A DNA stretch of 64,000 nt from Sphingomonadaceae bacterium PASS1 (GTDB lineage Bacteria; Pseudomonadota; Alphaproteobacteria; Sphingomonadales; Sphingomonadaceae): contig NKIR01000008.1 in assembly GCA_002255985.1 (NCBI GenBank), forward strand, positions 62,001 through 126,000. Direction: 5' to 3'. The translations under genes and the position numbers were made by a program. The first letter of the stretch is position 1. Each line of letters opens with the position of its first letter. The notes under the pieces were generated by a model, which had not been told where the DNA came from, ran no database searches, and saw nothing but the letters and a program-made list of their open reading frames with translations. This document shows positions 1-64,000 of the stretch, piece by piece.

Positions 1-22
1 GTCGAAGCGATCTACCGGTTCC

Positions 23-2710
23 CTAACCGCTATTGCGCAACGCCGTCGCTATCGCGTTAATCGTCAATTGAATGCCCTCGCCAATCCGTTCGTCGGCTTC
101 ACCGGCGCGGTGGCGTTTCATGAGTTCGATTTGGAGCAGGTTGAGGGGCTCAATATAGGGCAGGCGCAGGCGGATGGAATTGTTCAGCGCCGGGTTGGCC
201 TCAAGCAGGTGGTTTTGGCCGGTTGCCGCTAGCAGGCTGTCGCGTGACGCGTGCCAGCCGCCCTTGATGCGGCCGAACAGATCATGCGCAAGCGCCTGAT
301 CCTCGACCAAGCCAGCATAATGTGCAGCGATGCCCATGTCCGACTTTGCCAAAACCATTTCCATGTTGGCGAGGATGGTTTGGAAGTATGACCACTCGCC
401 CGCCATCGCGCGCAGAAGGCCCTTGTCCGCAAAATCGGCCAGCGCTTGTCCGGTGCCGTACCAGCCGGGCAGCATGACGCGCGCCTGCGCCCATGAAAAT
501 ACCCACGGGATGGCGCGCAAATCTTCAATGGCGTCGGACGCGGTGCGGCTTGAAGGCCGCGATCCGATTTTCAGCGTCGCGATTTCGTTGATGGGCGTCA
601 TCTGGCGGAAAAATGTGCGGAAGCCTGCGGTATCGTACACCAAGCCGCGATAGTGGCGGAAGGCACTGGCCGAGAGTTCAGCCATCGCCGCCTTGAACCG
701 CGCAACGTCGGCACCGGCAATCGGGTCGCTCGACAGCGTGGCGAGCATTGTCGCCGACGCGATGGTTTCAAGACTGGTGACGGCATTGTCGACCGTGCCA
801 TATTTGGCGGCGATGACTTCGCCCTGTTCGGTAATGCGGATGCGGCCCTGCACGGTGCCTTGCGGCTGCGCGAGGATTGCACCGAAGGCGGAGCCGCCGC
901 CCCTGCCCACTGCGCCGCCGCGTCCGTGGAACAGCTGCATCGCGACGCCTGCGTCGGCGAACACGCCCGCCAAGGCGCTCGATGCCTCATATAATTCCCA
1001 CGTGGATGTGAGGTAGCCACCGTCTTTGTTCGAATCCGAATAGCCAATCATCACTTCCTGATGCCCGCGCGCCTTGGCCAGCGCCTGCATCATGGGAATT
1101 TGGAAAAAGGCGCGCATGGTTTCGGGCGCAGCCTGAAGGTCGGCGATGGTTTCAAACAAGGGCACCGACATGATGGTCGCGCTTGGCTGGCCATCCTCGT
1201 CCATGCGATACAGCCCCGCCTGTTTCAGCATCACATAGACTTCGAGCATGTCGGAGACGCTGGTCGTCTTGCTGATATTATAGGTCGTGATGGCCGCGTC
1301 ACCGAAATCAGCCTGCGCCTTGGCCGCAGCGCGGACGATGGCGAGCTCCTTTGCCGTCTCCGCGCTGTAGTGCGTCCAATCGCCCGCGAGCGGACGATTG
1401 TGCGACAGTTCGGCAACAAGCAGTTCGACCCGCGCACCTTCATCCAACGCAAGATAATCCGGCGACACGCGGGCAACGCGGAACAGCTCGGCGACGACAC
1501 GTTCGTGCACATCGCTGTTCTGGCGCAGATCGAGCGTCGCCAGGTGGAAGCCAAATATCTCCACTGAGCGGATGAGCCGCGCCAGTGCGCCGCCGCTCGA
1601 AAGCGCACCATCGCCATCGCTGGCCAGACCAGACGCCACAGTGACAAGGTCCCTGCGCAGTTCGTCAGGGCCGCCATAGGGCTGTCCTGAGAGGCTCGAG
1701 GGGCGCGGCGGTTGATCGCCAACCAGTTTGATATGTGTCGCTGCCAGACGCGCGTAGATGCCCGACAGCGCCCGCCTATAGGGTTCGTCCGCGCGGCTTG
1801 GGGCAGTGTCGCCGCTCTTCTCGGCCAATGCCTGCACAGGCTCGGGCGTATCACTCATCAGTGATGAGATCGAAATTTCCGCGCCAAGTTTATGGATCAG
1901 CTCAAGATAATGACGAATGGCCGTGCCGCCGTTACGCGCAGTGGCATAACGCAGCGTTTCGGCATCCACGAAGGGATTACCATCGCGGTCGCCGCCAATC
2001 CAGGTGCCAAGCCGCACAAAACCGGGGGGACGTCCGCCAAGCGCCTTTTCCCAACCAGCGTAAAGCTTTGGCAGCGCGGTCAGAAAGACATCCTGCATCG
2101 TCGCGCGGGCATTCTCGATCTCGTCCGCCACAAACAGCTTTTCGCGGCGCAGTGGTCGCGTCTGCCACAGAAGCGCAATCTGCCGGTAGATGGCCGCGTC
2201 TAGCTCATCGCCATCTTCAGTCACCGTCTGCCCCTGATCACGCAGATCCATCAGCTTTGCGATCCGGTTTTTGTGGTCAATGATGCTCTTGCGCCGCACT
2301 TCGGTGGGGTGTGCGGTCAGCACGGGCACGATCAGGCTGTGGCCAAGCATCTCGCGGATGTCGGTTAGGGCAACCCCCTCCGCCATAAGCCGCGCGCATG
2401 CTTCGGCAACCGTCGCGCCGTCCTCATGCGCTAGGCCCTGCCGATCCTCTGCCAAATTGGCCAGAAGCGAGAAGAGCATGAACCCGCGGACGAAGTTGAG
2501 CGTGTCATTAAGGCTGAGCGCACCAAGGCCGCTGTCGCTCGCCTCGGCACCTTCAACTTTGCGAAAACGATCAACGCTCGTCGAGCGTATATATTCGGTC
2601 TGCCGGAATAATTTTTCCCCGCCATAGGCGCGAATGACGTCCCCCAGCATCTTGCCGAGGAACCGGATATCCGGATTTTGCGAAATGGCTTGCGTGTTTT
2701 GACCGTTCAT
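23..2710 (-). CDS. ppc: phosphoenolpyruvate carboxylase
   Basis: Carboxylates phosphoenolpyruvate with bicarbonate to oxaloacetate, an anaplerotic cytosolic step that feeds the TCA cycle. The protein is about 895 residues, the usual bacterial length. Family signatures are visible: LTAHPTEVRRKS with the catalytic His near residue 134, the IGYSDSNKDGGY segment, and the glycine-rich FHGRGGAVGRGGG loop in the C-terminal half. I start at the internal Met beginning MNGQNTQ because the 13 upstream residues are not family-like; the ribosome site is weak, so the longer start at 2749 stays possible. The gene ends 22 bases from the window edge with its stop included. It is transcribed away from rplU, in the same direction as the small lipoprotein gene behind it. 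Confidence 0.96.
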   Translation of the reverse strand: MNGQNTQAISQNPDIRFLGKMLGDVIRAYGGEKLFRQTEYIRSTSVDRFRKVEGAEASDSGLGALSLNDTLNFVRGFMLFSLLANLAEDRQGLAHEDGATVAEACARLMAEGVALTDIREMLGHSLIVPVLTAHPTEVRRKSIIDHKNRIAKLMDLRDQGQTVTEDGDELDAAIYRQIALLWQTRPLRREKLFVADEIENARATMQDVFLTALPKLYAGWEKALGGRPPGFVRLGTWIGGDRDGNPFVDAETLRYATARNGGTAIRHYLELIHKLGAEISISSLMSDTPEPVQALAEKSGDTAPSRADEPYRRALSGIYARLAATHIKLVGDQPPRPSSLSGQPYGGPDELRRDLVTVASGLASDGDGALSSGGALARLIRSVEIFGFHLATLDLRQNSDVHERVVAELFRVARVSPDYLALDEGARVELLVAELSHNRPLAGDWTHYSAETAKELAIVRAAAKAQADFGDAAITTYNISKTTSVSDMLEVYVMLKQAGLYRMDEDGQPSATIMSVPLFETIADLQAAPETMRAFFQIPMMQALAKARGHQEVMIGYSDSNKDGGYLTSTWELYEASSALAGVFADAGVAMQLFHGRGGAVGRGGGSAFGAILAQPQGTVQGRIRITEQGEVIAAKYGTVDNAVTSLETIASATMLATLSSDPIAGADVARFKAAMAELSASAFRHYRGLVYDTAGFRTFFRQMTPINEIATLKIGSRPSSRTASDAIEDLRAIPWVFSWAQARVMLPGWYGTGQALADFADKGLLRAMAGEWSYFQTILANMEMVLAKSDMGIAAHYAGLVEDQALAHDLFGRIKGGWHASRDSLLAATGQNHLLEANPALNNSIRLRLPYIEPLNLLQIELMKRHRAGEADERIGEGIQLTINAIATALRNSG

Positions 2711-2775
2711 TGCCCAAGTTGTGCACATGGGCCGCGCGTAGGCAAGCAAATGCGCTTATGCGGAGCAGGGAATAG

Positions 2776-3282
2776 CTATTCCCCTATCAGGCCGGAAAGG
2801 CGGCGGATTTCATCATTTTGCACGGCGACATCATCTGCCACCGGTTTTTGGGCATCGGTTAGCATTTCGGCCAGCCCCGAATCACCCGCATTGGCATCCG
2901 CAATCAAACTATCAAACGCGCGAACGGCCGCGACCGAATCATCACGCATTTTATCGAGCCGCGACAATACAACATGCGCATTGACCCACGCTTCACTCCC
3001 GGGGGCGCTTCCCGCTGCACGTGCGGCCACAGCGCGCACAGCGTCACGGCGTTCTAGATAGGCCGCGTGCGCGACCTGATGCCGCGCAAGCAATGCATCA
3101 ACCTGCGCACTGAGCTCCACGGGCAGGGAAACCGGCGCTGCTTGCGGTGTTATGGGCGCGGCTATGGCGTCATTATTCTCGTAGGCGCGCCGCTCAAGCG
3201 AGGGAAACTGCCCGTCTATACTGCCGCATGATGCGAGCAGAATGAAGGGCGTCAGACGAAGCATTGGCTTGATAATCGACAT
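2776..3282 (-). CDS. hypothetical lipoprotein
   Basis: A 168-residue protein I do not recognise by family. It starts with a hydrophobic signal (FILLA) ending in a lipobox with Cys near residue 19, so it is probably lipidated and anchored in the inner or outer membrane. The mature part is Ala-, Asp- and Arg-rich and looks helical, possibly coiled, with no catalytic motif. It lies upstream of ppc on the same strand with a gap of about 65 bases and may share its transcript. It diverges from rplU across a 206-base region. The lipoprotein call rests on the N-terminus only. Confidence 0.75.
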   Translation of the reverse strand: MSIIKPMLRLTPFILLASCGSIDGQFPSLERRAYENNDAIAAPITPQAAPVSLPVELSAQVDALLARHQVAHAAYLERRDAVRAVAARAAGSAPGSEAWVNAHVVLSRLDKMRDDSVAAVRAFDSLIADANAGDSGLAEMLTDAQKPVADDVAVQNDEIRRLSGLIGE

Positions 3283-3354
3283 ATGGGGTGTCTAAACCTG
3301 CCGCCACGCCCATGCAAGGGCCGCGCAATCGGGCTTGCCGGCGGGCAAAAGGCG

Positions 3355-3383
3355 TTGACAGGATGAATTCCTTAGCCTAGCTG
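3355..3383 (+). promoter_or_regulatory. putative sigma-70-type promoter of rplU-rpmA
   Basis: A perfect TTGACA -35 hexamer at 3355-3360 is followed after 17 bases by a weak -10 (TAGCTG, 3378-3383). This places a start about 100 bases before the rplU ATG. The leader is long enough for L21-type regulation, but I see no defined element in it. The -35 is convincing and the -10 is poor. Confidence 0.4.
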
Positions 3384-3488
3384 CGCCCCTTCTTGCGTGA
3401 CCTCCCAAGATTCGTCTTTTGGAGTAACGCGTTTGAGCAACCGCGCTTCAAAAGGGCGCTAAGCTGTAGAAACGGATGAGTTATAGCC

Positions 3489-3884
3489 ATGTTCGCAATC
3501 GTGCGCACAGGCGGCAAGCAGTATCGCGTAGCCGCCGGAGACAAAATCGCAGTTGAAAAACTGTCTGGTGAAGCGGGTGACAAGATCTCGCTTGGTGACG
3601 TACTGTTGGCCGGTGACGGCGACACAGTGCAGGACGTGAACGGCCTGACCGTTTCTGCCGAAATCATTGCGCAAGAGCGCGGCGAAAAGGTGATCGTTTT
3701 CAAAAAGCGTCGTCGCCACAATTATCGTCGTAAGCAGGGCCATCGTCAGTCACTGACGCTGCTGCGTATCCTCGCCGTCGGCAAGGAAGAGAAGAAGGCC
3801 GCTGCGCCGAAAGCCGAAAAGGCTGAAGCCGCGCCAAAGAAAGCCGCTGCGCCTAAAAAGGCCGCAGCTTCAACGGAAGCTTGA
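3489..3884 (+). CDS. rplU: 50S ribosomal protein L21
   Basis: Structural protein of the large ribosomal subunit that binds 23S rRNA. The first ~100 residues match L21 from the opening [14 protein letters not shown] through the [16 protein letters not shown] segment. The protein runs to 131 residues because of a low-complexity Lys/Ala/Glu tail after about residue 98. Such a tail is common in alphaproteobacterial L21, and it may be disordered. rpmA follows 31 bases downstream, the conserved rplU-rpmA order. Confidence 0.97.
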
Positions 3885-3915
3885 GCGGCAACGCTCTGAG
3901 TTAGGAGTTTAGACC

Positions 3916-4185
3916 ATGGCACATAAAAAAGCAGGTGGTTCGTCACGCAACGGTCGCGATTCAGCAGGCCGTCGCCTTGGCGTTAAGAAATTCGGTGGCG
4001 AAAGCGTCATCGGTGGCAACATTATCATCCGTCAGCGCGGCACCAAGGTTTATCCTGGCGCAGGCGTTGGCCTTGGCAAGGACCACACTTTGTTCGCGCT
4101 CGTCGCGGGCCGCGTGCGCTTCCACGCTGGTAAACTTGGCCGCAAATATGTGTCGGTCGACATGGCAGCCGCGGCGGCCGAATAA
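3916..4185 (+). CDS. rpmA: 50S ribosomal protein L27
   Basis: Ribosomal protein whose N-terminal arm reaches toward the peptidyl-transferase centre. It has 89 residues, the usual length, with the typical start [16 protein letters not shown] and the GVKKFGGE and [12 protein letters not shown] motifs. A ribosome site (TAGGAG) lies 8-9 bases before the ATG. It follows rplU in an operon and is followed by a run of hairpins ending in a terminator. Confidence 0.97.
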
Positions 4186-4200
4186 ACAGGACAATCGATA

Positions 4201-4275
4201 CCGGGTTGTCCAGACGGATGACCCGGAAATCACATGAGGTGGTTTCCACCTTTGAACAGGGAGACGGGTCATCCG
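4201..4275 (+). promoter_or_regulatory. nested and competing inverted repeats after rpmA
   Basis: Three overlapping inverted repeats lie here. CCGGGT (4201-4206) can pair with ACCCGG (4221-4226). AGGTGG (4237-4242) pairs with CCACCT (4246-4251) across a TTT loop. An 11-bp perfect repeat pairs 4215-4225 with 4265-4275 and encloses the second hairpin. The third pairing competes with the first and uses the loop of the terminator that follows. The pairing is direct sequence observation. Any regulatory role is inference. Confidence 0.5.
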
Positions 4276-4291
4276 GTCTCCCTTTCTTTTT
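4258..4291 (+). terminator. rho-independent terminator of rplU-rpmA
   Basis: An 8-bp stem AGGGAGAC (4258-4265) / GTCTCCCT (4276-4283) is followed at once by TTCTTTTTG. It lies about 75 bases after the rpmA stop and before the acetyltransferase gene. Confidence 0.8.
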
Positions 4292-4385
4292 GTCTCATTC
4301 TCCCTGTTCTCAGCCTCCTGCAGAGGAACTGTAACATGGCTGTCGCTTTGTCATGCAAGGGGCGGCACAGAACCGGAGAGAAACG

Positions 4386-4976
4386 ATGTTCGCAAGAACC
4401 GAAAGATTGTTATTGCGGCCCAGCTGGGCCGAAGATGCGGGCGAGCTTCATCAGGCCATCGCCGATGAGGGCATTGTCCGCAATCTTGCGCGCGCGCCTT
4501 GGCCCTACACGGCGGAGGATGCCGTGCGCTCCGCAACGCAAGAGCATGACGCGCAATTCCCTTCCTTTTTGATGATGCTGCGTACCAATGGCGCGCCGCG
4601 CCTGATCGGCGCGTGCGGTATTGGTAACTTAAATGGCGAGGCCGAACTCGGCTACTGGATCGGCAGGCCATATTGGGGATTGGGCTTCGCCACCGAAGCC
4701 AGCCGCGCCGTCGTCGAAATAGCAAAGACTATCGGCCACAAGAAATTGGTCGCGAGCCACTTCACCGACAACCCCGCGTCGGGCAATGTTTTGCGCAAGC
4801 TTGGCTTTCAAAGCACCGGCAAGACCGCGGTTCGCCACAATAATGGCCGCGGCATTGCCACGACATGCGCGCTGTACGAACTGTCGCTCGACGCGACGAC
4901 CACTGACGATGGCGATATGCGAAACATAGCCCCCCTCGGTATGCGGGAATATATGGAGCGCCTGCAGGCGGCGTGA
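4386..4976 (+). CDS. GNAT family N-acetyltransferase
   Basis: Probable acetyl-CoA-dependent N-acetyltransferase of the RimJ/RimL-like branch (Acetyltransf_3 type). The opening TERLLLRP, the central GEAELGYWIGRPYWGLGFATEA motif with its acetyl-CoA loop, and VASHFTDNPASGNVLRKLGF are typical. The substrate is unknown. I take the Met at 4386 rather than the in-frame one at 4353, because it follows a GGAGA ribosome site and begins at the conserved first strand. It has 196 residues. It stands alone between the rpmA terminator and manC. Confidence 0.88.
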   Translation: MFARTERLLLRPSWAEDAGELHQAIADEGIVRNLARAPWPYTAEDAVRSATQEHDAQFPSFLMMLRTNGAPRLIGACGIGNLNGEAELGYWIGRPYWGLGFATEASRAVVEIAKTIGHKKLVASHFTDNPASGNVLRKLGFQSTGKTAVRHNNGRGIATTCALYELSLDATTTDDGDMRNIAPLGMREYMERLQAA

Positions 4977-5220
4977 GCGGCATTTAAACCTGACCTCGAT
5001 AGCCGAAAATCGTTGCCTTACGACATCACAAAAGTTGTTATGGGTTGGTGTCAGTAAGCTCACCGCAAAGTGGTCTGCCATAACAATGCCCCAATATAAG
5101 AGTTATTATTCTAAACCGCGCTCTCAAGTGAGCGAATAGAAATGGGTTTTTGTATTTGACCGACAGCATAACTTCCGCGACATCGTTGCGATGTGCAGAT
5201 TTACTGAAGAAAGATAGCTT

Positions 5221-6255
5221 GTGACCATAACTCCTGTTATTTTGTCGGGTGGCGGTGGAACACGGCTGTGGCCAATGTCTACGCCGCAAATGCCTAAACA
5301 GTTTCTGGCATTGACGGGCTCGCGCACGATGTTCCAACTGACAGTCTTGCGCGTGATGGACAGGGAGCAGTTTGCGGCTCCCGTCATCGTAGCGAACGCC
5401 GCGCATGCTGAGATTGTTGCCGAGCAGTTGGCCGAAATCGGCGTTACCGACGCCATCATTTTACTTGAACCCTGCGCGCGAAACACGGCGCCTGCAATTG
5501 CGTTGGCGGCACTCGCGGGAGATGCACCAGAAAACGTCATGCTGGTGATGCCGAGCGACCATGTCATTAAAGATGAGGCTGCGTTTCACGCGGCGACGGA
5601 CGCCCTTTTACCGAAGGTACAAGATGGGTGGCTCGCCACGTATGGTATCAATCCGACGGGGCCAGAGACAGGATATGGCTATATCCAAATGGGATCCAAA
5701 ATTGAAAGTGGCGTCCATGAAGTGAAACGCTTTGTCGAAAAGCCTGACGCCGCCAGCGCTGCGGCCATGATAGACGGCGGCGACCATGTTTGGAATGGAG
5801 GCATATTTCTGTTTCGCGCCGATACCTACTTAGGCGCCGTTGCAGAATATGCGCCCGAGATGGGTGCGGCCGCGCGCCTTGCGATGTCCAAGGCCGAACG
5901 AAGCGGTAATGAATTACACCCCGACCATGAAAGCTTTGCCGCCTGTCCGGCGGACAGTATCGATTATGCCATTATGGAAAAGGCGCCCAAGGTTGCGGTC
6001 GCGCCGGTGGGCATGGGATGGTCAGACGTAGGCAGCTGGGACGCATTGTATGAAATCGGCAACAAAGATGCAGACGGAAATGTATCATCGGGTGCCGTTC
6101 GCATAGATACCAGCCACGGGAACCTTATCCACGCCAACGGTATTCGCGTTTCGGTGCACGGCGTTGAGGATTTACTGATTATCGCAAACGGCAGTGAGGT
6201 GATGATCCTGCCGCGCGGGACGAGCCAAAAGGTTCGGGATTTCGCCAAGGACTGA
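5221..6255 (+). CDS. manC: mannose-1-phosphate guanylyltransferase
   Basis: Makes GDP-mannose from mannose-1-phosphate and GTP, for exopolysaccharide or lipopolysaccharide. The nucleotidyltransferase signature GGGGTRLWPMS lies at residues 9-19 and FVEKPD near residue 171. A GTG start is the only reasonable one, because the first strand TPVILSGG follows directly. At 344 residues it has only the transferase domain and lacks the C-terminal cupin phosphomannose isomerase domain of the longer bifunctional enzymes. The matching phosphomannomutase lies at 19639. It stands alone behind a 244-base gap in which I see only a short hairpin (5119-5134). Confidence 0.94.
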   Translation: MTITPVILSGGGGTRLWPMSTPQMPKQFLALTGSRTMFQLTVLRVMDREQFAAPVIVANAAHAEIVAEQLAEIGVTDAIILLEPCARNTAPAIALAALAGDAPENVMLVMPSDHVIKDEAAFHAATDALLPKVQDGWLATYGINPTGPETGYGYIQMGSKIESGVHEVKRFVEKPDAASAAAMIDGGDHVWNGGIFLFRADTYLGAVAEYAPEMGAAARLAMSKAERSGNELHPDHESFAACPADSIDYAIMEKAPKVAVAPVGMGWSDVGSWDALYEIGNKDADGNVSSGAVRIDTSHGNLIHANGIRVSVHGVEDLLIIANGSEVMILPRGTSQKVRDFAKD

Positions 6256-6311
6256 CGCAAAATATTGCGCAGCGGTTGACATGAGCTTCAGGCGGCAACT
6301 GGAGCCACCGT

Positions 6312-8267
6312 TTAAGCTGCTGAGGCTCCGACGTTGCTGTCGACGTTCGGTTGGTACTCTGGAACCAGATCGCGCAGTAGGCTGACGGCTGCGTCGCGGT
6401 TGCCGTCGTGGACATGCTTTTCCAGCTGGTCGAGTGCTGGAGATAGGTCACGCCATTCCATGTGGCCCTCCATTGCTTGCATGATCCGCTGATGCTTGGT
6501 CGGCATCGGGTTCTCGCCAATCAGCAGCTCTTCGAAAAGCTTCTCCCCAGGACGTAGGCCAATTTCTTCAATGGCAATGTCGCCATCGGGATTATTGCCA
6601 TCCCGCACCGTCAGGCCGGACAGATTTATCAACGTGCAGGCCAAGTCATAGATTTTAACGGGCTTGCCCATGTCGAGGACAAAAACCTCGCCGCCATTCG
6701 CCATGCTTCCCGCCTGAATGACAAGCTGCGCGGCCTCGGGAATGGTCATGAAGTAACGGATGATGTCCTTGTGCGTCAGAGTGACTGGGCCGCCATTAGC
6801 GATCTGCTCTTTAAAACGCGGTACCACGGAACCGCTTGAGCCCAGCACGTTGCCGAAGCGCACCATCGTGAAGCGCGTCTTTGATCCCACTTTGGCCTTA
6901 GCCTGCAAAATCTGTTCACACACACGCTTGCTTGCGCCCATGACATTGGTCGGCCGCACGGCCTTGTCGGTACTGATCAGGATGAAGTGAGATACCTCGT
7001 TTTGCTCGGCCGCCTGCACCAGATTGCGGGTGGAGATGATGTTATTCCCCATTCCCGAGAGAGGGTTATGTTCGACGAGAGGGACATGCTTGTAGGCAGC
7101 GGCGTGGAATAGTGTGTCGGGGCGATATGCGGCGAGGAGCGACGACACGGGGCGCGCGGCTGTCGTGTTGATTAGCTCTGGATGAATTTCGATGTCGGAC
7201 CGGAAAATACCCGAGGCGGCATTCTCTAGCAGCTCCTGCTCGATTTTATACAATGCGTATTCTGTCATCTCAACGAGAACCAGCCTCCGCGGGCCTATCG
7301 CCATAATCTGACGGCACAATTCACTGCCGATCGAACCACCGGCACCGGTGACCATGACGGTCTTGCCGACGATGGTGCGCCCCAATAGCAGATCATTAGG
7401 CGCGACTGCGTCGCGGCCGAGCAAGTCATCCACTTCGACTTCGCGTAAATCGGCGATCGAAACCTTGCCCGCGACAATGTCCTGAATTTGGGGAAGCGTC
7501 TGCACATGGACGCTGAACTGCTTCAAGTCGTCTACTATGCCCTTGCGCTGGCTACGGCTCATCGATGGGACGGCGAGCAAGATGTCGGTAACGTCCAAGC
7601 GCTCCACTTCCGATGCAAGTTCACTCGAGTGAAATACTGGACTGCCATCCAGACGCTGACCGCGTAGGCGCCTGTCATCATCGACGAACCCCAAGAGATA
7701 CATGCCTGGATAGTGGCGCGTCGACAATGCAAGCTGCTGCCCCGCACTGCCCGCGCCGTAGATCAAGACACGTTTTGTAACGCCGCCAAAGGCCCGCTGT
7801 CCCAGCAAGTCACTGATTATGTAGCGTACCATAATTCGGCTGATGACCAGTGCGAGGAAGAATAATATTGGCACCAAAATCCCGACTGTACGCGGCACCC
7901 CCGACAATCCGAAAACAGTAAATATGAGCGTCATCGCGACTAGGAAAATGGCAATCGCGCGGGAAAGCTCGATGATCGTGCCCGAGCCTGCGAAGCGGAA
8001 AATCGAACGGTATACGCCGAGAGCAAAAAAGAGCGGCGGCCAGATTAAGAAGGAGGCGAGTAATACCGTTCGGATCGGCCCATTCCAAAGCTGCCAGTCG
8101 CCCAGGCGCAGTGAGAAAGCCAGCCAAACGGCAAGTATGCAAATGACTGCGTCGCTTGAAAATGCGATGATTTTTTTGGCGCGGCGATCAAGGTCTGCAA
8201 CTTCAGACAGAAGCGCGATAATGGGTTCCGAAAATTTATCTGCAGACGATTTACGTTTACTCGACAT
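6312..8267 (-). CDS. CapD/WbpM-type nucleotide-sugar dehydratase, membrane-bound
   Basis: Polysaccharide-biosynthesis dehydratase or epimerase acting on UDP-N-acetyl sugars (FlaA1/WbpM/PglF group). It has 651 residues. The N-terminal ~150 carry several membrane segments. A first Rossmann-like domain follows (VLIYGAGSAGQQ), then the catalytic SDR domain with VTGAGGSIGSELCRQI, the segment LISTDKAVRPTNVMGASKR, and a C-terminal LRPGEKLFEELL motif typical of this family. The enzyme probably sits on the inner face of the cytoplasmic membrane. It converges with manC and fits a surface-glycan role with manC and the epimerase at 13888. The exact sugar product cannot be read from the sequence. Confidence 0.92.
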   Translation of the reverse strand: MSSKRKSSADKFSEPIIALLSEVADLDRRAKKIIAFSSDAVICILAVWLAFSLRLGDWQLWNGPIRTVLLASFLIWPPLFFALGVYRSIFRFAGSGTIIELSRAIAIFLVAMTLIFTVFGLSGVPRTVGILVPILFFLALVISRIMVRYIISDLLGQRAFGGVTKRVLIYGAGSAGQQLALSTRHYPGMYLLGFVDDDRRLRGQRLDGSPVFHSSELASEVERLDVTDILLAVPSMSRSQRKGIVDDLKQFSVHVQTLPQIQDIVAGKVSIADLREVEVDDLLGRDAVAPNDLLLGRTIVGKTVMVTGAGGSIGSELCRQIMAIGPRRLVLVEMTEYALYKIEQELLENAASGIFRSDIEIHPELINTTAARPVSSLLAAYRPDTLFHAAAYKHVPLVEHNPLSGMGNNIISTRNLVQAAEQNEVSHFILISTDKAVRPTNVMGASKRVCEQILQAKAKVGSKTRFTMVRFGNVLGSSGSVVPRFKEQIANGGPVTLTHKDIIRYFMTIPEAAQLVIQAGSMANGGEVFVLDMGKPVKIYDLACTLINLSGLTVRDGNNPDGDIAIEEIGLRPGEKLFEELLIGENPMPTKHQRIMQAMEGHMEWRDLSPALDQLEKHVHDGNRDAAVSLLRDLVPEYQPNVDSNVGASAA

Positions 8268-8474
8268 TTTTATGAAACAGTCCGCTGTATCTTGCTAGTC
8301 ATCTTTTCGATGGCGCACTGGTATAACAATGCGGTCCCAGTTTCAAGTTAAGTAGCGGTCAGCTTGGCCATTCCCGTTTATTCGAAAGCCATGAGAATCC
8401 CGTCTGTTCAGGGAGCCTTGTCAGCAGGCAAGTCGATTGAATTGGAATTTCGCAAAGCATTAGGGTGAAACCCT
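8268..8474. other. intergenic region upstream of the dehydratase gene
   Basis: About 200 bases between the start of the dehydratase gene and the hydrolase-derived fragment. No convincing ORF is present. It probably carries the leftward promoter of the dehydratase gene; a TTGAAA/TATACC pair on the minus strand near 8325-8345 is badly spaced and not convincing. Confidence 0.4.
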
Positions 8475-8662
8475 GCGCGTTCCGCGCTGATCGTGGCGAG
8501 GTTGGCTTCACCTTGCACGAGTAGCAAGCGGTCGTCTTGGTCCTAGGGATGGAAGCTGGTGCGGAAGAAGGGCGTCAAGGGACGCTGGAAATTGCGGCCA
8601 ATGCCACTTTTGCAGAAGCCTGAGCGCAGGACGCCGCGTATGGATTTCCACAAGCCAACCCC
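8475..8662 (-). pseudogene. decayed 3' fragment of a metal-dependent hydrolase gene
   Basis: This 188-base stretch aligns without gaps to 12219-12406, the 3' end of the intact hydrolase gene, in the same orientation with a constant offset of 3744 bases. By hand I count about 80% identical bases. Read on the minus strand in the matching frame it gives RGVLRSGFCKSGIGRN and later DQDDRLLLVQGEANLA, against RGVLRSGFGKNGIGRN and DQDDRPLLAQGEASLA in the intact protein. The conserved Trp codon (TGG, 12287-12289) is a TAG stop here (8543-8545), and the normal stop has been lost. Nothing of the upstream part of the gene remains. It is the left flank of the Slam/TbpB-like cassette. Confidence 0.85.
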
Positions 8663-8771
8663 ACATGCAGCCCAGAATGCGAAGTACAGTTTCATTTAAA
8701 AAATTTCCGCAACATATTGATTCTTGCATCCGGAATGATAGTCGGTGCTCCGACCGTTGGGAGGTAAATAG

Positions 8772-10658
8772 ATGAAAAAGTCGGACATTGTTTATTTGAT
8801 CGCTGCAACGGCGATGGTTGCAGCTTGTGGTGGCGGTGGAAGCGGCGGCGGTGGCGGCGTGGCTCCGATCCCTGCTCCTCCTCCAGCGCCTCCGCCTCCG
8901 CCACCTCCTCCGCCGCCACCTCCTCCGCCGCCGCCGCCAACCACGGCGAACGCGGACTTGCTCAATCTTACGCAGAGCGAAAATTTTACAAATAATGCGG
9001 TCACTGGCATCGGCGACTATCCAAAGTCCGGCGCTAACGGCGCGACGGATGCCTCAACCGTGGCGCTGACCGTCATATATGACGCGGCCAGTCGCTCGTA
9101 CACGATTTCCAATCCGTCGCGATCGCAGAGCTTCGCCCCGGCCACGCGCGACACGACGCTCAGCAATGCACAACAGGATGTCTTCAAGGTGGTCAACGGC
9201 AACGTCACCGACACGCTGACACTCAGCAAGCCTGCGACAGTGGGGGCTTTGACCTATCAATATGTTGGCTCGGGTTTCTGGCAGCGGACGACCGACAGCG
9301 CGACAGCGATCAGTGCCTTCATCGACGCCTTTACCTATGGCGTAGAAACCACCGACGCCGCGATGCGCAGAACGGGCGCGGCGCGCTTTGACGTCGATCT
9401 GTTAGGAACAACCGCATATTCAGACCTTCCGGCGCGGTTACAAGGCTCCGGCACACTAGAGGCTGATTTCGAGACCTTTCTGATCACGACACTGATACCG
9501 ACCACTGAATATTTGCCCACCGGCTCGAGCAACCTGGGGCCCGCCTTTCAGGGCACCGCTACAATTTCGTCCAGTCTAAACGGCTTCAGTGGCCAGTTTA
9601 ACATGGGGTCGTTCCAGAACGGAGCCTGGTCAGGTCGTTTTTACGGCCCTAATACAAGGGAAGTTGGAGCAACGTTTTCCGCGCGAGCAAACGGGGGCGC
9701 TATAGCCACTCTCGGCACGATAACCGGTCGCTACGCCGCAGACATTGCCTCGAAAGCGACCAACAAAAACCTCGTCAACCTCACCAAAGACACTTTCTTT
9801 GTAAACAGCGGCGCCTTCGTCGGTTACAACCGCAAGGACGGCACCAACGAGCTGGCCCAATACCCCGGCAACGGTGGCGGTGCCAATGTAAACGCGAACG
9901 TCAGTTTTAGTTACAAGGCCGATACGCAAACTTACAGCTACGGTCCTGAACCCCTGATTTTCAGCGGGGGGCCCGGAGGTCAATCTTACTCGTTTGGTCC
10001 TGGGCAATTATCGGCCGCGCTGTCAGACTCCAAGTTCACGACCTATCAGGTTGTCAACAGCGGCCAGACCTCTACGCTGAAGCTTTACAAGCCCGCCGGT
10101 TCAAACTCCGAACTGCAATTAAGCTACACCGGCTTTGGCCATTTCACCAATATCGGCACGGCAAGCGGAGGCAACCAGGCGGCATTCGAACGGTTTTTTA
10201 TCTATCGTTTGCCGGATAATGCAGGCGGAACGGTAGGAGTTCCGCGCACGGGCAGCGCAAATTTCGGGGCTAAAATTTATGGCATCGCCACAGAAGGTAC
10301 GGGAACCTTTGCACATTCGCTCAGCGGCGACGCGAATTTTGCATTCAACTTTGCCAACCAGAACTTCACTGGCTCGATGACACCACTCGGCACCAACCGT
10401 GATACGGGGGCTACCCGCAATTGGGGTAGCTTCAACTACAGCGGTAACATATTTGGTTTCACCAACCAGTTCGACGGGCGCATCGTTCAAGGCACAACCG
10501 ATGTCGGCAGTTTGTTTGGTTGGCTGCTTGGCCCTGCGGCCGATGAAGTTGGCGCGAATTTTGTTATAGGTCCACTAAACGTCGGACAGATCGGCAACCA
10601 GTGGAGCTTGCGCGGCGTGTTGATTGGCAAGAAATGTCCTACTGCTACACCGTGTTGA
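8772..10658 (+). CDS. TbpB-like two-lobed surface lipoprotein (predicted Slam cargo)
   Basis: A 628-residue lipoprotein. The signal peptide ends in a VAAC lipobox (Cys19), followed by a Gly-rich stretch and a run of about 17 prolines near residues 40-57 that can act as a stalk. The rest is two similar halves. They begin DLLNLTQSENFTNN and NLVNLTKDTFFVNS, share VVNGNVTDTLTLSKPA and VVNSGQTSTLKLYKPA, and each ends in a beta-barrel signature: FYGPNTREVGATF near residue 287 and LLGPAADEVGANF near 583. The FYGP..EVGATF motif is characteristic of TbpB-type barrels (transferrin-binding protein-like family). A GGGAGG ribosome site precedes the ATG. The Slam gene follows after 30 bases, so this is probably its surface-exported substrate. 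The ligand is unknown; the barrel fold does not by itself imply transferrin. Confidence 0.85.
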   Translation: MKKSDIVYLIAATAMVAACGGGGSGGGGGVAPIPAPPPAPPPPPPPPPPPPPPPPPTTANADLLNLTQSENFTNNAVTGIGDYPKSGANGATDASTVALTVIYDAASRSYTISNPSRSQSFAPATRDTTLSNAQQDVFKVVNGNVTDTLTLSKPATVGALTYQYVGSGFWQRTTDSATAISAFIDAFTYGVETTDAAMRRTGAARFDVDLLGTTAYSDLPARLQGSGTLEADFETFLITTLIPTTEYLPTGSSNLGPAFQGTATISSSLNGFSGQFNMGSFQNGAWSGRFYGPNTREVGATFSARANGGAIATLGTITGRYAADIASKATNKNLVNLTKDTFFVNSGAFVGYNRKDGTNELAQYPGNGGGANVNANVSFSYKADTQTYSYGPEPLIFSGGPGGQSYSFGPGQLSAALSDSKFTTYQVVNSGQTSTLKLYKPAGSNSELQLSYTGFGHFTNIGTASGGNQAAFERFFIYRLPDNAGGTVGVPRTGSANFGAKIYGIATEGTGTFAHSLSGDANFAFNFANQNFTGSMTPLGTNRDTGATRNWGSFNYSGNIFGFTNQFDGRIVQGTTDVGSLFGWLLGPAADEVGANFVIGPLNVGQIGNQWSLRGVLIGKKCPTATPC

Positions 10659-10688
10659 TCTGCGGGTCGAACTGATCGCGCAGCCAAT

Positions 10689-12017
10689 ATGTCAAAAATG
10701 GTCCTGCTCGCGGCGATGCTGGTCGCCGCTTCCCCGAGCGCGCTGCAAGCACAATCGGCTGCACCTGAAAACGTAAGCGCCGCAGGCATTTCTGCGGTGC
10801 AAATGTTCGAAATTGCAGAAAAGGCAAAACAGGAGGGAAATTTTGCGGCCGCTGAAACTGTTTACGCAGCGCTGGTGAAAGATCCCGACATCGAAATCCG
10901 GACCGAGGCGCGCTTTCGCCTCGCCCAGATGCTAACCAGCCAAAACCGGTTTTCCGATGCAGCCATTATCTATCGGGCAATATTGGATGAAAAACCCGAT
11001 GCGCAGCGGGTGCGGCTCGAACTCGCATCGTTGCTGGCGCGTTTAGGCGATGTCGGCAGCGCGCAGCGCGAGTTGCGGTTGGCGCAGGCCGGCGGGTTAC
11101 CACCTGATGTGGCGCGGCTGATTGACCAATTTACCGACGCCCTGCGTGCGGGCAGGCCCGCCGGAGCGTCTGTCGAAATCGCGCTCGCGCCCGATAACAA
11201 CATCAACCGCGCCACGCGTTCCGAAACTTTGGACACGATCATCGCTCCATTCGACCTGTCCGAAGATGCGCAGGCTAAATCGGGGCTAGGTTTGGCGCTA
11301 AAGGGGCAGGCTTATGCCCGCGTCGGCATCGATAGCCGTGACCAACTATTGGTGAGATTATCGGGAAGCGCCGATCTGTATCGCGAAAGCCAGTTCGACG
11401 ATGTATCGGTCGGCATCCAAGCGGGTCCCGAAATGCGATCAGGCAAGGACCGATTGAATTTTTCAGGTGGGTTTAGTCAACGATGGTTCGGGGGTGAACT
11501 CTATTCAGAAATTATAAGCGCATCGGCCAATATCCAGCACCCATTCGGCACCAAGACGTTAATGACCGGCAATGTCTCGGTCAGTACTTTCGACAACAAG
11601 TCGAACGATCTGCAGGACGGTACAATCTATGCGGCATCGGCGGGATATGAGCGCGCATTTTCGTCGCGCTTCGGGGCAGGCCTCACATTGGGCGGGGTTC
11701 GGCAGGCGCTGAGTGATCCCGGTTACGCCACGACGTCGGGCGCGCTGTCCGCGTTTGCCTTTCGCGAACTGAGCGGAACCACGTTGGTGGCATCGCTAGG
11801 CTACAGCCATTTGGAAGCGGACGTACGGCTATTTCTGTTTCCCCGCCGCCGGATCGACGAACGGTACACGGCTTCGCTGGCTGCAACATTCCGGCAGGTT
11901 CAATATCTGGGGTTCGCGCCGATTTTGAGATTGGAATATGAGCGTAACGATAGCAGCGTCGGACTGTACGACTACAAGCGGATAGCCGGCTCGATAGGGA
12001 TTACCCGGGCGTTCTAG
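10689..12017 (+). CDS. surface lipoprotein assembly modifier (Slam, DUF560 family)
   Basis: Outer-membrane translocon of the type XI secretion pathway, which moves lipoproteins to the cell surface. It has 442 residues. A signal peptide covers residues 1-22, a TPR-like helical domain runs from about 35 to 150 (EKAKQEGNFAAAETVYAAL and following), and a beta-barrel runs from about 162 to the end. Family hallmarks are LAPDNNINRAT at the start of the barrel, FAPILRLEYERNDSSVGLYDY near the end, and a terminal Phe. It lies 30 bases behind the TbpB-like lipoprotein on the same strand, the usual cargo-translocon pairing. No TonB-dependent receptor gene is adjacent, unlike the classical tbp loci. The start is an ATG with a weak ribosome site, suggesting coupling to the upstream gene. 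Confidence 0.87.
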   Translation: MSKMVLLAAMLVAASPSALQAQSAAPENVSAAGISAVQMFEIAEKAKQEGNFAAAETVYAALVKDPDIEIRTEARFRLAQMLTSQNRFSDAAIIYRAILDEKPDAQRVRLELASLLARLGDVGSAQRELRLAQAGGLPPDVARLIDQFTDALRAGRPAGASVEIALAPDNNINRATRSETLDTIIAPFDLSEDAQAKSGLGLALKGQAYARVGIDSRDQLLVRLSGSADLYRESQFDDVSVGIQAGPEMRSGKDRLNFSGGFSQRWFGGELYSEIISASANIQHPFGTKTLMTGNVSVSTFDNKSNDLQDGTIYAASAGYERAFSSRFGAGLTLGGVRQALSDPGYATTSGALSAFAFRELSGTTLVASLGYSHLEADVRLFLFPRRRIDERYTASLAATFRQVQYLGFAPILRLEYERNDSSVGLYDYKRIAGSIGITRAF

Positions 12018-12214
12018 TGTCCGGACACCCCTTACATCTCGTAACGCAACCCCCAAACCGCCATCTGTGCGCTAACAAAGCGACATCTTGGGCTTTTGGA
12101 ACAAATATTAAACAAGCTGCTGCATATCACCCACCCCTATTAGGGGACTATAATCTCAAGGGCGTCGAATTGCAGACCAGCAACGCCGACAGGTCGCCAA
12201 GCGCATTCGGCAAA

Positions 12215-13084
12215 TTACGCGCGCTCGGCGCTAATCATCGCGAGGCTCGCTTCGCCCTGCGCGAGGAGGGGCCGGTCGTCTTGGTCCCAGGGGTGGAAAT
12301 TTGGGCGGAAGAAGGACACCCAGGGGCGCAGGACGTTTCGGCCAATGCCATTTTTGCCGAAGCCTGAGCGCAAGACGCCGCGTACGGATGTCCAGAAGCC
12401 GACACCATCCTGACGCAGCAGTTCGATTTGGCCCAGTGTGCGATTGATGAAGAAGCTCGTGGTAACCACCAGCATGAAGACGCTGCGCCACGCGTAGCGG
12501 CGGACGGCGCTCCAATCGCGGGTCGCGTAGTTCCAGGCATCGAATGCGACACCCTTATGCTCGACTTCCTCAACCGCGTGCCAGAGCCACAGCTCCCGCA
12601 TCTCATTGTCGACGCCCTCAAGGTGGTGCGGGTTTTTCAGAATTTCCGCGGCGATAATCGCGGTAAAATGTTCGATGCACATGGTCGCGGTCAGCTTTAC
12701 GGTGTCGCTCGCGTCTTTGAAAAACGAGACAAATGCCCGAATTTTGCTGTCGAGCGGCGCGATGTCGTAGCCTGCATCCGTCAGGCCCCTGTTCATCGCC
12801 ACATGCTCGCGGCTGTGCGCGGCCTCTTGCGTGATGAAGGCCTCAACTTCCGACTTTAATGGCTCAGGTACGCGGTTAACCCACGGCGCGAGGCTGCGGA
12901 TCATGAAGGTCTCGCCGTGCGGGAATATCGCCGAGAGCGCATTGAAAAATGCCGTCGCAAAGGGGTCCTGCCGAACCCAGTGCCGCTGGCGCGATATGCG
13001 CGGCGTCGCGTGAAAGCGGCGCGAAGAGATGTCGGGCTTGATTGTCAGGGCCGCAGGTTGGGCGGCCAATGTCGTCTGGTCCAT
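12215..13084 (-). CDS. metal-dependent hydrolase, PF10118-type
   Basis: Belongs to the predicted metal-dependent hydrolase family (COG3687/PF10118), a helical protein with conserved Glu and His residues as in ITQEAAHSREHVAMN and EEVEHKGVAFDAWNY. Its substrate is unknown. I start at MDQTTL (13084), giving 289 residues; the upstream Met at 13150 adds 22 non-family residues. Its 3' end (12219-12406) is duplicated as a decayed fragment at 8475-8662. It diverges from a TetR-type regulator across 181 bases, which suggests regulation by that protein. Confidence 0.85.
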   Translation of the reverse strand: MDQTTLAAQPAALTIKPDISSRRFHATPRISRQRHWVRQDPFATAFFNALSAIFPHGETFMIRSLAPWVNRVPEPLKSEVEAFITQEAAHSREHVAMNRGLTDAGYDIAPLDSKIRAFVSFFKDASDTVKLTATMCIEHFTAIIAAEILKNPHHLEGVDNEMRELWLWHAVEEVEHKGVAFDAWNYATRDWSAVRRYAWRSVFMLVVTTSFFINRTLGQIELLRQDGVGFWTSVRGVLRSGFGKNGIGRNVLRPWVSFFRPNFHPWDQDDRPLLAQGEASLAMISAERA

Positions 13085-13265
13085 GGGGTGAGAATACACC
13101 GGGCGCCTAAAGTTATCGTTAATGCTGGTAGTTAATACGCCGGAAGGCATAGCCTAGCTGTTGCTTGACAATGCAGGCGCGATAGAGCGGCCAAAATATT
13201 CAATGCTATTGGATAAGCAGGGCAATTGGCCTAACATCTGTAAACAAACTGACACACAGGCACTC

Positions 13266-13898
13266 ATGACCACACACGCTTCAAAAATTGTACAACTGAA
13301 TGATCCCGGCATGCCGCGCCGGTTAAGCCCCGAGGCGAGCCGCTTGGCGGCGCTTGAGGCCGCGCGCGACTTGTTGCTTGAATCGGGTCCGCAGGCAGTG
13401 ACCCTTAAGGCAGTCGCGGGGCGCATTGGCCGCACGCACGCCAATTTGCTGCATCATTTCGGCTCGGCCTCTGGGCTGCAGCGCGAGCTTGCGGCCTATA
13501 TGGGCGACACGATCTGTCGCAAAATTGCCGCGGCGGTTGTGCAAATGCGCGGCGGTGTGGTCACGCCGCACGAGCTGGCCGACTTGATTTTTGACCAGTT
13601 CGATCGCGAGGGTGCGGGGGCGCTTGCGTCGTGGATGCTGCTGTCGGGCAATGAAGACGCGCTCGACCCGATTATCGAGGCGATCCATAGGCTCGTCGAC
13701 GAAATCAGTGAGGATGGACAGGACGACACGTCGCTGCATGAACTCACGCTTGAGATGGTGCTGATGGCGCTGGGGGACGCATTATTGGGCGGACCGATGT
13801 CGGCCTCGCTTGGCCTGCCGCGCGAGACGGGACGGCAAATTGCGGGCCGCAAGTTGGCGGCCTCTCTAGACGAGTGGCAGTCCCAAATTAAAAGCTAA
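13266..13898 (+). CDS. TetR/AcrR-family transcriptional regulator
   Basis: Probable repressor. The N-terminal helix-turn-helix spans about residues 20-70 (AALEAARDLLLESGPQAVTLKAVAGRIGRTHANLLHHFGS has the TetR pattern, with LLHHFGS in place of the usual YYHF). The C-terminal ~130 residues are a helical ligand-binding domain of unknown specificity. I choose the Met at 13266 (MTTHAS), since the longer reading from 13161 is not family-like. It is divergent from the hydrolase gene, its likely target. Its 3' end overlaps the converging epimerase gene by 11 bases. Confidence 0.85.
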   Translation: MTTHASKIVQLNDPGMPRRLSPEASRLAALEAARDLLLESGPQAVTLKAVAGRIGRTHANLLHHFGSASGLQRELAAYMGDTICRKIAAAVVQMRGGVVTPHELADLIFDQFDREGAGALASWMLLSGNEDALDPIIEAIHRLVDEISEDGQDDTSLHELTLEMVLMALGDALLGGPMSASLGLPRETGRQIAGRKLAASLDEWQSQIKS

Positions 13899-14895
13899 TC
13901 CGCCGATGGCGCGACGGCGCGACGCGATAATATTCGCGGTACCACGCGGCAAATTTTTCCAGCCCTTCGGCCAGCATCACCTTGGGTTTATAGCCCGTCA
14001 ATGCATGCAGCTTGGACACGTCGGCATAGGTTGCCGTGACATCGCCAGGCTGCATCGGCCGCATGACTTTGACGGCCTGATGCCCAATGGCCTTCTCGAG
14101 CGTCTCGATCATTTCCATCAGTCCAACGGGATGGCTGTCGCCAATGTTGAGCAGGCGGTGCTCGCCGCGCGCGGGCGGGTGGTCGAGCGCGCCAATGACG
14201 CCGTCGACAATGTCATCAATGTACGTGAAGTCGCGCGCCATCTTCCCGTCGCCGAAGACCTCAATTGCCTCACCCTTCAGGATTTTCTCGGTGAAGCTGA
14301 AATAGGCCATGTCGGGGCGTCCCCACGGGCCGTAGACCGTAAAGAAACGCAGGCCCGTTTGCGGCAAGCCGTATAATTTGGCGTAGGACTGGCTCATCAG
14401 TTCACCCGCGCGCTTGGTCGCGGCGTAAAGTGACACAGGTTCGTTGGCGGGCTCGTCTTCCTTGAAGCCCTCGCCGCCCATTGGCTTTTCGCCGTAGACT
14501 GAACTTGAGGACGCGTAGACGAGGTGCTCAAAACCCTCCGCATGGCGGCACGCCTCGATCACCGAGAGGTGGCCCGCCAGATTTGAACGTTCGTAGGCGA
14601 AGGGGTTGTCAATACTGTGGCGCACGCCCGCCTGCGCCGCCAAGTGGACCACGCGCACGATATTATTGTCGCGCACAAGCGCCGCCATTTTTGCGGCGTC
14701 CGCAATGTCGATACGTTCAAATGCGAAGCTATTGATCCCCGCAAAAGTCGCGAGGCGCGCCTCTTTCAGTGCGGGGTCGTAATAGTCATTGACGATGTCG
14801 ACGCCAATGACGCGCTCACCGCGCGCCAGCAACCGATGCGCGACGGCGTGGCCAATGAAGCCGGCTGCGCCTGTTACGAGTATCGGTGCCGGCAT
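13888..14895 (-). CDS. NAD-dependent nucleotide-sugar epimerase (UDP-glucuronate 4-epimerase-like)
   Basis: Extended SDR enzyme with the NAD loop TGAAGFIGHAV at residues 8-18, the catalytic SSSVYG Ser and YAATKRAGE Tyr-Lys pair. The VDIVNDYYDPALKEARL segment is typical of the UDP-glucuronate 4-epimerase (LspL/CapI) branch. It probably supplies UDP-galacturonate for capsule or lipopolysaccharide. It has 335 residues, full length. It converges on the TetR gene with an 11-base overlap. The sugar specificity is family inference. Confidence 0.9.
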   Translation of the reverse strand: MPAPILVTGAAGFIGHAVAHRLLARGERVIGVDIVNDYYDPALKEARLATFAGINSFAFERIDIADAAKMAALVRDNNIVRVVHLAAQAGVRHSIDNPFAYERSNLAGHLSVIEACRHAEGFEHLVYASSSSVYGEKPMGGEGFKEDEPANEPVSLYAATKRAGELMSQSYAKLYGLPQTGLRFFTVYGPWGRPDMAYFSFTEKILKGEAIEVFGDGKMARDFTYIDDIVDGVIGALDHPPARGEHRLLNIGDSHPVGLMEMIETLEKAIGHQAVKVMRPMQPGDVTATYADVSKLHALTGYKPKVMLAEGLEKFAAWYREYYRVAPSRHRRISF

Positions 14896-15114
14896 TTCAA
14901 AAAACGTCCTCGTCTAGCGCCCATCTCACCCGTACCTGTGCGACACAATGTTGGCTTTGCAAGCTAGGCTGCAATGTCATTGCCTTTAGTTCTTGTAACG
15001 GCGGTGACCGTCGGAGTTGTCCGACTGAGGCCGACTGCCGCACCCGCGCACGCAGGTGGCTGTAAACCATCAATATTGCAAGAACTGATCTGTGCTGGAC
15101 GCCAACTAGGCCCC

Positions 15115-15429
15115 TCAGACCTGCACGCCCTGCCCAGGCTGAGCTGACTGCCGGCGGGTTGGAAGCTGCTCTATGTGGGCGCCGGAGCGAATTTCTGCGA
15201 CGCGCAGGTCATAGGTACTTTGCAGGTTGATCCAGAATTGCGCCGTCATTTCAAGCCAGTGCGCCAGTCTGAGTGCCGTGTCACCGGTAATGGCTCGCTT
15301 GCCCTGAATGATTTGCGTGATCCGATTGGCTGGAACGCCAATCTGGCGCGCTAATTCAGTCGCCGTCACGCCCAGTTCGGACAACTCTTTGGCAAGAATT
15401 TCACCGGGGTGAATGGGGGGTAGTGGCAT
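15115..15429 (-). CDS. higA: HigA-family antitoxin, HTH
   Basis: A 104-residue HTH protein of the HigA/VapI type: MPLPPIHPGEILAKEL opens it, followed by the helix-turn-helix TATELARQIGVPANRITQIIQGKRAITGDTALRLAHWL and the family's MTAQFWINLQSTYDL. It should bind a HigB toxin and its own operator. The start at 15429 follows an AGGAG ribosome site. In standard loci higB lies directly upstream, but I find no toxin ORF between this gene and the Sel1 gene, so it looks orphaned. Three ATAT-centred palindromes lie 86-170 bases upstream. Confidence 0.85.
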   Translation of the reverse strand: MPLPPIHPGEILAKELSELGVTATELARQIGVPANRITQIIQGKRAITGDTALRLAHWLEMTAQFWINLQSTYDLRVAEIRSGAHIEQLPTRRQSAQPGQGVQV

Positions 15430-15514
15430 GTGCTGCGCTCCTAGTGATAGTCTGCGGCTCGCGGTCAGGCCGCGCCCCAATCGCGCCTCGGGTGCATTCT
15501 TAAGAGACCGTAAT

Positions 15515-15597
15515 GCATACTTATATGTGCGCAATTAGGTTTGTTATGAGCACATATATGTGTTCAAAGTGTCTCGGTCTGCACACTTATATATGTC
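15515..15597. promoter_or_regulatory. three spaced ATAT-centred palindromes, putative HigA operators
   Basis: Three similar sites occur in one intergenic region: GCATACTTATATGTGC (15515-15530), the perfect 12-bp palindrome CACATATATGTG (15551-15562), and CACACTTATATATGTC (15582-15597). Their spacing is about 31-36 bases, near three helical turns. HigA-type proteins repress their own promoters through palindromes of this sort. The rest of the 15430-15752 gap holds no ORF I can support. Confidence 0.5.
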
Positions 15598-15752
15598 ACT
15601 CGGCCAAGCCATTTATGCCCGAGAAAGTCTCGGCCGCCGCCTCGGAACGCTGCCAGCGTAGGCAGGATTAGTGGGTCACCAGCGGCAAGCTACGCTTACC
15701 CCATAAAACCCAATACGTATTCAATTCGAGGGCTATTTAATTTCGCGAAGTG

Positions 15753-16052
15753 TCAGGCGGCGCGGCGCTGGTCAGTCGACCGAAGCCATGCACGCGCCTG
15801 GCGCTGTGCTTCAGCGATTTCGCGCGCCGTCATCTCGTCGGAGATATCTGCGCGGCACATCGTCGCCTCTTCGCTGCCGTTCAGGGCCGCGAGATTGAAC
15901 CACTTGTGCGCCTCAATCAGGTCCACTTCGACCCCACCGCCGCCGCTAGAATACGCCATGCCCAAGTCGAATAATGCGTCCGCGTCGCCGAGCTCCGCAT
16001 CGGCCAACCGGCTTTCGATCAAGAAATTCGCGTTTTTGATACTGTTCGCCAT
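15753..16052 (-). CDS. Sel1-repeat protein
   Basis: A 99-residue soluble protein with one clear Sel1-type repeat: ALFDLGMAYSSGGGGVEVDLIEAHKWFNLAALNGSEEA. A charged helical tail follows (DEMTAREIAEAQRQARAWL). Sel1 repeats act in protein-protein contacts; no enzymatic role is implied. I start at MANSIKN (16052), because the longer reading to 16088 adds unlikely residues. It stands alone and has no sign of an export signal. Confidence 0.8.
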   Translation of the reverse strand: MANSIKNANFLIESRLADAELGDADALFDLGMAYSSGGGGVEVDLIEAHKWFNLAALNGSEEATMCRADISDEMTAREIAEAQRQARAWLRSTDQRRAA

Positions 16053-16329
16053 GATTACTGTCCCCACATCCTCTGTGTGAAGCCACACTCGCCGATTATG
16101 GATAACAAATGGTTAACGCAAAACGTAAAAACTGCATCCGGATTGATGGAAAAAGCGCGCGCCTAAAGTGCGCAGTTATCAATCAGTCGGTTTTTCCCAA
16201 TCTTTGCCGCCGCGACCAAGCGCGCCGATTGGGTGAATAGGGGTATCAATTTGGGCGATAGCGTCCATACCCGTGCAACGCGGATGCACGCGAGCCCCAG
16301 TGAACCGCTCCTGATTGTGTTAACCCCAA

Positions 16330-16617
16330 TTACGCCGCCCGCAGCACCTCGGCCACATGCTCAGGCTCGGCTTCAATGATGCGCAGGTATGCACGCACGG
16401 CCACCGGCGGCAATGTTCTGCCAATTTCGTACTGCCGTATATTGGCCAGCGGGATCGAATAACGCTCGGCAAACTCTGCCTGCGAAAGTCCAAGTCTAGT
16501 TCGCAGTTTCCTGATGCGCCGCCCCATCAGACCCCGTTCAAGGCCTGCGGCACTGACCGCGCCATCATCGCAATCGGCAGGGTCAGCTGGAATGGCTATC
16601 ATAACTTCTTTGTTCAC
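16330..16617 (-). CDS. HTH antitoxin paired with BrnT
   Basis: A 95-residue HTH protein: GRRIRKLRTRLGLSQAEFAERYSIPLANIRQYEIGRTLPPVAVRAYLRIIE is a classic XRE-type fold. Its gene overlaps the 3' end of the BrnT-type toxin gene by 35 bases, so it is probably the cognate antitoxin and autorepressor. I take a GTG start at 16617, which lies 8 bases after a GAAGGAG ribosome site inside the toxin gene; earlier in-frame Met codons have no such site. Classical BrnA is not of this XRE-type HTH fold, so this is a variant pairing. Confidence 0.8.
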   Translation of the reverse strand: MNKEVMIAIPADPADCDDGAVSAAGLERGLMGRRIRKLRTRLGLSQAEFAERYSIPLANIRQYEIGRTLPPVAVRAYLRIIEAEPEHVAEVLRAA

Positions 16618-16858
16618 CAGTGTTACTCCTTCGGACTGACAGGAACCTAACCACATCCCCGCGATAAACGTGTATGGCCGTCCACAACTTGTCGCCAATC
16701 AGGCCAATCGCCTTGTAGCGCTCCTCCCGATCCTCTTCTCTGATTGTTGGTACAATCAGCACATCTTGATCGTCGAATATTTTTGCACCAACGGCGAGCG
16801 CGACACCATGCCTGGCAATGTTGGCGGTATCTTTCTCCGTGTCGAACTCAATTTTCAC
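16583..16858 (-). CDS. brnT: BrnT-family toxin (DUF497)
   Basis: A RelE-fold ribonuclease toxin, 91 residues. The family pattern is clear: IEFDTEKDTANIARHGVAL, then FDDQDVLIVPTIREEDREERYKAIGLIGDKLWTAIHVYRGDVVRFLSVRRSN. Such toxins cleave RNA and are neutralised by the product of the following gene. The GTG start at 16858 has no ribosome site and coincides with the transcription start predicted from the promoter just upstream, so the mRNA may be leaderless. The toxin-first order is normal for brnTA. Confidence 0.85.
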   Translation of the reverse strand: MKIEFDTEKDTANIARHGVALAVGAKIFDDQDVLIVPTIREEDREERYKAIGLIGDKLWTAIHVYRGDVVRFLSVRRSNTGEQRSYDSHSS

Positions 16859-16861
16859 GTC

Positions 16862-16893
16862 TTGACACTATGTGATTTACATACATTTGTCAA
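16862..16893 (-). promoter_or_regulatory. symmetrical promoter/operator of the BrnT module
   Basis: On the minus strand a perfect TTGACA (16888-16893) is spaced 17 bases from TAGTGT (16865-16870), and the toxin GTG begins about 7 bases later. The spacer contains the palindrome TATGTgatttACATA (16869-16883). The -35 has a mirror copy: TTGACA on the plus strand at 16862-16867. An autorepressor bound here would cover the whole promoter. Confidence 0.55.
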
Positions 16894-17019
16894 TTAGAGG
16901 GTCGCTCTTGCGATGTGTTAACGTCAAAGGGGCGACTGACTTAGTTCGGACTTCGGCTTAAGGGGCCTCACCTATGATGCTCTCGTGGCACGACTGGCTT
17001 AGGGTCTGTAGAGACAAAC

Positions 17020-17220
17020 TCAGGAAGCTTCAGTCAATGCGGCCTCTACCAAGTCTGGGCATTTGGCGATTACTGTAAGAAGTACACGGTGCGCCACATC
17101 GATTTTTCTTCCCTGCTCCCAGCCTTCGACAGTCCGCGCTGGGATGCCAAACCGCCGTTCAAATTCTTTGGTGCTCTTGTCGAGCGAGCGGCGGATTTCT
17201 CGCACGCGTGCCGCAGGCAT
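17020..17220 (-). CDS. HTH antitoxin-like protein, probably 5'-truncated
   Basis: A 66-residue XRE-type helix-turn-helix protein: AARVREIRRSLDKSTKEFERRFGIPARTVEGWEQGRK matches the C-terminal HTH of RelB/HigA-like (NadS-type) antitoxins. The same frame stays open upstream for 24 more codons that also look like the family N-terminus (GLREALAHRKGTLALTSRHVEA), but they have no start codon and are closed by a TAA at 17293-17295. So either translation begins at the ATG at 17220 and makes a shortened repressor, or the gene is a remnant. No toxin gene is recognisable upstream. Confidence 0.6.
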   Translation of the reverse strand: MPAARVREIRRSLDKSTKEFERRFGIPARTVEGWEQGRKIDVAHRVLLTVIAKCPDLVEAALTEAS

Positions 17221-17439
17221 TGCCTCGACATGACGGCTTGTGAGCGCCAGCGTTCCCTTCCGATGGGCAAGCGCCTCGCGAAGCCCAGCCTCTTAAACCG
17301 CTGGGGTGCAAATGAACTAAACAGCGGGTTCGCTAAGCTATTAGCGTATATTGATCAATGAAGCGTTGCTGCGGTGCGGGTTTAAACTGCGCCCGCGTAC
17401 CAATTTAGCTAAAATAATCTCGCCAACGTGAGTTGCGCG

Positions 17440-18279
17440 CTACATCGCCAGATTATCAAGAAGGCGCGTCTTGCCTATCTTTGCCGCCGCCAGCAGCCTC
17501 GCCTCGCGGCCGTCAAAGGCATGCAGTTCCTCAAGTGTCACCGCGTCGGCGAGCGCGAAATAGTCCACCGCATCAAAACCACCCGCCAATATTTTTGCAG
17601 TCGCGGCGACAAGTGTGTCGGTCACAGCTTTGCCGGCACGAATATCGCGGGCGGCGTCTTCCAACGCCCTTGGCAAAGCCAATGCCGCCGCCCTTTGTTC
17701 AGGCGTCAGATAGGCGTTGCGTGAGGACAGTGCCAGGCCGTCTGCGTCACGCACGATCGGAATGCCCAATATCTCGAGATCGAAATCGAGATCGCGCGCC
17801 ATTTGGCGGATGACAGCGAGTTGCTGGAAATCCTTCTCGCCAAAGAGCGCAACGTCGGGCTGAACCTGATTAAACAATTTCGCGACAACAAGCGCGACAC
17901 CGTCAAAATGCCCGGGGCGTGCGCCCCCGCAATATCCGCGGCTTGGTCCATCGACATGCACCTTGGTCGCAAAGCCCTGCGGATAGACTGTCGCCGCGGT
18001 GGGTGCCCATAAGATGTCGACACCCGCGGCACGTAACAGTTCTGAATCGCGTTCAAACGTGCGCGGATAGGCGTCGAGATCTTCATTCGGGCCAAACTGG
18101 GTCGGGTTCACAAATATAGACACCACCACCGCGTCGGCATGGCGCCGCGCATTGTCGACCAGTGCCATATGCCCGTCATGTAATGCCCCCATGGTCGGGA
18201 CAAGCGCAATGCGCCCCCTCTCCTTTCGGAGGAGGGAAACATTGTGCCGTAATGGGCCAAGTTGATTGATGGTTTGCAC
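17440..18279 (-). CDS. panC: pantothenate synthetase
   Basis: Joins pantoate and beta-alanine with ATP to pantothenate, the last step before coenzyme A. The signatures are [19 protein letters not shown] near residue 23, [20 protein letters not shown], and the [12 protein letters not shown] segment. I use the GTG at 18279 (VQTINQL), which gives 279 residues, the normal size; the longer reading to 18342 adds an untypical leader. It diverges from mipZ. Confidence 0.95.
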
Positions 18280-18391
18280 GTATCGGCGGCCTTGTTTACT
18301 GGCTTGGAGTGAACCCGCATATGCGGGACAGCGTGGCGACATTTCAAGGCAAATGTCGGGCGTAAGCTATTTGAGACAGGTTTGGGGGAAT

Positions 18392-19174
18392 ATGAGCAAG
18401 GCACATCACATTGTTTTCGCTAATGAAAAAGGCGGAACGGGTAAGTCGACTACGGCCGTTCATGTCGCCATTGCCTTGGTATCGCGCGGAGCGCGCGTCG
18501 CATGCATTGACCTTGATTCACGCCAGAAGACAATGTTTCGTTACCTCGAGAACCGGCGCGACACGATTGCGCGGCGGGGCATTACGCTTTCGATGCCTGC
18601 CTTCGAGGTGTTCGAGCATGATTCGCAGGCGACACTTGAGCGGCAAGTCGAGCGACTGGGCGCCGAGAATGATTTCCTGATTTTTGACACGCCGGGGCGC
18701 GATGACAAATATGCCCGCTTCGTCGCCACGCGCGCAAATACACTGGTCACGCCTATCAATGACAGCTTTGTAGACTTTGACCTTATCGGACAAGTCGATC
18801 CGGAAAACTTCAAAGTGCGCAAATTGAGCTTCTATGCCGAGCTCATCTGGGAGGCCCGCAAAGAGCGCGCCAAAGCCGACGGTGTCACGATCGACTGGAT
18901 CGTGGTGCGCAACCGGCTGCACAATATGGAGGCGCGTAACCAGCAGCGCATGACCAATGCCATTACCGAATTGTCCAAGCGTGTGGGCTTCCGGTCCGTG
19001 CCGGGCTTGAACGAGCGCGTCATTTATCGCGAGCTCTTCCCATCGGGACTGACGCTGATCGACAAGGGCCACTTGGGCCAACTGGCGACTGGGCATATTG
19101 TCGCGCGTCAGGAATTGCGCGAACTTGTCACAGGCCTCGCACTTCCCCAACTACAGAGTGCCACGCTCGTTTAA
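18392..19174 (+). CDS. mipZ: MipZ division-plane ATPase
   Basis: ParA-like P-loop ATPase that in Caulobacter forms a bipolar gradient and inhibits FtsZ, placing the division site at mid-cell. The deviant Walker A VFANEKGGTGKSTTAVHVA lies at residues 8-26, ACIDLDSRQKTM at about 39 and FLIFDTPGRDD at about 90. It has 260 residues, matching MipZ. The start at MSKAHH follows TTTGGGGGA. The J-domain gene begins on the last base of its stop codon, so the two are translationally coupled. Confidence 0.93.
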   Translation: MSKAHHIVFANEKGGTGKSTTAVHVAIALVSRGARVACIDLDSRQKTMFRYLENRRDTIARRGITLSMPAFEVFEHDSQATLERQVERLGAENDFLIFDTPGRDDKYARFVATRANTLVTPINDSFVDFDLIGQVDPENFKVRKLSFYAELIWEARKERAKADGVTIDWIVVRNRLHNMEARNQQRMTNAITELSKRVGFRSVPGLNERVIYRELFPSGLTLIDKGHLGQLATGHIVARQELRELVTGLALPQLQSATLV

Positions 19175-19587
19175 TGGCCTTTCTCGGGCTCCTGATTATC
19201 GCGGCACTCGCGTGGGCAGTCTGGAAGAAAAAGCTGCAATCGCAGCAGCTACCCCCGATATTGCTCGGCATTGGCGGCGCCTTTCTGGCTGCACGCGGGA
19301 GCCTTGTTCTAGGGCTCGGCGCAGTCGTGATTGCCGCGGCGTGGTATCGCGGGATGACGTGGCGGCTGTTTGGGAAGGGCGCGAAAGACAATGACGCGTC
19401 GGCCCTTGATGCGGCCCGTGTTCTGCTTGGCGTTTCCCGTTTCGATACCGCCGAACGCATTCGCGAGCGGCATCGCGCCTTGATTTCGCAAAACCATCCC
19501 GACGCGGGCGGTAGCGACGCACAGGCCGCCGCGTTGAACAAGGCACGTGATCTTTTATTAGATGACTTGAACAACAAAAAACTGTAA
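19174..19587 (+). CDS. J-domain membrane protein
   Basis: A 137-residue protein with two hydrophobic segments near the N-terminus (about residues 2-17 and 28-56) and a C-terminal J-domain whose HPD motif is visible in SQNHPDAGGSDAQAAALNKARDLL. It should recruit and stimulate a DnaK-type Hsp70 at the membrane, like the DjlA/TIM14-type proteins. The ATG overlaps the mipZ stop by one base. The phosphomannomutase gene follows after 51 bases. Confidence 0.87.
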   Translation: MAFLGLLIIAALAWAVWKKKLQSQQLPPILLGIGGAFLAARGSLVLGLGAVVIAAAWYRGMTWRLFGKGAKDNDASALDAARVLLGVSRFDTAERIRERHRALISQNHPDAGGSDAQAAALNKARDLLLDDLNNKKL

Positions 19588-19638
19588 TTAATAGCCTATA
19601 CTGTAATTATAAGAATATCTCCCAAAAATAGGAACCCC

Positions 19639-21024
19639 ATGACACATAATTTCCACCCGACTTCGCTACGTGAATATGACATTCGCGGTATCATTGGTGA
19701 AACGCTTGGTGCAGATGATGCCTACGCCATTGGTCGCGGCTTCGGCACGTGCCTCGTCCGCGCCGGCGGCAAAAAGGCCGCCGTGGGCTATGATGGCCGC
19801 GTCAGCTCGCCCATGTTAGAAGAGGCGCTGGTCAAGGGATTGAACGACAGCGGTGTCGACGTTGTGCGTATTGGCATGGGGCCAACGCCCATGCTATATT
19901 ATGCCGAAGCCGTTCTGGACGATGTAGACGGCGGCATTGAAATAACCGGCAGCCACAATCCAGCCAATTATAATGGCTTCAAAATGGTCCTCATCGGGAG
20001 ACCATTCTTCGGCGCGGATATCCAAAAGCTGGGCAGCATGGCGGCGGCAGGGGACTGGTCCGACGGTGAGGGTACTTCCGAGCATCTGGATATCCTTGAC
20101 CAATATGTCGCCCGCGTTGCCGAGGCGGCGCCGCAAAAGGCATTTCGCATCGGGTGGGACGCGGGCAACGGGGCGGCGGGGCCGGCCATTGAAAAGCTGG
20201 TCAAGATGTTACCCGGCGAGCACCATCTTTTGTTTGTGGATGTGGATGGCCAGTTTCCCAATCATCATCCCGACCCTACCGACCCTGTAAATCTGGTCGA
20301 TCTGCAAAGGCTTGTCGCGGAAAAGCAGCTCGATTTCGGAGTGGCTTTTGACGGCGATGGCGACCGCATTGGCGCAATTGACGGCGAGGGGCGCGTTATC
20401 TGGGGCGACCAATTGCTTCAGATCTATGCCGAAGACGTGCTGGGCGATGTCCCGGGCGCTACGATTATCGCCGATGTGAAGGCATCGCAGGCACTGTTTG
20501 ACCGCGTGGAGCAACTTGGCGGGCAGCCACTGATGTGGAAAACCGGCCACAGCCTGATTAAGTCCAAAATGAAGGAAACAGGATCGCCACTGGCGGGCGA
20601 AATGTCTGGGCACATCTTCTTCAAGCATGAATATTATGGCTTTGATGACGCGATTTACGCGGCGGTGCGTTTAATGGCCGCTTCGGCCAAGCTGGGCAAA
20701 AGCGTCACTGAACTGCGCGGCGATATGCCCGTCATGATCAACACCCCCGAAATGCGCTTTCAGGTCGATGAGACCCGCAAGTTCGCCGTTATCGACGAAG
20801 TTCTCGCGCGGCTTTCGGCAGACGGCGCCGACGTCAACAACACCGACGGCGCGCGCGTGAACACGGCCGATGGTTGGTGGTTGCTGCGCGCATCAAACAC
20901 GCAGGATGTATTGGTCGCACGCGCGGAAGCGTCCTCCGAAGAGGGCCTCGACCGACTGATGGCGCAGATTGATGCGCAATTGGCGGCATCGGGACTGGAA
21001 CGCGGAGAGCAAGCAGGGCATTAA
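19639..21024 (+). CDS. phosphomannomutase/phosphoglucomutase
   Basis: Interconverts hexose-6- and hexose-1-phosphates, supplying mannose-1-phosphate to the guanylyltransferase at 5221 and possibly glucose-1-phosphate. The phosphoserine loop TGSHNPANYNGFK lies near residue 106, the metal site DGDGDRIG near residue 239, and the sugar-binding GEMSGH segment near 320. It has 461 residues, matching the bifunctional PMM/PGM type (PgmG/AlgC). The DEXH helicase gene starts 6 bases after its stop. Confidence 0.94.
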   Translation: MTHNFHPTSLREYDIRGIIGETLGADDAYAIGRGFGTCLVRAGGKKAAVGYDGRVSSPMLEEALVKGLNDSGVDVVRIGMGPTPMLYYAEAVLDDVDGGIEITGSHNPANYNGFKMVLIGRPFFGADIQKLGSMAAAGDWSDGEGTSEHLDILDQYVARVAEAAPQKAFRIGWDAGNGAAGPAIEKLVKMLPGEHHLLFVDVDGQFPNHHPDPTDPVNLVDLQRLVAEKQLDFGVAFDGDGDRIGAIDGEGRVIWGDQLLQIYAEDVLGDVPGATIIADVKASQALFDRVEQLGGQPLMWKTGHSLIKSKMKETGSPLAGEMSGHIFFKHEYYGFDDAIYAAVRLMAASAKLGKSVTELRGDMPVMINTPEMRFQVDETRKFAVIDEVLARLSADGADVNNTDGARVNTADGWWLLRASNTQDVLVARAEASSEEGLDRLMAQIDAQLAASGLERGEQAGH

Positions 21025-21030
21025 GCCCTT

Positions 21031-23436
21031 GTGACACTACCCCCCATCATCCTCGACTGGTTCGTCGCACGCGACTGGACGCCGCGGCGGCATCAGTTGG
21101 AGATGCTGGAGGCAGCCGGTGAAGGGCGGCATGCGTTGCTCGTCGCCGCGACGGGTGCGGGGAAGACGCTGGCTGGATTTTTGCCCAGCCTGAGCGACCT
21201 GATTACCAATGCCGCCGACGGCCTACACACGCTCTACATCTCCCCGCTCAAGGCGCTTGCGGTCGATGTTCGGCGCAATCTGTTGATGCCCATAGAGGAG
21301 ATGGGCCTGCCCATCCGCGTCGAGGCGCGCACTGGCGATACGCCATCGGACCGCAAGGCGCGGCAGCGGGTAAAGCCGCCGCATATATTGCTGACTACGC
21401 CCGAATCATTGTCGCTATTGCTCAGCCATGAAGACAGCGTGCATATGTTTTCCACGCTGCAGCGCGTGATCGTCGATGAGGTGCACGCCTTTGCCAATGG
21501 CAAGCGCGGGGACTTGCTCGGCCTAAGCCTCGCGCGTCTGCAAACGCTCGCCCCCAATTTGCAGCGCGTTGCCCTGTCGGCCACCGTGGCCGATCCCGAC
21601 GACTATCGCGCGTGGCTCGCGCCCCATGGCGACATCGAACAAGTGCGCCTGGTCGAAGGCGAGGCGGCGGCAGATCCGGATCTGACCATCCTCCTCCCCG
21701 CAGGCCGCGTGCCGTGGGCGGGGCACAGCGGGCAGCATGCAATACCGCAGCTGATCGAGGAAATTGGCCGCAACAAAATCACGCTGATATTCTGCAACAC
21801 GCGCTTCCTTGCCGAGTTTATCTTCCAGAAATTGTGGGACGCGAATGAGCCAAAATATGCCATCGGCATTCACCACGGCTCGCTGTCGATTGAGGCGCGC
21901 CGCAAGGTCGAGGGCGCAATGGCCGACGGCAAGCTGCGCGCGTTGGTGTGCACGGCCTCGCTCGATCTGGGTGTCGACTGGGGCGATGTCGATTGCGTCA
22001 TTCAGATGGGCGCGCCCAAGGGATCGTCACGGCTGCTGCAACGGATTGGGCGGTCGAACCACCGCATGGACGAGCCATCGAAAGCCATCCTCGTGCCCGG
22101 CAACCGCTTTGAGTATCTGGAGGCGCAGGCCGCCTGTGACGCGGTGGCCGAGGGTGTGCGCGATGGGGAGACCTTCCGCCCCGGAAGCTACGACGTCTTG
22201 GCGCAGCATGTCATGGGCATTGCCTGCGCGGGTCCGTTTGATGAGGAACAGTTGCTGGCGGAGGTGCAATCTGCCCTGCCCTATTCCGCGATGGACGCCG
22301 CAACCTTCGCCCGCGTCATCGCCTTTGTCGCGACGGGTGGCTATTCGTTGAGGGCGTATGACCGGTTCAAGAAACTGGTCAAAGATCCCGACGGCAGGTG
22401 GCGGCTGTCGCACCCACAATTTGCAGCGCAGCACCGGTTTAATGCAGGCATCATTGTCGATGCGCCGATGCTCGAAATCCGTTTCCGCAATGGCCGTAAG
22501 TTAGGCAAAGTAGAAGAATCCTTCGCCTCGACGCTCAGCCCCGGCAACACGTTTACCTTTGCCGGCATGGCGCTTGAGGTCGAATCCATTAAGGACCTCG
22601 ACCTCATTGTCCGCGCCGCGACGAAGCCTGCGACCAACATCCCAAGCTATATGGGCGCGCGCCTGCCGCTCACCACGCATTTGGCCGACAGGGTGCGGCA
22701 GATGTTGACCGATCGCGCAGGCTGGGCGCGCTTTCCCGACGAAGTGCGCGAGTGGCTGGAGATGCAGGCCTATCGCAGCCAGATGCCCAAGCCCGGCCAG
22801 CTTCTCGTCGAGACATTCCCGCACGACAAGCGCTACTATATGGTGACCTATCCCTTTGAAGGTTGGAACGCGCACCAGTCGCTCGGCATGCTGATCACCC
22901 GCCGTATGGAAAGCCGCGGGCTGATGCCCATGGGCTTTGTCGCCAGCGATTATGCGTTGGGGGTCTGGAGCCTGAAGCCGATTACCGATCCGGCCCCTTT
23001 ATTCTCCTGCGACATTTTGGCGGATGAATTCGTCGAGTGGGTGGAAACGAGCTATTTATTGAAACGCGCCTTTCGCGAGGTGGCCGTCATCAGTGGCCTC
23101 GTCGAGCGGCAGCATCCCGGCAAGCGCAAGACAGGGAAGCAGGTCACTTTTTCCACTGACCTTATCTATGATGTGCTGCGCAAATATGAGCCCGACCATC
23201 TGTTACTTGAGGCGGCGTGGGCCGACGCGCGCACGCGGTTGACGGACGTTGGACGGCTTGGTGATTTGCTGGACCGCGCCGCCGACACCATGCTGCATGT
23301 CGATCTGGAGCGCGTCAGCCCCCTCGCCGTGCCGTTGCTTGTGATGATCGGCCGCGAGAGTGTGGTGCAGGGGTCGGTCGATGACGCGCTGCTGATGGAG
23401 GCCGAAAGCCTCGCCGGCATTGCGATGACGCCTTAG
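21031..23436 (+). CDS. ligase-associated DNA damage response DEXH-box helicase
   Basis: Lhr-type superfamily 2 helicase (801 residues) of the bacterial module that also holds PdeM, an LigD-like or ATP-dependent ligase and an exonuclease. The motifs are VAATGAGKTLAGFLP (Walker A, about residue 40), VIVDEVHAFA (DEVH box, about 148), ALSATVAD (motif III) and QRIGRSNHRMD (motif VI). The C-terminal part is the Lhr-specific extension. Translation begins at a GTG 6 bases after the phosphomannomutase stop. PdeM is encoded 3.1 kb further on. Confidence 0.92.
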   Translation: MTLPPIILDWFVARDWTPRRHQLEMLEAAGEGRHALLVAATGAGKTLAGFLPSLSDLITNAADGLHTLYISPLKALAVDVRRNLLMPIEEMGLPIRVEARTGDTPSDRKARQRVKPPHILLTTPESLSLLLSHEDSVHMFSTLQRVIVDEVHAFANGKRGDLLGLSLARLQTLAPNLQRVALSATVADPDDYRAWLAPHGDIEQVRLVEGEAAADPDLTILLPAGRVPWAGHSGQHAIPQLIEEIGRNKITLIFCNTRFLAEFIFQKLWDANEPKYAIGIHHGSLSIEARRKVEGAMADGKLRALVCTASLDLGVDWGDVDCVIQMGAPKGSSRLLQRIGRSNHRMDEPSKAILVPGNRFEYLEAQAACDAVAEGVRDGETFRPGSYDVLAQHVMGIACAGPFDEEQLLAEVQSALPYSAMDAATFARVIAFVATGGYSLRAYDRFKKLVKDPDGRWRLSHPQFAAQHRFNAGIIVDAPMLEIRFRNGRKLGKVEESFASTLSPGNTFTFAGMALEVESIKDLDLIVRAATKPATNIPSYMGARLPLTTHLADRVRQMLTDRAGWARFPDEVREWLEMQAYRSQMPKPGQLLVETFPHDKRYYMVTYPFEGWNAHQSLGMLITRRMESRGLMPMGFVASDYALGVWSLKPITDPAPLFSCDILADEFVEWVETSYLLKRAFREVAVISGLVERQHPGKRKTGKQVTFSTDLIYDVLRKYEPDHLLLEAAWADARTRLTDVGRLGDLLDRAADTMLHVDLERVSPLAVPLLVMIGRESVVQGSVDDALLMEAESLAGIAMTP

Positions 23437-23452
23437 CCTCGACCACCACGCT

Positions 23453-23483
23453 TCGTCATCCCGAACTGGTTTCAGGATGACGA
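23453..23483. repeat. REP-like hairpin between convergent genes
   Basis: A 9-bp perfect stem TCGTCATCC (23453-23461) / GGATGACGA (23475-23483) with a 13-base loop lies in the 56-base gap between the helicase and the S9 peptidase. Hairpins of this kind are dispersed in many alphaproteobacterial genomes and can act as bidirectional terminators. There is no T-tract, so the terminator role is only possible. Confidence 0.55.
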
Positions 23484-23492
23484 GACGTTAGG

Positions 23493-25409
23493 TCAATTCA
23501 GCAAATTCTGCTTCCAGAACATCAATGTCGACCAGAATTGATAGTCGACATTTTCCTTCTTGGCGAAGCCATGGCCTTCATTTTTGCCCAACAAATGCCA
23601 AGCGACACCGCCCCTGTCGCGGATGGCCTTTACGATTTGATCGGCTTCGGATGCTGGCACACGCGGATCGTTCCCACCGGTGACAACAAACATCGGCTTC
23701 GTGATTTCCGCCACGCGGGTGAGTGGTGATATCTCAAGCAGCTTTGCCCGCTGTGCCGGATCGCGTTCATCGCCATATTCTACGCGGCGCAAATCGCGGC
23801 GATAGCTTTGGGTGTTTTCAAGGAAAGTGACGAAGTTGGAAATGGCGACAATGCAGTTCGTGGCGCGCAATTGATCCTTAAACTGCACGGCGGCGGCATA
23901 GCACATATAGCCGCCGTAAGACCCGCCAGCGAGGCCAAAGCGGCCTGCATCAAGCGAGGGGTCTTTGGCCAGCGTCCCCAGAAACGCGCCCATGTCTTTG
24001 ACCGAATCCTCGCGTTTGAACGGGCCATTGTCGAGGCCGACAAAGGTTTTGCCGTATCCGGTTGAGCCGCGGACATTGGGGTAGAATATGGCGACACCCA
24101 TTTCATTCAGCATATAGTTGCTGCGCCCTTGGAAGCCGGGCCGTGATTGCCCCTCCGGACCACCATGCACATTCATGATCATTGGCCGCTTGCCAGGGAA
24201 CTTTGCCGGATCGGGGCGATAGAGGAAGCCCGACACGGGCAACCCGTCAAAGCTTTTGACCGTCAGCAATTCCGGCTCGACATTCTTCGACACATCAAGA
24301 CCGCCCGTCTCGCTTTCGGTCCAGCGGGTCACCTTCAGCGTTTTTGGGTCAACGCTGTACGCGTCAGCCGCGCTGCGTGCCGAGGTGAAAGTGACCCCTA
24401 TCTCGCCCCATTCGGAGACTTCGAGCCCGCCGATGATGCCTGTGGGTAAGCCATCCACAACGCGGACCTTGTTGGTTTTGAGATCAAGCAATTTCAACTT
24501 GCTCGTTCCCGCCTCGTTGGTTTCGTAAACGATGAAACTGCCGTCCGGTGAAATGTCGAAGCTGTCGACATCCCATTTCTCTGCAGGACCGCGCGGTGTG
24601 AATTTTCCGGTGGCGATGTCGATGGTCCCCAGTCGCTGAAAATCCGAACCTTCGTCAGATGTAACCCACAGCGAACCGTCGGGCGCAAAAGAAGCGCCGC
24701 CAATGGCGATATCCTTGGTATGGTCGCCAATGGGGGTCATCTTGCCCGTGGCCAGATCGAGAAGCGACATGTCGACGTTGCTGACCGACAAATATTGCCC
24801 AACGACGGCGCTTTTCTTGTCGGGCGAAAACGCGCTGACATTCCAACCGCCGCCTTTGACTTCGGCAACCATCCGGCTTGTCGATGGGTCGCGCGGGTTC
24901 ATCACATAGATGTCATTGTCGGTGCCGTTGCGCCGCGTAGACGTATAGGCGAACAACTCTCCGTCATCGCTCCACGCGTTGATGCTGTTGCGGCTTTTGC
25001 CGTCGGTCAGAAGCGTGAGTTTGCCATCCTTCAGCGCATAGATTTGGAAGAATTCATTCCCGCCAATATCCTTCTGCGTCAGCAAAATGTCGCCGGTTTT
25101 TGGCGCCCAGCTGCCGCCGCCAACCGGCTCCGCCTCAAAGCTAATCTGCTTACGGGCCATCATCGGCCCGGCGACGCGGTGCAACTGCGCGGTATTGCCG
25201 AAACGGGTCGCGATCAGCATGGATTTGTCGGTGGGATGCCAACCGGCGAAGCTTGCCGTACGAAACTCCATATAGGGCCGCGTCTGCACGGGAAGTTCAT
25301 CCGGCACTGCAGGAATGCCGTCGGCGACGAGTGCGTCTGGCTTCGGCGCATCGGCAAAGGCGGGCGCCATGGGCAAAGCCAGCGCGGCAATCAAAAGAAG
25401 TTTCTTCAT
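23493..25409 (-). CDS. S9 family peptidase, exported
   Basis: Prolyl-oligopeptidase-type serine peptidase (dipeptidyl/acylaminoacyl peptidase group), probably periplasmic. The signal peptide MKKLLLIAALALPMAPAFA covers residues 1-19. A beta-propeller of WD-like repeats fills the middle. The C-terminal alpha/beta-hydrolase domain carries GLAGGSYGGYM with the nucleophilic Ser, TGGNDPRVP with the Asp, and NEGHGF with the His. I use the Met at 25409, which gives 638 residues and puts the signal peptide first. It converges on the helicase and diverges from the retropepsin-like gene. Confidence 0.92.
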   Translation of the reverse strand: MKKLLLIAALALPMAPAFADAPKPDALVADGIPAVPDELPVQTRPYMEFRTASFAGWHPTDKSMLIATRFGNTAQLHRVAGPMMARKQISFEAEPVGGGSWAPKTGDILLTQKDIGGNEFFQIYALKDGKLTLLTDGKSRNSINAWSDDGELFAYTSTRRNGTDNDIYVMNPRDPSTSRMVAEVKGGGWNVSAFSPDKKSAVVGQYLSVSNVDMSLLDLATGKMTPIGDHTKDIAIGGASFAPDGSLWVTSDEGSDFQRLGTIDIATGKFTPRGPAEKWDVDSFDISPDGSFIVYETNEAGTSKLKLLDLKTNKVRVVDGLPTGIIGGLEVSEWGEIGVTFTSARSAADAYSVDPKTLKVTRWTESETGGLDVSKNVEPELLTVKSFDGLPVSGFLYRPDPAKFPGKRPMIMNVHGGPEGQSRPGFQGRSNYMLNEMGVAIFYPNVRGSTGYGKTFVGLDNGPFKREDSVKDMGAFLGTLAKDPSLDAGRFGLAGGSYGGYMCYAAAVQFKDQLRATNCIVAISNFVTFLENTQSYRRDLRRVEYGDERDPAQRAKLLEISPLTRVAEITKPMFVVTGGNDPRVPASEADQIVKAIRDRGGVAWHLLGKNEGHGFAKKENVDYQFWSTLMFWKQNLLN

Positions 25410-25571
25410 TATTATACCCTTCTCTAATTTTATAGTGCGGAGGCTAACGCAAAGCTGCCGCCGCAACAAACGACTTTGTGTCCGCTTCGAAAAAAGGCGG
25501 ATGTGGTTCGGCGGGCCATGCCTTGTCGCTGTGTGTAAAGAGGCGTATTGTGGCGGGACTGGAGATTTGAA

Positions 25572-26501
25572 ATGCAACGCATCGCGCGTGGATTCATCGG
25601 CCTATTTTTAAGCACATCGGCAATGGCGCAGGAGCTGCCGCAGGTTACGCCTGATGTGCCTTCTGATGTTGCCGCAATCACCGAACAGTTCGGCATTGAC
25701 CGTAGCGACCGGATGACGGTGCAGGTGCGCGTGAACGGCAGCGACGCCGTCCCCTTCATCGTCGACACCGGCGCAGAGCGGACCGTCATAGCAAATGATC
25801 TCGCGCGCAAGCTTGCCTTAGAGGCAGGCCCAACGCTCACGCTCGCGACCATATCGGGACGATATCAGGTCAACAGCTTCTTCATTGACAGCATTTCCAC
25901 CGCGTCGGTTAACTTGCAGGGCGTTGAGGCACCCGGTCTGGAACGCGCGAACCTCGGCGCATATGGGCTCTTGGGTATCGACAGTCTGGAGGACAATCGG
26001 GTGCATCTCGATTTCGTACATCAGACAATGGATGTGCTGCCGTCGCGTAAAACGCGCGGCAAGACAAAGCTCGAAAATGGCATGATTGTCGTGCAGGCGC
26101 GGCGCAAGGCGGGCCGGATGATACTGTCGAGCGCGCGGATTGATGGCATTAAGGTCGACATCATTCTCGATACCGGCGCGCAAAGCAGCATGGCCAATTT
26201 TGCCCTGCGCGATAAGCTGCGCAGGCGCCACCGCGTCTTTGACTTCATTCCAGTGAAGCTGCGCAGTGTGACCGGCACCATCCTGAACGGTGACTATACC
26301 CAAATTCGCGAAATCGAGGTCGGCGGGCTGACCATTAAAGATATGCCGATGACCTTCGCCGACAATTATGCCTTCACGGCACTGAACCTTCAGGATCGGC
26401 CAGCGATCTTGCTCGGCATGGACGCGCTGAAACTTTTTGACCGCGTGCTGATTGATTTCAGCAACCGGCGGGTGGGCTTCGATCCGCCAAAGGGCGTTTG
26501 A
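25572..26501 (+). CDS. retropepsin-like aspartic protease, exported
   Basis: A 309-residue protein with a signal peptide (residues 1-18, ending SAMAQ) and two retropepsin-type DTG motifs in one chain: PFIVDTGAERTVIAN near residue 66 and DIILDTGAQSSMAN near residue 204. So the two lobes may pair within one polypeptide instead of forming a homodimer. Each half also has the following GLLGIDSLEDNRVHLDF- and LLGMDALKLFDRVLIDF-type segment. It is probably a periplasmic protease of unknown substrate. The start at 25572 follows a GGAGA ribosome site. Confidence 0.85.
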   Translation: MQRIARGFIGLFLSTSAMAQELPQVTPDVPSDVAAITEQFGIDRSDRMTVQVRVNGSDAVPFIVDTGAERTVIANDLARKLALEAGPTLTLATISGRYQVNSFFIDSISTASVNLQGVEAPGLERANLGAYGLLGIDSLEDNRVHLDFVHQTMDVLPSRKTRGKTKLENGMIVVQARRKAGRMILSSARIDGIKVDIILDTGAQSSMANFALRDKLRRRHRVFDFIPVKLRSVTGTILNGDYTQIREIEVGGLTIKDMPMTFADNYAFTALNLQDRPAILLGMDALKLFDRVLIDFSNRRVGFDPPKGV

Positions 26502-26581
26502 ACGCGTGTGGCACTCGCTTTATAGGAACGCGGCCCACAACGGCTTGCGCCACAGATAGACAATCCGCATAGGCACAGGCG

Positions 26582-27277
26582 ATGTCGCATACTTTTGAAT
26601 TTGGGGGTCAGTCATTCGAGGTTGCCGGTGGGGCCGCCTTATATTGGCCTGCCCAAGATGCGCTGCTGGTGTCCGATCTGCATTTGGAGAAGGCCAGCGC
26701 CTACGCCTCAAATGGCCAGATGCTGCCGCCCTACGACAGCATCGCAACGCTTGAGGACATCGCGGCGCTCTGCGCCAAATATAAGCCAACCAAGATCATA
26801 TCCTTGGGCGACAATTTCCACGACGATGACGGGGAGGCCCGACTGGCGGAACCGGCAGCGGCATTGCTAATCGACTTGGCCCGCGACACCGAATGGCTCT
26901 GGATTACCGGAAACCATGACCGCGCGGTTTCGGGCATCTGGGGTGGCAAAACGCACGACGAAATATGCCTGTCAGGCATCACACTGCGGCACGAGGCGCA
27001 ACGCGGTGATCCCAATCCCGAAATATCGGGGCATTTTCACCCGAAGTTCCGGCAGGTGTTGCGTGGGCGAATGGTCGCGCGGCGGTGCTTTGTCAAAACT
27101 GCGCGCAAAATCATCATGCCCGCATTTGGCGCGCTCACCGGAGGCCTTGATGTGCAGGACAGCGCCATCACGCGCGCCTGCGATTTGGCGGATGGCGAGA
27201 CGGTTGAGGCCTTGGTCGCGACCAAGGCGGGCTATGCGCGCTTTGCCTTAAGCGGGGCTGCTGCGCGCGCCAAATAA
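26582..27277 (+). CDS. pdeM: ligase-associated DNA damage response endonuclease PdeM
   Basis: Calcineurin-type metallophosphoesterase that works with the Lhr-like helicase encoded at 21031. Metal ligands are visible in LLVSDLHLEKASAYASNG, SLGDNFHDDDGE, ITGNHDR and ISGHFHPK. It has 231 residues. It lies 80 bases after the retropepsin-like gene, and its 3' end overlaps the converging YggS gene by 30 bases. In many genomes pdeM and the helicase are direct neighbours; here two genes separate them. Confidence 0.9.
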   Translation: MSHTFEFGGQSFEVAGGAALYWPAQDALLVSDLHLEKASAYASNGQMLPPYDSIATLEDIAALCAKYKPTKIISLGDNFHDDDGEARLAEPAAALLIDLARDTEWLWITGNHDRAVSGIWGGKTHDEICLSGITLRHEAQRGDPNPEISGHFHPKFRQVLRGRMVARRCFVKTARKIIMPAFGALTGGLDVQDSAITRACDLADGETVEALVATKAGYARFALSGAAARAK

Positions 27278-27934
27278 GGCTGTGCCAACGCGCACATAGG
27301 TCGCGCCCATCATGATCGCCGTGTCGAAATCTTCCGACATGCCCATGCTCAGTTGCGGCAAATCGTGGCGCGCCGCGAGCTCGGCCAGCAATGCAAAAAA
27401 TGGCGCGGCCTCAATGGATGCTGGCGGTATGCACATCAGCCCCGCCAATGGAATGCCGCTATCCTTTGCCGCCGCAATCAATGCAGGCAGTTCCGAAACC
27501 GCGCAGCCACCCTTTTGCTCTTCAGCGCCGATGTTTACTTGAATGAAGCACGGAATGTAGCGCGCCTGCTTTTCCATCGCCTTGCCAAGCGCGTTAACCA
27601 GCGAAAGCCGGTCAACCGAATGGATCATATCGAACAAGGCAACCGCTTCGTCGGCCTTGTTGGATTGAAGCTGCCCGATCAGATGCAATTGCACGCCGGG
27701 GTGGCGCTGCTTCAACGCTGGCCATTTGGTCGCCGCCTCCTGAACGCGGTTTTCACCGAAGAGCATTTGGCCCTGGTGAATAAGCGGCTCAATGTCCTCC
27801 GCGGCACGGGTTTTCGACACCGCAATCAGATGGATGTCGTCTGGCGCACGCCGAGCCATCTTGGCGGCTGCCGCCATGCGTTCACGGATTGCGGTCAAAG
27901 GACCGGCGGTTGTTTCTGGTGTCGCTTCCTGCAT
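27248..27934 (-). CDS. YggS-family PLP-binding protein
   Basis: Pyridoxal-phosphate carrier/homeostasis protein (PLPBP). The PLP Lys lies in IHLIAVSKTRAAEDI near residue 41; FGENRVQEAATKW, HLIGQLQSNKA and LSMGMSEDFDTAI are family motifs. It has 228 residues. It acts in vitamin B6 and amino-acid homeostasis and has no known catalytic turnover. Its 3' end overlaps pdeM by 30 bases, tail to tail. Confidence 0.94.
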   Translation of the reverse strand: MQEATPETTAGPLTAIRERMAAAAKMARRAPDDIHLIAVSKTRAAEDIEPLIHQGQMLFGENRVQEAATKWPALKQRHPGVQLHLIGQLQSNKADEAVALFDMIHSVDRLSLVNALGKAMEKQARYIPCFIQVNIGAEEQKGGCAVSELPALIAAAKDSGIPLAGLMCIPPASIEAAPFFALLAELAARHDLPQLSMGMSEDFDTAIMMGATYVRVGTALFGARSSPA

Positions 27935-27957
27935 AGCGCGACGCTATAGGCAGAACT

Positions 27958-28506
27958 ATGCCGCGAAGCCACCCCCTGCCGAAGATCTGGCTGATGACCG
28001 ACGAACGTCTGGGGGGCGACCTGTTGCCCGCCATTCAGCGGCTTCCCGCACGATCGGGCGTCATCTTCCGGCACTATCATTTGGACGCGGCGGCACGAAA
28101 ATTTCTGTTCGGGCAGGTCATGCGCATTTGCCGGCGGCGCGGGCATGTTGTCCTGCTGGCGGGGGACGAGCGAACGGCGATGCGCTGGCACGCCGATGGT
28201 TTTCATCAAAGAAGCCGTCGCGCGTCGCAATTGCTGCACAGCGCGCCAGTCCATGATGCGCGTGAAATTGCGGGGGTGAAGGCGGCAAGCCCAGACCTTG
28301 TGTTCCTATCGCCTATTTTCGCAACAAACAGTCACCCCGGCGCGCGACCGCTGGGGCCATTACCCTTTAACCGGCTCGCAAAACTGGCGTTGTCTGGCCG
28401 CATCATCGCCCTGGGCGGCATGAACCGCCAAAACGCACAGATGCTTCCGCCGCGGTTGGTCCACGGTTGGGCGGCGATTGATGCGTTTAAGAAAAGGACC
28501 GCTTAG
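27958..28506 (+). CDS. divergent thiamine phosphate synthase/TenI-like protein
   Basis: A 182-residue protein with the (beta-alpha) pattern of ThiE/TenI: it opens PKIWLMTDER and keeps DLVFLSPIFATNSHPGARPLGP and IIALGGMNRQNA. Several ThiE active-site features are altered: the QLREK strand reads FRHYHLD and the HLGQED motif reads FHQRSRR. So thiamine phosphate synthase activity is doubtful. It diverges from yggS across 23 bases and converges with an exported-protein gene, overlapping it by 4 bases. Confidence 0.72.
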   Translation: MPRSHPLPKIWLMTDERLGGDLLPAIQRLPARSGVIFRHYHLDAAARKFLFGQVMRICRRRGHVVLLAGDERTAMRWHADGFHQRSRRASQLLHSAPVHDAREIAGVKAASPDLVFLSPIFATNSHPGARPLGPLPFNRLAKLALSGRIIALGGMNRQNAQMLPPRLVHGWAAIDAFKKRTA

Positions 28507-29252
28507 AAGCGGATTTTGGTTCCAACATAGACAGCTTCGCTGTCCTTGCGGTTGTCAGCCAACGGAATGACGCGGTCATTTTCGCTGGCATAGCGAACAC
28601 CGGCGGTCACATCGATTTTACGGCTGATTGAGAAGCTTCCGCCAACATCAAGCTTGTAGTCGCCCGACGCTGCACTGCCGCGCGCGGGAGGCGCCAATTC
28701 GCGGCTCTGGTCCAATTTGATATTGGTGCTGAACTTGCTTGGCTTGCTTGCGGTCTCATCCAAAGAGAAGCCGCTTTTTCCAAGTTCGCTCAGAGGTGTT
28801 TTGACTGCGCGACGCTGTGCGGCAGGCAGTGCAAAGCCTTGCCAGCCCTTTGATGCGGTCAAACGATAGTCGACCGCCGAAAGACGAAGCCCCTTGCCCG
28901 CGCCGACTTCGCTGGGTGCCAGAGCATTACGGATCGAAACTGCGCCGGCCGTCAAACGCGAATTGACGCGCGCTGCCACTGTGATTGTACGGCTGTCACC
29001 GGCGTTTGCAGGCGTAAATGGGAAACGCGCATTTGGTTCAATGCGTGCCGCCGAGAATTTCTGCGCCAAAATGCTGTCACCGCCCGCAGGCGTGAACATC
29101 GAAATCCAGTTTGGTCCAGCTGACGGCTCTTGCGAAAAAGCCTTTGCGGCAAAGGCAGGAACAACGAGGGGCGAAACCGCGAGCGAACCTGTTGCTAGCA
29201 ATACTGCCGCAATGGTCGCGTATTTCCGCTTATATGCCCGCTTCACGTCCAT
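28503..29252 (-). CDS. hypothetical exported protein, possible outer-membrane beta-barrel
   Basis: A 249-residue protein with a long N-terminal signal (about residues 1-35, ending VVPAFA). I do not recognise the family. The C-terminal 70 residues alternate polar and hydrophobic positions (DYKLDVGGSFSISRKIDVTAGVRYASEN) and the chain ends YVGTKIRF, a terminal Phe as in BAM-inserted barrels. The middle is rich in Ala, Arg and Ser without motif. It may be a small porin-like or barrel-tail protein; no function is proposed. Confidence 0.7.
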   Translation of the reverse strand: MDVKRAYKRKYATIAAVLLATGSLAVSPLVVPAFAAKAFSQEPSAGPNWISMFTPAGGDSILAQKFSAARIEPNARFPFTPANAGDSRTITVAARVNSRLTAGAVSIRNALAPSEVGAGKGLRLSAVDYRLTASKGWQGFALPAAQRRAVKTPLSELGKSGFSLDETASKPSKFSTNIKLDQSRELAPPARGSAASGDYKLDVGGSFSISRKIDVTAGVRYASENDRVIPLADNRKDSEAVYVGTKIRF

Positions 29253-29500
29253 GATACTCGTTCACCGACTCCCCTGTCTGCATTTTCTATAGGCCGGCTT
29301 TGAAAGATTCAAAAGGGGCCTATCTACTTTATCGTTCCAATAACACGATTTTTAGCCAAATGTTGCATGATGTCCACAATCGCATAGCTGGACAAAGATG
29401 AGCGCAGCATTAATTGCGCGCCGTTCAGCAGCCAGAAAGCTTGCTCCGGACAGCAAGCCGCTATAGAGGTTTCAGATATTTCATTGTTCAAGGACATTTT

Positions 29501-29944
29501 ATGCGCACCACCCGCTTGGCACTCATTATTGCGACCGGCAGCCTGTTAAGCTTGGGGCTGCTGTCCGGCTGTGGCGGAAGGGAGCGTCCGAAGGCGGATC
29601 TCGCGGCCAGCCAAGTCACCACGATCGGCGTAAACAGCTATCTGTGGCGCGCATCGCTTGATGCCTTGTCCTTCATGCCGTTGCTGCAAACCGACTCGTC
29701 GGGCGGTGTCATTGTCACCGACTGGTACGTGAACCCGCAAAGCCCTGGCGAGCGCGTTAAGCTGACCATTTCGATCCTTGATCAAGATTTGCGTGCAGAC
29801 GCACTGCGCGTCGCCGGCAGCCGCGAAGTTTTGCAAAATGGCCAGTGGGTCGCAGCGCCGCTGCGTGCCGCAACCGTTCAAAAGCTTGAGGCGGTCATCC
29901 TCACCAAGGCGCGTGACCTTCGCCGGTCTTCAATCACCGGATAA
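29501..29944 (+). CDS. DUF3576 lipoprotein
   Basis: A 147-residue lipoprotein of the alphaproteobacterial DUF3576 family. The signal peptide ends LLSGCGG with the lipidated Cys near residue 24. Family-like segments are [35 protein letters not shown] and [13 protein letters not shown]. Its function is unknown, probably in the envelope. I start at 29501 after AAGGACA rather than at the untypical 29414. leuS begins 5 bases after its stop, so they form an operon with lptE and holA. Confidence 0.88.
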
Positions 29945-29949
29945 TTGTT

Positions 29950-32471
<2,522 letters not shown>

Positions 32472-32475
<4 letters not shown>

Positions 32476-32960
32476 ACCGTTTCCTCGCCCCCATCTTGCT
32501 TGCCTTGATGCTGTCCGCATGCGGATTGCAGCCTCTGTACAGCGGTGGATCAAAGGGCGCGGTGGCAACGACGCTGGGTTCCGTATCGGTCGCTACAATC
32601 GAAGGCAAAAGCGGTTGGTTGATGCGCAATGCGTTAACGGACCGACTTGGGGCTCAAGACAGCAACGTCGCCCAATTCCGCTTGGTCGTCACACTTGATG
32701 ACCGGATTGAGGGCTTTGGCGTGCGTGCCGACGATACGGTCACACGAGAACGCCGAACATTGCGCGCACGCTATCAACTGATCTCGGTCGCTACCGGTGA
32801 AACCGTGCTTGATGCAACCGCGGGGTCCGACGCAGGTATCGATGTCGCCGGTTCGGAATATGCCACCATCGCTGGTGAAAACAGTGCGCTGGAAAATCTG
32901 GCGCAGAAGGTCGCGGATCAGATTGTCACCCGGCTTTCGATCTACGCCCGCGGCGAATGA
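32472..32960 (+). CDS. lptE: LPS assembly lipoprotein LptE
   Basis: Outer-membrane lipoprotein that plugs the LptD barrel during lipopolysaccharide export. The signal [17 protein letters not shown] ends in a lipobox with Cys17, followed by GLQPLYSGG, the classic LptE start. It has 162 residues. It overlaps leuS by 4 bases and holA by 4 bases, so the three are translationally coupled. The position between leuS and holA is a conserved synteny. Confidence 0.93.
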
Positions 32961-33979
32961 GCAACGCAAAAGAACGCAGCTTTATAGGTGCCATTGGCAC
33001 ACGTCCGGAGATCCGGCTGTTTTTCATTTTCGGGCAGGATGAATCGGCGGCCGCTGACATCGCATCCCAAATGTCCGCTGCGCTGACGGGTTCGGAACGG
33101 ATAGATATCGACAGCGACCGTATTCGTAATGACCCCGCGCTTCTGGCGGACGAGGCGTCAGCGCTTTCGTTATTTGGCGATAAGCGCCACATCCGGCTGA
33201 ACTTCCGACGTGAAGAAGGCGTTGCTGCCGTCGAAAACCTGCTCGCCCTTGAAGGCGAAGCCAATCCTGTCATCGCGACCGCAGGCAATCTGACCAAGGC
33301 CAGCAAGTTGCGCAAGCTTGTCGAGGCCCATCCCCGCGCGATGGTGCATATTTGTTACCTGCCAGAGGAAGGCGATGCTGCCGCCGCCGTAATGGCGTAC
33401 GCAGCCACGATGGGGCTGAAGATTGACCGGCCACTGGCAGCGCGGATTGCGCGCTACACGGGTCAGGACCGGAAACTGGCGCAGGCCGAAATCGAAAAGC
33501 TGTCCTTATATTATGATTCGTCGCCGCAACGCCCCGCGACCGTTGAAGTTCCCATATTCGAAGCCTTGTCCGCGGAAACGGGCGAGGAAAATATCAATGG
33601 CCTCATCCATCAAGTCATGGGCGGCGATTTGCGCGGCACGGGGCGTGAACTTGTCGCCGCGCGCGACATGGGGGTAGATGCCATCCGCATCATCCGCGCG
33701 ATGCAGCGGCGGGTGACGTTGCTCTCGGCTATGCGCACAAAGGTCGACAATGGTTCGAACCCCGGCGCAGTCGTAAAAGCGACCCGTTCGATATTCTGGA
33801 AAGACGCCGACATGTACGCGCAGCAACTTACGCGCTGGCCATCAGCGCGGCTTGCGGGATTGAACAGCCATCTGCTTGAGGTGGAATCCAAGCTTATGCA
33901 TGTCCGCGATGGCCTGGCTGGCACGATATTGGAAGAAGAGCTTGTCCGCATTGCTCGTGCAGCATCGCGCCGCGCCTGA
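32957..33979 (+). CDS. holA: DNA polymerase III subunit delta
   Basis: Clamp-loader subunit that opens the beta clamp. It has 340 residues with the HolA pattern: IRLFFIFGQDESAAADIA at the start, then DLTK-type ATAGNLTKASKLRKLVEAHP, and ENINGLIHQVMGGDLRG. The gene is last in the DUF3576-leuS-lptE-holA operon. The IS630 element begins about 75 bases after its stop. Confidence 0.93.
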   Translation: MSNAKERSFIGAIGTRPEIRLFFIFGQDESAAADIASQMSAALTGSERIDIDSDRIRNDPALLADEASALSLFGDKRHIRLNFRREEGVAAVENLLALEGEANPVIATAGNLTKASKLRKLVEAHPRAMVHICYLPEEGDAAAAVMAYAATMGLKIDRPLAARIARYTGQDRKLAQAEIEKLSLYYDSSPQRPATVEVPIFEALSAETGEENINGLIHQVMGGDLRGTGRELVAARDMGVDAIRIIRAMQRRVTLLSAMRTKVDNGSNPGAVVKATRSIFWKDADMYAQQLTRWPSARLAGLNSHLLEVESKLMHVRDGLAGTILEEELVRIARAASRRA

Positions 33980-34067
33980 TTACTGATATTGCGCAGTGAC
34001 GGGAATGGCCCCAACGCCTCCATAGCGCCTAGCTTACGACCTGGTCTTGCGTTAGAGCTTCGTGCAT

Positions 34068-34703
34068 TTAATCTGCAACATAGCCGTCGTGCTTGAGATA
34101 GTTCCAGCATTCCTCCGGGGTGTAAAGGTCGCAGATTGATCCAACGGCCTTCCACAGGTCATCGATGCTGCGTGCTTTTGCTTTGCGCAGGTGCGCCTTG
34201 AGTTTGGCGAACGCCATCTCGATTGGGTTCAGGTCTGGACTGTAGGGCGGCAGAAAGAGGAACCACGCCCCGCGCTCTTTGAGGATGGCTTTGGCCTTCT
34301 CGCTTTTGTGGCTCGACAGGTTATCAAGGATGACCATGTCACCGCGCTGGAGCGTCGGAGCTAACTGGGTTTCGACGTAGGTTTCAAAGATTTTTCGGTT
34401 CATGGGACAGTCAATGACCCACGGAGCGGTGAGGCCGTCATGGCGCAAGGCCGCGATGAAGGTCTGTGTTCCCCAGTGACCGAACGGGGCCTTCATCTTC
34501 AGCCGCTGTCCCCGGCGCGCGCGCCCCCGCAGCCGTGTCATCTTGGTCGTGGTCCCGGTTTCGTCGATAAAGACGAGCCTTTCCGGTCGTCTCTTCATCC
34601 AGGGCTGCCGGTGCGACTGCCATACGCGCCGGGCACGAACAATGTCAGCGCGATCGGTTTCGCTCGCCAGCAGAGTTTTTTTTGACGGTAAATCCGTGCG
34701 CAA
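34068..34703 (-). CDS. IS630 transposase, second frame (DDE catalytic part)
   Basis: The catalytic part of the transposase: RLVFIDETGTTTKMTR (first Asp), GDMVILDNLSSHKSEKAKAIL (second Asp) and FLPPYSPDLNPIEMAFAKLKAHLR (Glu) form the DDE triad. It is read in the +1 frame relative to the first ORF and probably is not started on its own. An A8 run on the minus strand (34676-34683) lies in the overlap. Loss of one A, by slippage or a ribosomal +1 shift, would give the full-length fusion. Confidence 0.85.
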   Translation of the reverse strand: MRTDLPSKKTLLASETDRADIVRARRVWQSHRQPWMKRRPERLVFIDETGTTTKMTRLRGRARRGQRLKMKAPFGHWGTQTFIAALRHDGLTAPWVIDCPMNRKIFETYVETQLAPTLQRGDMVILDNLSSHKSEKAKAILKERGAWFLFLPPYSPDLNPIEMAFAKLKAHLRKAKARSIDDLWKAVGSICDLYTPEECWNYLKHDGYVAD

Positions 34704-35025
34704 GCAGCAACCGGGACAGGGAAGCTGGATGCGCCTTCACCCCGTGCTCCTTAAACAACCGGACCGCCAGTTCCGGCATCGTAATGTCGCCTTCGGCATC
34801 GATCCAGCTGATCAGAACATCCGCATGCGCCGACAGCGGACCCCTGCCAGGCGGGCGACCTTGCCTCTCCGGCGTGATCGATCCCGTCCGCGCCTTGCGT
34901 TGCGCCAACCGAACCGCAGTGGCAGCACTCACCCCAAATCGGCGAGCTGCTGCCCGGCATGAATGACCGCTCTCAATCTCTCCAACGATCCGAACCCGTA
35001 AATCCGACGAACTGCTTTTGCCCAT
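34645..35025 (-). CDS. IS630 transposase, first frame (DNA-binding part)
   Basis: An N-terminal HTH part: SSSDLRVRIVGEIESGHSCRAAARRFGVSAATAVRLAQR and a second HTH region RLFKEHGVKAHPASLSRLLLAHGFTVKK. I start at MGKSSSS (35025), which follows GGAGGTGG. It ends shortly after the A8 run at 34676-34683, where the frame changes to the catalytic ORF. Confidence 0.83.
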   Translation of the reverse strand: MGKSSSSDLRVRIVGEIESGHSCRAAARRFGVSAATAVRLAQRKARTGSITPERQGRPPGRGPLSAHADVLISWIDAEGDITMPELAVRLFKEHGVKAHPASLSRLLLAHGFTVKKNSAGERNRSR

Positions 35026-35214
35026 GATCCACCTCCATGAGCAGTGAATCACAGTTCTCAATCAAAGGGAATCCCAAGAATTACATGATTCACATTTTCA
35101 GTGTGCCGCTCTAGCCTGCATTTCATATGTCGAACATCTTAAAGCGTCCGTTAAACAGGGCTCTTGAACACGATGGCAAACAGCCCCACATCCGCATCAA
35201 CGAAAGGCCGTTTC

Positions 35215-35607
35215 ATGGAAAAAATTATTAAGTCCGAAGCCGAGTGGCGCGCAGAATTAGACCCGGTTCAATATCACGTCCTGCGCGAGGCCGGAACCGA
35301 GCGGGCCTTTGCGGGCAAATTGACCGATGAAAAGCGCGAAGGCGAATTTCGCTGCGCCGGATGCGGCACGACCCTATTTGCATCTGACACCAAATTTGAC
35401 AGCGGTTCGGGTTGGCCAAGCTTTACCGCGCCTGCAGACGGTGAAGCCATTGATGAGCACACCGATGTCTCGCACGGCATGGTCCGCACCGAGGTGCGTT
35501 GCGCGGCGTGTGAAGGGCATTTGGGGCATGTATTTCCAGATGGTCCGGGGCCCACAGGGCTGCGTTACTGCATCAACAGCGCAGCGCTTACATTCGACCC
35601 CGAATAA
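35215..35607 (+). CDS. msrB: methionine-R-sulfoxide reductase
   Basis: Reduces methionine-R-sulfoxide in proteins. Two CxxC zinc pairs are seen ([10 protein letters not shown] and [13 protein letters not shown]), plus DSGSGWPSF and the catalytic Cys in [12 protein letters not shown] choose the Met at 35215 after GAAAGG, giving 130 residues; the in-frame Met codons at 35164 and 35173 lack a ribosome site. It sits behind the IS630 element. The partner msrA lies at 58676. Confidence 0.93.
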
Positions 35608-35652
35608 GAACGCGCTTGTCGGCGAGTCCGTGACCGATTAACACCCTTTGCA

Positions 35653-37680
35653 ATGGCACGCGCGCGCAAAATTTCGAAAGAACGTCGCCCAATGAGAACG
35701 TGGATTTTACGTATCATCAAAGGCGGCGTTATCGCGGCGGTGCTTGGCGTCATGGTGTTGGGGATTTTTGTCGCCATTGCCCGCGGCGAAATCGACAGCT
35801 TTGAAGATTTAAAGGCATCGCCCAATGGCCAGATGATCCGTGTCCGTGCTGCCGATGGCACAGTTATACAATCGCTTGGGCCAAGTTTCGGGCGATGGCT
35901 GAGCATTGATCAGCTGCCGTCTGAAATGAAGGACGCGATGGTCGCGGTTGAAGACCGGCGCTATTATATACATCCGGGTGTCGACCCTATTGGGATCACG
36001 CGGTCACTTTATGTACGCGCAATTGATGGGCGCTGGACCCAAGGTGGCTCAACGATCACGCAGCAGCTGGCACGCAACATTTACCTGAACAGCAACAAGG
36101 AATTCGGGCGCAAAATCCGCGAGGTCATCCTTGCGCTGGCGATGGAAACGAAATTCTCAAAGGACCAGATACTCGAATTATATCTGAACAAGGTCTATTT
36201 CGGCGGCGGTGCTTATGGTGTTGATGCGGCGAGCCGGAAATTCTTTGATCATGGCGCGGAAGATCTAAACCTCGCCGAAGCCGCAATCATTGCAGGCCTT
36301 GTAAAGGCGCCATCGCATTATTCACCAACAGCAGATGCGCAGGCTGCGATTGACCGCGCCACGGTGGTGGTCGGGGTCATGCAGGATGCAGGGATGATTT
36401 CTGCTGCCGAAGCCGCACAGGTGAAGCCGGCTGATGTGAAAATGGCGAAACAGCAACCGCAAGACAGCGTCCGTTATTTCACCGACTGGGCTTTGCCACA
36501 ATTGGATGGTCTGATCGACGAGACCGAAAAACCCATTGATGTCTGGACCACGCTTGATCTGAGAATGCAGCGCGCGGCAACGGCAGCCATCGCGACAAAC
36601 GCACCGCGCGGCGCGCAAGGCGCGCTGGTGTCGATTGACCGCGACGGCGCGGTTAAAGCGATGGTTGGCGGGACCGATTATGTAACCAGCAATTATAACC
36701 GTGCGGTCACAGCAGTCCGGCAACCCGGCTCAGCATGGAAGTTGTTTGTCTACCTTGCCGCGTTCGAAGCCGGGTTCCGTCCGGAAGACTTGGTTGAGGA
36801 TAAACCCGTTGAAATCGAAGGCTGGGAGCCCAAAAACAGCAACGGCAATTACGCCGGTGAAATTTCACTGCGGACGGCGTTTGCCTATTCGAAAAATACG
36901 GTCGCGGCGCAGCTGGGGCAAGAGGTTGGCACCAGCAGCATTGCCAACATAGCGCGCCGTTTTGGCATTTCGACACCCATCAACACGCAGCCTTCAATGG
37001 TGCTTGGGACATCGGAAACCCGCGTGATCGACATGACGCAGGCCTTCGCATCCGTGGGTGCCAATGGCCGCAGCATTACCCCTTATGGGATTTCCAAAGT
37101 CACCACCATTGATGGTGAGATTTTATATGCAGCAACGCCCGCTAAATCGGTGCAATTGGTAGAGGGTTGGGTCGCCGCCGCCATGACGGATCTCATGCAG
37201 ACGGCAGTTGCAACGGGCACCGGTCGGGCCGCCAATATCGGTCGTCCTGTCGCAGGAAAGACAGGCACCACGACCAGTAATAAGGACGGTTGGTTCCTTG
37301 GGTTTTCGAGTGGTTTGACAACAGGGGTCTGGATGGGCCGCGACGATGCGCGCTCGATCGGCGGATTGGAAGGCGGCCGTGCGCCAGCGCAAGCGTGGGC
37401 AGCCTATATGCGGGTTGCAGTATCCGGCCGACCCGTTGAAAATTTTGCGACGGAAGTAACCTTCCCTGAGCAATTAGAAGGCGAAGACCTTTTGCTTGGC
37501 GAAGGGGGCGAGGGACTGCTGCTCGACGAAAACGGCATGCCGATTGAGGGCGACCCTGCGCTTGGCGATCCCGGTGCAATGCCAGCGACTGAACCAGAAC
37601 CTTTGGATGACGCATTTATCGAGCGCGCTATCGGGCGCAGGGAACCCAGATCGTCACGGGATGAAGAAGGCCCGCAATAA
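35653..37680 (+). CDS. class A penicillin-binding protein (PBP1A-type)
   Basis: Bifunctional peptidoglycan synthase in the inner membrane. One membrane segment covers about residues 18-38. The GT51 glycosyltransferase domain follows (MVAVEDRRYYIHPGVD, TQGGSTITQQLARN), then the transpeptidase with the SxxK Ser in RQPGSAWKLFVYLAAFE, SxN as YSKN, and KTG in VAGKTGTTTSNKDGW. It has 675 residues and a short acidic tail. An alternative start is the Met at 35692. It follows msrB after 45 bases. Confidence 0.93.
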   Translation: MARARKISKERRPMRTWILRIIKGGVIAAVLGVMVLGIFVAIARGEIDSFEDLKASPNGQMIRVRAADGTVIQSLGPSFGRWLSIDQLPSEMKDAMVAVEDRRYYIHPGVDPIGITRSLYVRAIDGRWTQGGSTITQQLARNIYLNSNKEFGRKIREVILALAMETKFSKDQILELYLNKVYFGGGAYGVDAASRKFFDHGAEDLNLAEAAIIAGLVKAPSHYSPTADAQAAIDRATVVVGVMQDAGMISAAEAAQVKPADVKMAKQQPQDSVRYFTDWALPQLDGLIDETEKPIDVWTTLDLRMQRAATAAIATNAPRGAQGALVSIDRDGAVKAMVGGTDYVTSNYNRAVTAVRQPGSAWKLFVYLAAFEAGFRPEDLVEDKPVEIEGWEPKNSNGNYAGEISLRTAFAYSKNTVAAQLGQEVGTSSIANIARRFGISTPINTQPSMVLGTSETRVIDMTQAFASVGANGRSITPYGISKVTTIDGEILYAATPAKSVQLVEGWVAAAMTDLMQTAVATGTGRAANIGRPVAGKTGTTTSNKDGWFLGFSSGLTTGVWMGRDDARSIGGLEGGRAPAQAWAAYMRVAVSGRPVENFATEVTFPEQLEGEDLLLGEGGEGLLLDENGMPIEGDPALGDPGAMPATEPEPLDDAFIERAIGRREPRSSRDEEGPQ

Positions 37681-37786
37681 GGTTCAAATAGCCAGGTCCT
37701 CGAACATCCGGACATCAGAAACATACTGCAATTTGCGCCAGATGTTCCGTCTGTTTCAACTAAAGCCCCCGACTTGCGGCAAGCAG

Positions 37787-38851
37787 CTAAAGCGCGTGAC
37801 CCGTGCGGCTCTTTTTCGTTTCGAGATAATGTGCATTATGCGGGTTCGCCGCGATTTTTAGCGGTAATCGCTCTTCGACAGATATGCCTGCGGACCTAAG
37901 GCCTTCAACCTTTTCAGGATTGTTCGTAAGCAACCGCACGTTGGATACGCCAAGCAGTTCAAGCATGCGGGCGGCGACCGAAAAATCGCGTGCATCAATG
38001 GCAAAGCCCAATCGGGTATTTGCATCGACGGTATCAAATCCCTGATCCTGCAGCGCATAAGCACGCAGTTTGTTGATCAGGCCAATGCCACGGCCCTCCT
38101 GACGCAAATATAAAAGTATGCCCCAATTTGCGTCGGAGATTTGTTGTAACGCTTCGTGCAGTTGAGGGCCGCAATCGCATTTCAGGCTTCCAAGGACATC
38201 GCCCGTAAGGCACTCGCTATGCAATCGGACGACAGGAGGCGTACCATCGCGTTTGCCCATTAACAACGCGACATGGTCTGACGCGTCCACGTCCGTTCGA
38301 AACGCGACGATTTCAGCATCCGCGTTCGCAGCAACCGGTAGCCGCGCACGCGCCGCAATATGCAGCGCCCCGCTATCATCAAACGCAGCGACATCCTGCG
38401 GGGATAGGGTCGCAGACGCACGCTCCGAATCGGGCAAGACCAAAAAGGCGGGAAGCAGCCCTGCGAGCCGCGCAAGCTCAATGGCCGCAGCAGCAGAGGG
38501 CCCATCGGCGAGGGCCAATGCTTCAAACGGGCCCTTCATCGGGTAACGCAAATCGAGCGTTGGATCCGCCACCGCCAACGCAAGGTTGATATCAACGTCC
38601 GCTGGCGCCTTTATCATCACCGGCAAAGCGGTATCGGCGGCGGCGCGCTGGTTCATGAGTTTCAATGTAGCCGCGCGGCTCGCGGAAAGCAGGATCGCGT
38701 GCGTACCCGCAACGTCGCGTGCGGTTTCTATCGGCAAAAGGCAAAGGTCTTGGCCGAGATGTTCGACGGTGATAGCCCAGCCACGACGCAGCGCATCAAT
38801 GGCCAACGCCGCACGGCGCGCATCGCCCTCGATTGCGGGCTTACCGCTCAA
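37787..38851 (-). CDS. ribA: GTP cyclohydrolase II with degenerate RibB-like N-terminal domain
   Basis: Opens the imidazole ring of GTP, the first step of riboflavin synthesis. The C-terminal ~200 residues carry the Zn motif HSECLTGDVLGSLKCDCGPQL and LRQEGRGIGLINKLRAY, then LGFAIDARDFSVAARML. The N-terminal ~150 residues resemble 3,4-dihydroxy-2-butanone-4-phosphate synthase in length but lack its acidic REN/GD-type active-site motif, so that activity is probably gone. It is 354 residues long. Its ATG overlaps the xthA stop by 4 bases, so both are read from one transcript. Confidence 0.9.
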   Translation of the reverse strand: MSGKPAIEGDARRAALAIDALRRGWAITVEHLGQDLCLLPIETARDVAGTHAILLSASRAATLKLMNQRAAADTALPVMIKAPADVDINLALAVADPTLDLRYPMKGPFEALALADGPSAAAAIELARLAGLLPAFLVLPDSERASATLSPQDVAAFDDSGALHIAARARLPVAANADAEIVAFRTDVDASDHVALLMGKRDGTPPVVRLHSECLTGDVLGSLKCDCGPQLHEALQQISDANWGILLYLRQEGRGIGLINKLRAYALQDQGFDTVDANTRLGFAIDARDFSVAARMLELLGVSNVRLLTNNPEKVEGLRSAGISVEERLPLKIAANPHNAHYLETKKSRTGHAL

Positions 38852-39654
38852 AAGGCAAATTCCGTGACGATAGGCGCATGGTCAGATGGCTTGCCCCATC
38901 CGCGCACATGCTTATGCACCACATGCGACTTGGCCTTATCCTTCAAGTCAGGCGTCACCCACATATGGTCAAGCCGGCGGCCACGGTCGGATGTCTCCCA
39001 ATCCTGCGCGCGGTAGCTCCACCATGTGTAAAGCTTCTTCGACGGCTCGACAAAATGCCGCGCGATATCGACCCAGTCTGCTGCTTCCTTGATCGCGGCA
39101 AGATGTTCGCATTCAATCTTTGTGTGGCTGACGACATTGACGAGCTGCTTATGGCTCCAAACATCATGCTCAAGCGGTGCAACGTTAAAATCACCCGTCA
39201 ATATGGTCGGGCTGGTGACCGCACGCGACCACTCGGTCATGCGCGAAAGGAACCCAAGCTTTTGTCCGAATTTTGAATTCACTTCGCTGTCGGGAACTTC
39301 GCCGCCAGCGGGAATATAGACATTGTCGATCCGCACACCTTTTGCGGCATCGACATTAAGTTCCGCACCCACATGCCGCGCTTCGCCATTCGCTTGCCAA
39401 TCTTCAACGCGGCGGTTGATTAAAGGCAGCTTGCTTACAATTGCCACGCCGTGATGCATGGGTTGGCCATTCAAAACCATATGGCGATAACCAAGCTGCC
39501 GAAACAATCCTTCGGGAAACAGGCTGTCGATGACTTTGGTTTCCTGCAAGCACAGGACATCAGGCGCCTCTTCTTTCAGATAGCGTTCGACGATGTCGAT
39601 GCGGGCGCGAACCGAATTGATATTCCACGAGGCGATACGGATGGTCTGTGACAT
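38848..39654 (-). CDS. xthA: exodeoxyribonuclease III
   Basis: AP endonuclease and 3'-5' exonuclease in base-excision repair. Residues SWNINSVRARID open the fold; CLQETKV holds the metal Glu, LTGDFNVAP the Asp-Asn pair, and DHAPIV the catalytic Asp-His near the end. It has 268 residues. It is upstream of ribA with a 4-base overlap. Confidence 0.95.
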   Translation of the reverse strand: MSQTIRIASWNINSVRARIDIVERYLKEEAPDVLCLQETKVIDSLFPEGLFRQLGYRHMVLNGQPMHHGVAIVSKLPLINRRVEDWQANGEARHVGAELNVDAAKGVRIDNVYIPAGGEVPDSEVNSKFGQKLGFLSRMTEWSRAVTSPTILTGDFNVAPLEHDVWSHKQLVNVVSHTKIECEHLAAIKEAADWVDIARHFVEPSKKLYTWWSYRAQDWETSDRGRRLDHMWVTPDLKDKAKSHVVHKHVRGWGKPSDHAPIVTEFAF

Positions 39655-39715
39655 AAGAATATGGCCCTATATGCCAGAAGCGGCAGGGGCAAGTCGGTGA
39701 AGTGAAATCAGCGGC

Positions 39716-39759
39716 AAAAAAGCAAAGCCCTCACCCCGGGGGCATTTGGGATGAGGGCT
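39716..39759 (-). terminator. rho-independent terminator downstream of lolA
   Basis: On the minus strand, AGCCCTCA/TGAGGGCT (39752-39759 with 39726-39733), extended by three inner G-C pairs, is followed by TTTGCTTTTTT (39716-39726). It lies about 180 bases after the lolA stop and also ends the candidate RNA above it. Confidence 0.85.
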
Positions 39760-39845
39760 AAGCTTGCGTTCGTCACGCGGGTATCAGCGACGATTTAACG
39801 TCGTGGGCAACAGGGGGAAAACCACACGAACTCTCAATCGCTGAC
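39716..39845 (-). ncRNA. candidate structured small RNA in the lolA 3' region
   Basis: A perfect TATAAT on the minus strand (39852-39857) would start a transcript near 39845. It runs about 130 bases to a strong terminator. Two further helices lie between: GTTCGT/ACGAAC (39826-39831 with 39768-39773), which encloses a CGACG/CGTCG hairpin (39799-39803 with 39788-39792). No ORF is credible. The -35 is not convincing, so it might also be a processed 3' untranslated region. I match it to no known RNA family. Confidence 0.4.
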
Positions 39846-39940
39846 CATCAAATTATAGGATGACTTTCCTGTCGTTCACATGAACGAATCCATTCAGCTA
39901 GGGAGCTTGTCGATCATGAGCATCGGTTCGTCGACCAATT

Positions 39941-40564
39941 TTAAGATTTCCGTCTGACAGGCCGTGGATCTTTCCATGAAAACGCGCTGTCGGCGATTGC
40001 GCCATTATAAGTGACGTTGCTGAGTCGGATACTTGTGCGATTGTTTTTGGAATCAAGCGCAACCCATCCGTTCAGCGTCAACCCACCCGGCGCGCCGGCC
40101 TTGCTGACAAATATCATTGTTATCGTTCCATATTCAGGCCGTTTCGGGTCGCGAACTTCCACGCTGATGACATCGTCTGTGGATGTGGGGACCAGTTTGC
40201 CAAAGAGCGCCAAGTCCTTGCCCGGATCAAGCAACGCGGCGAGCGGGCTATTACGGATTGGCCAGCGCTGCACTTGTTTGACTTCATAGTCGACCATGGT
40301 CAGCGCGCGCCCATCGGCGACGATCAACAACGGCACATCTTTTTGATATTCAAAACGCACATGGCCCGGGCGCTTGAGCAAAAGCTTACCCGTCAAAGCC
40401 CCGCCGTTGCGATCCGTCTGGGTGAAGTTGGCAGTCATTGTGCCAACCGTCTTCATATGCGTGGTTACCCGCGCCATACGATCGGACTGTGATTGCGCAG
40501 TCGACGGCGCGGCTGCAATGAGGGCAACGGGCGCGAGCATTAAGACATAATTTCGAAAGGTCAT
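39941..40564 (-). CDS. lolA: outer-membrane lipoprotein carrier protein LolA
   Basis: Periplasmic chaperone that carries lipoproteins from LolCDE to the outer membrane. A signal peptide covers about residues 1-23 (ending PSTAQS). The LolA core follows: MTANFTQTDRNGGALTGKLLLKRPGHVRFEY and LLIVADGRALTMVDYEVKQVQRWPI. It has 207 residues. It follows ftsK on the same strand after 64 bases and has an unusually long 3' region. Confidence 0.93.
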   Translation of the reverse strand: MTFRNYVLMLAPVALIAAAPSTAQSQSDRMARVTTHMKTVGTMTANFTQTDRNGGALTGKLLLKRPGHVRFEYQKDVPLLIVADGRALTMVDYEVKQVQRWPIRNSPLAALLDPGKDLALFGKLVPTSTDDVISVEVRDPKRPEYGTITMIFVSKAGAPGGLTLNGWVALDSKNNRTSIRLSNVTYNGAIADSAFSWKDPRPVRRKS

Positions 40565-40628
40565 TCTAGTTTCCTTGGGAAGGGTTCAATCGCGGCTACG
40601 GCAACCGCCTTGAACCCCGTCTTAACGT

Positions 40629-42953
40629 CTAAAGCGGCTCGCCGGTCCGGTCACGAAGCACTTCGCGGCGGCCAATATGGTTCGGCGCGCTAATGAAGCC
40701 GTCTTCTTCCATGCGATCAATAAGCCGTGCTGCGCTGTTATAACCAATCCGCAGCTGACGCTGAATCCAGCTCGTTGATGCCTTCTGGCTTTCAAACACT
40801 ATCTGGCACGCCTTGCGATATTGCGCATCTTCCTCGCTGTCATCGCCGCCCATTCCGCCAAAGTCGAAACCGCCGTCTTCGGGTTCTTCGGTCACCGCCT
40901 GGATATACTCGGGCTGCCCTTGGCCACGCCAATGGTCTGCCACGCGACGGACTTCATCATCGGAGACAAACGGACCATGGATACGCGTTAGCCCGCGACC
41001 GCCGGCCATATACAGCATGTCACCCTTACCTAGCAGCTGTTCGGCACCCTGTTCGCCCAATATGGTGCGGCTATCGATTTTCGAGGTTACATGGAAAGAA
41101 ATGCGTGTGGGCAGGTTGGCCTTGATGACGCCGGTGATAACATCAACAGATGGCCGCTGCGTCGCCATGATGAGGTGAATGCCTGCGGCACGTGCCTTTT
41201 GCGCGAGGCGTTGAATGAGGAATTCGACTTCCTTGCCAGCGGTCATCATAAGGTCGGCCAGCTCGTCCACGATGATGACGATCTGCGGCATTGGCTCATA
41301 GACCAAGCTTTCTTCCTCATATTGTGGCTGGCCCGTCATCGGGTCATAACCAATTTGCACCTTGCGACCCAATGGCGAACCCTTTGCCTTTGCGGCGCGG
41401 ACTTTCTCGTTGAAGTTTGCAAGGTTGCGTACGCCCAGCGACGACATCATCCTGTAGCGCTCTTCCATCTGTTCAACCGCCCATTTGAGCGCGCGAATAG
41501 CTTTGGCAGGCTCGGTAACGACAGGTGACAACAGGTGCGGAATATCGTCATAGCTGCTCAACTCAAGCATCTTGGGATCGATCATGATCATCCGGCACTG
41601 GTCAGGCGTCAGACGATAGAGCAACGACAATATCATACAGTTCAGGCCGACCGATTTACCTGATCCGGTGGTTCCGGCGACCAACAAATGCGGCATCGGG
41701 GCGAGATCTGCGATGACGGGATCGCCGGAGATATTCTTACCCAAAATTATCGGCAGGGCACCTTTTTGATCGGCGAAGGCGTCTGATCCGACCATCTCCT
41801 GAAACACCACAGCCTCGCGATGTGCGTTGGGTAGCTCAATACCCATGACGGTGCGGCCCGGTATCGTCGAAACACGCGCGGACAAAGCGGACATGTTGCG
41901 TGCAATATCTTCTGCCAGCTGGATAACGCGACTGGATTTGATGCCCGCTGCAGGTTCCAACTCATACATCGTGACCACGGGTCCCGGACGCACCGCAACA
42001 ATCTGTCCTTTGACGTGAAAGTCATCGAGCACCGATTCCAGCAAGCGCGCATTTGCTTCAAGCGCAGTCTTATCGAGCTTTGGCACTGAAATGGCAGGCG
42101 GCGGATCAAGCAGATCAAGCGACGGCAAAATAAAGCTGCCAAAAAAATCACCCTGCCGCGCACCGGTTGAGAACGCCGCTTTTTTCGGCGCCAGCGTGCG
42201 GTCTTCAATCACGGGTGGCTTGCGTTGTTCGGGCTCAACAGCCTTACGCGGCGGCTTTGGCTCGATAATTTGGGCAACATCCGAATCGCCTGCGTCAAAG
42301 GCACCTAGATCGTTTTTCAGGCCTGAAAATTTAGGCATGGCCAACGAAGGAATACGGAACAGCGGGCGCTCAAGCTCAAGCGCGCGAATAACCAACGCCA
42401 CGCCGCCGCTTAAGCTGCCTAAAATCAGCAGAACACGCAATATAGTGCCAAGCACCCCCTGAATTTGACCAACAAGGGCGACCGCAGCATTGCCCAACAT
42501 CAAGGCAATCGCGCCGCCCCATCCTGCGGGCAAGCCGATGTCGCTGCCGTGCTGCCAATAGGCCATGCCAAACCCGATCAGCAGCATACCGCCAATGCAT
42601 AATGCCAGCTGCCGTTTCCATTGCGGCTGCGAGACTGCACGCCACAAGCGTCTTGCAAATACCAGCATCAGCGGGAGAAGAAAAATGGCAGGAACGCCAA
42701 ATAGAAACAGGACAATGTCGGACACATAGGCGCCGCTTTGGCCCATCCAGTTGTGCTGCACATCTGCAGCTGCGCTATTGAACGCCGCATCGCCGGCTGA
42801 ATAGCTAAGCACCGCCAAGCCATAAAATACCGCAAACAGGCCAAGCACAGCCGCGCCAAACAAGGTGCTGCTGCGGATCAGCGACGCGCGCATCATCTGG
42901 CGCCAGTTGGCCATGTTCGTTTTTGAGGTTAATTTTGAAATGCGCGAGGCCAT
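40629..42953 (-). CDS. ftsK: DNA translocase FtsK
   Basis: Septal DNA pump that coordinates chromosome segregation with division. Four or so membrane segments lie in the N-terminal ~200 residues, followed by a proline-rich linker. The motor has Walker A VAGTTGSGKSVGLNCM, Walker B IVIIVDELADLMM and QRPSVDVITGVIKANLPTRISF. The C-terminal winged-helix gamma domain (YRKACQIVFESQKASTSWIQRQLRIGYNSAARLIDRME) recognises KOPS. It has 774 residues, short for FtsK because the linker is compact. It diverges from the UbiH-type gene. Confidence 0.96.
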   Translation of the reverse strand: MASRISKLTSKTNMANWRQMMRASLIRSSTLFGAAVLGLFAVFYGLAVLSYSAGDAAFNSAAADVQHNWMGQSGAYVSDIVLFLFGVPAIFLLPLMLVFARRLWRAVSQPQWKRQLALCIGGMLLIGFGMAYWQHGSDIGLPAGWGGAIALMLGNAAVALVGQIQGVLGTILRVLLILGSLSGGVALVIRALELERPLFRIPSLAMPKFSGLKNDLGAFDAGDSDVAQIIEPKPPRKAVEPEQRKPPVIEDRTLAPKKAAFSTGARQGDFFGSFILPSLDLLDPPPAISVPKLDKTALEANARLLESVLDDFHVKGQIVAVRPGPVVTMYELEPAAGIKSSRVIQLAEDIARNMSALSARVSTIPGRTVMGIELPNAHREAVVFQEMVGSDAFADQKGALPIILGKNISGDPVIADLAPMPHLLVAGTTGSGKSVGLNCMILSLLYRLTPDQCRMIMIDPKMLELSSYDDIPHLLSPVVTEPAKAIRALKWAVEQMEERYRMMSSLGVRNLANFNEKVRAAKAKGSPLGRKVQIGYDPMTGQPQYEEESLVYEPMPQIVIIVDELADLMMTAGKEVEFLIQRLAQKARAAGIHLIMATQRPSVDVITGVIKANLPTRISFHVTSKIDSRTILGEQGAEQLLGKGDMLYMAGGRGLTRIHGPFVSDDEVRRVADHWRGQGQPEYIQAVTEEPEDGGFDFGGMGGDDSEEDAQYRKACQIVFESQKASTSWIQRQLRIGYNSAARLIDRMEEDGFISAPNHIGRREVLRDRTGEPL

Positions 42954-43118
42954 GATTATAATGCCATATATGGGTGGCCGCCAACGGCCGAACGCCCCCT
43001 TTTCGCCTTCGCTGGACTCGCCGTCAAGTATTACAGGTTGAAGATTGCTGCCAACGCGGATGGGCTACGGTCAAAATCCTCCTTTGAGTCCACCCATCTG
43101 TTGCGGCATAGGGGCAAT

Positions 43119-44342
43119 ATGAATCACAAAGCAGACGTCATCATTATCGGCGGCGGGCTCATCGGGCTTACGCAAGCACTGGCATTGGCTGCACATGGCA
43201 TCACCACCCATGTCATCGACCGCGCTGACCAGGCCAGCATGTTGCAAGCAGGCTTTGACGGCCGTACTTTTGCCATATCGAGCTCCAGCTATAAACTGTT
43301 CGAAGCCATTGGATTGGGCGAAGCATTGGCCGGAAAAGGCTGCCCGATTGAAAAGATTTGGGTGAGCGACAGCCTAAAGCCCGGATCGCTGGATTTCGCA
43401 CCCGCCGAAGATGATGGCTTCCTGGGGCAAATGTTTGAAAGCCGCTACTTGCGCGGCGTGTTGTACAATGCGGCGCGGGAAAGCGATGCGATCCAGTTGC
43501 ACATGCCAGCCAACATCATCCACAAATCACAGGATTCAGGCCGCGCCTCCGTGCATCTCGAAGACGGCAAAGTTTTGACTGCTGACCTGATGATTGTCGC
43601 CGAAGGGCGGCAAAGCCAGACGCGCGAGGAAATGGGGATCAATATTGCGCACTGGCAATATGACCATAGCGCAATGGTCGGTGCGATCTTCCACGAACAT
43701 TCGCACAACAATATTGCTTACGAGATTTTTTATCCATCGGGCCCATTTGCAGTGTTGCCCATGTTGGATGCGGACGACGGTCGGCACCGTTCAGCAATCG
43801 TTTGGTCGGTGGATGCCGCAGATGCGCCGGGATATATGAAATTGTCGCCGCGTGGATATGCGGCGGAGCTGGAAAAGGCGATGGGCGGCATATTGGGTGC
43901 AGTTGAGATCGCCGCGCCTTTATCCTCGTACAAGCTTGGGTTCCACCATGCGGCCAATATCACGGCTGAACGACTGGTGCTGATTGGCGACAGCGCGCAT
44001 GGCATTCACCCTATCGCGGGTCAGGGGTTGAACCTTGGCCTGCGCGACGTTGCGGCGTTGACGGAAGTATTGGTCGACGGGATGCGGCTTGGTCTTGATT
44101 TTGGCGATGCGCAATTGCTCGATCGCTATAGCCGGTGGCGCAGCATTGATACGTTGTTGATCGCGGTATCTACCGATGGCTTGAACCGGCTTTTTTCCAT
44201 TCCTGGCAAAACCGCGTCTGCGGTGCGGCGTTTCGGGATGGCAATGGTGCAACGCGCTGCACCGGCCAAGGCCTTTTTCATGGCCGAGGCGCGGGGCGAA
44301 AGCGGCGCGCTGCCCAAATTGCTTCAGGGTGTTGCGGTCTAA
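43119..44342 (+). CDS. UbiH/UbiF/VisC-family FAD-dependent hydroxylase
   Basis: Probable ubiquinone-biosynthesis ring hydroxylase. The FAD-binding ADVIIIGGGLIGLTQALALA opens the chain, and the second FAD motif is IGDSAHGIHPIAGQGLNLGLRDVAAL near residue 291. I use the Met at 43119 (MNHKAD), giving 407 residues, because it places the Rossmann motif first. Which ring position it hydroxylates cannot be told. It converges with the OmpA-family gene, 7 bases apart. Confidence 0.92.
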   Translation: MNHKADVIIIGGGLIGLTQALALAAHGITTHVIDRADQASMLQAGFDGRTFAISSSSYKLFEAIGLGEALAGKGCPIEKIWVSDSLKPGSLDFAPAEDDGFLGQMFESRYLRGVLYNAARESDAIQLHMPANIIHKSQDSGRASVHLEDGKVLTADLMIVAEGRQSQTREEMGINIAHWQYDHSAMVGAIFHEHSHNNIAYEIFYPSGPFAVLPMLDADDGRHRSAIVWSVDAADAPGYMKLSPRGYAAELEKAMGGILGAVEIAAPLSSYKLGFHHAANITAERLVLIGDSAHGIHPIAGQGLNLGLRDVAALTEVLVDGMRLGLDFGDAQLLDRYSRWRSIDTLLIAVSTDGLNRLFSIPGKTASAVRRFGMAMVQRAAPAKAFFMAEARGESGALPKLLQGVAV

Positions 44343-44349
44343 ATCCGCT

Positions 44350-45018
44350 TTAGCCCTGGGTAACAGGTACCAGACGGATTTCGACACGGCGGTTTGCCGC
44401 GCGACCGGTTTCGTCCAGATTGCTCGCCTTTGGCTGGCTCTCACCATAGCCACGCGTTGCTAGGCGCGCTGACTGCACGCCACGGGCGCCCAGATAGCTT
44501 GCAACAGCCGACGCGCGGCGTTCCGACAACGACTGGTTATAGGCATCCGAACCGGTGGAATCGGTATGACCCATGACGTCGACATAGGTTTTTTCATATT
44601 GCGTCAGCGTGGATGCAACCTGATCCAGCGTATTGCGGAAACCCGCATCGATATTCGCGCTATCGAGGCCAAAGGTCACTTCGGAAGGCATATCGAGGAC
44701 GAGATTGTCGCCATCACGAATAACGTTGATACCCGTACCTGCGGTTTGCTGACGAAGCTTTCTTTCTTGTTCGTCCATATAATAGCCAACGCCCGCACCC
44801 GCCAAAGCGCCAATACCTGCGCCAACAATCTTTTCCGTGCGATCGCTGCGCCCGCCGATGAGGTCGCCAAGCAAATATCCACCCAATGCCCCGCCGACAC
44901 CGCCAAGCGCAGCCTTCGAAATCGTGCGCTGGCCCGTTTCGGGGTCCGTCACACATGCCGATAGCGGCAGAATCGCAGCGATCAGCGACAGCGTTATCAA
45001 TTGATTTTTCTTCATCAT
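44350..45018 (-). CDS. OmpA-family lipoprotein with glycine zipper
   Basis: A 222-residue lipoprotein. The signal ends ILPLSAC (Cys about 22). A glycine-zipper segment follows (GGVGGALGGYLLGDLIGG and VGAGIGALAGAGVGYYMDE), then the OmpA-like peptidoglycan-binding domain with VDVMGHTDSTGSDAYNQSLSERRASAVASYL. It probably tethers the outer membrane to the cell wall (Pal/YiaD type). It diverges from the CNNM-type gene. Confidence 0.92.
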   Translation of the reverse strand: MMKKNQLITLSLIAAILPLSACVTDPETGQRTISKAALGGVGGALGGYLLGDLIGGRSDRTEKIVGAGIGALAGAGVGYYMDEQERKLRQQTAGTGINVIRDGDNLVLDMPSEVTFGLDSANIDAGFRNTLDQVASTLTQYEKTYVDVMGHTDSTGSDAYNQSLSERRASAVASYLGARGVQSARLATRGYGESQPKASNLDETGRAANRRVEIRLVPVTQG

Positions 45019-45165
45019 TTTCCCTTTCAGCTAGGATGCCCCATAAGCGACAGCCATGATGAACCTGAGATTATCTTTGGATCGGTTACATCTTTTGATT
45101 ATAACAGATTTTGCGGCATTTTGTTGCCAAAGCGCTGGCGTTGGCACTATGGGAAGCAGGTCCCT

Positions 45166-46503
45166 ATGGAACCTCTTCATCCTTTCCCGTGGTTTGATGC
45201 CGCGACGATATTGGCTCTCATTGCCCTGAACGGTGTGTTTGCTATGTCCGAACTCGCCATCGTTTCGGCACGCACAGCGAAATTAAAGGCGATGGCGGAA
45301 GACGGAAAGCGCGGCGCAGCGGCCGCCCTTCGGTTGGGACGAGACCCGGGCAAGTTTCTGTCCACCGTACAAATCGGCATTACACTTATTGGTATTATCG
45401 CCGGTGCTTATTCGGGGTCTACGCTGGGTGGGCCAGTTGCCGAGCGCATCGCACTTTTGGGCATTGGCACGGAATGGGCTGAAACTTTGGGTTTCGGGAT
45501 CGTTATCAGCATCACGACCTACGCATCCCTGGTGGTTGGCGAGCTGGTCCCCAAGCAATTTGCGCTCATTGCGCCCGAGAGAATAGCCGTCATCATGGCT
45601 GGGCCAATGGAGATGCTTGCACGCGTGACCGCTCCGATTGTCTGGACCCTTGATAAATCCAGCGCGACCATATTTCGTGCACTTGGGCTTCGCCGCGATT
45701 CCCGTGACGCACTGAGCGCCGAGGAACTGCGGATGGTCTTTGCCGAGGCCACCCACGCAGGCATCATTGAAGAGCATGAACATAAGGTCATTGCCGGCGT
45801 GGTGCGGTTGGCTGACCGTCCGGTACGTGAAGTCATGACGCCACGTACTGACGTTGACCGTATTGCAGCCGACGCATCTGAAGATGATGTCAGCGATTCG
45901 CTGTTAAATTCACTGCACACCCGCCTGCCCGTCACAGGCGAAGACGGTGACGATATCATCGGTGTTGTCCAATCACGCGACATAGTTGCTGCGCAGATTC
46001 GCGGGGAAAGCCTCGATATCCGCAGGCTGATGCGTCGGGCTGAAATCATTCCTGATCAACTTGACGCTATGGACGCACTCGAAATCCTGCGTTCGTCCGA
46101 TGTGCCGATGTTGCTTGTCCATGACGAATATGGCCATTTTGAAGGAATCGTAACGCCAAACGACCTTTTGGCGGCGATTGCGGGCGAATTTGCATCGGAT
46201 CAGGCGCAAGGTAGCGCGCCGAACATCATCACATTGGACGATGGCTCCATGCTCGTCTCGGGCGCAATGTCCGCCGACGCAATGGCAGACGCACTGTCGA
46301 TTGATCTGCCTGAAGACCGCGATTACGCGACCGCTGCGGGCCATGTCCTGCACATATTGCGACACTTGCCCGTAGAGGGCGAATCCTTCCGCGACCAAGG
46401 TTGGCATTTTGAAGTTGTGGATATGGATGGCCGCAAAATCGACAAGCTGCGCGTCCGACTTGCAGAAAAAGCAACTCGAACGGAGGTAGTTGAGGGCTTG
46501 TGA
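45166..46503 (+). CDS. CNNM/CorC-type (hemolysin-like) membrane protein
   Basis: A 445-residue protein of the HlyC/CorC family: an N-terminal DUF21 membrane domain with four segments (LALIALNGVFAMSELAIVSAR opens it), a pair of CBS domains (VREVMTPRTDVDRIAADA to VHDEYGHFEGIVTPNDLLAAI) and a C-terminal CorC domain. Family members are linked to Mg/Co efflux; the hemolysin name is historical. I take the Met at 45166 because the upstream reading has no family match. It precedes sdhB by 71 bases on the same strand. Confidence 0.9.
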   Translation: MEPLHPFPWFDAATILALIALNGVFAMSELAIVSARTAKLKAMAEDGKRGAAAALRLGRDPGKFLSTVQIGITLIGIIAGAYSGSTLGGPVAERIALLGIGTEWAETLGFGIVISITTYASLVVGELVPKQFALIAPERIAVIMAGPMEMLARVTAPIVWTLDKSSATIFRALGLRRDSRDALSAEELRMVFAEATHAGIIEEHEHKVIAGVVRLADRPVREVMTPRTDVDRIAADASEDDVSDSLLNSLHTRLPVTGEDGDDIIGVVQSRDIVAAQIRGESLDIRRLMRRAEIIPDQLDAMDALEILRSSDVPMLLVHDEYGHFEGIVTPNDLLAAIAGEFASDQAQGSAPNIITLDDGSMLVSGAMSADAMADALSIDLPEDRDYATAAGHVLHILRHLPVEGESFRDQGWHFEVVDMDGRKIDKLRVRLAEKATRTEVVEGL

Positions 46504-46574
46504 TTGCGCAAACGCTTGGTTAGGGCGTTTGTCAGATATGGAATTACACGTCACGACGACAACAGGATATTGAT

Positions 46575-47354
46575 ATGGCCGATTTCTTCCTCCCAAAGAA
46601 CAGCAAGGTCCAAAAGGGCACTGTTCACGCTGCGAAAACCGACGGGAAAGTCAAGAAATTCAAGGTGTATCGTTACGATCCCGATAGTGGCGAAAACCCG
46701 CGTTACGATACCTTCGAGGTCGACACCGAATCCTGCGGTCCAATGGTCCTCGACGCGCTGATCAAGATGAAGGGCGAACAGGATTCGTCGCTGACCTTCC
46801 GCCGTTCGTGCCGCGAAGGCATTTGTGGTTCGTGCTCGATGAACATCGACGGCAAAAATGGCCTCGCTTGCACCACGGCTATCGAAGATTGCAAAAGCGA
46901 AGTCACACTAACTCCGCTGCCGCATATGGAAGTTATCAAGGATCTCGTTCCTGACTTCACCCATTTTTATGCGCAATATGCGTCGATCAAGCCATGGCTG
47001 CAGACAGTTACGCCTGAACCATCAGGCAAAGAGCGCCTTCAGTCGCCTGAAGACCGCGCAAAGCTGGATGGTCTGTATGAGTGCATCTTGTGCGCATGTT
47101 GCTCGACAAGCTGCCCGTCTTATTGGTGGAATAGCGACAAGTTTTTGGGCCCAGCCATATTGCTTCAGGCCTATCGGTGGTTGGCCGATAGCCGTGACGA
47201 AATGACCGGTGAGCGTTTGGATGAGTTGGAAGATCCATTCCGTCTGTATCGCTGCCACACGATCATGAACTGCGCGAACGCATGCCCCAAGGGTCTGAAC
47301 CCTGCAAAGGCCATTGCTGAAACAAAGAAGATGGTTGCCGAACGCCACCTTTAA
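46575..47354 (+). CDS. sdhB: succinate dehydrogenase iron-sulfur subunit
   Basis: Electron-transfer subunit of respiratory complex II. Three cluster motifs are complete: [22 protein letters not shown] for the 2Fe-2[17 protein letters not shown] for the 4Fe-4S, and [19 protein letters not shown] for the 3Fe-4S. It has 259 residues. The genes for SdhA, C and D are not in this window; the upstream neighbour is the CNNM-type gene. This is unusual, since sdhB commonly follows sdhA. Confidence 0.96.
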
Positions 47355-47369
47355 TTTACGCGACGGCAG

Positions 47370-47822
47370 TTGGACACCCCCGCTTTTGACAGCAGTCCGG
47401 ATCCGGACAATCCCGGTTGGCTAAACTGGCGAATGACCGATGCCACGCGCTATAATGGCACGGTGCTCGGCAAAATGATTATTCGCAGCGAGGGCGCAAA
47501 TAAAGCCCGTCTGCGTATGTTTCCGGAGCACAGGCACAGTAACTTGCGTGATTCCGTGCATGGTGGCGTCACGCTCGGTTTTATCGACGTTGCGATGTTC
47601 GGCACATCACGGATTTTGGGGCTGATCGAAGCAGGCACTGCCGTTACGCTGGACTTGTCGGTGCAATTCATTGGCGCTGGTGTAATCGGCGCACCACTTG
47701 AGGCAGAGGTTGAACTTCTGGAGGAAACGGGACGTTTGCTGTTCATGCGCGGCATTGTCTCGCAAGGTGAATCCCGCGTCGCCGCGTTTTCGGGCACGAT
47801 TCGGAAACCAACCAAGAAATGA
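47370..47822 (+). CDS. PaaI-family thioesterase (hotdog fold)
   Basis: Probable acyl-CoA thioesterase. The hotdog motif with HGGVTLGFIDVAMFGTS near residue 65 has the family's catalytic Asp. It has 150 residues from a TTG start; a Met at 47433 is an alternative but would remove the first strand. It sits 15 bases after sdhB and overlaps zapE by 4 bases, so it is part of an operon. Substrate unknown. Confidence 0.85.
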   Translation: MDTPAFDSSPDPDNPGWLNWRMTDATRYNGTVLGKMIIRSEGANKARLRMFPEHRHSNLRDSVHGGVTLGFIDVAMFGTSRILGLIEAGTAVTLDLSVQFIGAGVIGAPLEAEVELLEETGRLLFMRGIVSQGESRVAAFSGTIRKPTKK

Positions 47823-48940
47823 TAGCCGCCTCGGTCACGGATCGGCACGCAGCCCTAGTTAGTGCAGGGGAACTGAAGCCCGATGTTGATCAAGCCAAGG
47901 CCGTTTTGGCGCTGGCAAAAGTGCAAGCAGAGCTTGAAGCGGTGCCGCCTCGCGGAAGCACAATGTGGCGCTTCTTGGGACGCAAGCCTGACCCAGCCCG
48001 TGGGCTATATTTATGGGGCGGTGTTGGGCGCGGAAAATCCATGCTCATGGACCTGTTTTTCGAGAGCGTTCAAATACAGCGGAAACGTCGTGCCCATTTC
48101 CACGAGTTCATGCTGGACATCCACGCGCGGCTAAAGGTTGAGCGCGAAAAAGAAAAAGGCGATCCTATTACGCCCGTGGTCGCGGCATTGGCGGATGAAG
48201 CACGGTTGCTTTGTTTTGACGAAATGGTGGTCAACAACATGGCCGATGCAGCAATTATGTCGCGGCTTTTTGCGGGATTGATTGCTGCGGGCGTCACGGT
48301 GGTAACAACATCGAACCGGCACCCCGATGACCTGTATAAGGATGGCCTCAACCGCCAGCTGTTTTTGCCGTTCATTGCGTTGATCAAAGACAGGCTAGAT
48401 ATTTTTGCGCTCGATGGCCCTACAGACTATCGGCGCGACCGTTTGGGCAATGCCAAAACCTGGCTCGTACCCAATGGCGCCGAGGCGACGGCCGCGCTTT
48501 CGGAAACATTCTTCCGGATGACGGATTACCCGCCAGAGGACCGCGCACATGTCCCCACGTTGGAGCTAGACGTGGGCGGCGGTCGTACGCTGCATGTGCC
48601 AAAAGCGCTTAAGGGCGTAGCCGTTTTCTCGTTCAAGCGTCTTTGCGCCGAGGCTCGTGGTGCCGCTGACTATCTGGCGATAGCGCGGCGTTTCCATACG
48701 GTGCTAATGGTGGGCATACCCGTGCTTGGGCCGCACAACCGCAATGAAGCCGCGCGATTTGTGACGCTGATCGATGCGTTGTACGAATACCGCGTAAAGC
48801 TGCTTGCAAGCGCCGATGCTTTGCCCGATGCTCTATACACGCAGGGCGACGGACGTTTCGAATTTGAACGCACGGTGTCTCGATTGTTAGAGATGCAGTC
48901 AGAAGAATATCTAGCACTGGGGCACGGTGCGGACGAATAG
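47819..48940 (+). CDS. zapE: cell division protein ZapE (AFG1-like ATPase)
   Basis: P-loop ATPase that in E. coli destabilises FtsZ filaments during constriction. Walker A is LWGGVGRGKSMLMDLFFE near residue 63 and Walker B is RLLCFDEMVVNNMADA. It has 373 residues. It overlaps the thioesterase by 4 bases and is directly followed by the M20 peptidase. Closeness to TCA genes is common in alphaproteobacteria. Confidence 0.92.
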   Translation: MIAASVTDRHAALVSAGELKPDVDQAKAVLALAKVQAELEAVPPRGSTMWRFLGRKPDPARGLYLWGGVGRGKSMLMDLFFESVQIQRKRRAHFHEFMLDIHARLKVEREKEKGDPITPVVAALADEARLLCFDEMVVNNMADAAIMSRLFAGLIAAGVTVVTTSNRHPDDLYKDGLNRQLFLPFIALIKDRLDIFALDGPTDYRRDRLGNAKTWLVPNGAEATAALSETFFRMTDYPPEDRAHVPTLELDVGGGRTLHVPKALKGVAVFSFKRLCAEARGAADYLAIARRFHTVLMVGIPVLGPHNRNEAARFVTLIDALYEYRVKLLASADALPDALYTQGDGRFEFERTVSRLLEMQSEEYLALGHGADE

Positions 48941-48951
48941 TGGGAGTATTT

Positions 48952-50394
48952 ATGCGCTTGAAGACCTTGTTGATTTCGACAGTTTTGTTAGGCGCTATGC
49001 CTGCGATGGCTGCAACACCCGCAACCGTGACCGTGTCGCCGGAGCGCCAGAAGGCGACGCACGACATGTTCGAGCACGTGGTCAATATCCCTACCGTTTT
49101 TGGCCGTGGTAGAGTTCCTGAAATGGCGAACTATCTTGCCGACCAATATAAAGCCGCTGGTTTTCCTGCAGAAGATGTCGAAGTTGTTTCGTATGACAGC
49201 ACGGATCCGATCGCCAAGGTAACCGAGAAGACAGCTGCACTCATCGTTCGCTGGCGGGCGCCGGGCAAAGCCAAGGCGAAGCCGATCATGTTGATGGGCC
49301 ATATGGACGTCGTCGAGGCGAAGCGTGAAGATTCAACAACCGATCCCTTTGTTCTGACAGAGAAGGACGGTTATTATTACGGTCGCGGTACCATCGATAT
49401 GAAGGATGGCATCGTTGGCATTACGCAGGCGCTGATTGACCTGAAAGCATCCGGTTTCAAGCCAACGCGCGATATCGTCGTCTTTTTTACAGGGGATGAA
49501 GAAACCAATGGCATCGGCGCCGATAAAGGCGCGTCCGAATGGAAAGAGAAATTGAACGTCGAATATGGCCTGAACGCAGATGGCGGCGGCGGCGGATTTT
49601 TTCCAGACGGGCGGAATGCCGGCTTTATGATGCAGACTGCTGAAAAGACCTTCGCCGGATACACGCTTACGGTGCGCAATCGTGGTGGTCATTCGTCCAA
49701 GCCACGCAAAGATAATGCGATCTACAGTCTGGCACATGCCGTGGAGAAAATCGAAGCGCACCGGTTTGAGCCAATGCTCAGCGAAACAACGCGCGCATAT
49801 TTTACGGAACGACAGAAGCAGGAAAAGGGTGCATTGGGCGATGCCATGCGGGCTTGGTTGGCAAACCCGAATGATGGTGCCGCCGCGGACATCATTGAGG
49901 CCGATGAAGCCGAGGTTGGCCTGACCCGCACACGCTGCGTTCCGACACGGCTTTTTGCCGGTCACGCTGACAATGCGCTGCCGCAATTGGCGACCGCGAT
50001 GATTAACTGCCGCATTTTTCCCGGCATTGATCCAAACGACGTCCAAAAGAATTTGGCTGCAATCGTTGCTGATCCAGAGGTCATAGTGTCGCGTAACGAC
50101 GATTATGTTGCGTCACTCTCTTCGCCATTACGGCCAGACGTCGTGAATGCGTTTACCAAAGCCATCCATACATTGCATCCCGGAGCACCGATTTCGCCCG
50201 AGATGTCGACCGGGGCGAGCGATGCACGTCCATTCCGTGTCGCGGGCATCCCGATTTACGGTGCAAATGGTGCTTGGGTCGTCGTTCCCGTTGATTTCAG
50301 AGCGCATGGCAAGGACGAGCGTCTTCCGGTGAAAGCCCTTCAGGACAACGTGGTCCACTGGAAGTTGATGCTCTCTGAACTGGCGGGAAAATAG
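48952..50394 (+). CDS. M20/M25/M40 family metallopeptidase, exported
   Basis: Zinc peptidase with a signal peptide (about residues 1-20, ending AMPAMA). Metal ligands are visible in MLMGHMDVVEAKRED and YYGRGTIDMKDGIVG, with the general base in FFTGDEETNGIGADKGA. The dimerisation domain follows (YTLTVRNRGGHSSKPRKDNA). I take the Met at 48952, 6 bases after GGGAG, so it has 480 residues. It is probably periplasmic. mdh follows after 132 bases. Confidence 0.91.
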   Translation: MRLKTLLISTVLLGAMPAMAATPATVTVSPERQKATHDMFEHVVNIPTVFGRGRVPEMANYLADQYKAAGFPAEDVEVVSYDSTDPIAKVTEKTAALIVRWRAPGKAKAKPIMLMGHMDVVEAKREDSTTDPFVLTEKDGYYYGRGTIDMKDGIVGITQALIDLKASGFKPTRDIVVFFTGDEETNGIGADKGASEWKEKLNVEYGLNADGGGGGFFPDGRNAGFMMQTAEKTFAGYTLTVRNRGGHSSKPRKDNAIYSLAHAVEKIEAHRFEPMLSETTRAYFTERQKQEKGALGDAMRAWLANPNDGAAADIIEADEAEVGLTRTRCVPTRLFAGHADNALPQLATAMINCRIFPGIDPNDVQKNLAAIVADPEVIVSRNDDYVASLSSPLRPDVVNAFTKAIHTLHPGAPISPEMSTGASDARPFRVAGIPIYGANGAWVVVPVDFRAHGKDERLPVKALQDNVVHWKLMLSELAGK

Positions 50395-50456
50395 ACGCTA
50401 TCGCTATTGCGAACTGTTATCAGAAAAAGCCTTAACTTTGGGCCTTTATTGGGTTG

Positions 50457-50465
50457 TTATCCACA
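50457..50465 (+). promoter_or_regulatory. consensus DnaA-box sequence upstream of mdh
   Basis: TTATCCACA, the perfect consensus DnaA box, stands alone 62 bases before the mdh ATG. A single 9-mer is expected about once per 130 kb per strand pair by chance, so its use is uncertain. Confidence 0.25.
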
Positions 50466-50499
50466 GCGATTCGGCGTAACGACGCCGCAATTCCGCTAA

Positions 50500-51489
<990 letters not shown>

Positions 51490-51516
51490 GCGAGCCCCCG
51501 AATTCAGGAGACGTAT

Positions 51517-52401
51517 GTGAGCATCCTTATCAACAAAAACACCAAGGTCATCACGCAGGGTATGACGGGTGCCACAGGTACATTCCATACCGAGCAGGCG
51601 CTTGCTTATGGCACGCAGATGGTTGGCGGTGTGACGCCGGGCAAAGGCGGAACAACGCATATTGGCCTACCGATGTTTGACACGGTGCTCGAGGCCAAGC
51701 AAACAACAGGTGCGGATGCGTCGGTTGTCTATGTGCCACCGCCCTTTGCGGCTGACTCAATCCTTGAAGCCATCGACGCGGAGATCCCGTTGATCGTCTG
51801 CATCACCGAGGGCATTCCTGTGCTCGACATGGTGAAGGTAAAGCGCGCATTGTCGGGTTCGAAATCGCGCCTGATTGGCCCGAACTGCCCTGGCGTTCTG
51901 ACACCCAATGAATGCAAAATCGGCATCATGCCCGGCAGCATTTTCTCCGCAGGATCGGTCGGCGTCGTCTCACGTTCAGGCACGCTCACCTATGAAGCCG
52001 TGTTCCAGACCACCGCGGAAGGCCTTGGCCAGACGACAGCGGTTGGCATTGGCGGTGACCCCGTCAACGGCACCAACTTCATTGATTGCCTTGAGCTGTT
52101 CCTTGCCGATGATGCGACCAAGTCGATCATCATGATTGGTGAAATCGGCGGCAGTGCAGAAGAAGAAGCTGCACAGTTCCTGATCGACGAAGCCAAGAAG
52201 GGCCGCAAAAAGCCAATGGCTGGTTTCATCGCCGGACGCACGGCACCTCCCGGACGCCGTATGGGCCACGCTGGCGCCATCGTATCGGGCGGCAAGGGCG
52301 ACGCAGAAAGCAAGATCGCAGCAATGGAAGCAGCCGGCATCCGCGTATCGCCGTCACCATCATTGCTCGGCAAGACATTGGTCGAAGTGCTGAAGGGTTG
52401 A
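51517..52401 (+). CDS. sucD: succinyl-CoA synthetase alpha subunit
   Basis: Couples succinyl-CoA cleavage to NTP formation with the beta subunit SucC. Typical segments are [49 protein letters not shown] and the phosphohistidine in [21 protein letters not shown] start, 294 residues. It follows mdh by 27 bases. sucC, usually just upstream of sucD, is not in the window. Confidence 0.96.
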
Positions 52402-52406
52402 TTTTG

Positions 52407-52546
52407 ATCCTCCCCGTTCGCGGGGAGGGTGCAACTGGTGCGTAAGTACCGGGTGACGGAGGGGCCTTCCGTCTGACGCTGGGTTAGAGCGGCAACTCCC
52501 CTCCACCATCCTGCGGATGGTTCCCCTCCCCGCATATGGGGAGGAT
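52407..52546. repeat. 140-bp palindromic element with terminal inverted repeats
   Basis: The sucD-sucA gap is filled by an element whose ends are the perfect 9-bp inverted repeat ATCCTCCCC (52407-52415) / GGGGAGGAT (52538-52546). Each end also folds by itself: CCTCCCC-gttcgc-GGGGAGG (52409-52428) and CCTCCCC-gcatat-GGGGAGG (52525-52544). Two inner hairpins are GACGGA/TCCGTC (52455-52473) and ACCATCC/GGATGGT (52505-52521). It looks like the dispersed intergenic palindromes of sphingomonads. The sucA ribosome site starts 3 bases after it. Confidence 0.75.
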
Positions 52547-52559
52547 TTGGAGAAGTAAC

Positions 52560-55391
52560 ATGGGTCTTGAAAACCAAGATTTTGAAACTGAGCAAGGTCC
52601 AAGCTGGGCACGTTCGAACTGGCCTTTGTCCATCACCGATGATCTGACGGCTTCGCTTGATCCGACGCAGATGGCGGTCGAAGTCAAGGCCGCGGCAAAG
52701 GCTGCTGGCAAGCCCATGGCAGAGGCCGACGCTGTTGCCGCAGCGAGCGATTCCATTCGCGCAATGATGTTGGTTCGCACCTATCGTGTGCGCGGGCATC
52801 TGGCGGCAAATCTGGATCCGCTTGGGCTTTCCAAGCAGGATATTCCCGCCGACCTTACCCCCGAATATCATGGCTTTTCTGGCGCAGACCTCGACAAGCG
52901 GGTCTATGTCGGCGGCACGCTCGGTCTCGAATGGACCACGGTTCGTGAACTCGTCGATACGCTGCGCGCCAATTATTGTGGCCCAGTTGGCCTAGAATAT
53001 ATGCATATTTCCGACGTGGAAGAGCGCCGGTTTCTTCAAGAACGGATGGAGGGAAAAGATGCCGCCATCCAGTTTACGCCCGAAGGCAAAAAAGCCATCC
53101 TCGCTAAAGTTATCGAGGCGGAGCAATACGAAAAATTCCTTGGCCGCAAATATGTAGGTACGAAGCGGTTCGGCCTTGATGGCGGCGAATCGATGATCCC
53201 CGCGCTCGAAGCCGTCATCAAATATGGCGGTCAGCTGGGCGTGCGCGAAATCGTTTACGGCATGCCACATCGCGGCCGTCTCAACGTTTTGGCCAATGTG
53301 ATGGCAAAGCCATACCGTATCATCTTCCATGAATTTTCCGGCGGAAGCGCAAACCCCGACGATGTTGGTGGTTCGGGCGATGTGAAATACCACCTCGGCA
53401 CCAGCACCGACCGCGAATTTGACGGCATCAAGGTGCATATGAGCCTTGTACCAAATCCCTCGCACCTTGAAGCGGTGAATCCTGTCGTACTCGGCAAGGT
53501 ACGCGCGAACCAAACGGCACGCGACGACCTTGGTAAGCATGAACAAGTGTTGCCCGTGCTTCTGCACGGTGACGCGGCCTTTGCTGGTCAGGGCATCGTT
53601 TGGGAGTGCCTCGGTTTTTCTGGCATTCGTGGGTACAACACCGGCGGTTGCTTGCACTTTATCGTGAACAACCAAGTTGGTTTCACAACCAGCCCGCAAT
53701 ATGCGCGGTCTTCGCCTTATCCATCCGACGTAGCCAAGGGCGTTCAGGCACCAATATTCCACGTCAATGGTGATGATCCCGAAGCGGTGACCTTCGCGTG
53801 TAAAATTGCGATCGAATTCCGCCAGACATTCCACCGCGACATCGTCATCGACATGTGGTGCTACCGCCGCTTTGGCCACAATGAAGGCGACGAACCCGGT
53901 TTCACGCAGCCATTGATGTACAAAGTGATCAAGGGCCACCCCGCTGTCAGCAGCTTGTATGCCAAGCGGCTTGAGGCCGAGGGTGTTATCGATGCGAACT
54001 GGGCGGACGAACACGCCATGCGCTTTGTGCAGACGCTTGAGCAGGAATTCACCAGCGCAGCCGACTATAAAGCCAATGCCGCTGACTGGTTTGGCGGACG
54101 TTGGTCGGGCCTGTCGAAGCCAGCCGATCCGGAAACCGCACGCCGGAATGTGCAAACAGGTGTTTCCAAAAAGCTATTCGATAGCTTGGGTCGTACACTG
54201 ACCACTGTGCCCGAGGGTCATAATATCCACCCGACACTCAACCGTGTGCTCGATGCCAAAAAAGCCATGTTCAGCACAGGCGCGAACTTTGACTGGGCAA
54301 CAGGCGAAGCGCTTGGCTTTGGGTCTTTGCTTTCCGAAGGCTATGGCGTGCGCCTATCGGGCCAAGATTCAGGTCGCGGTACATTCAGCCAACGCCACGG
54401 CGTATGGATCGACCAGACGACTGAGGCAAAATACGTCCCGCTGGCAACCTTGCCGCATGGCCGTTTTGAAATCCTCGACAGTCCATTGTCGGAATTCGGC
54501 GTGCTGGGTTTTGAATATGGCTATGCGGGTGCCGAACCAAAGACACTGGTGCTTTGGGAAGCGCAATTTGGTGACTTCGTGAATGGCGCACAGACCATGA
54601 TCGACCAGTTTATTGCCGCCGGTGAAGCAAAATGGTTGCGCGCCAATGGCCTCGTGATGCTTTTGCCACACGGCTATGAAGGACAAGGTCCGGAACATAG
54701 CTCGGCTCGGCTTGAACGCTTCCTGCAATTGTGCGCCGAAGACAATATTCAGGTCGCAAATTGCACGACGCCTGCAAACTATTTCCATTTGCTGCGCAGG
54801 CAGATGGCACGGCCATTCCGCAAGCCGCTTATCGTCATGACGCCAAAATCCTTGCTGCGGCACAAGCTTGCGGTTTCCAAGGCAGAGGATTTCCAAGGCG
54901 AAAGCCACTTCATGCGGATCCTGTCAGACATCAATGCGCCTGCGGACAAGGATGTCAAACGACTGGTCCTATGTTCGGGCAAGGTTGCGTATGACCTGAT
55001 GGAAGCGCGCGATGCATCGGGCGACAAGAACACCGCCATTGTCCGCATAGAGCAGCTGTATCCGTTCCCGGCCGAACCGTTGATTATCCGGTTGAAGCGT
55101 ATGACCAATTTGGAAGAGGTCGTTTGGGCTCAGGAAGAGCCGCGCAATGCCGGCAGCTGGAGCTTCGTCGACCCCTATCTGGAAGAATGCCTCGCAGAAG
55201 CCAATGTCGGCCCCGTACGCGCACGTTATGCCGGACGCAAAGCCGCAGCCGCGACAGCCACAGGCCTTGCCAAGCGCCACCAAGCCGAACAGGCCGCGTT
55301 GGTTGCAGAAGCACTGGGCCACAATGTCCGCGAAGAAATCCGCCGCCAACGCACTGGGGGAGCCAAGCCGGTCACCCCTCCATCCTCCTGA
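52560..55391 (+). CDS. sucA: 2-oxoglutarate dehydrogenase E1 component
   Basis: Thiamine-diphosphate enzyme that decarboxylates 2-oxoglutarate. It has 943 residues. YGMPHRGRLNVLANVM, the ThDP motif region GDAAFAGQGIVWECLGFS and the later GYEGQGPEHSSARLERFLQL are family marks. I start at the Met at 52560 behind GGAGAAG, dropping 8 residues that would come from the palindromic element. It forms an operon with sucB and lpd. Confidence 0.97.
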   Translation: MGLENQDFETEQGPSWARSNWPLSITDDLTASLDPTQMAVEVKAAAKAAGKPMAEADAVAAASDSIRAMMLVRTYRVRGHLAANLDPLGLSKQDIPADLTPEYHGFSGADLDKRVYVGGTLGLEWTTVRELVDTLRANYCGPVGLEYMHISDVEERRFLQERMEGKDAAIQFTPEGKKAILAKVIEAEQYEKFLGRKYVGTKRFGLDGGESMIPALEAVIKYGGQLGVREIVYGMPHRGRLNVLANVMAKPYRIIFHEFSGGSANPDDVGGSGDVKYHLGTSTDREFDGIKVHMSLVPNPSHLEAVNPVVLGKVRANQTARDDLGKHEQVLPVLLHGDAAFAGQGIVWECLGFSGIRGYNTGGCLHFIVNNQVGFTTSPQYARSSPYPSDVAKGVQAPIFHVNGDDPEAVTFACKIAIEFRQTFHRDIVIDMWCYRRFGHNEGDEPGFTQPLMYKVIKGHPAVSSLYAKRLEAEGVIDANWADEHAMRFVQTLEQEFTSAADYKANAADWFGGRWSGLSKPADPETARRNVQTGVSKKLFDSLGRTLTTVPEGHNIHPTLNRVLDAKKAMFSTGANFDWATGEALGFGSLLSEGYGVRLSGQDSGRGTFSQRHGVWIDQTTEAKYVPLATLPHGRFEILDSPLSEFGVLGFEYGYAGAEPKTLVLWEAQFGDFVNGAQTMIDQFIAAGEAKWLRANGLVMLLPHGYEGQGPEHSSARLERFLQLCAEDNIQVANCTTPANYFHLLRRQMARPFRKPLIVMTPKSLLRHKLAVSKAEDFQGESHFMRILSDINAPADKDVKRLVLCSGKVAYDLMEARDASGDKNTAIVRIEQLYPFPAEPLIIRLKRMTNLEEVVWAQEEPRNAGSWSFVDPYLEECLAEANVGPVRARYAGRKAAAATATGLAKRHQAEQAALVAEALGHNVREEIRRQRTGGAKPVTPPSS

Positions 55392-55401
55392 GGATTGAAT
55401 T

Positions 55402-56628
55402 ATGAGCACTGAAGTTAAAGTCCCCGTACTGGGCGAGTCCATCACTGAAGCGACCCTTGGCCAATGGTTGAAGAAACCGGGTGAGCCGGTTGCGGTCGAT
55501 GAACCGATAGCCAGCCTTGAAACCGACAAGGTCGCGGTCGAAGTGCCGTCGCCTGTCGCTGGTATCATGGGAGCCTATGCCGTTGAGGAAGGCGCGACCG
55601 TTAATGTCGGCGCGGTCATTGGTTCGATCGATACTGGCACCGGAGCCGCCACAGCACCTGCTGCTGCCGCTGCCGCTGTGGCCGCCGCCGTTACGAGCAC
55701 CGCTGCGCCTGCATCGGCTGCTGCTTCTGAAAATAGCGATCTGCCATTGTCGCCTGCGGTCCGCCGCCTGGTGCTTGAGCTGGGCATTGACCCAAGCAAG
55801 ATCAAAGGCACCGGCAAAGACGGCCGCCTGACTAAGGAAGATGTTGTTGCTGCTGCAAAGGGTGCGCCTGCGGCTGCAGCCACTTCAGCATCAACGGCAA
55901 CGCCAGTTGCGTCTGCACCGACAGGTACACGTCAGGAAGAGCGCGTGAAGATGACGCGTCTGCGCCAGACAATCGCAAAGCGTTTGAAGTCTGCACAAGA
56001 CACAGCCGCCCTACTGACGACATTTAACGATGTCGATATGTCCGCCGTGATCGAAGCGCGCGCAACCTACAAAGACCTGTTTGAAAAAAAGCACGGCGTA
56101 CGCCTCGGCTTCATGGGCTTCTTTACCAAGGCTGTTGCTTTGGCAGCGCGTGACGTTCCTGCCGTAAATGCGCAGATCGATGGCGACGAAATCGTCTATC
56201 ACAATTATCTCGACGTCTCGGTCGCGGTAAGTGCGCCAAATGGCCTCGTGGTACCCGTCGTACGCAACGCGGACGCCATGAGCTTTGCACAGATTGAAAA
56301 GGCGATTGGTGATTTTGGCGCAAAGGCAAAGGCCGGCACGCTCACCATGGAAGATATGTCGGGCGGAACCTTTACCATTTCCAACGGCGGCGTGTTTGGC
56401 AGCCTGATGTCCACCCCGATTATCAACCCGCCACAGTCCGCCGTGCTTGGTCTTCACCGTATCGAAGACCGCGCCGTGGTCCGCGACGGACAGGTTGTTG
56501 TTCGCCCAATGATGTATCTGGCGTTAAGCTACGACCATCGACTCATTGACGGCCGCGAGGCAGTGACTTTCCTAAAAATCGTCAAAGAGGCGATTGAAGA
56601 CCCGACCCGGTTGTTGATCGACCTTTAA
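55402..56628 (+). CDS. sucB: dihydrolipoamide succinyltransferase (E2)
   Basis: Core of the 2-oxoglutarate dehydrogenase complex. The lipoyl domain has the lipoylated Lys in [11 protein letters not shown] near residue 43, then an Ala-rich linker, the peripheral-subunit-binding domain ([32 protein letters not shown]) and the catalytic domain ending in [17 protein letters not shown]. It has 408 residues. It follows sucA by 10 bases and precedes lpd by 11. Confidence 0.97.
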
Positions 56629-56639
56629 GGAGCTGAGCA

Positions 56640-58049
56640 ATGGCAGAACATGATTATGACCTGATCGTTATCGGTGCAGGTCCCGGCGGTTATGTTGCCG
56701 CCATCCGTGCCGCACAACTCGGCCTGAAAACAGCCTGCGTCGAAAGCCGCGAGACATTGGGTGGCACGTGCCTCAACGTCGGCTGCATTCCGTCGAAAGC
56801 TTTGCTGCACGCATCCGAAATGTACCATGAGGCACAATCGGGTTCGCTGGCGAAATTTGGCATCGATTTTAAGGGCGTCTCGCTCAACCTCGACCAAATG
56901 CACGCCGAAAAAGCGAAGGCCGTGTCCGAATTGACCGGCGGCATCGAGTTTCTGTTTAAAAAGAACAAGGTTGATTGGCTCAAGGGCCGCGCCGCGTTCA
57001 CATCAGCCAACAGTATTGATATCGCAGGCAAAAATTACACCGCCAAAAACATCATGGTGGCGACAGGATCATCGGTAACACCATTGCCCGGTGTCGAAAT
57101 AGACCAAAAGGTTATCGTCGATTCCACCGGCGCGCTGGCTTTGCCAAAGGTGCCAAAGCACATGGTCGTCATTGGCGGCGGTGTTATTGGACTTGAGCTT
57201 GGAAGTGTGTGGTTACGTCTTGGCGCGCAAGTGACTGTGGTCGAATATCTTGACCAGATCCTGCCCGGCATGGACGGCGAAGTCCGCAAGGAAGCCGCCA
57301 AGATCTTCAAAAAACAGGGCTTCAACCTGCGCATGGGCACCAAGGTTACCGGCGCAACAGTAAAGGGCGGCATGGCCACGCTGACGGTTGAACCATCAGC
57401 AGGCGGTGCAAGCGAAACAATCGAAGCGGATTGCGTACTTGTGGCGATTGGTCGCCGTCCCAACACCGACGGCCTCGATATGGAAAAAGCGGGTCTCGCG
57501 GTCAACACGCGCGGACAGATTGAAATCGGACATGATTTCCAGACCAATGTCCCCGGCATCTACGCGATCGGTGACGTTTGCCCCGGTCCAATGCTGGCGC
57601 ACAAGGCCGAAGACGAAGGCATTGCCGCGGCTGAATTTGTTGCGGGCCTGACGGGCATCGTCAACCATGACGTCATCCCGAGCGTCGTCTACACCTACCC
57701 TGAAATCGCCAGCGTTGGCCTGTCCGAAGAAGCAGCGAAGGAACATGCTTCTGCTTCGGGTGGCGAGATCAAGGTCGGCAAATTCCCGATGATGGCGAAC
57801 CGCCGTGCGAAAACAAATCGCACCACGGACGGCTTCGTCAAAGTCATTGCCGATGCAAAAACCGACCGTGTGCTTGGCGTGCATATCATCGCATCCATCG
57901 CCGGAAGCATGATCGCTGAAGCAGCCGTAGCTATGGAATTCGGTGCGACTTCGGAAGATATTGCATACACCTGCCATGCCCACCCGACCCATGCCGAAGC
58001 CTTGAAGGAAGCGGCCATGGCAGTGACCGGCAAACCGATCCACATGTGA
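56640..58049 (+). CDS. lpdA: dihydrolipoamide dehydrogenase (E3)
   Basis: Flavoprotein that reoxidises the lipoyl groups of E2. The FAD loop is VIGAGPGGYVAAIRAAQLG; the redox disulfide is in GGTCLNVGCIPSKALL; the NAD loop is VVIGGGVIGLELGSVWLRLG; the catalytic His-Glu pair lies in HAHPTHAEALKEA. It has 469 residues. A YicG-type gene begins on its stop codon. Confidence 0.97.
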   Translation: MAEHDYDLIVIGAGPGGYVAAIRAAQLGLKTACVESRETLGGTCLNVGCIPSKALLHASEMYHEAQSGSLAKFGIDFKGVSLNLDQMHAEKAKAVSELTGGIEFLFKKNKVDWLKGRAAFTSANSIDIAGKNYTAKNIMVATGSSVTPLPGVEIDQKVIVDSTGALALPKVPKHMVVIGGGVIGLELGSVWLRLGAQVTVVEYLDQILPGMDGEVRKEAAKIFKKQGFNLRMGTKVTGATVKGGMATLTVEPSAGGASETIEADCVLVAIGRRPNTDGLDMEKAGLAVNTRGQIEIGHDFQTNVPGIYAIGDVCPGPMLAHKAEDEGIAAAEFVAGLTGIVNHDVIPSVVYTYPEIASVGLSEEAAKEHASASGGEIKVGKFPMMANRRAKTNRTTDGFVKVIADAKTDRVLGVHIIASIAGSMIAEAAVAMEFGATSEDIAYTCHAHPTHAEALKEAAMAVTGKPIHM

Positions 58050-58675
58050 TGATTACCCAAGCGGCCCAAATAGCCCCGGCCATGATTTCATGGCTGGACC
58101 TATTTGGAATCGCTGTATTCGCGGCATCGGGCGCTCTCGCCGTCGCGCACCGCAAACAAACGCTCGTGACGTTCTCCTTCTTTGCGCTGGTTACCGGCGT
58201 GGGCGGTGGTACTGTTCGTGACCTGCTTATTGGTGCGCCCGTTTTCTGGGTTCATGATTGGCGTTTTGCGGCAACCTGTCTTGTGACCGCAGGACTAGTT
58301 TGGGTAACGCCGCAGCATTTTTGGAAGCCGCGTGCGCTTGACTGGTTTGATGCCGTGGGCATTGCCATTTACGCTGTGTTCGGCACATGGAAGTCGCTTA
58401 CGCTAGGCGTTCCATTGTTACCGGCCATGATGATGGGCGTCATCACGGCATGCGTCGGCGGTATCATTCGCGATGTGCTCGCAGGTGAGCCATCAATCCT
58501 GCTTAAACCCGAAATCTATGTGACAGCTGCGGCGCTGGCATCAGGCCTCTTTGGCCTATCATTGTTTATTGGCATACCCGTTCTGCCCGCCGCGATTTTC
58601 AGCGCGACTGCCGGTTTTGCATTGCGGGCAATGGCGATTTGGAAAGGCTGGGCGATCCCCGCATATCGGGGGTAG
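58049..58675 (+). CDS. TRIC/YicG-type membrane protein
   Basis: A 208-residue membrane protein of the trimeric intracellular cation channel family (UPF0126/YicG). About seven hydrophobic segments are seen. The two inverted halves carry the family's glycine motifs: GVGGGTVRDLLIGAPVFW and CVGGIIRDVLAGEPSILL. It may conduct cations such as K+. The ATG overlaps the lpdA stop by one base; a GTG one codon earlier is an alternative start. It is tail to tail with msrA. Confidence 0.9.
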   Translation: MITQAAQIAPAMISWLDLFGIAVFAASGALAVAHRKQTLVTFSFFALVTGVGGGTVRDLLIGAPVFWVHDWRFAATCLVTAGLVWVTPQHFWKPRALDWFDAVGIAIYAVFGTWKSLTLGVPLLPAMMMGVITACVGGIIRDVLAGEPSILLKPEIYVTAAALASGLFGLSLFIGIPVLPAAIFSATAGFALRAMAIWKGWAIPAYRG

Positions 58676-59377
58676 TTACCTAACGCGGTTCGGGAAAAGC
58701 TTATTCAAATTCGCAATTTTTGGTTTGTCCCATTGCACGATGTAAGGGTGCTTCGGGTTTTTTGCCATGAAGTCCTGATGGTAGCTTTCGGCAGGAAAAA
58801 AGCTGATGGGTTCAAACGACGTAATGATTGGTTTCTTCCAATAACCCGCCTTGTCGAGTTGCGCCACATAGGCACGCGCCGCTTTTTGCTGCGCTGCGTT
58901 CGCGGGAAATATCGCTGATCGATATTGCTTGCCGCGGTCGGGGCCTTGACGGTTCAACTGAGTCGGATCATGCGCCACCGAAAAGAATATATGCAGCAAC
59001 TCGCCATAGCTTACCACGGCAGGGTTATATTGAATGCGGACAGATTCCGCGTGACCAGTAATGCCAGAGCTGACGAGATCATAGTCAGCCGTTGACCGCG
59101 TCCCGCCGGAATAACCCGACTCCACACGCGTCACGCCTTTTACGCGCTCGAACACAGCCTCCACACCCCAGAAGCAACCACCGGCAAAAACCGCCGTCTG
59201 CATGCCCTTTGGTTCAACAATTTTCGCAAGTGGAGCGGCGATCCGAATGCCCTCTTCGGCATGCGCAGTGCCGACGGCGGATCCAAAGTCGGAACCGCAT
59301 CCTGTAACCAAGCCAAACAGCAACGCGACATGTACCGAGCGGATAAGGAATTTAGGGGTTCGGGGTAGCAGCTTCAT
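58676..59377 (-). CDS. msrA: methionine-S-sulfoxide reductase, lipoprotein-like leader
   Basis: Reduces methionine-S-sulfoxide. The catalytic motif is AVFAGGCFWGVEAVFERVKGV near residue 80, followed by ESGYSGG and HDPTQLNRQGPDRGKQYRSAIF. The start at 59377 gives a leader with a hydrophobic stretch ending in GLVTGCGS, a likely lipobox, so the enzyme is probably envelope-bound. It has 233 residues. A small membrane ORF overlaps its 5' end by 26 bases. Confidence 0.92.
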   Translation of the reverse strand: MKLLPRTPKFLIRSVHVALLFGLVTGCGSDFGSAVGTAHAEEGIRIAAPLAKIVEPKGMQTAVFAGGCFWGVEAVFERVKGVTRVESGYSGGTRSTADYDLVSSGITGHAESVRIQYNPAVVSYGELLHIFFSVAHDPTQLNRQGPDRGKQYRSAIFPANAAQQKAARAYVAQLDKAGYWKKPIITSFEPISFFPAESYHQDFMAKNPKHPYIVQWDKPKIANLNKLFPNRVR

Positions 59378-59534
59378 ATGATGAATCTCCAACAGACACA
59401 GACCGCGTTGTTTCTGCGCTATGATCATTCGCGCTGGCTGGTTTGATGATTGCCAGCCCAGCCACACCTAGCGCAAATCCGCCCGCCAGACTGAGGAAAA
59501 GATCCGAGCGCACGAAGTTATAAAGACGGTCCAT
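59352..59534 (-). CDS. small single-span membrane protein
   Basis: A 60-residue ORF just upstream of msrA and overlapping its start by 26 bases in another frame. It has one hydrophobic segment (LFLSLAGGFALGVAGLAII, residues 12-30) and a polar tail. Position and overlap suggest coupling to msrA translation. I do not recognise the family, and the ORF is short, so the coding call rests on context. Confidence 0.5.
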   Translation of the reverse strand: MDRLYNFVRSDLFLSLAGGFALGVAGLAIIKPASANDHSAETTRSVSVGDSSYEAATPNP

Positions 59535-59658
59535 ATTTTATCTCTAACATGGTGCACAGACTGACGCCGAAACAGCAACGTGCTTAGCTTCAGGGGATTT
59601 CAACATAAAACACATTAAAGGTGCATGAACGCCGTTCGGCGTGACGCCCGTGTTGCTA

Positions 59659-62684
<3,026 letters not shown>

Positions 62685-62715
62685 ATGCACAGCTGAATCG
62701 ACATTGCCCAAGGCT

Positions 62716-63561
62716 TTAGCCGTTTAGCCGTTCCGCATGCCAAGCAAGATGTTCGGCCATAAAGGTCGAGATGAAATAATAGCTGTGATCATATCCGGGC
62801 TGCATGCGAATTTCGGCAGGCTGCCCAACCGCAGCACATTGTTCGACGAGCAGATGCGTCTTGAGCTGCGACTCGAGGAAATTGTCAGCCAGGCCTTGGT
62901 CGACCAACAGGTCAGGCAAGCGTGCGCCATCTGCCAACAACGCAACACTGTCATACGCGCGCCATTGCGCGCGGTCATCGCCAAGATAGCCGCCCAAAGC
63001 CTTTTCACCCCAAGGACAATTTAACGGCGAAACGATCGGCGAAAATGCTGATGTAGACTTATACTTGCCCGGATTACGCAGACTGATCGTCAGTGCGCCA
63101 TGCCCGCCCATGGAATGCCCCATAATGGCTTGCCGCTGCATATCCGCCGGAAAGTGCGCGGCGATGATATCAGGCAACTCACGCTCGATATAATCTTGCA
63201 TCCGATAATGCGTATCAAAGGGCGATGCGGTGGCGTTTACGTAAAATCCGGCACCCAAGCCAAAGTCATATGCGGCATCGATATCATCGGGAACACCTTC
63301 GCCGCGCGGGCTGGTGTCCGGCGCCACGAAAATCAAACCCAGCTCTGCACATGCGCGGCGGAATTCGCCTTTCTCGGTCACATTTGCATGGGTGCAGGTC
63401 AGGCCCGACAAAAACCATACCACTGGCAAAATTTGGCCTTCTTCGTGCGGCGGGACATAGACTGAAAAAGTCATGTCGGTGCCGGTGGCTGATGAATGGT
63501 GCTTATAAACACCCTGCACGCCACCAAAGGCGATATTTTGAGAGACGGTTTCGAAAGTCAT
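62716..63561 (-). CDS. fghA: S-formylglutathione hydrolase
   Basis: Releases formate from S-formylglutathione in glutathione-dependent formaldehyde detoxification. The nucleophile is in IMGHSMGGHGALTISLRNPG, the Asp in LLVDQGLADNFLE, and the His in QPGYDHSYYFIST. The oxyanion segment is LSGLTCTHANVTEKGEF. It has 281 residues from the Met at 63561. That ATG overlaps the upstream gene's stop by 4 bases. Confidence 0.94.
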   Translation of the reverse strand: MTFETVSQNIAFGGVQGVYKHHSSATGTDMTFSVYVPPHEEGQILPVVWFLSGLTCTHANVTEKGEFRRACAELGLIFVAPDTSPRGEGVPDDIDAAYDFGLGAGFYVNATASPFDTHYRMQDYIERELPDIIAAHFPADMQRQAIMGHSMGGHGALTISLRNPGKYKSTSAFSPIVSPLNCPWGEKALGGYLGDDRAQWRAYDSVALLADGARLPDLLVDQGLADNFLESQLKTHLLVEQCAAVGQPAEIRMQPGYDHSYYFISTFMAEHLAWHAERLNG

Positions 63562-64000
63562 GCGGGCTCCAATGTCGGGACGGAAATAATTTGGGGCGGG
63601 TGCTGCCAATAGGTTTGCGCGCGAATAAGATCGCTGGTCGCAATGCTTAAAGTGGCGCTGTTTCGCAGTGGGTGGCAATTGATAATGTCGGCCTGCGCTA
63701 ACGCAGCATCAAGCACGAAATGGACAGCACAATCGCTATCATTGATTGCTGCCAAGGCCGTGACGGATCCTGGAGTAATGCCGAGCAGTCGTTCCATATC
63801 TTCGGCTTTACCAAAACTGATGCGGCCGCAGCCAATAGCCGATGGCAACGCCTTTAAATCAACGCTGGCTTCGGCGGGCACTGTGACCAGAAAATATGCG
63901 CCGTTCTTGTCTTTCAAAAACAGATTCTTGGTATGCGCGCCTGCAATGTCGCGATTATGCGCATCACTCTCCGCAACCGTGAATACCGGCGCATGTTCGT
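63558..64000 (-). CDS. YbaK/ProX-type prolyl-tRNA editing protein, 5' end beyond the window
   Basis: Single-domain trans-editing protein of the INS/ProX family (prolyl-tRNA synthetase associated domain), which removes a wrong amino acid from tRNA-Pro. The open frame runs to the window end: HAPVFTVAES, then GAHTKNLFLKDKNGAYFLVT and the conserved SFGKAEDMERLLGITPGSVT. At least 147 residues are present; the start lies beyond 64000, and the TTG at 63917 is only an internal codon. It is coupled to fghA by a 4-base overlap. Confidence 0.88.
   Translation of the reverse strand, partial: EHAPVFTVAESDAHNRDIAGAHTKNLFLKDKNGAYFLVTVPAEASVDLKALPSAIGCGRISFGKAEDMERLLGITPGSVTALAAINDSDCAVHFVLDAALAQADIINCHPLRNSATLSIATSDLIRAQTYWQHPPQIISVPTLEPA

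Follow-up and report, generated by a model that had tools for sequence, protein, structure and literature searches.

The 64,000-nucleotide stretch of sphingomonad DNA analysed here (the window) very likely carries a type XI secretion (T11SS) cassette, made up of a Slam exporter and a TbpB-like lipoprotein that is predicted for the cell surface. Both gene families, the folds of the two models, the co-occurrence of the families across genomes, the lipobox, the lack of a linked receptor and the variability of the locus are seen in this analysis, and the profile matches and homologues lie far above chance. The cassette consists of two open reading frames on one strand, at 8772–10658 and 10689–12017, with 30 nucleotides from the stop codon of the first to the ATG of the second, as the first-pass annotation of this DNA had described it. 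It is another instance of a sphingomonad pair that had already been predicted and no new kind; the annotation overrated its novelty, as the sphingomonad exporter subcluster (2021) and the cargo architecture (2025) were already published. What is added here is the occurrence in a single genome of the genus, the receptor-free norm of the multi-lobed loci, the rule that a C-type lobe comes last and the rejection of a link to vitamin B12.

The lipoprotein and its probable exporter

The first gene (8772–10658, plus strand) encodes the cargo, a TbpB-like surface lipoprotein of 628 residues, assigned by the TbpB_B_D profile, matches to TbpB structures in the PDB, its homologues and an AF2 model. In a Pfam search of the protein, TbpB_B_D scores 29.3 bits against a cut-off of 26, and a six-frame search of the genome lists a single TbpB_B_D stretch, at 20.6 and below the cut-off. 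The AF2 model (pLDDT 85) folds into two handle-barrel lobes, an N-lobe with a handle and an eight-stranded barrel (residues ~61–326; 8952–9749, plus strand) and a C-lobe with a handle and a barrel (residues ~331–623; 9762–10640, plus strand), the latter being by analogy the lobe that Slam would recognise. The nearest folds are the structures of TbpB, HpuA and haemophilin, at an identity to the TbpB structures of ~15%. The signature FYGPNTREVGATF lies at residue 290 and LLGPAADEVGANF at residue 585. Against the NCBIfam equivalog slam_lipo (NF041636, Slam-dependent surface lipoprotein) the cargo scores 24.6 bits for a cut-off of 80, which places it outside that narrow family.

A signal peptide ending in the lipobox VAAC, with Cys19 and a glycine at +2, was read by eye from the sequence (8772–8828, plus strand), and we take the lipobox rule to apply to it; of the 50 alignment rows, 15 are gapped at Cys19 and the other 35 all have a cysteine. 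A proline stalk follows at residues 32–56 (8865–8939, plus strand), where 22 of 25 residues are proline; it is succeeded by two threonines, and the relatives P0009 and P0010 carry Pro-Thr-Ser repeats. The length of the stalk differs between the cargo and its 97%-identical homologue P0001. Copies with 97% identity were found for Slam as well as for the cargo in homologue searches that scored only the ~8,000 candidates with the most words shared with the query. These returned 50 matches for the cargo, with identities down to ~29% and an unrelated immunoglobulin-type protein as the last, and 911 for Slam, of which 120 were listed, likewise down to ~29%. Among the histidines, cysteines and methionines of the cargo only the lipobox cysteine and the start methionine are conserved in the 50-row alignment, its two histidines being retained in 8 and 6 of the 50 rows. 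A haem or metal site was considered and rejected, given that beyond the lipobox there is no conserved histidine or cysteine.

The second gene (10689–12017, plus strand) encodes a Slam/DUF560 protein, the outer-membrane protein of the T11SS, with 442 residues and a C-terminal phenylalanine, recognised by the Pfam profile SlipAM (48 bits, cut-off 22) and by its AF2 model (pLDDT 75.9). This begins with TPR helices, predicted to be periplasmic (residues ~36–133; 10794–11087, plus strand), for which TPR_16, TPR_19 and TPR_14 score above their cut-offs and TPR_Slam below its own (29.7 against 35.2). A predicted outer-membrane barrel of 14 strands follows (residues ~158–441; 11160–12011, plus strand), a number which we take to be that of the Slam family. 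The motif LAPDNNINRAT lies at residue 166 and DSSVGLYDY at residue 421. Foldseek places the TPR-barrel exporter BcsC first among the matches of the model, the barrel of which also matches CymA and OmpG. SlipAM and TbpB_B_D each occur once in the genome, both at this locus. The signature stretches quoted in the first-pass annotation are thus found in both proteins, its lipobox, proline stalk and TPR-plus-barrel layout are borne out, and two of the checks that it proposed, by profile search of both proteins and by structure prediction of the cargo lobes, came out in its favour.

By analogy with work on Neisseria, Sec would export the cargo, which after acylation at Cys19 would travel to the outer membrane, with a chaperone such as Skp keeping it unfolded. 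Slam would recognise its C-terminal lobe, and the chain would thread the 14-strand barrel and refold on the outer side into its two handle-barrel lobes, borne on a lipid-anchored proline stalk. The cargo is very probably displayed on the surface by Slam. There it may serve in binding or attachment to an environmental partner, the more conserved N-lobe being the likeliest site; this role we infer more weakly than the steps of transport. That the ligand is not transferrin, as the annotation had supposed, is probable, and nothing found contradicts it.

Co-occurrence and history of the locus

The two families travel together. Among 99 genomes of the taxonomic family, at E 0.01, both are present in 30, the cargo alone in 2, Slam alone in 6 and neither in 61 (Fisher P 4e-17). 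At the level of loci, drawn from the best 80 of 135 confirmed Slam matches, a cargo frame lies on the same strand within 1.5 kb of Slam in 70 of the 80, though these loci are related and hence not independent. Five of the 10 loci that have no same-strand cargo lie so near a contig end that less than 320 bases remain on one side; locus L034, another of the 10, has a cargo frame on the strand opposite to Slam. A mirror-tree comparison of 54 two-lobed pairs (53 loci and the window) gave Spearman coefficients of 0.06 for the C-lobe and 0.12 for the N-lobe, so that tight pairwise co-evolution is not apparent in these sequence distances, which saturation may explain.

Within the genus, a close relative of this Slam occurs in one of 45 genomes, that of the window itself, the other two matches being 29% identical. 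In two close relatives (G108 and G125) the cassette is absent while the outer flanking genes are in kept order; the stretch they lack (6258–12218) comprises a CapD-like gene, a hydrolase remnant, the cargo and Slam. The remnant (8474–8665, minus strand) is what is left of a metal-dependent hydrolase gene, 64 codons from its 3' end with an in-frame TAG. It is 79–80% identical to the 3' end of an intact copy, with which it forms a direct repeat flanking the cassette. As signs of a mobile element, neither a tRNA nor an Rfam match was found in the window. Comparison with G125 had suggested the whole block 4977–12217 as the insertion, which was narrowed, as G108 keeps manC here and manC therefore need not belong to the gain. 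The cassette was probably gained horizontally by one lineage of this Sphingomonadaceae genus, within a strain-variable segment.

It is barely credible that the segment has decayed since the transfer and left the cassette as a non-functional relic. Both frames are intact and full-length, with the lipobox and the C-terminal phenylalanine in place, and the existence of 97%-identical copies of both genes speaks the same way, against the adjoining hydrolase remnant with its in-frame stop and a sigma-70 consensus scan, in itself weak evidence, that gave no promoter-like site on the plus strand of 8300–12300.

Lobes and receptors among related loci

The related cargos are built from a small set of lobes. 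With N-type and C-type lobe profiles made from homologues aligned to the window's cargo, 85 of 88 cargo frames could be classified, the window's included. In the loci from the best 80 of 135 matches, the last lobe is C-type in 56 of 56 classified multi-lobed cargos (NC in 38, NNC in 17, NCNC in 1) and single-lobed cargos are C-type in 25 of 29, a rule that for close relatives follows in part from the origin of the profiles. By analogy, the counts support the C-type lobe as the putative export lobe of the cargo. Recognition by Slam of a C-terminal "specificity motif" in its cargos has been proposed, according to the available part of PMC9090332.

The genome of the window has 45 Plug-domain matches and none of them lies on the window's contig of 126.6 kb, which agrees with the annotation in finding no TonB-dependent receptor beside the cassette; the sphingomonad host that it supposed also stands, the nearest named relatives being sphingomonads. 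In pathogens the TbpB-like fold usually denotes the partner of a TonB receptor. As there is no adjoining TbpA-type receptor, the cargo is not filed as a TbpB. Receptors in the related loci were sought with a profile built on 20 from the window's genome, and the cargos of these loci were split into single- and multi-lobed by a length of 550 residues. Among the multi-lobed loci without btu genes (from the best 80 of 135 matches) a same-strand receptor occurs within 6 kb upstream in 0 of 34, which makes a missing receptor normal for the class; on either side the count is 3 of 34, against ~3 expected from the receptor density of the genome, and on any strand 9 of 34. Single-lobed loci differ, with an upstream same-strand receptor in 6 of 10 non-btu loci versus 0 of 34 (P 3e-5, best 80 of 135), a value that overstates independence because five of the six receptor-linked loci fall in one Slam group; once receptors of either orientation are counted, the gap narrows (6 of 10 versus 9 of 34, P 0.067, best 80 of 135). 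The corresponding difference over all loci (8 of 14 single-lobed versus 6 of 41 multi-lobed, P 0.0035, best 80 of 135) was set aside, as it mixes in the btu loci.

A role for the cargo that is independent of a dedicated neighbouring TonB receptor is the reading we lean towards, at a little under an even chance, and somewhat more tentatively we speculate that the multi-lobed, proline-stalked cargos of sphingomonads form a class for display or attachment that is free of TonB receptors, in which N-type binding lobes have been added onto one C-type export lobe. An unlinked receptor partner is possible, and the cargo could instead work as TbpB and HpuA do, as a co-receptor for nutrients, serving a TonB receptor encoded elsewhere in the uptake of iron, haem or another scarce cofactor. 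Its nearest folds (TbpB, HpuA, haemophilin) and the 45 Plug-domain matches in trans are in favour of such a co-receptor, as are the six related single-lobed loci with an upstream receptor of one family (best 80 of 135), whose group branches as sister to that of the window when the Slam tree is rooted at its midpoint; the two of their receptors that were tested have TIGR01783, a family of siderophore receptors, as their nearest, with scores below its cut-off. We consider the co-receptor rather unlikely all the same, in view of the 126.6-kb contig with no linked receptor and the 34 non-btu multi-lobed loci (best 80 of 135) with none upstream on the same strand within 6 kb, while the unconserved histidines of the cargo disfavour a His-ligated haem or metal site and leave other ligands unaffected.

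Known systems and the cobalamin neighbourhood

The closest published counterpart of the cargo is the "Sphingomonas surface protein", a proline-rich T11SS cargo architecture with multiple TbpBBD domains, of which 18 of 30 are lipoproteins according to the available text (PMC12282271, 2025). As described there, the two have in common that they are sphingomonad lipoproteins with a proline-rich N-terminus and a DUF560 gene nearby. The published protein has two to three handle-barrel pairs and the cargo model two, with relatives of the NC and NNC layouts, and its proline-threonine repeats differ from the almost pure proline run of the cargo, though not as clearly from the Pro-Thr-Ser repeats of P0009 and P0010. 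In the portion of PMC12282271 at hand, neither a ligand nor a site history for this protein was found. The exporter shares with DUF560/TXISS subcluster 1C, the sphingomonad subcluster, which by the available part of PMC8406197 had no characterised member by 2021, a DUF560 protein, an environmental habitat and the Sphingomonadaceae. With TbpB-Slam1 of Neisseria meningitidis the cassette has a bilobed lipoprotein of the TbpB fold and a Slam exporter in common; it differs in its contig, which has no TonB receptor, in the ~15% identity to the TbpB structures and in a habitat presumably devoid of transferrin. Unlike HpuA and the haemophilins (HphA, Hpl), the cargo is two-lobed and has neither a conserved histidine nor a linked receptor. 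The T11SS exporters verified so far all come from the animal-associated cluster 1, as the accessible part of PMC12282271 states. A compact, receptor-free, two-gene sphingomonad cassette, with relatives that range from one lobe to three, would lend itself to testing what free-living bacteria do with the T11SS, bearing on whether the C-type lobe alone is an export tag and on TbpB-like lobes beyond nutrient capture.

Related Slam-cargo pairs adjoin cobalamin-riboswitch btuB-btuF-btuC-btuD operons, and on this account the cargo might bind corrinoids and hand them to BtuB, as BtuG reportedly does in Bacteroides. Genes of the btuF/btuC type lie upstream in 14 of the 80 loci (best 80 of 135 matches). 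According to Rfam, a cobalamin riboswitch is present in 12 of these 14, the other two starting inside or after the receptor gene, and in none of 8 other loci tested; when the 80 loci (best 80 of 135) and the window were scanned with a profile made from the 12 riboswitches, it matched those 12 and nothing else. The receptor of L046 has TonB-B12 as its best family and BtuB as its best PDB match, and in the window's own genome a riboswitch-btu cluster occurs once, on contig C19. We nevertheless regard corrinoid binding as very unlikely. The btu genes adjoin uvrA regardless: in 31 genomes btuC and uvrA lie no more than 20 kb apart, and in 25 of these there is no Slam between them (a count based on 55 of 101 btuC rows, being the 54 best-scoring and one other, 61 of the 94 rows for uvrA and, with three below the cut-off left out, 43 of the 46 for Slam), which is why the B12 link was rejected as a clue to the ligand. 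Moreover, there are no btu loci among the 31 other rows of the window's Slam group, the window has no Rfam match and the TonB-B12 scores fall below the curated cut-off. PMC12282271 was alone on the subject among the matches listed (20 of 92 in one listing) for literature linking T11SS, DUF560 or Slam with cobalamin, B12 or Sphingomonas, and a search on DUF560 with Slam and Alphaproteobacteria found nothing. Of the 14 btu loci, four (L020, L025, L046 and L081) have no recognisable gene that separates btuD from the Slam-cargo pair, against nine with a minus-strand gene between btuD and Slam, namely a relative of M3 peptidases in seven loci, an M13 peptidase in L015 and a LigT-type gene in L045; L067 is counted in neither set. 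Locus L006 carries both the M3 relative and an M13 peptidase.

The probable export cassette and its two proteins

The first-pass annotation took the cargo gene (8772..10658, plus strand) and the Slam/DUF560 gene (10689..12017, plus strand) to be a type XI secretion cassette. The gene pair is real and this interpretation is correct, and the sequence check found both open reading frames, the gap between them and the quoted motifs as described. The cargo reads as a 628-residue lipoprotein with a putative signal peptide, a lipobox cysteine at position 19, a proline stalk and two lobes; it matches TbpB_B_D in Pfam at 29.3 bits (cut-off 26), and a sequence search of the PDB leads to TbpB (E 2e-5). 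The second protein, of 442 residues, has a putative N-terminal signal recognised by reading, predicted TPR repeats and a C-terminal phenylalanine. It matches SlipAM at 48 bits (cut-off 22) along with TPR families, scores under the cut-offs of TPR_Slam (Pfam) and slam_lipo (NCBIfam), and retrieves TPR-type chains from the PDB. We consider it highly probable that the window holds a T11SS export cassette, a confidence that covers the export cassette and not the role of the cargo. The proline tract of the stalk (8865-8939) has 22 prolines in 25 residues; P0001, a cargo homologue of 97% identity, has a shorter tract, so stalk length seems to vary rapidly.

This kind of cassette is already anticipated in published work, and we count the window's cassette as belonging to it: one report (PMC8406197) describes DUF560 subcluster 1C, mostly from environmental Sphingomonadaceae isolates and without characterised members. 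The accessible portions of the literature on sphingomonad Slam cargos gave neither a ligand nor the receptor-free pattern. The most useful new points are the receptor-free rule of multi-lobed cargos, the final position of the C-type lobe, the patchy acquisition of the cassette at a variable site, and rejection of the vitamin B12 clue.

Lobe order and neighbouring receptors

Neighbours were analysed for the best 80 of 135 confirmed Slam matches, with named records including Novosphingobium, Sphingomonas, Sphingopyxis, Erythrobacter and their kin. At 70 of the 80 loci a cargo frame lies on the same strand within 1.5 kb of Slam; of the other ten, five sit less than 320 bases from a contig end and one, L034, has a cargo frame on the opposite strand. 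Gene order varies, the nearest cargo preceding Slam in 34 loci and following it in 36. Two lobe profiles, built from homologues aligned to the window's cargo and possibly including some of the very proteins classified, assigned 85 of 88 cargo frames (the window's included) to the orders NC (38), NNC (17), NCNC (1), C (25) and N (4), where N and C denote the two kinds of handle-barrel lobe. By this classification the C-type lobe comes last in all 56 multi-lobed cargos, as would be expected if it carried the export signal. It also agrees with PMC9090332, which proposes a specificity motif at the C-terminus for Neisseria.

Receptors were counted at loci with full 6-kb flanks, outside those near btu (cobalamin uptake) genes. 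A TonB-dependent receptor stands upstream on the same strand at 6/10 single-lobed loci and 0/34 multi-lobed loci; on either side, same-strand receptors occur at 3/34 multi-lobed loci, about the chance level from the receptor density of the window's genome, and on any strand at 9/34. The missing receptor beside the window's cassette is therefore normal, indeed the rule, for the multi-lobed class. Six loci (L008, L023, L028, L047, L050 and L058) form one Slam group with single-lobed C-type cargos and, upstream, a TonB receptor that belongs to one family throughout; the two receptors tested, those of L023 and L058, come closest to the siderophore-receptor family.

Slam loci beside cobalamin genes

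Genes of the btu type adjoin 14 of the 80 Slam loci, and a cobalamin riboswitch is present at 12 of these 14 and, by Rfam, at none of eight other Slam loci. Vitamin B12 was nonetheless dropped as a clue to the ligand, and the deciding control was the neighbourhood itself: of the 53 genomes with both genes among the rows used, 31 have btuC no more than 20 kb from uvrA, and in 25 of these 31 no Slam lies between them. Pairs in the btuC-uvrA interval are near btu genes by location; btu-uvrA is an old neighbourhood in the family, where Slam-cargo pairs occasionally land. A minus-strand gene separates btuD from Slam at 9 of the 14 loci. At L020, L025, L046 and L081 no recognisable gene intervenes between btuD and Slam or cargo, so a few pairs may share the btu transcript. 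The window's Slam falls outside the tree group containing the btu loci, and the btu cluster of its own genome (contig C19) is without a cargo or Slam match. Clusters of btuB-btuF-btuC-btuD with a cobalamin riboswitch adjoin uvrA at L015, L020, L025, L046, L081 and others.

Distribution and history of the locus

In the window's genome, an assembly of 3.07 Mb in 30 contigs that is 96% complete, SlipAM and TbpB_B_D each occur in one place, in both cases the cassette, and of its 45 Plug-domain matches none is on the window's contig. Among 99 sampled family genomes, at E 0.01, SlipAM is matched in 36 (34 exceeding the cut-off), TbpB_B_D in 32 (27 exceeding it) and the two together in 30. Relatives of the window's Slam at E 1e-100 occur in 48 of 397 family genomes; within the genus, the only close relative in 45 genomes is the window's own, and two others have Slam relatives of only 29% identity.

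The hydrolase gene beside the cassette (window 12.2-13.0 kb) is matched in 21 other genus genomes, and in all seven examined at the locus it adjoins the acetyltransferase side (window ~4.8-5.0 kb). The closest comparator found, G108 (~91% DNA identity), keeps window 1-6257 including manC, a gene present in 34/45 genus genomes, then has 111 bases and resumes at 13093; the stretch missing from both G108 and a second genus comparator, G125, is therefore 6258-12218, which covers a CapD-like gene, the remnant of a hydrolase 3' end, and the cargo and Slam genes. The 3' end of this metal-dependent hydrolase gene forms a direct repeat, with the remnant, carrying an in-frame stop, at 8474-8665 and the intact copy at 12218-12409, so that the cassette is flanked by two copies of the gene end. 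The remnant is 78.6% identical to the intact copy and 78.6% to that of G125; the intact end and G125's copy share 84.9%. Such flanks would fit a recombination event at a variable site that brought the cassette in. GC content is slightly lower in the cassette (56%) than in its flanks (58-60%).

Elsewhere in the family, genome G008 has five adjacent TbpB-type cargo frames of 331-413 residues (G008:C2:629557-634858) on a different contig from its sole Slam match, possibly a cargo cluster served in trans. SlipAM matches also fall in unusually long frames (G083:C6:40700-41539, 1067 residues; G083:C23:19614-20495, 690; G081:C8:36509-37348, 685), which are perhaps fusions or merely long frames.
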